From Methanomassiliicoccus sp. (GTDB lineage Archaea; Thermoplasmatota; Thermoplasmata; Methanomassiliicoccales; Methanomassiliicoccaceae), in contig JAAYAX010000003.1 in assembly GCA_012719175.1 (NCBI GenBank), positions 1 through 47,676 of the forward strand: DNA of 47,676 bases, given 5' to 3'. The notes beneath the pieces were generated by a model, which worked only from the letters and a program-made list of their open reading frames with translations, was not told the DNA's origin and made no database searches. Below are positions 1 to 47,676 of this stretch, piece after piece. Position 1 is the first letter of the stretch; each line of letters begins with the position of its first letter. A program made the position numbers and the translations under genes.

Positions 1-1121
1 AAGGAGATGAGGTAGCTGGATAGCAAGGTCCAGCTCCCACTGGCAGACGTGGGCTCGGACTGCGCCGGCAATCCTCCGGCGTAAGGGAACCCGGTGGGAT
101 CGATGACCAGCCAGTAACCGCTGCTGTCCTGGAGGTAGGCCATCCTGAACACGGACGTCTCCAGCCCATAGTAGCTAGCCAGTGACGCCCTTACCTTCTG
201 CAGGTCCGCGTAGGTGGAGGCCACGTAGACGGTTGGAAAGGCATGCTCCTCGATCAGGTTGACCCGGGCATTGCCACCCAGGGCCCCTATGATGCTGCAC
301 AGCAGGATGGCATGGTCCTCGCAATCCCCCTCCTTGGACGACAACGTCTCCTGGGCGGTCTTCCAGTAGTCCTCCGAGCCCTCGTTCACATACTTTATGT
401 TCTCCCTCATCCAGGTGAAGGCCTCGGCGATCTGCAGAACGCTGTAGTTGCCGGGATAGGTAGCCTTGATGGCAGCCAAGGGAGAGGACACGACCGAGTA
501 GTCCACACGCTCGTTGATGCGGTTGTAGTACTGCTCGACGTTGAGCCGAACCTCCTGTTCGCGGGGGGTCGCCAGGCTGGTGATGGTAACAGAGTTGGAG
601 TTACTGGGGAGGGCCCCCGCATCGTACCATTGGGTGCCGGCGATGTTGGAAACGGCCGCCTTGAGGATTATCTGATACTCGGCACTTCCCGTCGCGGGCG
701 CACCGAAGATGAGCAAACCCAGCTCCGCCTTCTCCCCAGGTTCGATGGTCGTATTGCAGTTGCGGTAGTAGGAGCTGCTACCCCCGCTCACCCATTTGAG
801 CCCGAACGAGTACACGAACAGCTTACCGTGGTTGTTGTTCTCCACCCACAAATCCAGCGCACCGCCATATCCGGCGTAGATGTCCTCTGTGATGTTCCAG
901 TAGAGGTTGGTCTCCTCCACAGCCATGGGCACAGAGGTCGTCCCGCTGGGCAGGGAGTTGTTAACCGCCGATAACGTGGATGTCCATGGGACCGCCAGGT
1001 CCTGAGAGCTGTAACCCAAGGTATCCTCGTTCTTCATGACCGCTAGATAGTAGTAACCGGCGGATACCAGCAGCAGCACTGCCACGATCGCTATCGCAGC
1101 AATGACCCACGCCCGACGCAT
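1..1121 (-). CDS. Membrane-anchored transglutaminase-like protein (3' end outside window)
   Basis: The reverse strand reads open from an ATG to the window edge, giving at least 373 residues. The N-terminus has a short basic start and one hydrophobic helix (about residues 5-27), so the rest should lie outside the membrane. A central beta-rich region precedes a transglutaminase-like core. The triad is visible as Cys267 in KEGDCEDHAILL, His293 in EEHAFPTVYV and Asp341 in VIDPTG. Proteins of this fold act as cysteine proteases, peptide-modifying enzymes or inactive scaffolds, so the substrate is not predictable. A TATA-like TTTATAC lies about 20 bases upstream of the ATG and no Shine-Dalgarno is seen, which suggests a leaderless message. 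The C-terminus is missing. Confidence 0.75.
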   Translation of the reverse strand, partial: MRRAWVIAAIAIVAVLLLVSAGYYYLAVMKNEDTLGYSSQDLAVPWTSTLSAVNNSLPSGTTSVPMAVEETNLYWNITEDIYAGYGGALDLWVENNNHGKLFVYSFGLKWVSGGSSSYYRNCNTTIEPGEKAELGLLIFGAPATGSAEYQIILKAAVSNIAGTQWYDAGALPSNSNSVTITSLATPREQEVRLNVEQYYNRINERVDYSVVSSPLAAIKATYPGNYSVLQIAEAFTWMRENIKYVNEGSEDYWKTAQETLSSKEGDCEDHAILLCSIIGALGGNARVNLIEEHAFPTVYVASTYADLQKVRASLASYYGLETSVFRMAYLQDSSGYWLVIDPTGFPYAGGLPAQSEPTSASGSWTLLSSYLIS

Positions 1122-1592
1122 GTTTATTCATATGCCAAGAGTATAAAGAGCCTTCCGGGATGATTATCAGGCGGTCCTGGCCTGTGGAGGGGTGTGTCTG
1201 ATCCAGGGAAGAGCGGACGAGCAGGTGCGGAGCGCAAATGTCCATGGAAGTATCGTCGGAAACGAGATCGCAGACAGGTCGTACCAACGGCAAACTTTCT
1301 TTTTCTTCATTATATAGAAAATGAAAATATTTTTTCTTTAATCGCTTTTTCGTCGAGCTGTCGTTCGAGCGGAAATAATCAATTTCAACGCGATAAGGAC
1401 TATTCCTCATTAATTTCATCAACACTTGTACATCTATTCTATTTAATAATAGATAAAATATTTTTCTATGCATACTTGCGTCCGATGATATCGCGCTTTT
1501 CATCGGTTTTGTTGAATTAAAAGTGGGACCCCGACATGTATCTAAAGCGCCATACTTCCATTGCCGATGTACGTCGGCAGAGGTAAGAAATT
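1122..1592. other. AT-rich intergenic stretch
   Basis: No convincing gene is seen. The middle (about 1290-1500) is much richer in A and T than the flanks and carries TATA-like runs. A short inverted repeat, TCTATT then AATAGA, sits near 1437-1452. The divergent promoter of the transglutaminase-like gene is at its left edge. A TTAAAAG near 1516 could serve the small downstream ORF. ORFs on both strands here look like chance readings. Confidence 0.5.
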
Positions 1593-1754
1593 ATGGAAGC
1601 TGAAAAGAAGAAAACCAACACTGAATCCATGACATATTCCAGATATGGATCGCCAACCGCTGACCAATCCGGCGGTTCAGGCTCGCAGAGCAAGAGCGGA
1701 TCCTCGAAGAAGAGCGCAGGAACGTATCGGTACAGCAGCATAGAGGACAGATAA
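1593..1754 (+). CDS. Small hydrophilic protein candidate (53 aa)
   Basis: A 53-codon frame starts with an ATG preceded by GAGGT at Shine-Dalgarno spacing and ends in TAA. The start is charged (EAEKKK). The rest is dominated by Ser, Gly, Lys and Tyr, with Tyr-Arg-Tyr near the end and no hydrophobic helix, so it looks disordered. No family is recognised. It stands alone in an otherwise gene-poor stretch, and the overlapping antisense frames have no comparable start signal. The ribosome-binding site is the main support. It may be spurious. Confidence 0.35.
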   Translation: MEAEKKKTNTESMTYSRYGSPTADQSGGSGSQSKSGSSKKSAGTYRYSSIEDR

Positions 1755-2451
1755 CTATCCGAGAGGTCTGCCTGTCATCATCGGTCAAGGGCTCAGGGAT
1801 CGAGGATAAACCGTAAAGGGGTGGCGACCGTTCCTATCGCCGGGTGCCGCCCTATTTTTCATCCTTGGTCCTTGACCCATGGTGGGAGGTCGGCCGACGG
1901 AACGCGGGCATCGCACGTTCGTACAGCACGGGCATGCGTTATTTCAAGGGAGCGTGGGCAGATGAAAAGGGCTTTAATCTATTACAATAGGGGTTTGGAA
2001 AAATACGTTGCCAGATATGCCGATGATGTCTTACTTGATGTCAAGGCACGCGCAGTAGGACGGTGCTTGACCGCCAAGGGGCGTCTGGCGCACAAGGGGT
2101 GCGAGAATGTATCGGCGGGAAGGCCATTGACATTATCTTCGTGCTGAGAAGGGGGATACATGACATAACTGGGTCCGACCTTAACATCGGCTCGGTCCTG
2201 TACCTGAGCTTAGAAGCGGGGGTGAGAGTCTATGTTAAAAACCTCTTTTCACTTTTTCTCGCTCCCCCGACAGGCTTCCCTCAACTATGAGGGTCGACCC
2301 ATTCCATTTTCCTTATGGTAGTTTGATGAGGATATAACCATTCTTCACATAGGTCGGGCCTCCGATCAGATAACTCATAGGAAGAGGATCAGGGGCTGGG
2401 GTCGTTAAGAAGGTAACCTTTATTGGGGGGAGCGCCTTACACCGCTAACAC
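1755..2451. other. Gene-poor region before tRNA-Pro
   Basis: Nothing recognisable is encoded. Two overlapping frames (about 1960-2290) have near-protein-like composition but neither resembles a family I know. A degraded gene is possible. An imperfect inverted repeat (GGGGG at 2218-2222 against CCCCC at 2264-2268, with partial extension) could form a long hairpin. TTTATTG near 2420 is at the right distance to be the TATA element of the tRNA gene. Confidence 0.4.
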
Positions 2452-2529
2452 GGGTCTGTGGGGTAGCTTGGTCCATCCTTGGGGCTTTGGGAGCCTTAGA
2501 CCCCGATTCAAATTCGGGCAGACCCACCA
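2452..2529 (+). tRNA. tRNA-Pro (anticodon UGG), CCA encoded
   Basis: A full cloverleaf can be drawn. The acceptor GGGTCTG pairs with CAGACCC, followed by discriminator A and an encoded CCA. The D arm carries the GG pair. The anticodon stem GGGGC/GCCTT (two G-U pairs) encloses loop TTTGGGA, reading UGG. The T arm is CCCGA-TTCAAAT-TCGGG. The stop codon and last codons of the oppositely oriented SDR gene lie within the T arm and acceptor end. No intron is needed. Confidence 0.92.
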
Positions 2530-3485
2530 TCATCCATATCCAGATGTCTGATTTTTTTACCGTCCTGTAACATTTTCCAATCATTCAACGGATAGAACAC
2601 ATGCGTTAGGTTCTCCGATACCGTCCACAACCGCCGCGCTAGCTCTTCATTTTGTGAGTGCTCATTTGACTCGACCTTTTTGGGGTAGCCTCGCATTTCG
2701 CGAGCACCGCTCGGACCAAAATATTCGCCTCCTTGGACGTTGGGTTCCGTGGCAGCGTAAAGCGTCGGCAACGCGCCCATGTCCGATTTTTGCGAGATAA
2801 TGCGATCCAATAGTTTCACGAACGCATTGCTGTGCCTTGTCAAATTGGTCCTTGTCGACCCCGGGTGTGCCGCCACCGCCAGCGTGCTCTGCCCGGTTGC
2901 GATGAGCCGACGCTGGAGCTCATAGGTGAACAGCAGATTCGCTAGCTTGCTCTGCCCGTAAGCGCGATATGGCGAGTAGTCTCTTTCCGAGTTCAGATCG
3001 TCGAAATCGATATTACCCATTCGATGCGCACCACTGCTTACGGTCACAATGCGAGCGCCGGGTGTTCCGTTTAGCTTATCCAGCAATATGCCGGTCAGAG
3101 CAAAATGGCCAAGGTGATTGGTACCGAACTGTTGTTCGAAGCCCTGTTTTGTTTTCCCTTGGGGAGTAAACATTATACCAGCATTGTTGATGAGCAGGTC
3201 TAATCGATCGTATCTTTCACGAAATAAAGCTTCAAACTCTCTCACGGAATCGAGATCGCTCAGGTCCAACGGCATCACTTCGACCTTGCCAGATGGGTTG
3301 AATGCCCTGATCTCATCGGCGGCGGTATTGGCTTTCTGCATGTTGCGGCATGCTATGATAACCGTCGCACCTTTTTGCGCAAGAACCCGTGCCGTGTGCC
3401 ATCCGATGCCGCTGTTTCCCCCTGTAACAATTGCCACCCGACCCGATTGATCGGGTACATCGTTCTCTGTCCAATGATGTGTCAT
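2508..3485 (-). CDS. Short-chain dehydrogenase/reductase (SDR)
   Basis: A 325-residue NAD(P)-dependent oxidoreductase of the classical SDR fold, closest in pattern to the retinol-dehydrogenase-like group. The cofactor loop TGGNSGIG is at 21-28, NNAG at 100-103, the catalytic serine near 150, and Tyr176-x3-Lys180 completes the active site. The substrate cannot be inferred. It follows the TetR gene by 36 bases on the same strand, with GGAG before its ATG, so the two are probably cotranscribed and TetR-controlled. Its 3' end runs about 20 bases into the tRNA-Pro gene on the other strand, an arrangement expected if the segment arrived by insertion at the tRNA. The C-terminus (about 260-325) is longer than a minimal SDR. 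Confidence 0.88.
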   Translation of the reverse strand: MTHHWTENDVPDQSGRVAIVTGGNSGIGWHTARVLAQKGATVIIACRNMQKANTAADEIRAFNPSGKVEVMPLDLSDLDSVREFEALFRERYDRLDLLINNAGIMFTPQGKTKQGFEQQFGTNHLGHFALTGILLDKLNGTPGARIVTVSSGAHRMGNIDFDDLNSERDYSPYRAYGQSKLANLLFTYELQRRLIATGQSTLAVAAHPGSTRTNLTRHSNAFVKLLDRIISQKSDMGALPTLYAATEPNVQGGEYFGPSGAREMRGYPKKVESNEHSQNEELARRLWTVSENLTHVFYPLNDWKMLQDGKKIRHLDMDDGGSARI

Positions 3486-3521
3486 CCGATTAACTCCATA
3501 ATTTTTTATTATTATAATGAA

Positions 3522-4124
3522 TTATTTTCTCCAGAGCATTTCAAGCCCTACGTCTATAAGTTCATCTTCCGATAGGTTCGTAGCCCCAGAGTTTATGAGT
3601 TCGATTATTCCCTTAACGATCTGGGTGGTCATCATCTCATAGAATTCGTCGGGCAGGTCCCGAATGAGCCCCTTCTTCTTGGCTTCATCAAATGCCTCCA
3701 ATAACCAGGCCTCTTCTTCCTCGTTCTGCCTGTTCGCCACGTCGCTGATGTCTGGCGATTGGCAGAACTGGTCTAGGAAAAGCGCTTTCTCGGGGTTCGC
3801 CACGCACCACTTAATGTACCTCTTCATCCAGTCATTTATTCTCTTCGCTGGAGAAAGGGAACGATCATCGTTGGTGGGTATCGTTTCCTTCATCTCCTTA
3901 CTGATTGAGAGATACAACTGATCGATCAAAGTATTCTTATCTGGGAAGTAATGGAATAGAGTCCCTGTAGAGACGTTTGCCTCTCTACTGATCTGGGCAG
4001 TCGGGGTGGCGTGGAAGCCCTGGGTGATGAAGCAGTGCAGAGCGGCATCTAGGATCTGCTCCCGCTTGCCTTTGACGGCGGTTTTTTCCTGATATGAACC
4101 TAATCCATGTATGTTCTTATTCAT
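3522..4124 (-). CDS. TetR/AcrR-family transcriptional regulator
   Basis: This is a 200-residue one-component repressor. The N-terminal helix-turn-helix (about 20-68) shows the family pattern: ILDAALHCFITQGFHATP, then QISREANVSTGTLFHYFPDKNTL. The C-terminal all-helical half would bind a ligand and dimerise. The ATG at 4122-4124 was preferred over a TTG five codons upstream because GGTGAG directly precedes it. It is transcribed ahead of the SDR gene, and a palindromic operator-like site lies in its upstream region, so autoregulation together with the SDR is likely. TetR regulators are mainly bacterial, which fits a transferred cassette. The inducer is unknown. Confidence 0.88.
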   Translation of the reverse strand: MNKNIHGLGSYQEKTAVKGKREQILDAALHCFITQGFHATPTAQISREANVSTGTLFHYFPDKNTLIDQLYLSISKEMKETIPTNDDRSLSPAKRINDWMKRYIKWCVANPEKALFLDQFCQSPDISDVANRQNEEEEAWLLEAFDEAKKKGLIRDLPDEFYEMMTTQIVKGIIELINSGATNLSEDELIDVGLEMLWRK

Positions 4125-4185
4125 CTCACCTGCTCCCAAATGTGTCGCTTTCGCTTCAACTTTGCAATGGCCGACTAATAAATAT

Positions 4186-4201
4186 ATTAGACTGACTGGT
4201 C
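4186..4201. promoter_or_regulatory. Putative TetR operator
   Basis: TAGACTGACTGGTCGA is an imperfect palindrome with GAC and GTC half sites six bases apart, a form typical of TetR-family operators. It overlaps the upstream edge of the AT-rich promoter of the tetR-SDR unit, where a bound dimer would block transcription-factor access. The assignment rests on form and position only. Confidence 0.5.
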
Positions 4202-4416
4202 GATAGGCATATTCATTATTAAAAATTTTACTCCAACGAAGGTATCTTCAAACAGTTAGGCGAATAAGAAAATAGGAAGGGTTTGGCTAGACTGCAACCA
4301 ATCTTCACCTTGGCCGTTATTTAATTTTTGATTAAACATCTGGATAGGTCCTAGTCGAAACCGGGCAGACTCAGCATCCTCTTCAACCAAATATTACTAA
4401 AAACCGTTCATGACTC

Positions 4417-4441
4417 CCTCGGAGAGAGACGATTTCCGAGG
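4417..4441. terminator. Inverted repeat and T-run after the MDR operon
   Basis: CCTCGGA and TCCGAGG are perfect 7-base arms separated by 11 bases. On the reverse strand a run of seven T lies just before the hairpin, immediately after the leftward MDR operon. T-runs terminate archaeal transcription, so this is probably the operon end. The palindrome could instead be a protein site. Confidence 0.4.
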
Positions 4442-4485
4442 AAAAAAATTGATCTCTCGTGCTATTCGAGCCCATGTGGATGGCA

Positions 4486-5469
4486 TTAATACTCTGCGCC
4501 ATGTTGGACATCTACCACCACCTTGCCATTCACGTGTCCTTCCGATAGGTCCGTAAGGGCCTCCGGGACCTCATCGAGAGAGACGCGTCTGTCAATGATT
4601 GGCTTAATTTTTCCCTTTTCAACCAACTCAAGCAGGAACTTCAGGTCCCCCTCGTTGTCTACATTCATCGGGTTAATGCCCATCTTCTTCTTGCTGGCAA
4701 TGGAGACCAGTGGTCCCAGGAGCATCGCCTGGACAATGGCATATCTTGAGCCTCCCACCAGCACGAAAATTCCATCGGGTGCCATGACACGCCGATACTC
4801 GAAGATGGACCTGCGCGAGACCGTGTCCAGGATGAGGTCGAAGCGCTCCCCACTCCTTGTGCAATCCTCCTGGGAAAAATCTATAACGTGATCGGCACCG
4901 ATGGCGCGGAGCATATCGAGCTTCCTCGCGCTGTCCACTCCAGTAACTTCCGCCCCGTAGTATTTCGCAATCTGCACGGCGAATGTGCCCATACCTCCGC
5001 CCGCGCCGTTGACCAGAACCTTCTGCCCCTCTTTGAGAGGTCGCTTTCCGCGTAAGCCCTGAAGGGCGATCCTGGCCGCCTGGGGGAGGGTGGCGGCAGC
5101 TTCGAACGAGACGCTTTCCGGTTTCTTCATCAGTGCGTGTTCAGGTATGGCCACATACTCTGCGAAAGCGCCGAAGCCGCATGTGAACAGATCTCCGAAA
5201 ACCGGGTCGCCTATCCTAAATTGCCGGATTTTTTTTCCGATCTCCACGACCCGCCCTGCGACATCCGATCCCAATATCATGTGACGTGGTTTCAATGGAC
5301 CTCTGATCCTGGCCGAGAACGCACCGCCCAGTATCTCAACATCGGCCGCGTTGAGCGATGAAGCATGGACCTTTACCAGTACTTGGTCATCCCGGGCGAC
5401 CGGCCTCTCTACCTCTTCCAGTCGGAGGAGATCCGGCGGGCCATAAGTGTCGCATACTAGGGCTTTCAT
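4486..5469 (-). CDS. Zinc-independent MDR oxidoreductase (quinone oxidoreductase-like), copy 1
   Basis: This 327-residue medium-chain dehydrogenase/reductase has a GroES-like N-terminal half (about 1-120) and a Rossmann half with the NADPH loop NGAGGGMG at 154-161, followed by the helix VQIAKYYGAEVTGVD. The structural and catalytic zinc cysteines of alcohol dehydrogenases are absent, pointing to the quinone oxidoreductase/enoyl reductase branch, which reduces activated double bonds or quinones with NADPH. It lies 14 bases downstream of a paralogue on the same strand and closes the DUF6326-MDR-MDR operon. The substrate is unknown. Confidence 0.87.
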   Translation of the reverse strand: MKALVCDTYGPPDLLRLEEVERPVARDDQVLVKVHASSLNAADVEILGGAFSARIRGPLKPRHMILGSDVAGRVVEIGKKIRQFRIGDPVFGDLFTCGFGAFAEYVAIPEHALMKKPESVSFEAAATLPQAARIALQGLRGKRPLKEGQKVLVNGAGGGMGTFAVQIAKYYGAEVTGVDSARKLDMLRAIGADHVIDFSQEDCTRSGERFDLILDTVSRRSIFEYRRVMAPDGIFVLVGGSRYAIVQAMLLGPLVSIASKKKMGINPMNVDNEGDLKFLLELVEKGKIKPIIDRRVSLDEVPEALTDLSEGHVNGKVVVDVQHGAEY

Positions 5470-5483
5470 GGTGGAATGGAGTC

Positions 5484-6404
5484 TCAGGCACCATCATCAC
5501 CAACCATTGTAATAACCACATTGCCCCTCTTGTGTCCTCCATCGACATACCTATGGGCCTCTACCACACCTTGTAACGGATATGTCCTATCGATGATCGG
5601 TCGTATCTTCCCTGCTGTCACAAGTTCTTTCAGAAAGTTGAGGTCCTCATTCGATTCTTTTGTGAGGGCCCAAGTCGATAGGAAGATACCGTCCCTCCCC
5701 AGGGATCTCTTACACCTCAACTTCTGAAGCTTACGAACGGTGTCGAAGATGATATCATAGGACTCATTGTTCTTTGTGAAATCTTCTTCGGTATAATCTA
5801 TCACCTCATCAGCACCGATGGACCTCACGAGATCGAGGTTCTTACCGCTGCACACCCCCACCACATGAGCACCGAAGTACTCTGCAAGCTGCACGGCATA
5901 AGTGCCCACAGAACCGGAAGCACCATAGATAAGCACCTTATCCCCCTCCTTGACGTTCCCCGACCGGAGTATCTGGAGGGCGGTCGTCCCCCCGATGGGG
6001 ATGGCGGCCGCCTCTTTGAAGGATATGTTGGATGGTTTCTTGGCCACCATATTCTTTCCCCCCACCTCGGGGATGCAGACATACTCAGCATTGGCACCGA
6101 ACTTCAACCCGGTGGTCGTTCCGAAGACATGGTCTCCCTCTCTGAACGATGTGATGCCCTTGCCCACATCCTCAACGATTCCCGCAAGCTCATGACCAGG
6201 GATCTTCTTCATCTTCTGGCCCATCAGAACCGTCAACGGGCCCATTACTATTCTGGGCATCCTCCTTGATATAGCGTCCCCGAAGGTCACCGTCGAGGCT
6301 TTAACTCTGATGAGCATCTCGTTATCACGGGGGGATGGTTTATCCACCTCTTTCAACTCCAGAACCTCTGGCGATCCACTTCCAGTAACCACGATGGCTT
6401 TCAT
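5484..6404 (-). CDS. Zinc-independent MDR oxidoreductase, copy 2
   Basis: A 306-residue paralogue of the next gene, with the same two-part layout. The GroES-like half contains PGHELAGIVEDVGKGI (about 69-84). The cofactor loop is GASGSVG at 161-167, followed by TYAVQLAEYFGAHVVGVCSG and the family signature GADEVIDYTEEDF. No zinc-ligand cysteines are seen, so an NADPH-dependent quinone or enone reductase is likely. GGAGGGGG lies just before the ATG. It sits between the DUF6326-like gene (39 bases upstream) and copy 1 (14 bases downstream), consistent with one transcript. The two copies probably arose by tandem duplication. Confidence 0.87.
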   Translation of the reverse strand: MKAIVVTGSGSPEVLELKEVDKPSPRDNEMLIRVKASTVTFGDAISRRMPRIVMGPLTVLMGQKMKKIPGHELAGIVEDVGKGITSFREGDHVFGTTTGLKFGANAEYVCIPEVGGKNMVAKKPSNISFKEAAAIPIGGTTALQILRSGNVKEGDKVLIYGASGSVGTYAVQLAEYFGAHVVGVCSGKNLDLVRSIGADEVIDYTEEDFTKNNESYDIIFDTVRKLQKLRCKRSLGRDGIFLSTWALTKESNEDLNFLKELVTAGKIRPIIDRTYPLQGVVEAHRYVDGGHKRGNVVITMVGDDGA

Positions 6405-6443
6405 GAAATCCCCCTCCTTTCAGATCCGATTGTCGAAACCATC

Positions 6444-6881
6444 TCAGTTCGCTGCCGTTGTGGAAGCAGGGGCATGGGGCCACTTCCACGCAACCCATAC
6501 GATGAGGGACAGAAGGACAATCTCCAGTGCCGAACCGAACACATAGTAGGCATGGACCTCCCCTAGGGCCGTTCCCACGGCGAGCATGATATGGAGAGAA
6601 CCCAGACCAATGTTCGCATACCTATTCGCTCTCCCCGGTAGTACCATAGACAGGAAGACCATCAAGGTCGGAACCGTCATCAGCATCAAGCTCAGTAACA
6701 TCCAAGACTCATTGATCTCGAAAACCCACACCTTTCCCACTAGGATATCCCCGATCAAGCCCGGTTGATAAAATCCTATTATGTCCACGTAAATGTACAT
6801 GAACATAACCGTCGCCCACATGAACGCCAACTTGACCTGCGTAGGAATCTTAAGCTCCTCAAGGGCCGGTGCGGATCCCAT
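6444..6881 (-). CDS. DUF6326-like four-helix membrane protein
   Basis: A 145-residue protein with four hydrophobic segments and a short hydrophilic N-terminus. QVKLAFMWATVMFMYIYVDI followed by GFYQPG resembles the opening of the uncharacterised DUF6326 family. The ATG at 6879-6881 was chosen over one 44 codons upstream because AAAGGGG precedes it and a TATA-like box (TCTATATTT, about 6967-6975) would place the transcript start between the two. It is the first gene of the operon with the two MDR enzymes and is divergent from an HTH_10 regulator. Function is unknown. A link to quinone or redox chemistry is only inferred from neighbours. Confidence 0.7.
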   Translation of the reverse strand: MGSAPALEELKIPTQVKLAFMWATVMFMYIYVDIIGFYQPGLIGDILVGKVWVFEINESWMLLSLMLMTVPTLMVFLSMVLPGRANRYANIGLGSLHIMLAVGTALGEVHAYYVFGSALEIVLLSLIVWVAWKWPHAPASTTAAN

Positions 6882-7059
6882 GGCATAGCCCCTTTTATTC
6901 TTCTTCTCAAATAATCCAGTTCGAATCGTTTGATCATGTTCCACTTTTCTCACCCGGCGATCTTCGCCAAATATAGAATAGTACAAAATATACAAGCAAA
7001 TTGAGCCATACATGTATTATAGTTTAAATAATGGAGAATGCATTTTTCGAGATGGTCAC

Positions 7060-7713
7060 ATGAGAACGGTCACCTTGGAGATCGAGCCATTCGATCATAT
7101 TAAAGAGGAAATGGCCGAAATTTTTACCATTGTCTGTTCCTACGAGATACTAGAGACATTGAAGACGGACTATCAGGAAGGAATTTGCATCGAGATCATG
7201 GAGTTCACCTTGAAAGAGGGCGTATCTATCCATGAACTCAGGACCGTAGGCAACATAGAGGTCCTGAGCGTTCTGAAGTCCATCGGGAACAAGCACACCT
7301 GCCTCATCAGATACACGGAGCCTGAAGAGACCAAGGGTCAGTTCCAGGAATCCGAACTAGGCCTGGTCCACACGATACCAATGATCATTTCACCTGAGAA
7401 ACTTATCATCAGCATGATGGGGGACCAAGAGAACCTATCGGATTTTGTCGAAATGAGCAAGAAAATCGGTACGATTCGGAAGATGAGCTTCCGGAAGGCC
7501 ATCTATCATAAGGCCGATGTCCTGAATGTTCTTACTGATAAACAGAGGGATGTGATGGTGGCAGCATTTCAAAGCGGCTATTACGAGTATCCCAAGAAGA
7601 TCAGCAGCATAGCGCTGAGCCAGAAGGTCAATATCAGCAAACCCACTCTCCTGCAGCACATGAGGAAGGCCGAGGGGCGGATTCTCCATGAGATCATGGC
7701 CGGGTACCAATGA
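7060..7713 (+). CDS. HTH_10 (bacterio-opsin activator type) transcriptional regulator
   Basis: This 217-residue regulator has a C-terminal HTH_10 domain (residues 158-217) starting LTDKQRDVMVAAFQSGYYEYP and continuing through a recognition helix with SKPTLLQHMRKAE. The N-terminal 150 residues form a probable ligand or partner-sensing domain found with this HTH in archaea. An ATG 16 codons upstream was rejected because the TATA-like AAAATATAC (about 6985-6993) would place the transcript start after it. GAGATGG precedes the chosen ATG. It is divergent from the DUF6326-MDR-MDR operon, the usual position of a regulator of that operon. The signal is unknown. Confidence 0.82.
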   Translation: MRTVTLEIEPFDHIKEEMAEIFTIVCSYEILETLKTDYQEGICIEIMEFTLKEGVSIHELRTVGNIEVLSVLKSIGNKHTCLIRYTEPEETKGQFQESELGLVHTIPMIISPEKLIISMMGDQENLSDFVEMSKKIGTIRKMSFRKAIYHKADVLNVLTDKQRDVMVAAFQSGYYEYPKKISSIALSQKVNISKPTLLQHMRKAEGRILHEIMAGYQ

Positions 7714-8022
7714 CCCTTGAAAATGCTAGAACGGCCTGGGTTTTCGGTTGCCCGTCTCGACCCGTGGCGGGTGCTGCAGACCCACTACATTTTTATCTAC
7801 CTTGTCTGTAACAATCCAATAGCCTAATCATTTCATACTGAATTGAATATTTTCTTAATAACGATCACTTAATGCCCTTGATAAGCTCCTGCCTATGAAG
7901 AAAGGGTGAGAACGAAAGAGACCTCATCCAATTCAATTGCTCACCCTCCGAACAGACGAGGTGAGGCATAAGACGTCGTAAGTGGATATCCCCTATATTC
8001 AAAAGACCGACGATCGAGGAGC
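7714..8022. other. Intergenic region before the ClC gene
   Basis: No gene or RNA is recognised. The right half (about 7900-8022) is purine-rich and ends with GAGGAG just before the ClC start. A promoter could lie in the AT-rich part near 7840-7870. Nothing else stands out. Confidence 0.4.
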
Positions 8023-9333
8023 GTGGTAAGATTGAGCGAACCTACTACACCGCATGAACTAGATATCCGGAGCAGGCCATTCTACAAGCTGCTCCTGGTG
8101 TCGGGATTAGTGGGGGTGACGGGCGCTCTCCTTACCTTTGTTTTCTTCCTGGTGCTCAAATTCGGAACGTCAGTGGTCTGGGAACTCGTGCCGCAAGCCT
8201 TCGGCCTGAACGAGGGGGTCGATTCGCCTTTGTTCATTCTTTCCACCTGCATTCTGGGTGGTCTTCTTGTCGGGCTCATCACCCATATCACCAAGGTTAA
8301 GCCACAGCTGCTGGCCGAGGAGATGGAGGAGATCACCGACAATGGAAGGATAAACCCCCGCAGTGGCCTGGTGGGGATGGTTCGCGGACTGGTCGGCCTA
8401 ATGTTCGGGGGCTCCATCGGACCGGAGGGACCGCTCACAGGTGGGAGCGGCGCTCTGGGCACTTGGTTGGCGGAAAGACTGAGGCTGCCAAGGCCGGTAG
8501 TAGCCGTCTCGACCCTCTCGGGAATGAGCGGGATGTTCGGATCCTTCCTGGCATCTCCGTTCGGATTCGCCATGTTCGCGATAGAGGGGGGATTGGAGAA
8601 GGGGAAGCTCTCGTGGAAGCTTCTCTTGCCGAGCATCGTCGCGGCTTCGGTGGGATACGCAGTCTTCTTCGGTCTTACGGGCTATACGTTCGGGGGTAAC
8701 TATCAGTTTCCTGGATACGATGTTTGGAACATCATAGATCTGGGGTACGCTGTCGTTCTGGGTTTGGCCGGGGGCGTACTTGGCCTGCTGTTCATATTCA
8801 TCTTCAGGAACACAAGGGAACTCACCAGTAGGTGGCGGGCGCATCCCATCGGGCTCGCGGTCCTCGGTGGCCTCATATTGGGAGTGGTGGGGATGGCCTT
8901 CCCCCTCGTCCTATTCTCCGGTGATGCCGAGCTGCAGGTCCTGCTGGACGATGCGGCGGAGCTGGGTCTAATCTCTCTGCTCGTGATCGCCCTGATGAAG
9001 GTGTTGGTGACCGCGATGTGCCTCTCCCTAGGTTGGTCCGGCGGCTATATCTTTCCCTCCTTCTTCATGGGCGCGGCCCTGGGTCTGGCCATCCATCAGG
9101 CGCTGCCCTTCATCCCAGAGATAGTGTGTTTGGTATGCGTCATGGCGGGGGTATCGGTGGCCCTTATGAAGTCCCCCATCGCCCTGGCCTTGATCGTCCA
9201 GACCCTCTTCGATGTCAGATTGGCCCCGGTGATCGCCATCTCCATCCTGGCAGCCTTCCTGCTGACCTATCGGCATGATCTAGTTTCCGTTGGAAGGGGT
9301 GATAGGGCGGAAACGGACACGGCCCTGCCGTAG
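8023..9333 (+). CDS. ClC-family chloride channel or H+/Cl- antiporter
   Basis: A 436-residue polytopic protein with the selectivity motifs of the ClC family. GGSIGPEGP (about 127-135) carries the gating-glutamate position, and GWSGGYIFPSFFMGAALG corresponds to the later GxFxP motif. ClC proteins move chloride through a homodimer, either passively or against protons. The C-terminal CBS domains of some members are absent. The start is uncertain: GAGGAG lies 1 base before the GTG at 8023 and 10 bases before a TTG at 8032, so the TTG is a real alternative. It opens a series of membrane-protein genes. Whether it is a channel or exchanger cannot be read from sequence. Confidence 0.85.
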   Translation: MVRLSEPTTPHELDIRSRPFYKLLLVSGLVGVTGALLTFVFFLVLKFGTSVVWELVPQAFGLNEGVDSPLFILSTCILGGLLVGLITHITKVKPQLLAEEMEEITDNGRINPRSGLVGMVRGLVGLMFGGSIGPEGPLTGGSGALGTWLAERLRLPRPVVAVSTLSGMSGMFGSFLASPFGFAMFAIEGGLEKGKLSWKLLLPSIVAASVGYAVFFGLTGYTFGGNYQFPGYDVWNIIDLGYAVVLGLAGGVLGLLFIFIFRNTRELTSRWRAHPIGLAVLGGLILGVVGMAFPLVLFSGDAELQVLLDDAAELGLISLLVIALMKVLVTAMCLSLGWSGGYIFPSFFMGAALGLAIHQALPFIPEIVCLVCVMAGVSVALMKSPIALALIVQTLFDVRLAPVIAISILAAFLLTYRHDLVSVGRGDRAETDTALP

Positions 9334-9388
9334 GCTGCAAGAAAGGGTTTTAATTGCCATCTGTATACCATTTTATCATAGTTGAATT

Positions 9389-10072
9389 ATGACCGAACCT
9401 ATCTTCCCAAGGGTCAGAGAATTCTACACTAAGTACCTTCCACATGGCGATCGGCTAGGGGAGATCTTCTATGCGGTCTGGATGGTCGTGGTATCGTTGG
9501 CCATCCTGGGAGGGACGGGGTTCGAGGAAGGCGCCATCACATATGTGATATTGATAGCCTTCATGGTCAACATCACATGGGGCCTCATCGACGGCATCAC
9601 CGTCATGTATGGTGGCATCATCGAGCGAAGAAAAATGGATGGGTTGATCCATGACCTCCAGACGACGAACGATGAGAGCTCGAGGAAGGCCGGAGCTAAC
9701 GCCCTAGAGAAAGGCATAACCAGCATCCTGGACCCATCGGACCGGGAGAGGGTCCTGGACTTGATCGTAGCCTCAGGCAGAGGGAGGGACCCGCAGAAGA
9801 TACGATATTATGCAGAAAGGGAAGACTGGTACTATGCGCTGGGGATACTGATCATCGATCTCTTATTGGTCGTCCCCCTCATGGCCCCTTTCCTGATGAT
9901 TCGGGACCCTGAGACTGCGCTCTGGGCATCCAGGTTAATTGCCACTACGATATTTGCCATCCTGGGGGCCGCCTATGCCAAAGAGCTAAATCGCAACCGC
10001 TGGATTGCTGGCCTGTTCTTGGGCACACTAGGTCTGAGCCTCTCCATCCTGGCGTTCATGGCGGGATGGTGA
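9389..10072 (+). CDS. VIT1/CCC1-like membrane transporter
   Basis: A 227-residue membrane protein with about five hydrophobic helices. Two near the N-terminus contain NITWGLIDGITVMYGGIIERR, a helix end followed by charged residues as in the VIT/CCC1 Fe/Mn transporter family. A hydrophilic loop (about 75-145) separates them from three C-terminal helices. Family assignment rests on this pattern and is moderate. Iron or manganese transport would be the expected role. TATA-like sequence 20-30 bases upstream and no Shine-Dalgarno suggest leaderless expression. It is convergent with the next gene. Confidence 0.55.
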   Translation: MTEPIFPRVREFYTKYLPHGDRLGEIFYAVWMVVVSLAILGGTGFEEGAITYVILIAFMVNITWGLIDGITVMYGGIIERRKMDGLIHDLQTTNDESSRKAGANALEKGITSILDPSDRERVLDLIVASGRGRDPQKIRYYAEREDWYYALGILIIDLLLVVPLMAPFLMIRDPETALWASRLIATTIFAILGAAYAKELNRNRWIAGLFLGTLGLSLSILAFMAGW

Positions 10073-10132
10073 ACGGTCCTTCCGCTCTAACCTCATTTTA
10101 CCCTGGTTAAGCACCGATGTTCCTATGACCTA

Positions 10133-11281
10133 TCATGTCGAGGGGAGCATCATGTTGCCGTCCATATCGCGGGGCATTCCCACGTACCTCAGCACTTCTT
10201 CATCCAGTAGCATGTCGATCTTGGGTATCACCAAGTAGACGGGCGAGTAACCGAAGATATTGGTCTCGACAACATCGTAGATGGCCAAGGGATAGTAGGC
10301 GTATAGCAGCGCCTCATAGGCCGTACCATCGATCTGGTTGAGGTTCCTGGTCCTCGCATCCTCTATCAACGCGTCCAGTGGTGCTAAGCACTCGGACTTC
10401 AGCTCTTTTACCTCCTGCTCGATCAGGGCCAGAGCCATCATGCGGCTTCTTCTGCTCTGAGAGGACCTCATGATGAAGAACTGCGAGACCAGGATCACCA
10501 AGGACACTATGATGGGTATGCCGCCATTGGAACTGAAGAACGCTATTATGGAGTCCAGCGTCCTGCCCGGAAGGAGGATGGCCCCGATACCGATCAAAGA
10601 TATGGCCACCACAATAACACTTGATATGGCCAGCGCCCAGATATAGGAAGGCTTCCCCTTGGAATGGGCCGTCAGGATCCTGTACTTGAAGGACCTGGCG
10701 ATCTTGGTGAAGCCCTGCGACTGCGGGCTCACGATGGTCACTAGGACAAAGTACGCCATTATGATCAAGATCTGGATGATCAGGCCGATGGTGAGCTCCA
10801 TCGGATATACGTCCTGAAGGATCCCATAATAGATGGTGAACGCCATTCCCGTCCCGAACAGGAGGAAGAAGCTGAATGCCAGGGGCACTATCCCCACCAG
10901 GAACATGGTGGCCCCGACCTCGAGGGCGAACTTTCTTTTCTTCTTCAGCAGGTATCGAAGAGGGCCTTTGATGTCCTTCTTTGATTGTTTGCTCCTTTTC
11001 TCCACCTTCTTCTCCCCCGGATGCCTGGATATGGGTATGAAGAAGATGAAGAAGTTGAACGAGTACAGGATGAAGGTGTCGATGATCCACAGGGGCGGGA
11101 TCGAGGAATAGATGAACATGATGATGATGGATAGAACGAGTAGCAACCCAGAGACGACCATGGATATGTTGTCCCATTTCCTGGGAGTTTCCAGCACCTG
11201 ATGCAATTTCAGACCGTGGTCTATCTCATGCTGGATCTGGGACCTAAGTATCATCGCATCATTTAGGTCGACAGTGGTCAA
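10133..11281 (-). CDS. Unknown six-helix membrane protein
   Basis: A 382-residue protein not assigned to any family. A charged N-terminus (1-40) precedes two adjacent hydrophobic helices (about 42-85). A very basic loop (KKVEKRSKQSKKDIKG region, 90-118) follows, then four more helices to about residue 265. The C-terminal 115 residues are soluble and mixed alpha-helical. The basic loop should be cytoplasmic. A second frame on the same strand over 10314-11177 is a shadow. It lies convergent to the VIT-like gene and divergent from a DUF308-like gene, within a run of membrane-protein genes that gives no clear functional hint. Confidence 0.7.
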   Translation of the reverse strand: MTTVDLNDAMILRSQIQHEIDHGLKLHQVLETPRKWDNISMVVSGLLLVLSIIIMFIYSSIPPLWIIDTFILYSFNFFIFFIPISRHPGEKKVEKRSKQSKKDIKGPLRYLLKKKRKFALEVGATMFLVGIVPLAFSFFLLFGTGMAFTIYYGILQDVYPMELTIGLIIQILIIMAYFVLVTIVSPQSQGFTKIARSFKYRILTAHSKGKPSYIWALAISSVIVVAISLIGIGAILLPGRTLDSIIAFFSSNGGIPIIVSLVILVSQFFIMRSSQSRRSRMMALALIEQEVKELKSECLAPLDALIEDARTRNLNQIDGTAYEALLYAYYPLAIYDVVETNIFGYSPVYLVIPKIDMLLDEEVLRYVGMPRDMDGNMMLPST

Positions 11282-11459
11282 GCCCTTTCATCTCCGTGGT
11301 CGGCGATGTATAACGGTTCTGGACGATCGGTTCTTTTCTGCTTCCCGTCAGCGAATTCATGGGAAAATCAATCAACAAGCCACGATCGGCCAGGTTCATG
11401 CTATCATATAGAATAAACCTCATGTTATATTAGATTGTAGCACATATCCAACCTACAGC

Positions 11460-12308
11460 ATGCCTTCACTCGAAGAGCTTGTACAGGACCTCTATCATGG
11501 CAGGAAGGAGATAGATGTCCCCAAATCCTCAATAACTGAACCTATCACGAACTGGAAGATATCGAAGTATAATATTCCCCACAAGGGGAGCAAGGGGGCG
11601 ATGCGGCTGGGAAAGCTCCACGCCCATGATATGGGAGATCATTACTCGGTACATCTGGATAAGGTGGATCCGGACACCAGTCCCTTTGGACACCTGGCCG
11701 TGGATGCCCCTTTTCTGTTCTTCATCTTCACCGGCTTTGTCACCATATGGCAGATGTTGGAGCAAAGCGTTGCCGAAGAGAGCGGCTATTCCCGTGTGAG
11801 CAGGTTGTCTTTGGGATTCAGGATATTATCTGGCCTTTTCCTGGTCATCCTGGGAATTATCCTTACGATAAACCCGAACTTCTTGGCGCTGGGGACCTTC
11901 CTCCTACTGAGCTTAGCAGCGATAGGTTTCGGAGCGTTCACCCTGATGGAGGGTCTGTTCAAGGGCCAGGACGGCGTGGATAAGGTAAAGGTCGCTCTGG
12001 GTGCGGTTCTGATCATCGTTGGGGCAGTTGGCTTGGCGTTCCATTTGATGATAGCCTTGGTATTGGTGCTGTTTCTGGCCTTCTGGAACTTATTCACGGG
12101 CATCTACATGCTGAGGCACAGGAAGGATGGGTCAAGCCCCTTCAAGGGACACATCTCCATAATAATGGGGCTAACCTCCCTGGCCCTAGGCATACTTCTT
12201 CTCTATCACCCCTGGTTCGCGATAGAAATAATTTTCTCCTTGGTAGGGGTCCTGATCGCATTCTTCGGAGTGATCAGGATCATCGGTGCGTTCACCATCG
12301 ATCGATGA
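11460..12308 (+). CDS. DUF308/HdeD-like membrane protein with soluble N-terminus
   Basis: A 282-residue protein. The first 80 residues are soluble and unrecognised. From about residue 85 there are paired helices in the repeated pattern of the HdeD/DUF308 family, for example LGFRILSGLFLVILGIILTI and ISIIMGLTSLALGILLLYHP, each followed by FGAFTLMEG- or FGVIRIIGA-like sequence. HdeD is linked to acid resistance in enterobacteria, but archaeal members have no established role. A TATA-like TTATATTAG about 35 bases upstream suggests a very short leader. It is convergent with a second family member, so two relatives lie tail to tail. Confidence 0.7.
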   Translation: MPSLEELVQDLYHGRKEIDVPKSSITEPITNWKISKYNIPHKGSKGAMRLGKLHAHDMGDHYSVHLDKVDPDTSPFGHLAVDAPFLFFIFTGFVTIWQMLEQSVAEESGYSRVSRLSLGFRILSGLFLVILGIILTINPNFLALGTFLLLSLAAIGFGAFTLMEGLFKGQDGVDKVKVALGAVLIIVGAVGLAFHLMIALVLVLFLAFWNLFTGIYMLRHRKDGSSPFKGHISIIMGLTSLALGILLLYHPWFAIEIIFSLVGVLIAFFGVIRIIGAFTIDR

Positions 12309-12382
12309 GATCGGTTCGAACGGTCTGACACCCTCCCAAGGAGGCCTGCCGGCACATCGACGATTGACACGTCCACGGTGTC

Positions 12383-12961
12383 CTATGATGTCTCGTGGGG
12401 AAACAGCGGCCCCTTTATCTCATATCCTCCAATGGCTATCAATATCCCTATCACCAGCACCATCCAACCCACTAGGATCGTCACAATGGCCAGTGTAACC
12501 CCCGGCCAGGCCAATGTCATCAGTCCCAGGGCGATAGCGAGGAAGCCGACCAGAACTCCCATTCCTTTGCCAACCTTCACTTTTTCTCCATAGAGGGAGG
12601 TGCTCCTCTCCTCCGAGGCTGTCAACACGGCCACGATCTCCATTATCCCCCATATGAAGGCCCAAGCGGCCACAAGGTAGGTCGCCATGAGCAAGGTCAT
12701 GCCCGGGAGGATGAGAGCCAGGATACCGATGATGATGCTGAAGATGCCTTGAACGAGAAATAGACCCTTCAACAAGCCGGTCTCCGCACCGGTAACCCCG
12801 AACGCGATCTCGAATATGCCCGCAATTATCAGGAACATTCCGAATATCGTCACGAACAATAACAGTGATAATCCTGGATAAACGATGATCACCAAACCTA
12901 AAATCGCCAGTACCAGGCCTCCCAGTACTCTCCATATCCATTTTGTCTCTCCTGTTTCCAT
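12383..12961 (-). CDS. HdeD-family (DUF308) membrane protein
   Basis: A 192-residue, six-helix protein made of repeated two-helix units: VLGGLVLAILGLVIIVYPGL, VQGIFSIIIGILALILPGM and LVGFLAIALGLMTLAWPGV share the G-x5-LG-x7-P-G pattern typical of HdeD/DUF308. The ATG at 12959-12961 was chosen over one 15 codons upstream because AGGGA lies at good spacing before it. It is full length for the family and lacks the soluble N-terminus of its convergent neighbour. Function in archaea is unknown. A stress-related role is only suggested by the bacterial namesake. Confidence 0.82.
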   Translation of the reverse strand: METGETKWIWRVLGGLVLAILGLVIIVYPGLSLLLFVTIFGMFLIIAGIFEIAFGVTGAETGLLKGLFLVQGIFSIIIGILALILPGMTLLMATYLVAAWAFIWGIMEIVAVLTASEERSTSLYGEKVKVGKGMGVLVGFLAIALGLMTLAWPGVTLAIVTILVGWMVLVIGILIAIGGYEIKGPLFPHETS

Positions 12962-13476
12962 GAAATCCCTAAAACTATCTGTTGTGAGAATCGTAATATA
13001 TAACAACTACCAACAATTGTATTGCTCTTCGAAAAAAGTGAGAAAGCTTCTAAAAGGATAGCATCACATGGTTTGCTCCTGTCGTGGTGCGGGGGCGGAG
13101 AACTCAATCAATATCATCAAGTCATGGTCGACGTCAGAGAGCGAGCGTTCGTACTCTTCATAGAGATCCATGGCCGGATCCGCCCCCAATTCTTTTTGTG
13201 GTGCCAAGGAAGGTCCAGGCCTGATGATGACATTATCATGAAGGACCTCCTCCCACCTCACTGAGGGGAGGACAGAATCGGACCTGGTCGTTCGAAATGA
13301 TCAAGAAAGTGCCCTTATTAGGCCGAGGACGTTGAACGACCGTTATCAGGATGAGCCTCAAGGTCCACGAACGATCGAACAACCTATCTGTGACCAAGAG
13401 CCTGAAGAGAGTCGTAATAGGTCCAATATCAAAGATGATAGCCGCCGCGTTCCCGACCTTAGCCACTAGAGAAGAT
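12962..13476. other. Intergenic region without a convincing gene
   Basis: The left edge is AT-rich and holds the promoter of the HdeD gene (TATATATTACG-like sequence on the reverse strand near 12990-13000). Short frames on both strands (about 13022-13264) have no ribosome-binding site. An 11-bp imperfect palindrome at 13248-13272 is the only clear structure. Confidence 0.45.
13248..13272. repeat. GC-rich imperfect palindrome
   Basis: TCCTCC-CA-CCTCA faces TGAGG-GGAGGA across one base, giving 11 pairs with a two-base bulge. It lies in the gap between the HdeD and pseudouridine synthase genes. No T-run follows, so a simple terminator is not obvious. It could be a protein site or part of a leader. 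Confidence 0.35.
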
Positions 13477-14247
13477 CTACTGCCTTCGCCCCTTTCTCTC
13501 CCCGAAGTACGTTCCCAATGACCTATGAAGGACGCGCTTCGGGATCTCCTCGATGCCTCCACACGGCAGCTTGCCAAGAGAGAACGGCCCGAACCTCACG
13601 CGAATCAACTGTTTCACCTGCAAGCCCAGATAGGCCATGATGTTGCGCACCTCGCGGTTCTTGCCTTCGTGGATCGTCACAGAAAGCCAGATGCTTCCTC
13701 CCTCCTCCTTGCCCCTCTCGAACACGATCTTGATCGGCTCATATCGCACACCAGAGATGGTCACCCCGTTGGCTACCGAGGCCAGCCTTTTTGGGTCGAG
13801 CTGTCCTTTCACGTGCACTCGGTATTGCCTCGGCCAGGCGTTCTGTGGCAGCTCCAGGTGCCTTGCCAGCCCTCCGTCGTTGGTCAGGAGGAGCAGCCCT
13901 TCGGTGTTGAAGTCCAATCGCCCCACGCTCACGACGCGCGGCATGCCGGCAGGCAGGTCCTCGAACACCGTCCGACGTCCCCGGGGGTCCCTCGCGGTGG
14001 TGATGGTACCTGTAGGCTTATGGTAACGCCATACGCGGGTCTCCTCGGCCTCCCTCAGGGGCTTCCCGTCGACCGTGATGACGTTCCTGCCGGTGACGTT
14101 CAGCGCTGGGGATGTCAGGACCTTGCCGTCAACGGACACTCGTCCCTCAGCGATCAGCTTTTCAGCGTCCCGGCGCGAGCACACCCCGGCACGGGCCAGC
14201 ACCTTGGCTATGCGCTCGCCTTCGTAGGACCGCTCGGTCTCCATCAT
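13477..14247 (-). CDS. RsuA/RluB-family pseudouridine synthase
   Basis: A 256-residue RNA-modifying enzyme that isomerises uridine in rRNA. An N-terminal S4 RNA-binding domain (about 10-70, with AGVCSRRDAEKLIAEGRVSV) precedes the catalytic domain. The catalytic aspartate is Asp112 in GRLDFNTEGLLLLTND, and NREVRNIMAYLGL is the later family motif. Length and layout match RluB/RluE/RsuA proteins. This family is overwhelmingly bacterial. Archaea normally use Cbf5, Pus10, TruA, TruD and TruB-type systems, so transfer from bacteria is likely. GGCGGGGCGGAG precedes the start, and M1 or M2 may initiate. It is monocistronic. Confidence 0.88.
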   Translation of the reverse strand: MMETERSYEGERIAKVLARAGVCSRRDAEKLIAEGRVSVDGKVLTSPALNVTGRNVITVDGKPLREAEETRVWRYHKPTGTITTARDPRGRRTVFEDLPAGMPRVVSVGRLDFNTEGLLLLTNDGGLARHLELPQNAWPRQYRVHVKGQLDPKRLASVANGVTISGVRYEPIKIVFERGKEEGGSIWLSVTIHEGKNREVRNIMAYLGLQVKQLIRVRFGPFSLGKLPCGGIEEIPKRVLHRSLGTYFGERKGRRQ

Positions 14248-14382
14248 CTCCGCCCCGCCACGTTTGCGCTCCCTGTACCTATAGTGTAAAGACAGCTATG
14301 AAAGCGGTCGTGCTTATCTTAGCGTTTCCCTGCCTTGCCCGGTAGAGCCTTCCTGCAAGCTCATCACCGGTCCAAAGAGCCA

Positions 14383-15792
14383 CTAGGTTCTGAAGGCCGA
14401 TATGAAACCACGGACCACGTCCTTAGCCGATTCCAACAATGGATGCTTGACCACCACCGGCTCGGTCATGCCCTCCAACCTCTCGATCCGGAAGTATAAT
14501 GGAGGGTGGGTATCCCAGCGCAGCCAGCTGCTGAGCTTGGAGGCCTCCTCTACCCTCAGCCTCTGGGCCCCGATCTTGCGCAGAGAGCTGGCCATCACTT
14601 TGGGTTTGCCCAATTTCATTACCGACAACAGATCCGCCCGGGCCTCGAAGAACTTGGCCACGAAGAAGATGATGAAGGTGGAGACCAGGAGGTAGAGGAG
14701 GGGAGAGAGCAGGAAGAGGGGGAACAGCACTGTCAGCCGCAGGATGAACTCACCCGAGACCAGAGCGAAGAGCAGGAGAGGGTCGCGGCCCCGCAGGTGC
14801 CCCAGTTCGTGGCCGATGACGCTGAGCAGCTCCTCCTCGTCCAACGCGCTGAGGATGCCCGCGGTGAGAAGAAGAACACCGCGCTTGAAGCTGATTCCGC
14901 TGGCGGCGGCGTTGGGTGCAGGGTTGTTGGAAATGATTATCTTAGGCAGCGGTGCCTGGAACGGCTCCGCGGCCTTCTTCACCAGCTCCAGGACGTTCAC
15001 GGTCTTGACCCTGATGCCGTCCTCAGAGCACAAGATGCCGAACCTCAGGAGGGTGCTGGAGATGGTAGAGCAGTTCGGCTCCTTGCCCTGGCCGAAGGAG
15101 GATTCGTACACCGCTTCCTTGAGTCCGGTCAAGTCCACTTTCTTCTTCCTTATGAGGTCCAACGACTCCCGGCCTATTCTTAGGTCCATGATGTAGACCT
15201 CAGGGCTGGCCTCGGTGATGGTCCACTTTCCCATGACGGTGAAGAGCTTGTCCGCGAACACTATCAGGAGAAGCTGTACCAGGAGGATGAGCAGAACGGC
15301 ATACAGCCCGAACAGAAGGAAGAGAACGATGTTGAAAGCGAACAGGAGAATGTTCAAAAGTAGGAGCGTGCGCGAGAGCAGCCTCCCCAGGATGCCCTTC
15401 GTCATCGATGGCTTGGCCTCGGGGATTATCTCCTCCCCTTTGACCCATATCAGAGAGATGGTCGATTCCCGGAGCTCGCTCTCGAGGGTGCGGACCACGT
15501 TCGTAAGGTCCTCGCTCAGCCATCTGACGGCCTCATCGGTCGCCCTGTCGGGGCGGGTGGTCCTGACCTGAAGCCCTCCCTCCACCCACAACACCGCTTC
15601 CAGCTCCCAACTGTCCCCAGGGCCGGGTACGGTGAAGGCTACCGCAGGACTGTTCCCGACCTTACCACGGCGTACATGCCGGAACAGCTCCGGATGGAGC
15701 AGAAGATGGTACGATCGGATCCATTCGAGCAGCTGGACCATGCGGTCGGCCGGCAGCTCGGAGGGTATGGAGAAGGTGGTCTGCATGCTCAT
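14383..15792 (-). CDS. M48-family membrane zinc metalloprotease with N-terminal extension
   Basis: A 469-residue HtpX-like protease. The zinc site is HELGH at 328-332, with the third ligand in the EARAD motif at 382-386. Two adjacent helices span about 138-185, and two more follow the HELGH helix (about 340-380). The active site should face the cytoplasm, where such enzymes degrade misfolded membrane proteins. The family is usually near 290 residues. Here about 130 soluble N-terminal residues of unknown fold precede the first helix. The gene stands alone, so no partner can be suggested. Long frames on the plus strand over this gene are shadows. Confidence 0.85.
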   Translation of the reverse strand: MSMQTTFSIPSELPADRMVQLLEWIRSYHLLLHPELFRHVRRGKVGNSPAVAFTVPGPGDSWELEAVLWVEGGLQVRTTRPDRATDEAVRWLSEDLTNVVRTLESELRESTISLIWVKGEEIIPEAKPSMTKGILGRLLSRTLLLLNILLFAFNIVLFLLFGLYAVLLILLVQLLLIVFADKLFTVMGKWTITEASPEVYIMDLRIGRESLDLIRKKKVDLTGLKEAVYESSFGQGKEPNCSTISSTLLRFGILCSEDGIRVKTVNVLELVKKAAEPFQAPLPKIIISNNPAPNAAASGISFKRGVLLLTAGILSALDEEELLSVIGHELGHLRGRDPLLLFALVSGEFILRLTVLFPLFLLSPLLYLLVSTFIIFFVAKFFEARADLLSVMKLGKPKVMASSLRKIGAQRLRVEEASKLSSWLRWDTHPPLYFRIERLEGMTEPVVVKHPLLESAKDVVRGFISAFRT

Positions 15793-16031
15793 CGCTCAGG
15801 TAAGACTGCCAGAGATGATATGGATGACGGTCGGTCTTGCTGGTCGGTTTTGGTGGAGTGCTAGGAAGGGATCACCTAGTGTAACATCTAACGGCATTCC
15901 AATAACTCCGCGCACTCCTTGATCGCGGTGGACGGTCGCGCAGGGGGTCTTGGGGGACGGGGCAAACACATGCTTGGTGACCGAGGGCTAACATTATCTG
16001 CCATCCTTGGATATATGCTCAGAGGTACAAC

Positions 16032-16964
16032 ATGGACGAGCTGGACCTGATCATCTGCAAGGCGCTTATCAGGGAGCCCAGGATCTCGTACCGCAGCTTG
16101 GGGAAGATTGTCGGAATATCCTCAGTTGCGGCGCACAAACGGGTCCAGGAGCTGCGGGATTCTGGGATCATTAACGGATCAAGCGCCGAGATCGACATTC
16201 GGGCGCTGCGCGGAGCTTCCATCATGGTCTTCGGGCGGACGGGCATCTCCTCGCCCACCCTCCTGCATCAGGTGCTTGGTTCGGACGAACATACATCGAT
16301 GATCCTGATCGGAAGCGGTAACTACGTCTTCATCGGGGCTATGCTGCGGTCCATCTCAGAGCTGGAACGATATCTCGAGTTCGTCCGTAGGGAAGGGCAG
16401 ATCCCCCGGGCGGTCGCAGGGCTTCACACCATCCGCCCATCGGGGGTCCGTATGACCGATATCAAGGACCCAGGTGAGATCTCCCCCCTAGAGATGCGCA
16501 TCATCGCCTCCATGCGCAAGGATGCCAGGAAACAGGCCGTGGACATCGCCAGAGAGCTGGGCCTGTCCGCACGCATGATCAGTTCGAAGCTCGAGAGCAT
16601 GCTGAAACAGAACAAGATCAATCTCACCACCAGGTGGCGTCCGGACTATTCCAGTGACACCGTGGCCCTTATCTGCATGAGGCTGAAGGAGGGAGAGGAC
16701 AAACAGGCGGTTATCAATGATATCTATCAGAGGTTTGCCAGCAATGTGGTCTTCCTTTCCAGTTTTTCCAACCTGCCGGACCTGGTGATCTCCACCGCAT
16801 GGGCCCGTTCGCCTAAGGGGATCGCGTCCTTGGCCGATGATCTATTGGCCGAGGGAACTTTCCAGGCCATCGTGCCCCATACCATCTGCGAGGGGTACTT
16901 CCTAGAGACTTGGAAGGAAAGATTGTTGGACGGGGTCCTGGAGGGACGTGCTGGAAAGCGCTAA
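16032..16964 (+). CDS. Double Lrp/AsnC-type winged-helix regulator
   Basis: A 310-residue regulator with two Lrp-like units in tandem. The first winged helix (1-55) starts MDELDLIICKALIREPRISY and contains ISSVAAHKRVQELRDSGII. A RAM-like domain follows. A second winged helix starts near 152 (SPLEMRIIASMRKDARKQAV, then LSARMISSKLESML) and leads into another sensor-like domain. Such duplicated Lrp proteins are frequent in archaea and bind DNA as one polypeptide instead of a dimer. A TATA-like GGATATATG about 20 bases upstream, with no clear Shine-Dalgarno, suggests a leaderless message. The effector is unknown. Confidence 0.83.
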   Translation: MDELDLIICKALIREPRISYRSLGKIVGISSVAAHKRVQELRDSGIINGSSAEIDIRALRGASIMVFGRTGISSPTLLHQVLGSDEHTSMILIGSGNYVFIGAMLRSISELERYLEFVRREGQIPRAVAGLHTIRPSGVRMTDIKDPGEISPLEMRIIASMRKDARKQAVDIARELGLSARMISSKLESMLKQNKINLTTRWRPDYSSDTVALICMRLKEGEDKQAVINDIYQRFASNVVFLSSFSNLPDLVISTAWARSPKGIASLADDLLAEGTFQAIVPHTICEGYFLETWKERLLDGVLEGRAGKR

Positions 16965-17129
16965 GAAGCACGATCCATCAACGTTTTGTAAACCATTCCG
17001 TTTCCGTTCTGCATCGTAGAACAATGCCTCAGGTCACTTCGTTAACTGGTCGATTGACTCGATTATTAACCGGTTGGTGATGCTCAGTGGTATTGCGACA
17101 AGAAAGGTCGCGAACATGAGGTGTAAGAA

Positions 17130-17402
17130 ATGGAGAATATGAGCCTTGATGAGTACAAGAGGAGGAGCCGGGAGATAGAGAGAAGGGACGCCAGGATGGG
17201 CTTGCTGGTCCATACTGCGGTCACAGTGGTGGTGAGCACCATGCTGGTCATCATCAATTTGACGCTCAGCAACGGCTTCCCCTGGTCAGCATTTCCAGTG
17301 ACGGGGATGACCATCGGAGTGGTGGTCCACTATGTCTTCGGCGTTCGCCTTGCGGACAGAGTCATGGGGGAGAAGGACATGCGCATTGAAGGATGGCGCT
17401 GA
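17130..17402 (+). CDS. Small 2TM-domain membrane protein
   Basis: A 90-residue protein with a charged amphipathic N-terminus (YKRRSREIERRDARMG) and two hydrophobic helices (about 24-45 and 55-75), the layout of the 2TM domain family. In bacteria this domain is often attached to LytTR regulators or found alone, and its function is not established. GAGGTG lies upstream of the ATG at Shine-Dalgarno distance. The gene is convergent with the histidine-rich membrane protein that follows, with 38 bases between the stops. Confidence 0.65.
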   Translation: MENMSLDEYKRRSREIERRDARMGLLVHTAVTVVVSTMLVIINLTLSNGFPWSAFPVTGMTIGVVVHYVFGVRLADRVMGEKDMRIEGWR

Positions 17403-17440
17403 TGGTCCTTTTAATCCTAGCTCTCTTTTTTATCCAGAGG

Positions 17441-17968
17441 TCACAGGAATCCCAGGTTCCCGAGGACGTGGACGATGATGACTATATAGAACGCGCTGAG
17501 GAGGCTAGCATGCACGGCCCGGTTAGTCCTGGGGCTATAGGCCTTGCCCTTGAGCCCATGGGCGCCGAAGCGCTGGATCATTCCCGTTGATACCAACAGT
17601 ACCATGGTCGCGTACAGCGCTATGCCTTCCCCCAGATCCGGGAACGCCTGAGGGGGGCGGCTCATTTGGCCAGCGAAGTGGATGGATATCAGCAGAAAGG
17701 CCATCAGGAAGCCGAAGTTGTGAACGTCCAAGAGCACTTCCGATCTCTTGGGGTAACGCCGCTTCAGAACGTGATAGGCGGGGGCGTAGACGGCCACGAA
17801 GGTGGTGCCTATCCAGGTCATCCAATGGCTGAAGCGGTAGGGGCCAACGAGGAATCCCACGGATATAATATCGAGCATGATAGCAGCCATCACTATCGCC
17901 GTTATGATCAGCAGGCAGACCGCCAGAAGAAGCCTGACGTTCACGTGGGAAGCTTGTACGGACCTCAT
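17441..17968 (-). CDS. Five-helix membrane protein with a di-heme-like histidine pattern
   Basis: A 175-residue protein with five predicted helices (about 11-33, 46-68, 80-100, 114-130, 150-172). Helix 3 carries His83 and His97, and helix 5 carries His153 and His167. Both are H-x13-H, the spacing with which ferric reductase/NOX-type and related b-type cytochromes hold two stacked hemes between two helices. His48 and His66 lie in helix 2. No flavin or NADPH domain is attached. A b-type cytochrome is therefore proposed from spacing alone, and the family is not recognised. GTAAGATAATAATATG lies just upstream, again suggesting little or no leader. Confidence 0.6.
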   Translation of the reverse strand: MRSVQASHVNVRLLLAVCLLIITAIVMAAIMLDIISVGFLVGPYRFSHWMTWIGTTFVAVYAPAYHVLKRRYPKRSEVLLDVHNFGFLMAFLLISIHFAGQMSRPPQAFPDLGEGIALYATMVLLVSTGMIQRFGAHGLKGKAYSPRTNRAVHASLLSAFYIVIIVHVLGNLGFL

Positions 17969-18321
17969 ATTATTATCTTACATCATCGGGCCTGAGGTTA
18001 AACGATGGAACGTTGGCGCTACCATCATTCAGTTACAACAAAAACATGGAAAGATGAAAGACAGGTGCTGAAAAAGATGCACCGTTTTGTAATGGTTTGT
18101 TCCAGACGATGGAGACAGGTAAGGGAGCTCTTATCCCAGTCCGGTCATCCGCCGCGGTCGGAGGGAGGGCCGGGGGATGGACCATCGTATCCGAATCGAC
18201 CGCCAGCAGCGACCGTCTCCTCGACCGCGAACCGGCAGCCTTGCGGGGTGACGGGGAGCCCGAAATGTCCAGGGTTCCTTCGCCTCTTCCTCGGCCTCGC
18301 ACTGTTAGGTCTCCGGTCCAT
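17969..18321. other. Intergenic region
   Basis: No supported gene. The left edge holds the promoter of the leftward membrane-protein gene. The right part (18120-18321) is GC-rich and lies just after the end of the large surface-protein gene on the reverse strand. Frames on both strands here have no start signals. Confidence 0.4.
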
Positions 18322-20742
18322 CTAACTCACCCTGTTCCCGGAAAGAGTGGTGCCCGTCCCGCTGTTGGTGATGCCCGTGGTGCAGGAATAGCAGACATTG
18401 TTGGTGATTACGCCGTTCTTGACATCTGCCGTTACAGCTATTCCAGTACCACAATGGTTGACGGTGTTGCCGCTGATCACGATCCCGGTCAGGGGAGAGA
18501 CGTCCCAGGTGCCGACCCATATGCCATATCCAGAGTGGGCGGAGTCGCCCGAGGTTATGGTGTTGCCGGTGATGGTGGCGCTCAGGCAGCCCGCGACATA
18601 GATCGCTCTGCCGGTCCCAGTGGGTCTGATGACGTTGTCAGTGATCTTACACCCATCGGCCTTGTGCATGTATATCCCTATGGTGCTCTTGCCCTTGCCG
18701 ATGATGGTGCAGCCATCGATCGTGGTCTGCCCCCCGTTTATGGAGAATCCGTAGTCCATGGCCTCGAAGGTGCTGTCATAGTACTCGTTGCCGACCGAGG
18801 CCACCGCTCCCTTGGGCCACATGTACGCGGCGCAGGTCAGCTGCTTCACGCCGTTGGTGTACCAGCTGGTCAGGTCGTGGACGTAGCAGTTACGAACAAC
18901 GTTGTAGTTGCCCGGCTCCCAGTTAATACCGACCATGGAGCAGTAGGATATGTCGCAGTTCTCCACGAGATTGTGGTCAGAGCCGACGTCCGGGAACATG
19001 TTTCCGGCGCACACACCGTTGCCGTAGGACCCGTTGGTTGTGGACTTGGCCAGGTTCCCTATGTAGGAGATGGTGCAGTTCCGGACGATGTTGTAGGACG
19101 ACGCCTGGAAGTTCACACCATGGCTCTTGGGGAAGTGATGGATATACATGTTCTCGATAGTACAGTAGGTGGCTCTAATCGGCTCCACGGCACCAAAGGT
19201 ACCTGTGGGCCAAGAAAGGCCCTTTCCGTCCAGCTCCATATCGCTCAGGGTGATGTGGTTGATCGCAGCCCCCGACTTGGTGGACATTTGGATCATAGTG
19301 ATCCCACCGAAGTTCTGGGAGGCGTACAGCTTGGTCTTATCAACGCCGCTTCCTATGAGGTTCTTGTACACGTATATCTTGGCGGATATCGGGAAGCTAC
19401 CTGCGTCCAGCTTTACGGTCTTACCCGTTGGGCAGTTGTCGATGGCCCACTGGATGGCCGCGGTCGCTGTGGCCGTCCCCGAGGAGGGGTAGACCGTAGA
19501 TCCCGCAGCGTTCTTGACCACGCCGTTCTGAGATACAAGATAGTAGTATGGTACGGTCGTGGTGGAGGGGGCTGTGGCAGTGAAGGTGACGCTCACCGAT
19601 GAACCGTTGTTCATGGAGTCACCGGCGAAGGTGGCTATGAACACATATGTGCCCAGGCTCGAGGGCGTGTAATCGATCACGAACTCGCCATCAGCATCCG
19701 TGACCGTGGTCATACCGGTGGTTGGGTTGACGACGGAGCCGCTAGGCAACTGTACCTGAAGGGTTAGGGTCGCTCCCGCTATGGGGCCCGATCCAGTAAG
19801 GACCCCGTCAGCATGCATTACCATGCCGGTCTTCACGCTGCTGGATGCCAGGGTCAGGGAGATGGATGTAGCGCTCTTTACGATGACAGGGGCCGCCACC
19901 TCCGACGATATGGCGGCGCGGGTTCCCTCGAAGGAGCCGTCGCCAGCAAAGTCGAACTGGAACTGGTAGGTTCCCGTATTGGCGGGGGAGAAGGTCACGA
20001 TGAACGATCCCTGAGCGTCAGTGAGAACCTGAGGGCCTTGTACAGGGGAAACAGTGGAACCATCCGGCCGGACGACCACCGCTCCGATCTGGGCACCAGC
20101 TATGAGCGTGTTACCCTGGTCAGTGTTCCCAATGAGGGTTCCCGCGATCTCCATAACATCCCCGACCTTAACGGATGAGGATGTCAGCTCCAAGGCCATC
20201 GATGTGGGAGCCTTCACCACGGTCACCAGCTGTTCCTCATGGACCTCGAACTGTGTATTGCCTGAGGCTTGAGAGTACCGGTTGGTGCCCGCAAATATGG
20301 CCAGGATCGTATAATTACCAACGGTGGTGGGGATATAGTCGACGGTGAAACCACCGGTGGGGTCTGTGTTCGCGAACTTTCCTTGAGCTGGCACATCGAT
20401 GGAGCCGTCAGGACACAGGACGTGCAGCCTGACGACCGTGTCTTGGTTCCATGCTATTCCAGATAGCTGGCCATTGATGTGGACATTGGAATTCAGCTGC
20501 GCTACCACATTTTCTTGGACAAGGGTGATGGATGTGGCGATCTTGTTGTAGCTTAATAAATGGCCCAGATCTGATGTGGCCATGTCGACCGAAGCGTTCG
20601 AATTCTCATCGTCCAGCTTCATGGCCGAAGGATTATTGGCTGGCAACGTGGTCAAAGCTGATGTTACCATCAATACTGCCATCGCCATCGCTCCAAAGCA
20701 CAATGCGAGTTTGTTACTATATATTCTAGATAATTTCGCCAT
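18322..20742 (-). CDS. Secreted Ig-like/parallel beta-helix surface protein
   Basis: An 806-residue exported protein. A signal peptide covers about residues 1-36 (basic start, then LALCFGAMAMAVLMVTSALT). Three Ig-like beta-sandwich repeats follow (about 65-170, 177-285, 288-395). Each opens with a similar strand (LTSSSVKVGD, LASSSVKTGM) and closes with FAGD- or FAGT-type sequence. From about 410 a right-handed beta-helix begins in the pectate-lyase-like manner (AIQWAIDNCPTGKTVKLDAGSF) and continues as repeated short strands such as TIENMYIHHF and TITGNTITSG. No C-terminal anchor is visible. An adhesin, cell-surface layer component or polysaccharide-acting protein is possible. A 501-residue plus-strand frame inside it is a shadow. 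Confidence 0.82.
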   Translation of the reverse strand: MAKLSRIYSNKLALCFGAMAMAVLMVTSALTTLPANNPSAMKLDDENSNASVDMATSDLGHLLSYNKIATSITLVQENVVAQLNSNVHINGQLSGIAWNQDTVVRLHVLCPDGSIDVPAQGKFANTDPTGGFTVDYIPTTVGNYTILAIFAGTNRYSQASGNTQFEVHEEQLVTVVKAPTSMALELTSSSVKVGDVMEIAGTLIGNTDQGNTLIAGAQIGAVVVRPDGSTVSPVQGPQVLTDAQGSFIVTFSPANTGTYQFQFDFAGDGSFEGTRAAISSEVAAPVIVKSATSISLTLASSSVKTGMVMHADGVLTGSGPIAGATLTLQVQLPSGSVVNPTTGMTTVTDADGEFVIDYTPSSLGTYVFIATFAGDSMNNGSSVSVTFTATAPSTTTVPYYYLVSQNGVVKNAAGSTVYPSSGTATATAAIQWAIDNCPTGKTVKLDAGSFPISAKIYVYKNLIGSGVDKTKLYASQNFGGITMIQMSTKSGAAINHITLSDMELDGKGLSWPTGTFGAVEPIRATYCTIENMYIHHFPKSHGVNFQASSYNIVRNCTISYIGNLAKSTTNGSYGNGVCAGNMFPDVGSDHNLVENCDISYCSMVGINWEPGNYNVVRNCYVHDLTSWYTNGVKQLTCAAYMWPKGAVASVGNEYYDSTFEAMDYGFSINGGQTTIDGCTIIGKGKSTIGIYMHKADGCKITDNVIRPTGTGRAIYVAGCLSATITGNTITSGDSAHSGYGIWVGTWDVSPLTGIVISGNTVNHCGTGIAVTADVKNGVITNNVCYSCTTGITNSGTGTTLSGNRVS

Positions 20743-21587
20743 TCCATCAACTCGGAGTAATTTTCACCTTCTATTTTTCCATCAATATTTTATTCTGTTA
20801 TTATTTTCCTTCCAGATTCTATTAATTTATTAGTATAAATCTAATCCAATTTTTTATTAGGGTCATTAAAATCCGAAACATGCTATATAATCAACTATCC
20901 AAAATGCCCCCAATGATTATGAAAAATGATAGTAATTATATTTTAATGTATTAATATAATATAACTTAAAGTATATTCATATCCAGATCCTAATGACGAG
21001 TTGCGCCCTGAACCGTTCCGACCAGCCCCGATCGCATTCGATCTTGATGTATGGCTCGATGGTCCCTGAGATATATCTTTTTGCTACCAGAAGCTAGTGT
21101 CGCGTGGGATCCTGCCATTCTCGTTGGTCTATGGGATCGGACGGCAATCAGGCATTTCTTCATTAGAACCTTCTTAGGACGATTGACATCGGTAGGCCAC
21201 TAACCGACCTATTGAGAACGGTGCTTGGATGCCCTTAGAAACTGCGTCCAGGAGCGTCAGTTTGGTGCACATCTCTTTACCGTCCCGCTCTCAGCATCCA
21301 GGCACTTATGCCGCTGTACGATGTATCGTCCTTATGTGCGGTGGGGAGAAGATGCTCGGACCGGTCGGGCGATAACACCAACGAACGTTCGTGGTTACCC
21401 TGCTATTCCATGCCCTGCTCCTTGTTATCATTTAGCATAATATAAATATCTGTACCTTATTTAGACTCCTTGCACAACACAGGTAGGGTACGTTGAACTG
21501 TCGTTCTCTGAACACTCCAACTCTCTACCGCCTACTGTGTGAGTCCCATAGCATCATTTAATTCAGGAGGAGCAGGGGAGGAGAGAG
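20743..21587. other. Long AT-rich divergent regulatory region
   Basis: This is 845 bases between the leftward surface-protein gene and the rightward symporter, without a credible gene. 20750-20990 is very AT-rich and should hold the promoter of the surface protein. TATAATATAACTTAAAG-like sequence lies near 20955. The right part holds a good TATA (ATAATATAAATAT, about 21437-21449) for the symporter and its long, structured leader. A 71-codon frame at 21225-21440 has no start signal. Confidence 0.5.
21477..21540 (+). promoter_or_regulatory. Stem-loop in the symporter mRNA leader
   Basis: ACACA-g-GTAGG at 21477-21487 can pair with CCTACTGTGT at 21531-21540, giving ten pairs with one bulged G and a loop of about 43 bases. 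It starts about 30 bases after the TATA box, so it would form the 5' end of the transcript, 47 bases before the symporter start. No known riboswitch class is recognised. Confidence 0.4.
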
Positions 21588-23171
21588 ATGGTCGATACGT
21601 TCGTGTTCGCAGCATGTGCTATTGCATATCTGGCTGCCACTATGTTCTTAGGATACCTTGGCTACCGTCATACTAGAGGGGCTGAGGATTTCATGGTTGC
21701 GGGAAGAAAGGTGAGCCCCGTCATTCTGGGATTGTCCTATGGGGCTACGTTCATCAGTACCTCCGCGATCGTCGGCTTCGGCGGTCTGGCCTCGTTATAC
21801 GGGACCGGATTGATCTGGCTTACTGTTCTTAACATAGGGGTGGGGATCTTTGTCGCATTTGTGATATACGGCAAGAAGACCCGTTCCATCGGTCGTGAGC
21901 TTGGTGCGGTCACTTTCCCCGACCTCCTGGGTAAGAGGTTCAAATCTCCCTTCATGCAATATACCGCAGGCTCGCTGATGCTCGTCGCCATGCCGCTCTA
22001 CACTGCGGCGATAATGATCGGCGGGGCCTGGTTCATCAACACCACATTCAACATAGACTATAACTTAGCGCTAATAGGGTTCTCCTTAATCACGGTCACC
22101 TACGTGGTCTTCGGCGGGCTACTCGCCGTCATGTACACCGACGCCTTTCAGGGGGCGCTGATGCTGATAGGTATGACCCTCCTTCTCGCCTTTACTTTGG
22201 TGAACGTTGGCGGTGTGACCGATGGATTCACAAGCCTCAGCAACCTGTCACCCCAGGTCCCTGCTTTCCTGCAGAGCGGCGGTCTCAATTCCTGGACGGC
22301 CATGCCGGAGTTGGGTTCCAGCATATGGTACACTCTGGTCACGACCATCGTTATGGGCGTGGGGATCGGGGTGCTGGCGCAGCCTCAGCTCAGTGTCCGG
22401 TTCATGACGGCAAAGGACACCAAGAGCCTGAACCGTGCGGTCATGGTGGGTGGGCCGTTCATCCTGATGATGACCGGGGTAGCCTTCACGGTCGGGGCCC
22501 TCTCCAATGTTTGGTTCTGGGAGAACAAGGGCCAGATAGCATATACAGCGGCCGGTAACAACGTTGACAATGTGATCCCGCTGTACATCAATCAGGCCAC
22601 CCCGGAACTTTTCGTTGTTCTCTTCCTCATCGTGCTCCTGGCGGCGGCGATGTCCACTCTTAGTGCGATCTTTCACACCATGGGGACGACTGCGGGATAT
22701 GATCTCTATAAGCACATCATGAAGAAGGATGAGCCGTCGAAGCGGGTCACGCAGATCGCCACGGCCATCATGATGGTGGTCAGCATCATCGTGGCCTTCC
22801 TGATGCCATCCAACATCATCGCCCGGGCCACCGCCATGTTCATGGGCCTGTGCGCTTGCGCGTTCCTGCCCGCTCTGACCTATGGGCTGTACAATAAGAG
22901 CCCATACGCCTTGCCGGCAAAGCTCTCCCTGAGCGCAGGGGCACTCACATGGTTCCTATGGACGGTGTTCGTGCACACCTCAGAAGCAAAGCCGCTTGGC
23001 ATAAGTAATGTCCTGTTCGGGCAGGTCACGCTGCTGGGAGCTCCGTTCAACGTTATAGACCCGCTAATTGTCGGACTTCCCGTTTCCATCATCGCCCTGG
23101 TGATAGGACTAGTCATCGTCAAATATAAGGCCACGGACAAGAGAAAGGGGTCCCAAAAGATTGAGCAGTGA
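21588..23171 (+). CDS. Sodium:solute symporter (SSS family)
   Basis: A 527-residue transporter with about 13 hydrophobic helices. The N-terminus has the SSS pattern: RGAEDFMVAGRKVSP, then GLSYGATFISTSAIVGFGGLAS, where the family binds sodium and opens its substrate site. GLLAVMYTDAFQGALMLIG is the conserved SSS signature. It uses the sodium gradient to import an organic solute, possibly an organic acid, proline or pantothenate type. The substrate is not inferable. A very strong purine-rich ribosome site (AGGAGGAGCAGGGGAGGAG) precedes the ATG. The long leader with a stem-loop suggests post-transcriptional control. No enzyme gene accompanies it. Confidence 0.9.
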   Translation: MVDTFVFAACAIAYLAATMFLGYLGYRHTRGAEDFMVAGRKVSPVILGLSYGATFISTSAIVGFGGLASLYGTGLIWLTVLNIGVGIFVAFVIYGKKTRSIGRELGAVTFPDLLGKRFKSPFMQYTAGSLMLVAMPLYTAAIMIGGAWFINTTFNIDYNLALIGFSLITVTYVVFGGLLAVMYTDAFQGALMLIGMTLLLAFTLVNVGGVTDGFTSLSNLSPQVPAFLQSGGLNSWTAMPELGSSIWYTLVTTIVMGVGIGVLAQPQLSVRFMTAKDTKSLNRAVMVGGPFILMMTGVAFTVGALSNVWFWENKGQIAYTAAGNNVDNVIPLYINQATPELFVVLFLIVLLAAAMSTLSAIFHTMGTTAGYDLYKHIMKKDEPSKRVTQIATAIMMVVSIIVAFLMPSNIIARATAMFMGLCACAFLPALTYGLYNKSPYALPAKLSLSAGALTWFLWTVFVHTSEAKPLGISNVLFGQVTLLGAPFNVIDPLIVGLPVSIIALVIGLVIVKYKATDKRKGSQKIEQ

Positions 23172-23252
23172 GGGCAGTCGGCCCTCATGCGGCACCACCT
23201 TTCCTTGGTGGGTCTAGCTGGCCTCCCGCCTGCCCGAGCGGGGGTAGCCGGA

Positions 23253-23816
23253 TCACGGCCTTTGTTGCAGCTCCAGCTGATAGAATTCCGAAAAGCTCCA
23301 AACCTTGACCTTCTGGAAGGAAGGGAAGGCTTCGAGCACCTGCTCCTCGCTTAGCCTCTCCTCCAGGGGCGGCCCGAAGCTGGTCTCTCGCCGGGGAAAG
23401 TCCACTATGCTCAGCATCCCCCCTGCCCTCATGCACCTCCGAAGCTCGGAGTGAAGAAGGGGCAGGTCATCGACCTCATGAACCACGTTGACCATGACCG
23501 CCCTATCGATGGACGCATCGGCCAAGGGCAGTAGAGGCAGCTCCGCCAAGATGGTCACGATCCTTTCACCTAGGTCCTCCGGAACATGCTCTGCGAGCCG
23601 GTCCAGCATGGCCTGCTGGGCATCGATCGCATACACCTTGGTCACGCGGGCGGCAAGAGGGAGGGTGATGTAGCCTGTGCCGCATCCCAGGTCGGCCACG
23701 GTCTCTGAAGGCCGAGGGGACATGCGCTGCACAATATCTTCGGCAGGTTGGACCTTTCGCCGGGATTCATCGCTCAATCTTTTGCTGTGGTCCGCGGAAA
23801 AACGGTGTCCGGTCAC
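23253..23816 (-). CDS. Class I SAM-dependent methyltransferase
   Basis: A 187-residue protein with the seven-strand Rossmann methyltransferase fold. Motif I is VADLGCGTGYITLPLA (about 40-55), followed by the acidic ribose-binding residue in VYAIDAQQAML, and the post-motif MVNVVHEVDDLPLL. It resembles UbiE/small-molecule-type enzymes of the methyltransferase_11 group. It shares an ATGA overlap with the upstream dph6 gene, so it is translationally coupled to it. A role in diphthamide synthesis is not implied, because diphthine synthase (DphB) is of a different fold. The substrate is unknown. Confidence 0.82.
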   Translation of the reverse strand: MTGHRFSADHSKRLSDESRRKVQPAEDIVQRMSPRPSETVADLGCGTGYITLPLAARVTKVYAIDAQQAMLDRLAEHVPEDLGERIVTILAELPLLPLADASIDRAVMVNVVHEVDDLPLLHSELRRCMRAGGMLSIVDFPRRETSFGPPLEERLSEEQVLEAFPSFQKVKVWSFSEFYQLELQQRP

Positions 23817-24487
23817 GTCTTCACCTCCAGTATGGCCTTTTTTATCTTAAGGCTCCCGCCGTCCCGGACGGTGTGGGTCTCGCTCTCCAAGATCCTCATG
23901 GACATGGTGTGCAAGGGCGAGTCCAACACCGTGGTCTCGTATTCCCCACCCTCTCCGGCCAGGTTCATTCCCCGACGCAGAGCAACCTTACGCAAGGTTT
24001 CCAGCATCGCGGCGTCTATCTCCTTACCCAGCCAGGATGTCTCCAGGCCATCGGCTGAAACACTTACCAGGAGGGTTTTTATGCCTGAATCCAGGAGCTC
24101 GTCCATCAGCATCCCTTGGTCCTTTCTCCAAAGCGGCGAGAACACCCTGAGGTCCAGCCCCTCGCATACATGGTTGATGCGGTCCCACTGATAGTCTGAG
24201 GCGATGGCTCCCGTGACCACTCCTTCGACCTCCAGCCCCGAAAGGACCTGGCTTAAGGCCTTCAGGTCGTCCTCCTCGGTGCCGGAACTGTCCACGGTCA
24301 CCAGCTTCATGCCCATGGCCTCCGCCATCAGGGGAAGGACGTCAAGATTGGGCGTATGAAATACCCAGGAGTGGGGATCTCTTGGACGTACGTTCACCAG
24401 AATGCCGACCTCATGGCCCTGCCCCTCCATGATATAGGTGGCGAGCACGGAGTCCTTGCCCCCTGAGAACAGAGTGGCCAATCTCAT
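23813..24487 (-). CDS. dph6: Diphthine--ammonia ligase (Dph6)
   Basis: A 224-residue N-type ATP pyrophosphatase. The PP-loop SGGKDS lies at residues 8-13 of RLATLFSGGKDSVLA. VTGAIASDYQWDRINHVCE and GEGGEYETTVLDSPL are hallmark Dph6 motifs. It catalyses the last step of diphthamide formation on archaeal elongation factor 2, amidating diphthine with ammonia and ATP. The ATG at 24485-24487 was preferred over one 15 codons upstream because the family begins just before the PP-loop and the TATA element places the transcript start between them. It is divergent from the zinc-ribbon gene across a shared promoter and overlaps the methyltransferase gene by four bases. Confidence 0.88.
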   Translation of the reverse strand: MRLATLFSGGKDSVLATYIMEGQGHEVGILVNVRPRDPHSWVFHTPNLDVLPLMAEAMGMKLVTVDSSGTEEDDLKALSQVLSGLEVEGVVTGAIASDYQWDRINHVCEGLDLRVFSPLWRKDQGMLMDELLDSGIKTLLVSVSADGLETSWLGKEIDAAMLETLRKVALRRGMNLAGEGGEYETTVLDSPLHTMSMRILESETHTVRDGGSLKIKKAILEVKT

Positions 24488-24531
24488 GCGGTCTGATAGT
24501 CTGCCCTGCCTATAAGTCTTGAGGCGGACCA

Positions 24532-24541
24532 TAATTAATTA
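24532..24541. promoter_or_regulatory. Shared palindromic TATA element
   Basis: TAATTAATTA is self-complementary and lies between dph6 and the zinc-ribbon gene. It is about 25-30 bases from the zinc-ribbon ATG, predicting a leaderless transcript there. Used the other way it would start the dph6 transcript near 24510, after the rejected upstream start. A bidirectional promoter is the simplest reading. Confidence 0.55.
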
Positions 24542-24565
24542 TCAAGATGCCGTATTGCTCCCTCC

Positions 24566-24727
24566 ATGTACTGCCCCCGCTGTGAGCGTAGTATCAAGAA
24601 GGACGACCTGGAGCGGTTGAACGAGGAGCTGAAATCGAAGTTCCAGCGGGACTCCCTGGAACGTGGGGAGTGCCCAGTGTGCGGCACCCGCCTCATCGAT
24701 CTTAACAAGAGGAAGGTGACGCAGTGA
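24566..24727 (+). CDS. Small zinc-ribbon protein (53 aa)
   Basis: A 53-residue protein starting MYCPRCERSIKKDDLERLNE. It has two Cys-x2-Cys knuckles, CPRC near the N-terminus and CPVC near residue 37, joined by a charged helix, the form of a minimal zinc ribbon. The ATG sits at the expected transcript start of the shared promoter, so it is probably leaderless. The last codons overlap the next gene as GTGA, implying translational coupling with the creatininase-family enzyme. Its role is unknown. It may bind RNA or protein, or assist its neighbour. Confidence 0.75.
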   Translation: MYCPRCERSIKKDDLERLNEELKSKFQRDSLERGECPVCGTRLIDLNKRKVTQ

Positions 24728-25428
24728 GGCTTGACTCCTTACCATCCACGGAGTTCAAGAGGATCATGGAAGGGCGGCCCATCGTGTTCCTTCCCATCGG
24801 AGGGACGGAAGCTCATTCCTCTCACCTTCCTCTTTGTACCGACTCCGTTCAACCGGAGTTCGTGGCCGATGCCGTTGCGGAGAGGGTCAACGGCCTGGTG
24901 GCGCCACCCCTGCGGTACGCGTTCCACTCCTCCACCCGCAACATGCCGGGCACACTGACATTGGGGTTCGAGACCACCATCCGGGTGGTCTACGACATAT
25001 TGATGTCCCTGATCTCCAATGGTGCAGATAAGCTGGTGGTCATCAGCGGCCATGCCGGGAGCTCCCACATGAACGCCCTGCGGCAGGCTTGCGTGGAAGT
25101 GGTAGAGGAAACGGGAGTAAGGCTCATGCTGCTCACCGACTACGACCTGGTCAAGCGGTTCCCCGAGGACCAACAAGGGGATGGCCATGGGGGGAAGATG
25201 GAGACGGCGAGGATGATGGACATAGCGCCCGATCTGGTGAGGCCCCAAGACAAGGTGGGCCGGTACGTCAGCCAGGGCTACATGATATTGTCCGACCCGG
25301 AGAGGTCCATGCCTGACGGCTTCGTGGGGGACGCACCGTCGGCCACAGCGGAGCTGGGTAGGAGGCTAAACTCCTTCATCGTCGATGAGCTCACCAAGGA
25401 GGTTAAGGCATCCTTCGGGGTGGAGTGA
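24724..25428 (+). CDS. Creatininase-family amidohydrolase, possibly ArfB-type deformylase
   Basis: A 234-residue metal-dependent hydrolase of the creatininase fold. The metal site shows as GGTEAHSSHLPLCTDS (Glu29, His31, His34, Asp39 region), with SGHAGSSHMNALR and HGGKMETARMM supplying further ligands and the active site. In methanogens a family member, ArfB, removes formate from the formylamino-pyrimidine intermediate leading to riboflavin and F420. Length and archaeal context fit, but the family also includes creatininase and MftE-type enzymes, so ArfB is a proposal. It begins with GTG overlapping the zinc-ribbon stop. Its TGA overlaps the rpiA ATG, so all three are coupled. Confidence 0.75.
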   Translation: MRLDSLPSTEFKRIMEGRPIVFLPIGGTEAHSSHLPLCTDSVQPEFVADAVAERVNGLVAPPLRYAFHSSTRNMPGTLTLGFETTIRVVYDILMSLISNGADKLVVISGHAGSSHMNALRQACVEVVEETGVRLMLLTDYDLVKRFPEDQQGDGHGGKMETARMMDIAPDLVRPQDKVGRYVSQGYMILSDPERSMPDGFVGDAPSATAELGRRLNSFIVDELTKEVKASFGVE

Positions 25429-26099
25429 TGATCGGCAAGAAGCAGCAGGCGGCCAAGCGAGCGGTGGAGTATGTCCAGGACGGCATGGTCCTGGGGCTGG
25501 GAACAGGATCGACGACCAAACTTGCCGTGGACGAGATCGGTATGCTGGTCAAGGAAGGCTACGATCTAGTGGGGATCCCCACATCCCTGGAGACAGAGAG
25601 GCAGGCTAGATCGTTGGGCATACCGTTGACGACCCTTGACCAGGTTGAGGCCATAGACCTAACCATAGATGGGGCTGACGAGGTCGACCCCCATCTGAAC
25701 CTTATAAAGGGGTTGGGCGGGGCGTTGCTGAGGGAGAAGATCGTCGCCTATCACTCAAGGCGGGAGATCATAATCGTGGACGACTCCAAGATGGTGGACG
25801 TCCTAGGAATGAGAACCCCCTTGCCAGTGGAAGTCGCCAAGTTCAGCCATATAAAGACCCGGAGAACCCTGGAAAGCTTAGGGTGCAAGGCCTCCCTAAG
25901 GGGAGGAGAAATACCATTCACTACCGATAATGGGAATTTCATTTACGATTGTAAGTTCAACGCTATCGAGGACCCGTTAGGACTGGAGAGCAAGCTGAAC
26001 TCCATACCTGGGGTATTGGAGAACGGCCTGTTTCTCGAGCTGGCGAACTGTGTTGTGATCGGAACAGATGATGGACCGAAGGTCCAGACAAAACGTTAG
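25428..26099 (+). CDS. rpiA: Ribose-5-phosphate isomerase A
   Basis: A 223-residue enzyme interconverting ribose 5-phosphate and ribulose 5-phosphate. Family motifs are clear: LGLGTGSTTK near the start, DLTIDGADEVDPHLNLIKGLGGALLREK with the catalytic acidic residues, and GGEIPFTTDNGNFIYDCKF near the end. The ATG overlapping the previous TGA (TGATG) was chosen over a GTG three bases earlier, with GGTGGAG as ribosome site. Ribulose 5-phosphate also feeds riboflavin synthesis, so its coupling to a possible ArfB is functionally sensible. Its last four bases overlap the convergent regulator gene. Confidence 0.93.
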   Translation: MIGKKQQAAKRAVEYVQDGMVLGLGTGSTTKLAVDEIGMLVKEGYDLVGIPTSLETERQARSLGIPLTTLDQVEAIDLTIDGADEVDPHLNLIKGLGGALLREKIVAYHSRREIIIVDDSKMVDVLGMRTPLPVEVAKFSHIKTRRTLESLGCKASLRGGEIPFTTDNGNFIYDCKFNAIEDPLGLESKLNSIPGVLENGLFLELANCVVIGTDDGPKVQTKR

Positions 26100-26470
26100 G
26101 TCTGCTGCTGAACAGCCTGCTTCAGAGCCTTAACGTTGTTCTGGATCTCTTCAATCCTTTTAATCTCTTCCTTCTCAAGGGTCTCGATTATCTTGTCGAA
26201 CGGCAAGGCCAGTTTGTACGAGTGGACCGGTCTCCCTTTCCCTTCCTTCTTTATGTCCCGTTTGATGACCCACTTGCGTCGCCTAAGCTCCTGCATGGCG
26301 ATGGAGACCTCTGGCTGCCTCAAAGCGGTAGATATCTCTATCTCCACCGAGGTGGTCTCCTCCTTTTTACGCAGGAATACCAGCGTCTTGGCGACGTTCT
26401 TTGGCATATCCGTACGCATGAGGAGCTTGACGAGGGTTTCATCCTTTTTTGTGAAGCCTCTCTCATTCAT
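26096..26470 (-). CDS. Winged-helix transcriptional regulator
   Basis: A 124-residue protein with a winged helix over about 12-90. TTSVEIEISTALRQPEVSIA forms the recognition region and RRRKWVIKRDIKKEGKGRPVHSY the wing. A C-terminal amphipathic helix (IETLEKEEIKRIEEIQNNVKAL) looks like a coiled-coil dimerisation segment. It belongs broadly to the ArsR/MarR/TrmB-like archaeal regulators. It is convergent with rpiA by a four-base overlap and divergent from the ribosomal operon across a 440-base gap. The target and signal are unknown. An AT-rich promoter lies just upstream. Confidence 0.75.
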   Translation of the reverse strand: MNERGFTKKDETLVKLLMRTDMPKNVAKTLVFLRKKEETTSVEIEISTALRQPEVSIAMQELRRRKWVIKRDIKKEGKGRPVHSYKLALPFDKIIETLEKEEIKRIEEIQNNVKALKQAVQQQT

Positions 26471-26909
26471 AATTTATCTTAAGCAATTATTAATCAATGC
26501 ATATATATCATTTTCTATTTCTTTTTTTGAAAATCAACCCTTCTTTAAATCCAGAATATTACATTTCAAACAATTCATCGCATTATTATCAAATATTAAA
26601 GACAATAAATGATGACAATCCATCATAATAATCGGAAAAAAATGTACATTTCGTTAATCATGCCCTGTTCAAGACATCTTATGGGCAAGGGTCCTTTTTA
26701 ACCCGATATCGGAAAAGATGGAGGTTGTCGGGCCTTCCATTGAAGGCTGCATCGTGCGTGTGAACGGCCGCTAAATGACGGGCCTTAACGGCCATCCTCG
26801 ATAGCCTAAAAATAGCGCATCCAGATGGTCAATTCATACCCACCTCTGGATTGCTAATGTTTTAAATAGATAATGCGTATTAGGAGTCCTCACTTCGTAT
26901 GGTGTTAAT
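26471..26909. other. Intergenic region upstream of the ribosomal operon
   Basis: The left third is very AT-rich and holds the leftward regulator's promoter. A TTTTTAA near 26694 is followed by a GC-rich, fold-prone segment (about 26720-26815). It contains the perfect hairpin GCCTTC-CATT-GAAGGC and two AACGGCC copies, and could be a small RNA. A TATA box for eL42 lies near the right edge. No protein gene is seen. Confidence 0.45.
26861..26868 (+). promoter_or_regulatory. TATA box of the ribosomal/aIF2alpha operon
   Basis: TTTAAATA lies about 40 bases before the eL42 start, which would give a leader of about 15-20 bases. It is the only good TATA match at this distance and would serve the whole run of five tightly packed genes. 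Confidence 0.6.
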
Positions 26910-27188
26910 ATGAAGATGCCTCACACTGTCAAAACCTATTGCCCTTGGTGTAAAACTCACACAGCTCATGAAGTAGAGAGAGTAAAGAAGAAGAAAGCCA
27001 GCGAGCTAAAGTGGGGGCAGCGTAGATTCAGGAGAGCGACCTCCGGATACGGTGGTTTTCCCAGGCCAAAACCTGAAGGAAGGGAGAAGCCGACGAAGAG
27101 GGTCTCCCTCCGCTACAGGTGCAAGACCTGCAAGAAGGCGTTGCAGAGGCCGTGCTTCAGGGCCAAAAAGTTCGAGCTGGAGGAGTGA
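26910..27188 (+). CDS. rpl44e: Large-subunit ribosomal protein eL42 (L44e)
   Basis: A 92-residue ribosomal protein shared by archaea and eukaryotes, located near the tRNA exit site of the large subunit. It has two zinc-binding Cys-x2-Cys pairs, CPWC near residue 11 and CKTC near 72, and very basic stretches between them. The start [12 protein letters not shown] matches the family, and an out-of-frame ATG 11 bases upstream was ignored. Five bases separate its stop from the eS27 ATG. It heads the conserved order eL42-eS27-aIF2alpha-Nop10-PAC2. Confidence 0.97.
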
Positions 27189-27193
27189 TTTTC

Positions 27194-27373
27194 ATGGCAG
27201 AGGTTCAGACTGGTAAGTTCATTAAGGTAAGGTGCCCCGACTGCAGCAACGAGCAGATCACCTTCAAGAACCCCGCCACCAACGTGACCTGTAATGTCTG
27301 CGGTTCCACCTTGGTAAAGGCCAAGGGCGGTGCAGGAGAGTTGCGAGGAACGCTGGTTGAGGTGGTCGATTAA
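27194..27373 (+). CDS. rps27e: Small-subunit ribosomal protein eS27
   Basis: A 59-residue zinc-ribbon ribosomal protein. The ribbon is formed by CPDC (about 14-17) and CNVC (about 33-36), surrounded by the family pattern FIKVRCPDCSNEQITF and GSTLVKAKGGAGELRG. Size is normal for the archaeal protein. The ATG just after eL42 was chosen because it starts the conserved protein. An open frame extending further upstream overlaps eL42 and is not used. The gene is two bases from aIF2alpha. Confidence 0.97.
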   Translation: MAEVQTGKFIKVRCPDCSNEQITFKNPATNVTCNVCGSTLVKAKGGAGELRGTLVEVVD

Positions 27374-27375
27374 GA

Positions 27376-28158
27376 ATGGTACGCTCTAGCGACTTCCCTG
27401 AAGAGAGCGAGCTGGTCGTTTGTACGGTCCAGAGCGTCAAGAACTTCGGTGCCTTCGTCTCCCTCGATGAGTACGGGAACAAGGAGGGCTTCATCCATAT
27501 CAGGGACGTCGCAACCGGATGGGTCAAGTACATCCGCGATTACGTCCGCGAAGGACAGAAGATAGTGTGCAAGGTCCTGGGCGTGGACTCGTCCAAGGGA
27601 CATATCGACCTCTCCCTCAAGTCCGTGAACGAGCACCAGAAGAGGGAGAAGATCCAGCAATGGAAGAACGAGAACAAGGCCGACAAGCTCATCGAGATCG
27701 TGGCCGAGCGTCTCAACATCAAGAAAGAGGAGTCGTACGAGCAATTCGGCTATGATCTGATAGACAGCTTCGGAACCTTGTTCGGCGCTTTCGAAACGGT
27801 GGCAGCACACCCTGAATCCTTGGACGAGGAGGAACTTTCGGGGCCTTGGACAAAAACGTTCATCGATGTGGCCAAGGAGAATGTTACCCCCTCTTATGTT
27901 CAGATCGACGGGTACATGGATATGACCTGTCCCCTACCAGATGGGGTCGATCGCATCAAGGACGCGCTGATCGCCGGCATAGTAAACTCAAAGGAGCAGG
28001 TCAAGATCCAATACATCGGTGCACCCAAGTACCGCGTTGTTGTGGCCGCTGCCGATTACAAGACCGCCGAAGAGGAGATGAAGCAGGTCAGCAACACCAT
28101 CATCGGCTCCATGCAATCCTGCGGTGGGAAGGCGACCTTCCACCGCGAGGGAAAGTGA
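27376..28158 (+). CDS. Translation initiation factor aIF2 subunit alpha
   Basis: A 260-residue subunit of the heterotrimer that carries initiator tRNA to the small ribosomal subunit. The N-terminal S1 domain (about 8-84) reads ELVVCTVQSVKNFGAFVSLD through KGHIDLSLKSVN. A helical middle domain and a C-terminal alpha/beta domain (about 170-255) that contacts the gamma subunit follow. Length equals the family norm. Its position after eL42 and eS27 and before Nop10 is the classical euryarchaeal arrangement. The beta and gamma subunits are not in the window. Confidence 0.97.
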   Translation: MVRSSDFPEESELVVCTVQSVKNFGAFVSLDEYGNKEGFIHIRDVATGWVKYIRDYVREGQKIVCKVLGVDSSKGHIDLSLKSVNEHQKREKIQQWKNENKADKLIEIVAERLNIKKEESYEQFGYDLIDSFGTLFGAFETVAAHPESLDEEELSGPWTKTFIDVAKENVTPSYVQIDGYMDMTCPLPDGVDRIKDALIAGIVNSKEQVKIQYIGAPKYRVVVAAADYKTAEEEMKQVSNTIIGSMQSCGGKATFHREGK

Positions 28159-28231
28159 TATTACTCACTAACGGATGTATTATTATTCGAAAGCCGTGTC
28201 TGACACCGGTCATTTCTGGAAAGGTTGAATA

Positions 28232-28423
28232 ATGAGAACGTCGCTCAGAAAATGTCCTCGTTGCGTCGAATATACGTTATCGGATGAATGTCCCCGATGC
28301 GGCTCCAGGACAGACACCCCGATACCTCCCAGATATTCCCCTGAGGATAGATATGGAGAATATCGCCGAAGGTTGAGGAAGGAGAGTGGTCATCATGGAA
28401 AAGATCAAGTCAATATTCAGTGA
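28232..28423 (+). CDS. nop10: H/ACA ribonucleoprotein protein Nop10
   Basis: A 63-residue RNA-guided pseudouridylation component that supports Cbf5. The N-terminal zinc ribbon uses CPRC and CPRC around LRKCPRCVEYTLSDECPRCG. The C-terminal part PIPPRYSPEDRYGEYRRRLR is the Pro/Arg-rich helix that lies on Cbf5. 73 bases separate it from aIF2alpha. Its 3' end overlaps the PAC2 gene by 29 bases in another frame, so the C-terminus extends a few residues beyond the usual length. This overlap suggests coupled translation. Confidence 0.93.
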   Translation: MRTSLRKCPRCVEYTLSDECPRCGSRTDTPIPPRYSPEDRYGEYRRRLRKESGHHGKDQVNIQ

Positions 28424-29153
28424 ACAACCGCAGTTCGACGCTCCTATACTGGTGGAAGGCCTTCCGGGCGTTGGGAATGTCGGGAAGCTCGCAGCAGAGC
28501 ATCTGCTAGATCAGCTCAAAGCTACAAAGTTCGCGGACATCTATTCCTCTTATTTCCCTCCTCAGGTCGTGGTGGACGAGGAGGGGGTCGTAAAGTTGGT
28601 CAACAACGAGCTTTATTACTCTAAAGCGGACGGGAAGCACCCTGACCTCATCATCCTCGTTGGCGACTACCAAGGTCTGACACCGGAAGGGCAGTACGAC
28701 CTATCGGACCACATTATCCAGCTTTGCCAGGGATGGGGGGTCAAGACCATCTTCACCTTAGGAGGCTATGGCATCGGCAAGATGGTGGAGGAACCTCGGG
28801 TCCTGGGAGCGGCCACCAGCAAGGAGGTCGTGGAGGAGATGAAGGCCAAGGGGGTCATCTTCTCCAAGGGCGAACCGGGATCGGGCATCGTGGGCGCCAG
28901 CGGACTCCTGCTCGGTCTCAGTAAGGTCTATGGCTTCCCGGCCGTGTGCCTGATGGGGGAGACCTCCGGCTATTTCGTAGACCCCAAAGGGGCAGAGGCG
29001 GTCCTGAGGATCCTAGCATCGATCCTCAACGTGGAGATCGACTTCTCCGACCTGGAGTCCAAGGCCGAGCAGATCGACCTGATCACATCCAAGCTCAAGG
29101 AGATCGAGACCCCGGCTGAGCCGAAGAGAGAGGACCTTGGTTACATCGGTTGA
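28395..29153 (+). CDS. PAC2-family proteasome-assembly-chaperone-like protein
   Basis: A 252-residue protein of the PAC2 (COG2047-type) family common in archaea and related to eukaryotic proteasome assembly chaperones. Typical segments are ILVEGLPGVGNVGKLAAEHL, PDLIILVGDYQGLTPEGQYD, IFTLGGYGIGK and GIVGASGLLLG. Whether archaeal members assist the 20S proteasome is not firmly established. The ATG at 28395 was preferred over a GTG three codons earlier because of spacing from GGAGAG. The start lies inside nop10, and it ends the translation operon. A charged C-terminal helix follows the core. Confidence 0.88.
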   Translation: MEKIKSIFSEQPQFDAPILVEGLPGVGNVGKLAAEHLLDQLKATKFADIYSSYFPPQVVVDEEGVVKLVNNELYYSKADGKHPDLIILVGDYQGLTPEGQYDLSDHIIQLCQGWGVKTIFTLGGYGIGKMVEEPRVLGAATSKEVVEEMKAKGVIFSKGEPGSGIVGASGLLLGLSKVYGFPAVCLMGETSGYFVDPKGAEAVLRILASILNVEIDFSDLESKAEQIDLITSKLKEIETPAEPKREDLGYIG

Positions 29154-29320
29154 CCTTTTCCACCGTCCTTTCAATCTTCTTATTTTTCATAATTTATCTC
29201 ACGGCAGAGCAAGCGCTCCGTTCATCATGAAGAGTGAATTAATGGTTCATTTTATTAAAATAAAAAAAGGAGGTCGGAGGAAGACCGAGTTGTTAGTGCA
29301 TCCCATCCCATCTTTCAGCC

Positions 29321-29560
29321 CTACTTCCTCAAGTAATCTATTTCGAACTGTTCCATGGCGGCAAGGGTCTTTTCTGCCTCCTCCATCTTCTTGACCTTCT
29401 CCATAACTACGTCTACCCGCACGTAGATGAAATCCCTTATAGCCGCCCGGATCGCTTCAGAGCGTGAAGGGAAATCGTCCACCTTCACAAGGAAGTCCAG
29501 TGCTCTGACGTAGCGTTCAGGGAGGCGTATTGTGACCTTCTCCAGTTCTGGCTCTTCCAT
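29321..29560 (-). CDS. Ribbon-helix-helix (CopG/NikR-type) regulator
   Basis: A 79-residue DNA-binding protein. The ribbon strand is KVTIRLPERYVRALDFLV, and SRSEAIRAAIRDFI is the second helix of the RHH fold. A C-terminal amphipathic helix (VVMEKVKKMEEAEKTLAAME) may dimerise or oligomerise it. No metal-binding domain is attached. The ATG at 29558-29560 was chosen over a GTG six codons upstream because GGTGGG lies four bases before it. Its leader contains a perfect 7-base palindrome and a good TATA box (ATTATATAG, about 29628-29637), so autorepression is likely. The target genes are unknown. Confidence 0.85.
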   Translation of the reverse strand: MEEPELEKVTIRLPERYVRALDFLVKVDDFPSRSEAIRAAIRDFIYVRVDVVMEKVKKMEEAEKTLAAMEQFEIDYLRK

Positions 29561-29581
29561 GTTCCCACCATGCAACACAAG

Positions 29582-29600
29582 AGAGGTCGGTTAGACCTCT
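29582..29600. promoter_or_regulatory. Palindrome in the RHH gene leader, candidate operator
   Basis: AGAGGTC-GGTTA-GACCTCT has perfect 7-base arms. It lies between the TATA box and the start codon of the RHH regulator. RHH dimers recognise short palindromic half sites, so self-binding is plausible. On the plus strand it is followed by TTTT, and an RNA hairpin is the alternative. Confidence 0.5.
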
Positions 29601-29773
29601 TTTGTCGGACAAGAAAATACTATCAGACTATATAATAATTAGCGGTGTTCATATACAATCGTGATAATGAAAAAAACTCCTTTCGACGTCTTTATTATTT
29701 TGTCTGGCTAAGCATCTGGCTAGCTTCTGCAGGGTAAGTTCTAAATATAGAATCCGTAATAGGGATGGTGCCC

Positions 29774-29887
29774 CCCGACTTAGCTCAGTCTGGCTAGAGC
29801 GGCTGACTGTAGTGGGTTTCCGGCATGTCCGGTAAATCAGCCGCCGATATCAGCAGGCCCCCGGTTCAAATCCGGGAGTCGGGACCA
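29774..29887 (+). tRNA. tRNA-Tyr (anticodon GUA) with intron, CCA encoded
   Basis: Acceptor CCCGACT pairs with AGTCGGG, followed by discriminator A and CCA. C1-G72 is the archaeal tyrosine identity pair. The D arm is GCTC/GAGC. The anticodon stem GCTGA pairs with the second TCAGC copy (29850-29854), with loop C-T-G-T-A-G and A38. A 36-base intron at 29813-29848 sits between positions 37 and 38. The variable loop is AGGCC and the T arm CCCGG-TTCAAAT-CCGGG. Using the first TCAGC copy would leave an impossible 18-base variable region, so it was rejected. A TATA-like CTAAATATA lies upstream. Confidence 0.93.
29813..29848 (+). other. tRNA-Tyr intron (position 37/38)
   Basis: A 36-base canonical archaeal intron, to be removed by the tRNA splicing endonuclease at a bulge-helix-bulge. 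It contains TCCGG-CATG-TCCGG-like sequence and a copy of the anticodon-stem 3' strand (TCAGC, about 29837-29841) that could compete for pairing before splicing. Exact cut sites are inferred from the loop arrangement and could shift by a base. Confidence 0.75.
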
Positions 29888-29971
29888 TTCTAACCATCAA
29901 TTCCTCACCGACACTTGCACTTTTATCATCCATCGAAATGCAGCCACCTTACTGATCCTTTTCCTAGACGA

Positions 29972-31258
29972 TCAGCCCAACAGCGAGTTGGCCGCATCCT
30001 CGGCATCGACCAATACCTTCTCCTCGTCCATGGTGGTCAAGACGCCCTCCAACATGACCGCCCGGCCATCGCAAAGGACGGACTTAACGTTCCCTCCGCA
30101 GGCGGAGTACACTAGGTTCGATACAATCGTATCCGGCCTGGCGGGACGAAGGTTGGCGGCCTTGCCGTTCAATATCACCAGGTCGGCCTTCTTACCTACC
30201 TCTATGGACCCTATGAGTTGGTCCATCCTCACCGCCCGAGCCGCCTCTATGGTGGCCAGATCAAGCACCTTCTGGGCCGGGAGCACGGTAGGGTCCCAGC
30301 GATTAGCTTTCTGCAGGAGGGAGAGGGTCTTCATCTCACCGAAGAGGTCCAGGCTGTTGTTCGTTGTGGACCCATCGGTCCCGATGGAGACTGTCACTCC
30401 ATTCTGGAACATCTCCGGGAGGGGTGCCACTCCCCCTGTCGCCAGCTTCATATTGGAACAGGGGCAGGTGGATACTTTGGTGCCCGCCGCAGCCAGGGCC
30501 CGAACCTCGTTGATGGTGAGCCATGCGGCATGCGCGGCCACGCAGTGATCGTTGAGGAATCCTATGGATGAAAGATAGTCCCCAGGCCTCTTGCCTTCCT
30601 TGCGCTTGCAGTCGGACACCTCCTTGCGCGTTTCCGACAGGTGGAAGGTGAGGAGCAGATCGTTCTCCAATGCGTAGTCGCGAGCTCCGAGGAGAGTCTC
30701 GGTGGAGCACACATATACGCCTTGGATGCCCACCGCAGGGTAGATGCGTTCACTTCCTTTGAACTGCTGGTGGAAGCGCTTGCAGTTCTCCAGGGGATCT
30801 CCTCTCTGGGTGGTGTACTGCTGGTCCAAGACGGCCCAGCCCAGGATCCCACGTATGCCTGCCTGCTCTACCGCCCCAGCGATAATATCCTCGGAGTAGT
30901 ACAGGTCCAGGAAAGTTGTGGTGCCAGAGCGTATCATCTCCACGCAGCCCTGGGCAGCCCCTGCACGGATATCCCTGTCTGTTCTCTTGGCATCCACGGC
31001 GAACACCTTGTCCAGGAACTGGGGGAAGGGGAGGTCGTCAGCTATGGACTTCAGTATGGCCATGGAAACGTGGGTGTGAGTGTTTACCAACCCTGGGATG
31101 ATTATATCGCCGGTCGCATCGATCTCTACATCCGCTGAGCCGCGGACGGTTCCACCGACCTGTTCTATGGTTCCGTCCCTAATCATCATGTCCCCACGTA
31201 TGATGTGACGTTCTGCGTCCTGGGTGACGATATTTGCATCCCTGATGACGGTTAGCAT
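29972..31258 (-). CDS. dadD: Amidohydrolase, 5'-deoxyadenosine/SAH-type deaminase (DadD/MtaD-like)
   Basis: A 428-residue metal-dependent deaminase of the amidohydrolase superfamily. The first metal site is NTHTHVSM (His61, His63). Further ligands appear in FHLSET, CVAAHAAWL and SIGTDGSTTNN. GKKADLVIL and a small beta-sandwich formed from both ends complete the fold. In methanogens the related DadD deaminates 5'-deoxyadenosine, S-adenosylhomocysteine and methylthioadenosine, salvaging by-products of radical-SAM and methyltransferase reactions. The exact preference cannot be decided here. It is divergent from the MBL gene across about 100 bases. Confidence 0.85.
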   Translation of the reverse strand: MLTVIRDANIVTQDAERHIIRGDMMIRDGTIEQVGGTVRGSADVEIDATGDIIIPGLVNTHTHVSMAILKSIADDLPFPQFLDKVFAVDAKRTDRDIRAGAAQGCVEMIRSGTTTFLDLYYSEDIIAGAVEQAGIRGILGWAVLDQQYTTQRGDPLENCKRFHQQFKGSERIYPAVGIQGVYVCSTETLLGARDYALENDLLLTFHLSETRKEVSDCKRKEGKRPGDYLSSIGFLNDHCVAAHAAWLTINEVRALAAAGTKVSTCPCSNMKLATGGVAPLPEMFQNGVTVSIGTDGSTTNNSLDLFGEMKTLSLLQKANRWDPTVLPAQKVLDLATIEAARAVRMDQLIGSIEVGKKADLVILNGKAANLRPARPDTIVSNLVYSACGGNVKSVLCDGRAVMLEGVLTTMDEEKVLVDAEDAANSLLG

Positions 31259-31359
31259 CTGACCAACAGGCCATGATTATGGATATTAATTAACGTTATC
31301 CGTCTGGGAAGTTTGTTAAGAACGTATGGTGTTAGGGTCCTGTAATAGGTGGGGCAACA

Positions 31360-32199
31360 TTGACCAGCATAACATTCTTGGGGACGGGTGGTGGAAGGTT
31401 CGCCACCATATACCAGATCCGGGCCACGGGGGGCATATACTTGAACGATGGTCCCCGGATCCATCTGGACCCCGGCCCTTCCGCCCTGATGGGGATGCGG
31501 AAGCTTGCGTTGGATCCCGCAAAGACAGATGCGGTCCTCATTTCACATTGCCATCCCGACCATTACGCGGACGCAGAGATGCTCATCGAGGGGATGACCA
31601 AAGGGGGCTTCAAACGTTCTGGGACTCTTGTAGGCAGCATCAGTGCGATCAAGGGGGCCGATGGATTCAGCCAGGCCGTGTCTGAGTACCACCAGTCCAT
31701 AGTGGAAAGAGTGGAAACGGTGGAGGCCGGGTCCTCCTTCACCGTGAAAGGGATGAAGGTGGATGCCACGAGGACGTCCCACAACGATCCTGCTGGAGTG
31801 GGTTTCAAGTTCCATACCTCATCGGGGGTCATCTCGTACGTCGGGGACACCGAGTACGCGGACTACCTCCAGGCTGAGCATGCAGGGTGTAGGGTGCTGG
31901 TCCTGAACCTTACCCGGCCCCTCAACTCCAGGGTGCCTAAGCATCTATGCACCGAGGACGCCGCCCAGCTGGCCACGGAGATCTCGCCGGAGGTGGTCAT
32001 CCTGACCCACTTCGGGATGCGGTTGGTGCATGAGGGAGTAAAGAAGCAAGCGGAGCACATCGAGAAGGCCTCGGGGGCACGCACCATAGCTGCCGAGGAC
32101 CTCATGACCGTTCAGATCGGTAAGACTATTCGCTCTACCCGCTCGCGGGGGTGGGAGATCATCGGGGACGGCAAGGGGCCTGTGCACCTTGACGCATGA
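31360..32199 (+). CDS. Metallo-beta-lactamase-fold hydrolase
   Basis: A 279-residue MBL-fold protein resembling the RNase Z/small-hydrolase group. The metal motif is SHCHPDHYAD (His63, His65, Asp67, His68). Later ligands lie in ATRTSHNDP, YVGDTEYAD and ILTHFGMRL. The start GTGGGRFATIYQIRATGG matches archaeal members of unknown substrate. It starts with TTG, which is decided by GGTGGGG a few bases upstream and by the conserved N-terminus. A nuclease or phosphodiesterase role is possible. The long exosite of RNase Z is not evident. Confidence 0.8.
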   Translation: MTSITFLGTGGGRFATIYQIRATGGIYLNDGPRIHLDPGPSALMGMRKLALDPAKTDAVLISHCHPDHYADAEMLIEGMTKGGFKRSGTLVGSISAIKGADGFSQAVSEYHQSIVERVETVEAGSSFTVKGMKVDATRTSHNDPAGVGFKFHTSSGVISYVGDTEYADYLQAEHAGCRVLVLNLTRPLNSRVPKHLCTEDAAQLATEISPEVVILTHFGMRLVHEGVKKQAEHIEKASGARTIAAEDLMTVQIGKTIRSTRSRGWEIIGDGKGPVHLDA

Positions 32200-32223
32200 C
32201 TTTTTTTCATCTGGATGTCCATT

Positions 32224-32241
32224 ATTTTCTCTGTGGAAAAT
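32224..32241. promoter_or_regulatory. Inverted repeat upstream of the CobW-RamA operon
   Basis: ATTTTC-TCTGTG-GAAAAT has perfect 6-base arms. It lies about 30 bases upstream of the likely TATA (TACTTATA, about 32276-32283) of the metallochaperone/activase operon and 25 bases after the MBL stop. It could be an activator site or part of the MBL terminator. Confidence 0.35.
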
Positions 32242-32295
32242 ACATTTGCTTGACAAAGAGGCAAAAATTAGTAATACTTATACCGCGTAAATTCT

Positions 32296-32895
32296 ATGAT
32301 GATAATCTGCCAAATAGTGGGCTTTTTAGGTAGTGGAAAGACCACACTACTAGTTCAATTAGGTTCAGAGCTGGGCAAGGAAGGTAAAAAGGTCGCCATC
32401 ATTGTAAACGAGATCGGGGAGATTGGGGTCGATGGAGCGGTCATCGATTCCTTCGGGTTCCAGAGCGTGGAGCTCACCGAGGGATGCATCTGCTGCACCT
32501 TGGCAGGAAGCCTTCAGAACACCTTGAAGATATTAAGCAAGGAGTATCAGCCCGACCTTATCATAATAGAGCCCACAGGAATAGCCCTACCCAACATCAT
32601 CAAGAAAATGGTTCGCATCGCTATGGTGGGAGAGGATGCGATGTACACCATCGGGATCGTGGACGCTTTCAGGGCAGAGAAGCTGTTCAAGCAGGCTGAG
32701 ACCTTCTGCAGGACCCAGATCGATGGGTCGGACATCGTGGCCATCAACAAGATCGACCTGGTCGACGATGGGCTCCGCGACAAGGTAAGTGAGATGGTGA
32801 GAGATATCACTCCCAAATCAAAGATCGTTTTCATCTCGGCAAAACAGGCCAAGGGGCTGGAGAGCCTGTTGGAGCTACTGAGGGAAGCACCATGA
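32296..32895 (+). CDS. Short CobW/HypB/UreG-type GTPase (metallochaperone-like)
   Basis: A 199-residue G3E-family P-loop GTPase. GFLGSGKT at 9-16 is the Walker A loop. NEIGEIGVDG and the metal-binding CICC at 64-67 (TEGCICCTLAGSL) are CobW/COG0523 hallmarks. IIIEPTG is the Walker B region and NKIDLV the guanine-specificity motif. The usual CobW C-terminal domain is missing. Such GTPases deliver metals (Zn, Co or Ni) to client enzymes. It has no Shine-Dalgarno and a TATA near 32280, so a leaderless start at the first or second Met is likely. Its stop overlaps the histidine-rich gene as ATGA, and the activase follows. Confidence 0.85.
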   Translation: MMIICQIVGFLGSGKTTLLVQLGSELGKEGKKVAIIVNEIGEIGVDGAVIDSFGFQSVELTEGCICCTLAGSLQNTLKILSKEYQPDLIIIEPTGIALPNIIKKMVRIAMVGEDAMYTIGIVDAFRAEKLFKQAETFCRTQIDGSDIVAINKIDLVDDGLRDKVSEMVRDITPKSKIVFISAKQAKGLESLLELLREAP

Positions 32896-33329
32896 GCGAA
32901 GATACCAAGAAGATGGCCGACACCGGGGCCCATGGTATGAAGCTGACCTTTCACGCTCATCCGCCCATCCCTTCCGACGAGTTCGTCTCCCTCATGGAGG
33001 GCCTGTTGGTCTCTGTCGGAGATAAGGTCAATGAGATGGGGAAGGTCCTGATAGGACATGCCAAGACGTTCATCACCACGCCCTTCGGTACCCTGAAGGT
33101 AAACCTCATCGATACTGACCTCGGAGCAGAGACGCTGAACAGACTGTCCTCGCCCGCAGTGGAAGAAGGTGAGATGAAGTTCATGTGTGTGCTCATGGGG
33201 CTGTCAGACCATGAGGTTGAGGAGATCATGGAAGAGAGCCTTGAGGGCTTGAACGACCGCATGGAGATCGAGGTAGAGGAGCACGAGCATCAGCACGAGC
33301 ATCAGCACGAGCACGAGCATCAGCAATGA
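32892..33329 (+). CDS. Unknown protein with histidine-rich C-terminal tail
   Basis: A 145-residue protein. The N-terminal 125 residues form a compact soluble domain of unknown family, with FHAHPP near residue 20 and a helical end (HEVEEIMEESLEGLNDRMEI). The last 18 residues are almost only Glu, His and Gln, with seven His, a form typical of metal-storage or metal-handover tails in HypB, UreE and CobW proteins. Here the tail sits on a separate protein whose start overlaps the GTPase stop by four bases, so the pair should be made together. GAGGTGAT after it serves the downstream activase. Binding of Zn, Co or Ni is inferred. Confidence 0.75.
   Translation: MSEDTKKMADTGAHGMKLTFHAHPPIPSDEFVSLMEGLLVSVGDKVNEMGKVLIGHAKTFITTPFGTLKVNLIDTDLGAETLNRLSSPAVEEGEMKFMCVLMGLSDHEVEEIMEESLEGLNDRMEIEVEEHEHQHEHQHEHEHQQ
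33282..33323 (+). repeat. 12-base tandem repeats encoding the His-rich tail
   Basis: CACGAGCATCAG occurs three times, with one extra CACGAG before the last copy, just before the stop codon. Each copy encodes His-Glu-His-Gln. Near-identity at the nucleotide level indicates recent expansion by slippage, so tail length may differ between strains. Confidence 0.8.
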
Positions 33330-33338
33330 GGTGATCAA

Positions 33339-34973
33339 ATGGAGAAATACGGACTAGCCATAGATGTGGGAACGAGCGGTACAAGAATGCATGCGGTGGA
33401 CCTGGACTCGAAGAAGATCATCTCCACAGCAATAACCATGCGCCATCCTGTTCCAGGTGCGAACGTCATGGATCACCTGACTTTCTGCATCGAGGTGGAC
33501 AGAGGACTGGCCCACAGATTGCTGATCGACACCTCCAACAGGCTCATGAAGCTGCTGGACATCGATCTCAAAAAAGTGGAGAGGGTGGCCATCTGTGGTA
33601 ACCCTATCCAGCTCTCGATATACCAGGACATGGAGGTACGTGACCTGGCCTTCGCCATGCCTAATGCGCTTAAGAGCCGAGGGGTCGAGCTACAGAAGAG
33701 GGATGCGACGGTCCTCAACGCTGCGGATATCGGGCTGGAGCTGTCTGACAATGTCGAGCTATATGTGCCCCCCGCCATCCGCCACGAGATCGGTGCGGAC
33801 GCTCTGGCCATGATGTATAAGACCAACCTGTTGGACCGGAAGGAGAACGTCCTGGTCACCGACTATGGTACCAATGCCGAGATGGCCCTCAAGGTCGGTG
33901 ATGAGATCTACACCGGCTCGGCCGCGGCCGGTCCGGCCATCGAGGGACAGTCCATAAAGGCTGGTATGCTGGCAGCTCCGGGAGCCATCAGCGACGTGGA
34001 TGCGTTCATGGACTGGAAGTGCATCGTTCTCGACGATGCCATCCTGGCTCAGGAGGGTGACACGGTCAACCCCAACACCGGAACGGTGGTCACGGAGAGC
34101 GCCATGCACGGGAAGGCGACCGGTATCACCGGTACCGGTGTCATCGCGGCCATCGCAGAGGGTCTGAGCAACGGCCTGATAAAGATGCCTCACATCAACA
34201 CCGTCGATGGCAGGCTCCACCTTCAGGATGGGGTTATACTCACCGAGCACGATATTGTCGAGGCCTCCAAGACCTTCGGTGCCATGAGGGCCGGTCACTT
34301 CACCTTGCTGGAGCACGCGGGGCTCAAGTTCGAGGAACTGGACATCATGTACATGAGCGGGGCGTCTGGTACGTACGTGGACGCCCACAAGGCGCAGAGG
34401 GTAGGACTGCTACCTCCGTCCTGCGGTCAGATCTTCCAGTACGGGAACACCTCTCTGGCCCTGGCCCTGGACCTGGTCCGGGACCCCGGACTGTTGGACA
34501 ACCTGCAGTCGCTGGCCAACTCCATACGTGCCAACCACGTCATGTTCGCCACCGACAAGGTGTTCGAGACCGTGTTCATTCAGGAGCTGGCATATTGGAC
34601 CGAGGGAATGCCTATGGAGATGTACAACATGATGCTGGGCCTCCAGGACATCCAGCCCCTGCCGGAGAAGATCAAGGATGCCCAGGTCACTCGTACCGTG
34701 CTCAGGGACATACCCGATCTAGGTTACAAGGGACTGAGGGTCCTCAGGGACATAGGCATCTTCATGGAGGGATCGTTCGAGGGTTGCATCGGTTGCAGCA
34801 AGTGCGTCGATGATTGCCCCGAGAACGCCATCACCATGACCCCCATGGGCGATACGTATAACATGAGGATCGCCTCCGACCTATGCAACGGAACCGCCTG
34901 CTTGCGCTGCGAGAGGGTCTGCCCCGAGAAGGTCTTCAAAGTGAAGGAGCTGCAGAAGAACATTTTAAAATAA
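33339..34973 (+). CDS. RamA-family corrinoid-protein reductive activase
   Basis: A 544-residue iron-sulfur protein that reduces inactive Co(II) corrinoid proteins to active Co(I) with ATP, as RamA does for methylamine systems. The start GLAIDVGTSGTRMHAVDLDS is an ASKHA-type nucleotide-binding opening. The C-terminus has two ferredoxin-like clusters: Cys483, 486, 489, 493 and Cys516, 521, 524, 528. The second has an unusual C-x4-C first spacing. Length matches RamA (about 540). It is nine bases after the histidine-tailed gene, with GAGGTGATC as ribosome site, and convergent with mtaCB, so MtaC is the probable client. The name RamM would fit that role but cannot be proven. Confidence 0.88.
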   Translation: MEKYGLAIDVGTSGTRMHAVDLDSKKIISTAITMRHPVPGANVMDHLTFCIEVDRGLAHRLLIDTSNRLMKLLDIDLKKVERVAICGNPIQLSIYQDMEVRDLAFAMPNALKSRGVELQKRDATVLNAADIGLELSDNVELYVPPAIRHEIGADALAMMYKTNLLDRKENVLVTDYGTNAEMALKVGDEIYTGSAAAGPAIEGQSIKAGMLAAPGAISDVDAFMDWKCIVLDDAILAQEGDTVNPNTGTVVTESAMHGKATGITGTGVIAAIAEGLSNGLIKMPHINTVDGRLHLQDGVILTEHDIVEASKTFGAMRAGHFTLLEHAGLKFEELDIMYMSGASGTYVDAHKAQRVGLLPPSCGQIFQYGNTSLALALDLVRDPGLLDNLQSLANSIRANHVMFATDKVFETVFIQELAYWTEGMPMEMYNMMLGLQDIQPLPEKIKDAQVTRTVLRDIPDLGYKGLRVLRDIGIFMEGSFEGCIGCSKCVDDCPENAITMTPMGDTYNMRIASDLCNGTACLRCERVCPEKVFKVKELQKNILK

Positions 34974-34975
34974 AA

Positions 34976-35002
34976 ATAGGAGAGGGGTCAGCCCTCCCCT
35001 AT
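34976..35002 (+). terminator. Hairpin terminator after the activase gene
   Basis: ATAGGAGAGGG and CCCTCCCCTAT pair at ten of eleven positions around loop GTCAG, directly after the stop codon. T-rich sequence follows (TTTCCTTCTTTC). It lies between convergent transcription units, so it should end the CobW-RamA operon and may also serve mtaCB. Confidence 0.65.
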
Positions 35003-35096
35003 ACTTTCCTTCTTTCTGATCTACCGTTCTGTTTCTGAATTAGTGGGGCATGGGACCGGCCTATGCTTTGATGGGGTCCGCTCCATCTCGACCTGC

Positions 35097-36500
35097 TTAC
35101 ATCTCATAGTTCTTTGGATTGAATAGGGGGACGTCCTTGTAGGCCTTGAGGCACATCTCCTGGAAGAGACCTTCCTCATCAGGTAGGGCTGACAGGTCGG
35201 TGATGATGCGACGAAGCATGTCCTGCTCGTGCTTGGATAATCTCAGCTTACCTGCCTTGTTCTCCTCCTCGATTAGCCTGGCCGCGGTCATGCCTGCAGC
35301 CTTGGAGCGGAGGTAGATATCGTTTCCATATTCCACTATGGCCTGACCGATCTTGTAGGCATTATCATAGGCCAGGATGAAAGCCTCCGGACTGCGGTAC
35401 CGGTCCGTGGCCATGTACAGGTCACGGAGGAGCCGGTCCTGCTTCAGCTGCTTGGCCATGTTCATAAGGGCGGCCTCATATCCTATGGAGCCTAGCCAGC
35501 ACTGAACGGACGATCCGCCGAACTCGGGGTGGTATTCCACGGACTCGTTGGACCACAGGTCGCACACCTGAGCTATGAGATTTCCCATGAGGTCAGCGTG
35601 GGCGCACTGGCAGTTCTTACCCTCCTGGGCCGTGGGTTTACCAGCGATGGCCTTGACGATGGGGCCCTCGTATCCGCAGTCCTTATCGGGGCCGGTAGCC
35701 CCGCACTCCCACGCCACCAGGGTCTTGGCGGAGGCGATGGCTCTGGTGACCGCGGCGAAGGTGCGGGGGATGTCCCGGTCGAGGTAACCGCCAGCCATGA
35801 ACATAGAGGTGTTCGCGCCTGCGCAATTGGTGTCCCCACCGGCACGGACCTTGTTCTTCTTGGCGATGTCGACGATCTGGGGCCATATCCACGCCATGTC
35901 GATGGAGCCGAGGTAGCCGATGCCGAACAACCACCCACGGATGTCCTGGCGCAGGATAGCGTAGTCGGCGACCTCCTTGCCCCCCGTGGACTCGATGGAG
36001 AGCAGATCCGCCCCGTTCTCGGCCGCGACCTCGATCGATTCCACACACTTCTCTGGATAACTGTGCTTCTTGTCCATGTCGATGCGCAGACCCTCCTCCG
36101 CTAGTCGGGGGTCGGCAACTGTATGGCGGATGGATAGAGCGATTCCATACTCATCATGGTAGTTCTGCATCATCTCCTTCTGGCCTGCGACCACCGGCTT
36201 CTCGTACCTCTGAGGCTCGTTGACCATCTGGAAGATGTGCTCGTTCTCCAGCTGCACCGTGGGGAAGCCCAGGGTGATCGCCCTGTCCAGTATGTCCTTG
36301 GTTATGTAGTCGACGTACTCCCTCCTGAGGGACTCAGGACTCTTCTCCGCGCCCGGCCGGGGGGCAAAGTTGATCTCCGGGACCACGACACCCGCTCCCA
36401 CTGTCTGCCCCAGACCATAGGAGACGGGATACCTGGCCTCACCAAACACCATCTCGTCCGGGGATCCGTACTCCATCCTCGTGTATCTCTTGATAGCCAT
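35097..36500 (-). CDS. mtaB: Methanol:corrinoid methyltransferase MtaB
   Basis: A 467-residue zinc enzyme that activates methanol and transfers its methyl group to the corrinoid of MtaC, the first step of methanol-dependent methanogenesis. Zinc ligands of the Methanosarcina barkeri protein (Glu164, Cys220, Cys269) correspond exactly, at a constant shift of six, to Glu170 (LSIESTGGKE), Cys226 (DTNCAGANT) and Cys275 (DKDCGYEGP). Length fits the family. It follows mtaC by 11 bases with GGAGGCATCAAA before its ATG, so the two are cotranscribed and made in equal amounts. The partner MtaA that passes the methyl group to coenzyme M is not in the window. Confidence 0.97.
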   Translation of the reverse strand: MAIKRYTRMEYGSPDEMVFGEARYPVSYGLGQTVGAGVVVPEINFAPRPGAEKSPESLRREYVDYITKDILDRAITLGFPTVQLENEHIFQMVNEPQRYEKPVVAGQKEMMQNYHDEYGIALSIRHTVADPRLAEEGLRIDMDKKHSYPEKCVESIEVAAENGADLLSIESTGGKEVADYAILRQDIRGWLFGIGYLGSIDMAWIWPQIVDIAKKNKVRAGGDTNCAGANTSMFMAGGYLDRDIPRTFAAVTRAIASAKTLVAWECGATGPDKDCGYEGPIVKAIAGKPTAQEGKNCQCAHADLMGNLIAQVCDLWSNESVEYHPEFGGSSVQCWLGSIGYEAALMNMAKQLKQDRLLRDLYMATDRYRSPEAFILAYDNAYKIGQAIVEYGNDIYLRSKAAGMTAARLIEEENKAGKLRLSKHEQDMLRRIITDLSALPDEEGLFQEMCLKAYKDVPLFNPKNYEM

Positions 36501-36511
36501 TTTGATGCCTC

Positions 36512-37297
36512 CTACTCCTTAGCTGCCGTAAGTTTATCCCAGTTCTCCCGGAGACGCCTCCAGTCGTAACCCTCCATGGTCTTATTGGCCAGGGCCGGAC
36601 CCTGTATGGCCTTGGCCGCGAACACCCCCATGGGATAGGACTCCACGAACGCACGGTTCACCGCCCCGCCCGCGCATATGAAGGGGATGTTGATCCCCCG
36701 CTCCCGAAGCTTTTCGGAGATCTTGGGGAACGCGGACATGGTGGTGGTCATGAGCGCGGTGCCGGTCAATATCGCCGGCTTTTCGTTCTCCACGGTGGTT
36801 ATGACGTCCTGTATGGATACATCCCTCCCCATGTCCACGACAGTGTAGCCGTTGGACTTCAGGAGCACGGCAGCTATGTTCTTGCCGATGTCGTGGGGGT
36901 CTCCTTCGGCCACGTGCATAACCACCTTGCCTCGTGTCTCGCGTGCCCCCTGCATCTGGGACTCGCACAGCTTCACCCCTTTGTCCATGACCTCGGCGGC
37001 CACCATCACGTGCGGAAGGTAGTAGATGCCCCTTCCATATAGCTCACCCACTATGTCCATACCCTTGATGAGGCCTTGCTCGATCACCTCCTCTGGACTA
37101 TAGTTCTTCAGGGCCGAGGCCACATTCTCCGTGATGTTCTTAGAGCGCATGAAAACGACATCCTCGACCACCTTTCGGAGGTAGGGGTCCTTAGGCACCA
37201 TTCTCGCCGCCAGCTCCTCAGGTGACTCCTTGGACTCCATCTGGATATCGTATCTTCTTAGAACACGGTCAAAGTTCACACTCTTAAGATCTAACAT
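36512..37297 (-). CDS. mtaC: Methanol corrinoid protein MtaC
   Basis: A 261-residue carrier of the corrinoid that accepts methyl groups from MtaB. A helical cap domain (about 40-115, with KGMDIVGELYGRGIYYLPHV) precedes the Rossmann-type cobalamin-binding domain. The axial ligand is His135 in DPHDIGKN. GTALMTTTM and FICAGGAVN contact the nucleotide tail. AAGGAGGT seven bases before the ATG is one of the strongest ribosome sites in the window, consistent with high expression. Oxidised MtaC must be reactivated, and the RamA-like gene opposite is the natural candidate. A 13-bp palindrome lies upstream. Confidence 0.97.
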   Translation of the reverse strand: MLDLKSVNFDRVLRRYDIQMESKESPEELAARMVPKDPYLRKVVEDVVFMRSKNITENVASALKNYSPEEVIEQGLIKGMDIVGELYGRGIYYLPHVMVAAEVMDKGVKLCESQMQGARETRGKVVMHVAEGDPHDIGKNIAAVLLKSNGYTVVDMGRDVSIQDVITTVENEKPAILTGTALMTTTMSAFPKISEKLRERGINIPFICAGGAVNRAFVESYPMGVFAAKAIQGPALANKTMEGYDWRRLRENWDKLTAAKE

Positions 37298-37635
37298 GCT
37301 CGTACCTCCTTAAAGCCTATCGCGGGGAGATTATGATAATCCGCTCTCCGCTGTTTTCGCTCACGAGTTCTATACCGATTACCTGCCTTCGATAAGGCCG
37401 TCAGGGGTCATATCTTTTTGGTGCCCTTCCTTCGCCCCGTTCGGAAAAAAATGAAGATGATGGAATGTACCCGCATCTTGTCTACCATATGAGAACATGG
37501 AGTGGCAGATGATCGTTGGAGCTCTGTCCCCGAAGCCATGCTCTCATTGGGCCCGGGCCCGCTCTTAAATGCGGCATTGTCGATGTTAGCTCCGTAGAGC
37601 AAAAGCCTTTTTCTGGAAACGGTTATCCTGCCATC
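37298..37635. other. Divergent mtaCB / cca promoter region
   Basis: No gene. The left part is the mtaC leader, with a strong ribosome site, a palindrome and a weak TATA (GTATAG on the reverse strand, about 37371-37376). The right part contains CTTAAATG near 37565, a possible TATA for cca. A frame that extends cca upstream by 40 codons was rejected. Confidence 0.5.
37329..37341. promoter_or_regulatory. 13-bp palindrome upstream of mtaC
   Basis: GATTAT-G-ATAATC is a perfect palindrome 32-44 bases before the mtaC ATG. With the TATA near 37373 it would fall a few bases downstream of the transcript start, a position typical of archaeal repressors. ATGATAATC also occurs at the very start of the CobW GTPase gene, but there it is coding sequence and may be chance. 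Confidence 0.45.
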
Positions 37636-38964
37636 ATGGTCCTGGAGGATGATGTTCTAAAGAAGATATCGCCCACGCCAGAAAGAAGGAAGGCGATACA
37701 GAGGAGCGTCAACTCCCTGCTGGCAAGGACGAAGGAAGAGGCCGACAAGGAAGGCCTCGAACTGAGGGTGACCCTGGTGGGCTCGGTGGCCAAGGACACT
37801 TTCCTTCGGGAGCCGGATATCGACATATTCATCCTCTTCCCAGAAACCATTCCTCGCGCACGGTTGGAAGCGGCTGGTCTGGCTATAGGCAAGAGGATCC
37901 TGAGCGTCCACGAGGAGCGCTATGCCGAGCACCCCTATGTGCATGGTAAGTGGGATGATCTGGAGGTGGACCTCGTTCCCTGCTACCAGATAACCGACAC
38001 GGCCTTGCTAAGGTCCGCGGTGGACCGCACCCCCTTCCACACCAAATACGTTCAGTCCCATCTAGGGGAGGGACAGAAGGGAGAGGTCCGCTTGTTGAAG
38101 CAGTTCGCCAAGGGGATCGGCGTGTACGGGGCCGAGGCCAGGGTGCAGGGCTTCTCCGGCTATCTCCTGGAGCTGCTGGTGATGAGGTATGATACCTTCA
38201 GGGAGGTGCTGGAGGCCAGTGAGGGCTGGGCCAGGGGCACTGCCATATGGCTGGAGAAGAAGGGTACAAAGAAGTTCGATGAGCCGTTCATATTCTACGA
38301 TCCTGTGGACAGTAAAAGGAACGTGGCCTCAGCGCTGTCCCCGAACTGCCTGGCACTGTTCATCTTCGCAGCACGAGCATACTTGAAAGAGCCGTCCGAG
38401 CGGTTCTTCTTCCCCCGAAGGCGCGAGCCGTTGGAACTGCGATCGGTGAAAGCGATGCTGGAAGAGCGGGGGAGCGGGGTGCTTCTGGTAAGCATGGAGA
38501 GGCCGTCCCTGATCGATGACAACCTCTACCCTCAGATCAGAAGGAGCCTCGACGGCCTCCGCGCTCTCCTGGCGTCTCATGACTTCAGGGTCATAGACCG
38601 CGCCTTCCATGTTGCCGAGGACCTCAGCTTCATTCTGGAGTTGGAAGAGCTTGTCCTATCAAGAGGAAGGAGGCACTCAGGCCCACCGGCGTGGATCGAT
38701 AACGCCTCCTCGTTCTTGGAGCGATGGGGGAACGATGGCCTAAGCCGCCCTTTCCTAGAGGATGGCCATTGGACAGTGGTGGCTCCCCGGGACTACCCTT
38801 CGGCGGACGACCTGGTCAGGGCTAAGCTATCGACGGCCGCGTTGGGCAGCGACATAAGAAAAAAGATGTCCGCGGAAGTGCGGATGGGGGAAGAGGTGCT
38901 GATAGAGGAGAACCGACCCTTGCTATCCGCATTATTGGATAAAAGAATGAGTTGGGAGATCTGA
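37636..38964 (+). CDS. cca: CCA-adding enzyme (archaeal tRNA nucleotidyltransferase)
   Basis: A 442-residue class I nucleotidyltransferase that adds or repairs the 3' CCA of tRNA. The catalytic GS-x(n)-DxD signature is VTLVGSVAKDTFLREPDIDI with a third carboxylate in DDLEVDLVPCYQI. FSGYLLELLVMRYDTF belongs to the central domain, and the C-terminal body and tail regions match archaeal length. The start at 37636 removes 40 nonconserved codons. The two tRNA genes in the window already encode CCA, so here the enzyme mainly maintains ends. It is monocistronic and convergent with a small membrane protein. Confidence 0.93.
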   Translation: MVLEDDVLKKISPTPERRKAIQRSVNSLLARTKEEADKEGLELRVTLVGSVAKDTFLREPDIDIFILFPETIPRARLEAAGLAIGKRILSVHEERYAEHPYVHGKWDDLEVDLVPCYQITDTALLRSAVDRTPFHTKYVQSHLGEGQKGEVRLLKQFAKGIGVYGAEARVQGFSGYLLELLVMRYDTFREVLEASEGWARGTAIWLEKKGTKKFDEPFIFYDPVDSKRNVASALSPNCLALFIFAARAYLKEPSERFFFPRRREPLELRSVKAMLEERGSGVLLVSMERPSLIDDNLYPQIRRSLDGLRALLASHDFRVIDRAFHVAEDLSFILELEELVLSRGRRHSGPPAWIDNASSFLERWGNDGLSRPFLEDGHWTVVAPRDYPSADDLVRAKLSTAALGSDIRKKMSAEVRMGEEVLIEENRPLLSALLDKRMSWEI

Positions 38965-38971
38965 GCGCCGT

Positions 38972-39325
38972 TCAGATGAACGGCTCGTTGAGCAACAATA
39001 TCCAGATTCCCAGGGAGAGTAGCATGTACAGGGCAAGGTTACCGATCATGGTCTTCTTGTCAATGTCGCTCATGCTTATCTTCATGTACCTCAGCACGTA
39101 ATTGAGGGTGACAGCCCCTATCAAATACACTATGAGGCCGAATATCACGCCCAAGACATTGCCGACCAGCGCGGCCACGACCCCGAACGCTCCGGCTATG
39201 ATCGCGGTCAGCATCAAGGCCTTGGTTCCTACAATGTCCTTAACGAGAAAGGCTTTCTCATCGAACTCTGGAGGGACCCACTCGTATTCCGGTTCCTTCT
39301 CTTCCTTTCTCTTCTTTCGGGCCAT
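38972..39325 (-). CDS. Small three-helix membrane protein
   Basis: A 117-residue protein. A highly charged N-terminus (RKKRKEEKEPEYEWVPPEFDEKAF) precedes three hydrophobic helices (about 36-55, 58-80, 95-113). This resembles conserved euryarchaeal proteins of unknown function, but no named family is recognised. The acidic/basic N-terminus is probably cytoplasmic. GGGAGCTTCGAA lies before the ATG. It is convergent with cca by eight bases and divergent from radA across a long gap. Confidence 0.65.
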   Translation of the reverse strand: MARKKRKEEKEPEYEWVPPEFDEKAFLVKDIVGTKALMLTAIIAGAFGVVAALVGNVLGVIFGLIVYLIGAVTLNYVLRYMKISMSDIDKKTMIGNLALYMLLSLGIWILLLNEPFI

Positions 39326-39761
39326 TTCGAAGCTCCCTGATGGCAGTTCCCTAAGAACAATCGTATAATAAAACTTTTCAAGGGCGGTAATAACTGGAGA
39401 CCGCTAGTGGTCAGTTCATGATGCTGATAAATGGTCCGCCCTGGAGGGTGAGAAAGGTGGGATCGAAGGTACATGATGTGGTTTGAATCGTAATGGGACG
39501 ATGCACACACTAACAACCGCTTGAAGCTCATGAGAGTGAAAGTGGTGGGCTCTCGACCAAAATCACATGGGAATATGACCGGACTGTCGACCATGTAATA
39601 TTTTTATAAGAAATGCTCTGAGGCAGCATATTGACCTCGGTGCTTTCGTTTTTCGGTCCCTTTTCTTGATGCTGGCCTTCAATTGTTAGATGGTACTTTC
39701 GACCAACTGGGGGGGTGCTTTTATAGTTCGAGGGAGTTTGGTTGGGATAAGGTGAGCATAA
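39326..39761. other. Upstream region of radA
   Basis: No protein gene is supported. TCGACCA occurs three times on this strand (39553-39559, 39587-39593, 39699-39705). An orphan TATA (TTTTTATAA, 39601-39609) has no gene within 100 bases, while TTTTATAG at 39719-39726 suits radA. Sequence near 39640-39667 ends in T-runs, so a very short RNA is conceivable. Confidence 0.45.
39719..39726 (+). promoter_or_regulatory. TATA box of radA
   Basis: TTTTATAG lies about 40 bases before the radA TTG, giving a leader of about 10-15 bases that just contains the ribosome site AAGGTGAG. Confidence 0.55.
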
Positions 39762-40703
39762 TTGCCCGCAAACAGCATAGAAGAGTTGCCTGGAGTAGGA
39801 CCCGCAACTGCAGAGAAGCTGCGTGATGCCGGCTATGTCGACCTGATGGCTATAGCAGTGGAATCCCCCAAGGTGCTATCTGAGGTAGCAGAGATAGGGG
39901 AGAGCACAGCGGTGAAGATCATCGCAGCAGCCAAGCAGGCCGCGGACGTCGGAGGGTTTGAGACCGGAGACCTGATATTGGAGAGAAGGAGGAACATCCA
40001 CAAGCTGACCTCCTGTTCGAAGGCCTTCGATGAGCTGATGGGGGGAGGTCTGGAGACCCAGTCCATCACCGAGTTCTTCGGTGAGTTCGGAAGTGGGAAG
40101 ACCCAGATGTGCTTCCAGCTGGCCGTGAACGCCGGCCGTCCGGTGGAGGATGGAGGCCTTGACGGCAACGTGTTCATAATCGATACCGAGAACACCTTCC
40201 GCCCAGAGAGGATCGTCCAGATGGCAGCTGCCCTGGACATGGATCCAGAGGAGACGTTGAAGAAGATCCATGTGGCGAGAGCGTTCAACTCCCATCACCA
40301 GATGCTACTGGTGGAGAAGGCGCAGGACCTTGCCCACGATCTCAACGTGCGGCTGATGATAGTCGACTCGCTTACAGCCCACTTCCGTGCGGAGTATGTT
40401 GGAAGGGGGGCACTGGCCGAGAGGCAGCAGAACCTTAACAAGCACATGCACGACCTCCTACGGTTCGCCGACCTGAACAACGCGGTGATCGCCGTTACCA
40501 ACCAGGTATCGGCCAAGCCTGACGCGTTCTTCGGGGACCCGACCCGACCTATTGGAGGCCACATCGTCGGACATGCTGCCACCTACCGTCTGTACCTGAG
40601 GAAGAGCAAGGGAGGTAAGCGCATAGCAAGGTTAATTGACTCCCCTAACCTTCCCGAGGCCGAGGCGGTCATAAGCGTTGGCGAAGAGGGCGTCAGAGAC
40701 TGA
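39762..40703 (+). CDS. radA: DNA repair and recombination protein RadA
   Basis: A 313-residue archaeal RecA/Rad51 recombinase that forms filaments on single-stranded DNA and drives strand exchange. An N-terminal helix-hairpin-helix domain (about 1-60, [17 protein letters not shown]) precedes the ATPase core. Walker A is GEFGSGKT at 107-114 and Walker [13 protein letters not shown]. The polymerisation and loop regions [10 protein letters not shown] and [14 protein letters not shown] are present. It begins with TTG, which is supported by AAGGTGAG six bases upstream and by the conserved N-terminus. The upstream region has repeated TCGACCA elements that might regulate it. Confidence 0.97.
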
Positions 40704-40745
40704 GCATGGTAGAACGGCCTTGCTCTCCCATGAAGGAGGGAGGGC

Positions 40746-41750
40746 ATGAGCCTCATTCCCTATTTTTTTGAACTTTCAGGGGAGCATCCGACCCTGCCGT
40801 TCGCGGATGCTTTCGGCAGCTGCACCGCAGAGTGTGATGGTTTTACCGCCACCGCGTACGGGCCGGGGTACGGCATCTTCGGGCTGGAGAGCGACAGGAT
40901 CGCAGGGATAGCTACCCGCCTGGCTTTGACGCACCGATTGGGCAGGCATCTGGGATCCTGTCCAGTGGAGGAGGTGCACGCCTTCGCGAAAAGTATCGAT
41001 CTCCCTCCTGGCTCCGTCGCCGTTCGGGCCAAGAGGTTCCAGGGACAGCATCAAGACCTTGACCTTGGAAGGCTGGCCGCTGAGGTGGGGGGCGTGGTCG
41101 CTAAGGGCAGGAAGGTGGACCTGTCCCATCCCGATGTGGACGTTAGGATAATGATCTCGGACATGGCCCATATCTACATATGTGAAGCGGAGGTGGACCG
41201 CTCCGCGTTCGAGAAGCGCAAGGTGGCAGAACGCCCCTTTTTCTCCCCCATTTCCCTTCATCCACGCTATGCTCGGGCATTGGTCAACATGACTCTTGTT
41301 AAGAGGGGCGAGCGGCTCCTGGACCCTTTCTGTGGAACCGGTGGTGTGCTCATCGAAGCGGCCTCCATAGGAGTAAGGGCCTGCGGATCGGACATATCCC
41401 CGGAGATGGTGGAGGGCTGCATGAAGAACCTGGAGCACTTCGGCCTCCCGTATGATTGCATGGAGGTGGCGGACATCGGAGATATCGAAGGCAGGTTCGG
41501 AAAGGTGGACGCGGTGGCCACGGACCCCCCCTACGGGCGGGCGACCAGCACGCGGAGGGAACCGTTGGGAGAGCTTTACGACCGGGCATTGACCTCCATG
41601 GCATCGGTGCTGGACCAGGGGTCCCGGGCGGGAATGGTGCTGCCCCGTCCCTGCCCCCAGCAGCTTAAAGGATTGGACCTGGTCCACACCCACCAGCAGA
41701 AGGTGCATCGGTCCCTGGACCGCCATTACTGCATCTTCAGACGACGCTGA
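40746..41750 (+). CDS. tRNA (guanine10-N2) dimethyltransferase Trm-G10
   Basis: A 334-residue tRNA methyltransferase. The N-terminal half is a THUMP-containing RNA-binding region. The C-terminal half is a class I methyltransferase with motif I LLDPFCGTGGVLIEAASIG and motif IV DPPYGRATS, the N2-guanine-type catalytic motif. Archaeal Trm-G10 (Trm11 relatives) methylates G10 of tRNA. The order THUMP then Rossmann and the length fit. AAGGAGGGAGGGC precedes the ATG. It follows radA by about 40 bases and may share its transcript. Its 3' end overlaps the convergent protease gene by 14 bases. Confidence 0.88.
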   Translation: MSLIPYFFELSGEHPTLPFADAFGSCTAECDGFTATAYGPGYGIFGLESDRIAGIATRLALTHRLGRHLGSCPVEEVHAFAKSIDLPPGSVAVRAKRFQGQHQDLDLGRLAAEVGGVVAKGRKVDLSHPDVDVRIMISDMAHIYICEAEVDRSAFEKRKVAERPFFSPISLHPRYARALVNMTLVKRGERLLDPFCGTGGVLIEAASIGVRACGSDISPEMVEGCMKNLEHFGLPYDCMEVADIGDIEGRFGKVDAVATDPPYGRATSTRREPLGELYDRALTSMASVLDQGSRAGMVLPRPCPQQLKGLDLVHTHQQKVHRSLDRHYCIFRRR

Positions 41751-43182
41751 CAGTGAGCACCTGCACCTTCTCCGCCCCTGTGCCCTTGGCCACGAGGGAG
41801 ATGTCACGCGTGATCTCGGACAGGTCTCCTGGGAGCTGCACCTGCACGATGACCGTGGCGTTGGTCTTGTAATCCAGGCTCAGGTCCAGGACGTTGGTGG
41901 CATCCACGGCCGAGGAGTTGGACAGGAACAATGACGCTGACCAGTTCCTCGGTACATCCTCCAGGGTCAGCCTCAGATCGTTATCGATGTTACCGGTGTT
42001 GTTGATGAACACCTGGAAAACGGCCATCCCACCAGCGGCCACGGTGGTGTTGTTGCCACCCAGGGCGGTCATCTCGAATGAGTAGTCAGGCGTCACCATT
42101 ATGATGGGCTGGGGAACGAAGGTCACTGTGAGAAGCAATAAGCCAGCTGTGCCCAGGGCCAAGGTGCGCTTGGGCAGCTTGCTGATATCGTTCAGGGGCG
42201 CGGGATGGTTCAGGCCCAGGAAGAAGACCAGGAGGGCGAAGAGGAACCATCCGTCATACAGCATCGCGACCAGTATCAGGGCGATGAACGTCGCATACCC
42301 CAGGTACTTGGCCTTATCTCCCAGCAGACCGCGGGCCACGTGCCCGCCGTCAAGCTGGCCTACCGGCAGCAAATTTATCGCGGTAACCAAAAAGCCCACC
42401 CACGCCGCGAAGGCGGTGGGATGCAGGGCCATGTTGTCAGCCATGGGCACCAGAAGGGAGAGGAGCTGGTACAGGGGCTGGATGACGACATACATAGCTC
42501 CCGCCTGCCCGATAGTGCCCTCCACCGCATGACCGTTCGCGGTCAGGAACAACCCTACTAGTGCCACCGGTATGGTGACAGCCAGGCCGCCCAGGGGACC
42601 GGCGATGCCTATGTCCACCAGGGCCCGGCGGCTAGGCATGGGGTCGCGCATGGAGATGAACGCCCCGAACGTTCCGAACGGGGGAATGGATGGGATGAAG
42701 TAAGGCAGGGAAGCGTCCACTTTGTGTCGCTTCGACATGAAGTAGTGCGACAGCTCGTGGATGCCCAGGATGGCCATGAGGGGGATGGCGAAGAACACCG
42801 CCCCGTTCAGGATGTTATCCACGGTGAGAAACTCAGGAGAGCCAGAGTAGTCGGACCACAGCAGCATGCCTGCCAGGGTGGTGGTCAGGAAGGTGATCAC
42901 GAGCAGGGAACGGTTGATCCACAAGTTGCGCTTCTTTCCTTGGGGAAGGCGCATAACGGTGACGGCGTGCTCCCCTCCCGAATAACTGATGATGGGCACG
43001 AACCCCTTGGCCTTCATGTCCTGGCGAAGGCTTTCGAAGTTCGACTCCAGCATGGTCTCGTCGGGTCGGACCAGCATCTTCACGGACTCGTAGCTGACCT
43101 TCACATCGTAGATGGAGAAATATTTCGCCACCATCGAGCGGACCAGCTCCACATCGGCCGTGATATCATTGGCTAGCATCAT
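41737..43182 (-). CDS. Site-2-type membrane metalloprotease (M50) with extracellular-type C-terminal domain
   Basis: A 481-residue intramembrane protease. An 85-residue soluble N-terminal domain precedes the first helix. Zinc ligands are HELSH at 142-146 in LGIHELSHYFMSKRH and the aspartate in NLLPVGQLDGGHVARG. FGTFGAFISMRDPMPSRRALVDIGIAGPLGG is the conserved S2P core. After about residue 350, beyond the last helix, a beta-sandwich-like domain (FQVFINNTGNIDNDLRLTLE) of NEW3/NPCBM-associated appearance should lie outside the cell. Such proteases cut anchored regulators. The tail might sense or bind surface material. M1 or M2 may initiate. Confidence 0.85.
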   Translation of the reverse strand: MMLANDITADVELVRSMVAKYFSIYDVKVSYESVKMLVRPDETMLESNFESLRQDMKAKGFVPIISYSGGEHAVTVMRLPQGKKRNLWINRSLLVITFLTTTLAGMLLWSDYSGSPEFLTVDNILNGAVFFAIPLMAILGIHELSHYFMSKRHKVDASLPYFIPSIPPFGTFGAFISMRDPMPSRRALVDIGIAGPLGGLAVTIPVALVGLFLTANGHAVEGTIGQAGAMYVVIQPLYQLLSLLVPMADNMALHPTAFAAWVGFLVTAINLLPVGQLDGGHVARGLLGDKAKYLGYATFIALILVAMLYDGWFLFALLVFFLGLNHPAPLNDISKLPKRTLALGTAGLLLLTVTFVPQPIIMVTPDYSFEMTALGGNNTTVAAGGMAVFQVFINNTGNIDNDLRLTLEDVPRNWSASLFLSNSSAVDATNVLDLSLDYKTNATVIVQVQLPGDLSEITRDISLVAKGTGAEKVQVLTVSVV

Positions 43183-43302
43183 TTCTCATTACACCTATTC
43201 AGAATATAACCCTTATGAACAAAGGAGCATGGAAGATAACCGAATGGGTCGTCAAATCCCAGGATAAGTTTCTATTATTCCTGGTCCGTTGAGGATAGTG
43301 AT

Positions 43303-43899
43303 ATGCTGTACGAGGAGCTTGACCAAGAGACCCGCCGATGGATGCTCATCGAGCACAAGGCCGAGGAGGAGAGCAATCCCTACAGGAGCCCCAACCTGTC
43401 ACCTCTTGGCAAGGAGCGGTTTCAGGTCCTGATGGAGGAAGCGCTGTCCGCAGGCAACGATGTGACCCTGGCTCAGGCCCTGAGCCCCAAGGAGATGTGG
43501 GCGGAGTATGAGCCCTCACCCCTGGGAGGCATAAGGAGGACCGAGCCGGAAAGAGCGGCCAAGACCCTGGCCAGGATGGAGTTCAACACCTGGTACGTCC
43601 GTGGTCTATGCCGCCGTCTAACAGAGGAGGGCGAGACCATGGTCCAGATATACCGGGCGGAGGCGGCGGACGCTCCCGGAGATACTTGCGACGCCTATGA
43701 GAACATGTTCCTGGAGATCCGTTTCCTTTACAATGGACATAGGATAAAGTACTGGCCGGTACGAAACGATAGGGCCTTCTCGGTCCCCTGCGGCCCCCAG
43801 TGCCGTCACTCGGTTCGCCGCATATCCTCAAGCGCAAAGGCCATGATCGAGCTTGAGGAGAGGCAGTTCGGAGCGGCCTTCAGGCGGCCTGGCCCCTGA
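43303..43899 (+). CDS. Unknown soluble protein (198 aa)
   Basis: No family is recognised. The protein is hydrophilic and rich in Glu and Arg, with a helical first half (LYEELDQETRRWMLIEHKAEEES). The second half contains NMFLEIRFLYNGHRIKYWPV and a Cys-x3-Cys-x-His cluster (CGPQCRH) that could bind metal. A TATA-like TTTCTATTATTCC lies about 30 bases before the ATG, suggesting no leader. It ends 38 bases before the UbiA-type gene, which has its own TATA, so cotranscription with lipid genes is uncertain. Confidence 0.65.
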   Translation: MLYEELDQETRRWMLIEHKAEEESNPYRSPNLSPLGKERFQVLMEEALSAGNDVTLAQALSPKEMWAEYEPSPLGGIRRTEPERAAKTLARMEFNTWYVRGLCRRLTEEGETMVQIYRAEAADAPGDTCDAYENMFLEIRFLYNGHRIKYWPVRNDRAFSVPCGPQCRHSVRRISSSAKAMIELEERQFGAAFRRPGP

Positions 43900-43937
43900 C
43901 GAAGGGTTATTATATTGACCTTATTAATCGGGCCCCT

Positions 43938-44759
43938 GTGAACCGGTTCATCCAGCTGTTCCGAGTGGGCAATTGCATCATGGGGGTGGTGGGCCTCCTC
44001 CTGGCCATGTTGGTGGCGGCGGGGACGAACATTGTGGACGACCCCATGGTCATCCTGATCTCCTCCGGCGTGGTGTTCCTGTTCATCATCGGGGGCAACT
44101 CCCTCAACGATTATTTGGACCGGGATGTGGACAAGCTTGCCCATCCTGAGCGGCCTCTGCCCTCTGGAAGGATGAGACCCGAGACAGCGCGGAACATCTC
44201 CATCGCTGCGTTCATCCTCTCCCTGGCCCTCTCCGTCCTGCTTTGGGACGTGGCCTCGTTCCTCATCGTGGTGTCGGCAGTTGCCATCATGCTGGCATAT
44301 GAACTCAGGACCAAGAAGATGGGGCTCGCCGGCAACCTCTCCATAGCCTGGCTGACAGGCGCGCTCTTCCTCCTGGGAGGAGCGGTTACAGGCAGGATAG
44401 AGGCTACTGTGGCCTTCGCCTTCATGGCCTTCCTGGCGACCCTGGGGAGGGAGATAGTCAAGGACGTCCAGGACATGAGCTCGGACTTCGACCGGAGGAC
44501 CCTGCCCCAGACCATAGGGGCGAGGAAGGCGGGGGCGGTGGCCAGCGCGGCCTTCCTGGTGGCGGTGCTGCTGTCCTTCGAGCCGTTCATCACCGGCCGC
44601 TTCGGCCTGGCGTATCTGGTGGCGGTGCTGTTCGCGGATGCAATTTTTATATACTGCTCCATTGTTCATTTCCGAAATCCCAAGCAGGGGCAGCGTTGGG
44701 CCAAGTACGGAATGTTGATGGCACTGGTGGCGTTCTTGCTAGGAGGTTTGTTGTTATGA
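43938..44759 (+). CDS. Digeranylgeranylglyceryl phosphate synthase (UbiA family)
   Basis: A 273-residue membrane prenyltransferase with eight or nine helices. The Mg-diphosphate motif NDYLDRDVD (Asn57-Asp65) and the second site KDVQDMSSD are those of the UbiA superfamily. Adjacent GGGP synthase makes DGGGP synthase, which adds the second geranylgeranyl chain of archaeal ether lipids, the best assignment. It starts with GTG about 26 bases after TTATTATATTG, so a leaderless GTG start is predicted. Its stop overlaps the next ATG (ATGA). The two consecutive lipid steps are thus translationally linked. Confidence 0.88.
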   Translation: MNRFIQLFRVGNCIMGVVGLLLAMLVAAGTNIVDDPMVILISSGVVFLFIIGGNSLNDYLDRDVDKLAHPERPLPSGRMRPETARNISIAAFILSLALSVLLWDVASFLIVVSAVAIMLAYELRTKKMGLAGNLSIAWLTGALFLLGGAVTGRIEATVAFAFMAFLATLGREIVKDVQDMSSDFDRRTLPQTIGARKAGAVASAAFLVAVLLSFEPFITGRFGLAYLVAVLFADAIFIYCSIVHFRNPKQGQRWAKYGMLMALVAFLLGGLLL

Positions 44760-45490
44760 CCGTCGATGAGTTGCTTAGGAACAAGCTCACAAAGGGCAGT
44801 CTGCATATGACCCTGATCGATCCTGCCAAGCAGGAACCCTCCCAGGCCGGAAGCATCGGTAAGGAGGCGTGCCAGCTGGGCACAGACGCCATCATGGTAG
44901 GAGGATCGACCGATGTTACCCAGCAGAATCTCGACGAGACAGTGCGGGCCATAAAGGCCAACGTCGATGTTCCGGTCATCTACTTCCCATCAGGGGCTCA
45001 CGCCATATCGCCACATGCGGATGCCATCTATTTCATGAGCATGCTGAACTCCCGTAACCTGAAAATGGTAATGGGGGAGCAGGTGCAGGGAGCCCCTGTC
45101 GTCAAGATGTTGAAGCTGGAGCCCTTGTCGATGGGCTACATCATCGTGGCCCCGGGAATGAAGGTGGGGGAAGTGGGGCAGGCTGATGTGATACCGCGGG
45201 ACAGCCCCAAGACCGCCGTGGCCTACGCTCTTGCGGCGCAATTCCTGGGTATGCGGTACGTATACCTGGAGGCGGGAAGCGGAGCCCCGGAACCGGTCCC
45301 TGAGGATATGATCAGGGCAGTGCGCGCAGCCATCGATGTCCCTCTCCTAGTGGGTGGGGGCATCAGGGATGCGGAGACCGCGGCCCGGGTCAAGGCTGCG
45401 GGAGCCAATATTGTGGTGACGGGCACAGTGGTGGAGGAGGGGCATTCCATGAGCCGCCTCCAGGAGATAATCGAAGCCATCCACTTGTGA
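44756..45490 (+). CDS. Geranylgeranylglyceryl phosphate synthase
   Basis: A 244-residue TIM-barrel prenyltransferase that joins geranylgeranyl diphosphate to glycerol 1-phosphate, the step that fixes archaeal lipid stereochemistry. Motifs are MTLIDPAKQ near residue 20 (substrate Asp22), MVGGSTDVT, YLEAGSGAPEP and GGGIRDAETA for phosphate binding. AGGAGGTTTG, inside the upstream gene, is a good ribosome site for the overlapping ATG. It is convergent with pdxT with five bases between stops. It belongs to the group II-like archaeal PcrB/GGGPS family by length. Confidence 0.93.
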   Translation: MTVDELLRNKLTKGSLHMTLIDPAKQEPSQAGSIGKEACQLGTDAIMVGGSTDVTQQNLDETVRAIKANVDVPVIYFPSGAHAISPHADAIYFMSMLNSRNLKMVMGEQVQGAPVVKMLKLEPLSMGYIIVAPGMKVGEVGQADVIPRDSPKTAVAYALAAQFLGMRYVYLEAGSGAPEPVPEDMIRAVRAAIDVPLLVGGGIRDAETAARVKAAGANIVVTGTVVEEGHSMSRLQEIIEAIHL

Positions 45491-45495
45491 TGATA

Positions 45496-46086
45496 TCATA
45501 GAAGGCCGAGAAGCATCTCGTGGATCCGGGAGTCCTCGGACAGCTCCGGGTGGAAGCTCAGCCCGATGAGGTTGTCCTGTCGCACCATAACTATCCTGCC
45601 TGCATGGGTCGATAGGACCTCGCACCTGCCCCAGATCCTATTTATTACAGGTGCGCGGATGAACACTCCGGGAAAGGGTGCGTCCAATCCTTTTACCTCC
45701 AAGGGAGCTTCGAAGCTCTCCCTCTGCCGCCCGAAGGCGTTACGGTCAACGGCAATGTCCACAAGCTCAAGAAGCTCCGTCCCGGTCTTGTGCACTTCGT
45801 CGTCGCCCTCCTTGGCCAGAAGTACACATCCTGCGCAGGTACCCATGATGGGCATGCCCTCCCTCGCCCTGTTGACAATTTGGTCATGTAGACCATGACG
45901 GCTCAATAGCTTGGAGATGGCAGTGCTCTCCCCGCCCGGTATTATGAGGCAGGAGACCTGCTCCAGCTCCTCCAGTCGCCTGACGGTGATAACGCTGCCT
46001 CTACGCCCATTGTTCGCAACAGCCCTCTCCAAGGACCGCACATGCTCAGGGAAAGCTCCCTGGACGGCGATCACGCCTGCCTTCAT
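45496..46086 (-). CDS. pdxT: Pyridoxal 5'-phosphate synthase glutaminase subunit PdxT
   Basis: A 196-residue class I glutamine amidotransferase that supplies ammonia to PdxS for vitamin B6 synthesis. VIAVQGAFPEHVRSLE and IIPGGESTAISKLL are family signatures. The catalytic triad is Cys84 in GTCAGCVLLA with His and Glu in LSFHPELSED. The synthase partner pdxS is not in the window. No Shine-Dalgarno is visible before the ATG, so leaderless initiation is likely. The gene stands alone between the lipid genes and the receiver-domain protein. Confidence 0.95.
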   Translation of the reverse strand: MKAGVIAVQGAFPEHVRSLERAVANNGRRGSVITVRRLEELEQVSCLIIPGGESTAISKLLSRHGLHDQIVNRAREGMPIMGTCAGCVLLAKEGDDEVHKTGTELLELVDIAVDRNAFGRQRESFEAPLEVKGLDAPFPGVFIRAPVINRIWGRCEVLSTHAGRIVMVRQDNLIGLSFHPELSEDSRIHEMLLGLL

Positions 46087-46262
46087 GAGGAGGCGTCAGC
46101 AATGACCTTGGTCAATAACATTTCGCCTTCAGGCTCAATCACGGTCATGGGTAGGTGTGAAAGGATTGCCCCCATTGTCTTCTGACGAAAAAATGGATGA
46201 ATAAAGGAGTTTCAGGGCTCAGGGGATGTCTCAGCCCCGGAGGCCATTCCCACTTGGAAAGG

Positions 46263-47676
46263 TCACTTTCTAGACATAACCTCGGCCATCACTCGTGACA
46301 GTTGGTCTCCAAGATAGGGTTTGAGGAGCCTTGCCGAGAACCCTTGCGACTCCAGTTCCTCGGCGGGAGGCATATCTCCCTTGGGGCCGGTGGCGATGAG
46401 ACGGGCCTGCGGGATCTGCTCCCAGATCCTGTTCGCCACCTGCTGTCCAGGTGTGCCCTCGCCGTTGACATAGTCCATGATGACCATGTCAAAGGGCTCG
46501 TGGATATCCACAGCCTGCTTGCATAGGATTATGGCCTCTTCCTCGTCACGGGCGATCTCCACCTTGTAGCCCAAGTACTGCAGGAGGTCCCCTATGGTCT
46601 CCAGCACGCTCTCGTCATCATCAAGTATGAGGACCTTCCCCTTTCCCTTGACCAGCGAGGTGGGCTCGTCGTTCACCCCCATAAGCTTGTTGCGTGCGGT
46701 GTTGGTGGCGGTCTCTATCTGCTTGAGCATCCCGTACATCCGCCCCTCAGGTATGACGTACTCCTTGGCCAAGGACACGCTGCCCAGTATCGCTGTGAGC
46801 GGATCGTCCAAGGCAGCTGTGGGGCTGGGCGGCTCAGGGGCCTTCTCTACTACAGCTGGCAGAATTTTGGGGATGACCGGTCGTGGCGAGAAGGTAAGAA
46901 CAGTTCCCTTTCCTCCTTCGGGATCGACAACGGATGATGCTCTGACATCGAACTCCACACCCTCCGCGACGGAGGTACGGAAATCCGCCCGGCCGAGGTC
47001 CAGGTCAGGAAGCACATCGTTCGCAGGACGGCCCTCCAGTTCCATTGTGCCCAACAAGTTGCGAAGGGCAGGATTGCTTCTTAGGATCTTCCCATCTGAA
47101 GATATGACCGCCACTCCGGTGCGCATGCCATCGATGATGGCCTTCAGGCGGGACACCTCCTTGGATGACGCGACGCGCTCCGCCTCTATCACCGCCGCCT
47201 TGGTGCTGAGCTCCTCGTGTAGACGGGACAGTTCCTCGTTGGCCTTGAGGGCTGCCTGTTGACGGCTCTCTAGCTCGGCGGTACGATCGTTCAGCTCCAT
47301 TACCTTGGTTGTCAGGGTCCCCTTCAAGGCCTCTATCGTGGACAGGGCTTCTACAAGGGACTGGTCCTTAGCTCCGAGGTCGGCCCTGACCGCCGATAGA
47401 TCTTGCGCGGTCTGGTCCAGGGACGTACTGGTGCTGAAGTATTGTTCCTTCACCTGGGCCAGCTCGTTCTTTGTGGAGTCCAGCTCCTCGGTCGTTGACT
47501 GGTACTTCTCATTCAGCTGAGCAAGCTCGTTCTTTGTGGAATCCAGCTCCTCGGTGGTTGTTAGATTCTGTTCCTTGAGCTGCGTTAGCTCGTTCTTTGT
47601 AGTGTCCAGTTCTCCAGTGGCTGCAATGTGCTGTTCCTTGAGCTGCGTTAGCTCGTTCTTTGTAGTGTCCAGTTCT
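46263..47676 (-). CDS. Coiled-coil / PAS / degenerate DHp / receiver protein (5' end outside window)
   Basis: The frame is open to the right edge, covering at least 471 residues. It begins inside a long coiled coil of 21-residue repeats (47130-47675). A PAS-like domain follows (about 46870-47140, GMRTGVAVISSDGKILRSNP). Then comes a helix pair resembling a histidine-kinase DHp (46680-46823, DDPLTAILGSVSLAKEYV) in which the phospho-accepting His is absent. The C-terminus is a receiver domain (46263-46637) with the acidic cluster LILDDDES, phospho-acceptor Asp at 46473-46475 in VIMDYV, and LLKPY. No kinase ATPase domain is present. A stand-alone response regulator or scaffold is likely. Output is unknown. 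Confidence 0.82.
   Translation of the reverse strand, partial: ELDTTKNELTQLKEQHIAATGELDTTKNELTQLKEQNLTTTEELDSTKNELAQLNEKYQSTTEELDSTKNELAQVKEQYFSTSTSLDQTAQDLSAVRADLGAKDQSLVEALSTIEALKGTLTTKVMELNDRTAELESRQQAALKANEELSRLHEELSTKAAVIEAERVASSKEVSRLKAIIDGMRTGVAVISSDGKILRSNPALRNLLGTMELEGRPANDVLPDLDLGRADFRTSVAEGVEFDVRASSVVDPEGGKGTVLTFSPRPVIPKILPAVVEKAPEPPSPTAALDDPLTAILGSVSLAKEYVIPEGRMYGMLKQIETATNTARNKLMGVNDEPTSLVKGKGKVLILDDDESVLETIGDLLQYLGYKVEIARDEEEAIILCKQAVDIHEPFDMVIMDYVNGEGTPGQQVANRIWEQIPQARLIATGPKGDMPPAEELESQGFSARLLKPYLGDQLSRVMAEVMSRK
47424..47675 (-). repeat. 63-bp tandem repeats (21-residue coiled-coil units)
   Basis: Four near-identical 63-base units are seen, each encoding ELD-S/T-TKNEL-T/A-Q-x-KEQ followed by six variable residues. 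Each unit is three heptads. Further units (47130-47423) keep the 21-residue period but have diverged. The array continues beyond the window, so the full number is unknown. The two rightmost units share long identical stretches, which points to recent duplication. Confidence 0.9.

Follow-up and report, generated by a model that had tools for sequence, protein, structure and literature searches.

Gene content and layout of the locus

The window, meaning the whole stretch of DNA that was analysed, comprises 47,676 nucleotides of Methanomassiliicoccus sp. (assembly GCA_012719175.1, contig JAAYAX010000003.1). The following features were located in it:

31360..32199, + strand: RNase Z-like metallo-beta-lactamase (MBL) gene, a conserved upstream neighbour in relatives
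32296..32895, + strand: CobW-type GTPase gene (199 aa; PF02492)
32485..32496, + strand: CxCC metal-binding motif of the GTPase (GCICC, C64-C67; from the translation)
32892..33329, + strand: partner gene (145 aa), equivalent to the C-terminal-domain half of a fused Methanosarcina protein
33054..33065, + strand: invariant G-H-x-K motif of the partner (G55-H56-A57-K58; from 76 partner domains)
33282..33326, + strand: His-rich C-terminal tail of the partner, HEHQHEHQHEHEHQQ (from the translation)
33339..34973, + strand: RamA-type corrinoid reductive activase gene (544 aa; TIGR04270)
35097..36500, - strand: mtaB, zinc methanol:corrinoid methyltransferase (NF040651)
36512..37297, - strand: mtaC, cognate corrinoid protein (PF02607/PF02310)

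The GTPase and partner reading frames share 4 bases (ATGA), 9 bases separate the partner stop from the RamA start, and this unit on the plus strand is convergent with mtaC-mtaB on the minus strand. The same layout had been given by a sequence-only reading of the window and was correct base for base. The GTPase, partner, and RamA genes are presumed to form a cotranscribed operon, and the MBL gene probably lies outside the system.

The RamA protein matched TIGR04270 with 736 bits (cut-off, 500) and has both a RACo-type ASKHA domain and the C-terminal 4Fe-4S domain (2x[4Fe-4S]) by which RamA is recognized. MtaB matched NF040651 with 744 bits (cut-off, 720), and its positions E164, C220, and C269 (2i2x numbering), which we take to be the zinc ligands, were invariant in the alignment. 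MtaB and MtaA are established zinc enzymes (Sauer and Thauer 1997, as cited in Haas 2009, PMC2770081). The best model for MtaC, NF040669, fell short of its cut-off (294 versus 450 bits), and the protein was identified via its B12-binding domains PF02607/PF02310.

The GTPase and its partner protein

The window GTPase is a single-domain protein of the COG0523/G3E type. It matched the cobW model PF02492 with 139.6 bits, and its translation contains the Walker A sequence GFLGSGKT and NKID. The cobW nucleotide-binding domain with Walker A and NKxD and the CxCC motif, two marks of COG0523, were thus both found. GCxCC was present in 101 of 108 related GTPases, and the best solved relative was YjiA (1nij; E = 1.5e-17). 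As is usual for COG0523, the pair is predicted to bind and transfer metal in a GTP-dependent manner. An in-frame TGA in some related GTPases was considered as a possible selenocysteine codon and rejected, the TGA being a terminal stop that had been read through.

No family match was obtained for the partner in searches of Pfam (even at an E value of 10), NCBIfam, PADLOC, and PDB sequences. Its sole invariant residues are G55, H56, and K58, which were conserved in all 76 partner domains. The His tail is optional in the family, with at least two HxH motifs in 41 of the 76. The AlphaFold2 model of the partner was confident (pLDDT, 88.7), and in a fold search of 350,542 PDB chains YjiA chains took the first three places, although their TM scores were low (E values between 1.6e-3 and 3.3e-3). 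YjiA was also the nearest solved structure for the fused protein (365 aligned columns; E = 2.7e-13). The CobW_C domain (PF07683), a further mark of COG0523, was not found in the partner, where the likeness to the YjiA fold was borderline (E = 1.6e-3), and was absent among the matches listed for 37 fused members (0/37). The predicted partner fold thus appears to resemble CobW_C, at a borderline level. The partner is called CobW_C-like in fold only, because the profile comparison with CobW_C was not significant (hhalign E = 0.35); homology to CobW_C is not claimed.

Conservation of the unit and its fused form

The survey covered 61 draft genomes (the window's genome and 60 relatives), whose assignment to Methanomassiliicoccales and Methanomethylophilaceae is presumptive. 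The closest GTPases in the 60 relatives were followed by the partner, which in most cases overlapped them by 4 bases; ramA came next, and the gene order MBL-GTPase-partner-RamA was found again in many genera. The proposal from the sequence, a single unit with a metal-delivery GTPase tied to the methanol methyltransferase, is supported, and the unit is conserved. In the 61 genomes, 49 of 133 RamA genes have such a GTPase within 1.5 kb (chance expectation, about 1). The pair did not lie mostly away from ramA and mta genes in relatives, an arrangement that the sequence-only reading had named as speaking against it. In a second family (presumably Methanomethylophilaceae), mtaC-mtaB again adjoins the unit, there in divergent orientation.

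A scan seeded with MtaB yielded 77 Methanosarcinales loci. In Methanosarcinaceae, the GTPase and partner are fused in a single polypeptide: both HMMs matched one chain, the partner HMM at its C-terminal half (E = 1e-7 to 1e-21). Some of the fused proteins are His-tailed. The fused genes often follow ramA immediately and precede mtaC-mtaB. In the tree, split and fused forms clustered together, separate from bacterial COG0523 proteins. No bacterial loci were found in an MtaB search of plasmids.

Pairs of other subfamilies were observed as well. The second subfamily (L038-L045, L136-L138) lies in a conserved cluster with a corrinoid protein, a URO-D-type methyltransferase, a Cys-rich 107-aa protein that matched no family, and an ASKHA protein resembling HyuA; the clusters of genus g6 additionally hold an MtaA and a divergent RamA. 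A pair of a third subfamily, with a His tail, occurs in the window's own genome, G000 (L006:9281-10347, G000 contig C13). Its neighbour is a DNA topoisomerase gene, and it lies apart from all methyltransferase genes; L048 has a like neighbourhood, and so does L049, there together with an AcsV/RACo-like protein. At L054:7347-8821 and L052:7667-8979, a paralogous pair adjoins an ABC transporter (NMT1-like binding protein, permease, and ATPase), and the partner tails are very rich in His and Cys, with CCC and HHH runs in L054.

Relation to described systems

The pair belongs to COG0523 subfamily 13, of which it represents the two-gene form; it was matched to the published Methanosarcina loci by gene context rather than by accession number. 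That subfamily clusters with mtaA/mtaB/mtaC and ramM in Methanosarcina, as described in Haas 2009 (PMC2770081). The sequence-only reading, which knew of no described system with this composition, was wrong on this point. The published subfamily has the GTPase family and the CxCC motif in common with the window and, like the window pair, lies near mtaB/mtaC and a ramA-type gene in methanogens; it differs in being a single fused chain in Methanosarcinaceae, whereas the window has two genes with a 4-base overlap. No mention of the C-terminal domain or the GHxK motif was found in the available portions of the paper, and a search of the accessible literature found no published description of the two-gene form.

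The COG0523 metallochaperones YjiA, ZigA, CobW, and ZNG1 share with the pair a GCxCC G domain, a C-terminal alpha/beta domain, and a His-rich stretch. PF07683 occurs in most, though not all, COG0523 members; classical members carry it, but the window partner had no match to it. HypB-HypA and UreG-UreE, which deliver nickel, likewise combine a small single-domain G3E GTPase with a separate metal-binding partner. Unlike HypB and UreG, however, the window GTPase is CobW-like, with CxCC, and only weakly HypB/UreG-like, and unlike HypA and UreE the partner matched no known partner family in sequence and fold searches. MeaB, the chaperone of B12 mutases, is also a G3E GTPase serving a corrinoid enzyme; it lacks the CxCC motif, and the window pair is tied to the zinc subunit instead of the corrinoid protein.

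Co-occurrence of the pair with MtaB

Where RamA lies within 8 kb of MtaB in the 61 genomes, the GTPase was found within 1.5 kb of RamA in 35 of 37 cases and within 8 kb in the remaining two. In contrast, none of the 27 RamA genes within 8 kb of the pyrrolysine methylamine methyltransferases MtmB and MttB had it (Fisher P = 5e-16, phylogeny being ignored), and no GTPase was located within 15 kb of MtmB (0/67) or MttB (0/36). The same contrast was seen in 16 Methanosarcinales genomes (9/10 on the MtaB side versus 0/7 on the methylamine side).

The window GTPase subfamily, taken as the proteins scoring 161 bits or more against the window GTPase, was present in all 41 MtaB-bearing genomes and absent from 17 of the 20 MtaB-free genomes. 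Among the exceptions, G044 and G050 are fragmented drafts in which the pair lies at the end of a contig, while the GTPase copy of G051 is located away from RamA and MtaB. A truncated GTPase in G034 may be a fourth exception. Within genera g6, g20, and g22, genomes vary jointly in MtaB and the GTPase subfamily. RamA genes were present in all 61 genomes.

No nearby pair was found at 20 of 63 MtaB genes, including the second copy of the window's genome (C5:59932); for such genes the pair would act in trans. Other pairs adjoin methyltransferases of the MtaA or URO-D type; the H-x-C...C zinc signature was present in 20 of these 21 enzymes. At L141:9694-14969 (G000 contig C5), the neighbours of RamA are a URO-D methyltransferase and a HyuA-like protein, and the GTPase pair is missing, which speaks against a strict link between URO-D enzymes and the pair. 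The MttB-family genes of G000 that have an in-frame TAG (pyrrolysine) codon (C14:5293-6717, C15:83509-84936, and C15:87559-88470) are on other contigs than its MtmB and RamA genes, and one of them also has an internal TAA.

Proposed role and alternatives

The pair may load zinc into MtaB, a reading with a probability of about 0.56 in which both metal and client are deduced from sequence comparison. Zinc delivery is favoured because the pair keeps company with MtaB and is missing where RamA belongs to a pyrrolysine methylamine system. Both kinds of system use corrinoid proteins and RamA, and MtaB stands apart by its zinc site; the H-x-C...C signature of the methyltransferases beside other pairs points the same way. 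Zinc to MtaB is therefore the most economical reading. The Methanosarcina homologue MA4382 has been recorded in methanol-grown cells, as cited in Haas 2009 (PMC2770081).

In the proposed mechanism, the pair would be a COG0523 (G3E) metallochaperone made as two polypeptides. The GTPase would bear the CxCC metal site, and the partner would be the usual C-terminal domain, with GHxK and a metal-collecting His tail. On binding GTP, the GTPase-partner complex would hold Zn(II); docking on apo-MtaB and hydrolysis of GTP would release the zinc into the Glu/Cys/Cys site of MtaB, a GTP-driven step that we infer. RamA would reactivate MtaC after oxidation of its cobalt, and the unit would give the methanol methyltransferase two upkeep functions. 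A more specific reading, proposed tentatively and at somewhat less than even odds, takes MtaB as the only client: the pair would then be an insertase devoted to zinc and made of two proteins, in which a COG0523 chaperone is split and its GHxK partner domain is of a kind not described before. Methylamine systems also require CoM methyltransferases, which are zinc enzymes, and the lack of an adjacent pair at MtmB/MttB loci counts against zinc delivery to MtaB. So do the MtaB genes without a nearby pair and a Methanolobus copy beside CbiX cobaltochelatase genes, and the co-occurrence with MtaB may reflect linkage, linked genes being gained and lost jointly. MeTr is, to our knowledge, not a zinc enzyme. 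A COG0523 gene beside a MeTr homologue in Desulfitobacterium, reported in Haas 2009 (PMC2770081), is a further point against.

A wider supply of zinc to all zinc methyltransferases (MtaB, MtaA, and URO-D types), or a response to zinc limitation, would account for the paralogous pairs beside URO-D/MtaA enzymes with H-x-C...C and for the isolated copies of the pair. It is unlikely, as the window subfamily and MtaB co-occur nearly one to one and the methylamine loci, despite their use of a zinc CoM methyltransferase, have no adjacent pair. The pair could also be a general metal homeostasis system whose link to mta and ram genes is merely genetic. The paralogous pair beside the topoisomerase gene (L006:9281-10347) and the paralogues by ABC transporters (L052, L054) favour such hitchhiking; the linkage persists, however, in two orders, in split and fused forms, and in varied gene orientations, and we regard hitchhiking as quite improbable.

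The sequence-only reading had left the metal open between zinc for MtaB and cobalt or iron handling for MtaC or the activase. The zinc part is favoured. The cobalt or iron part was not supported, as RamA and corrinoid proteins of the MtmC type function in other settings that lack the pair. Cobalt or iron-sulfur handling is less likely than zinc delivery. CobW, the founding family member, is a Co(II) chaperone, and a CobW- or MeaB-like role in delivering cobalt to, or loading corrinoid into, MtaC agrees with the corrinoid protein near most methyltransferase-linked copies. It also agrees with a Methanolobus locus (L172:8873-13244) at which two tandem fused GTPases lie close to two CbiX cobaltochelatase genes; from these neighbours, some paralogues may handle cobalt. 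Such a role is improbable for the window pair: the corrinoid proteins of pyrrolysine systems need a like cofactor, yet their clusters are without the pair (MtmB, 0/67; MttB, 0/36), and CobW acts in the late cobalt-insertion pathway, the early one requiring no such chaperone (PMC10206600). Maturation of RamA (iron-sulfur assembly), or regulation of its ATP-driven reactivation, would fit the position of the pair immediately 5' of ramA, which is kept across the order, and that of the fused GTPase directly 3' of ramA in several Methanosarcinaceae. It is very improbable, as 84 of 133 RamA genes, including all those beside MtmB/MttB, have no GTPase within 1.5 kb, and RamA occurs in 61/61 genomes while the GTPase subfamily is almost confined to those bearing MtaB.

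Significance

The clients of most COG0523 metallochaperones are unassigned; here, comparison of loci names MtaB as the likely client and zinc as the likely metal. The GTPase and metal-collecting halves are encoded by two genes and are therefore separable for deletion and purification. It is predicted that heterologous production of the methanol methyltransferase in active form may require the pair in addition to RamA, which bears on the engineering of methanol use.
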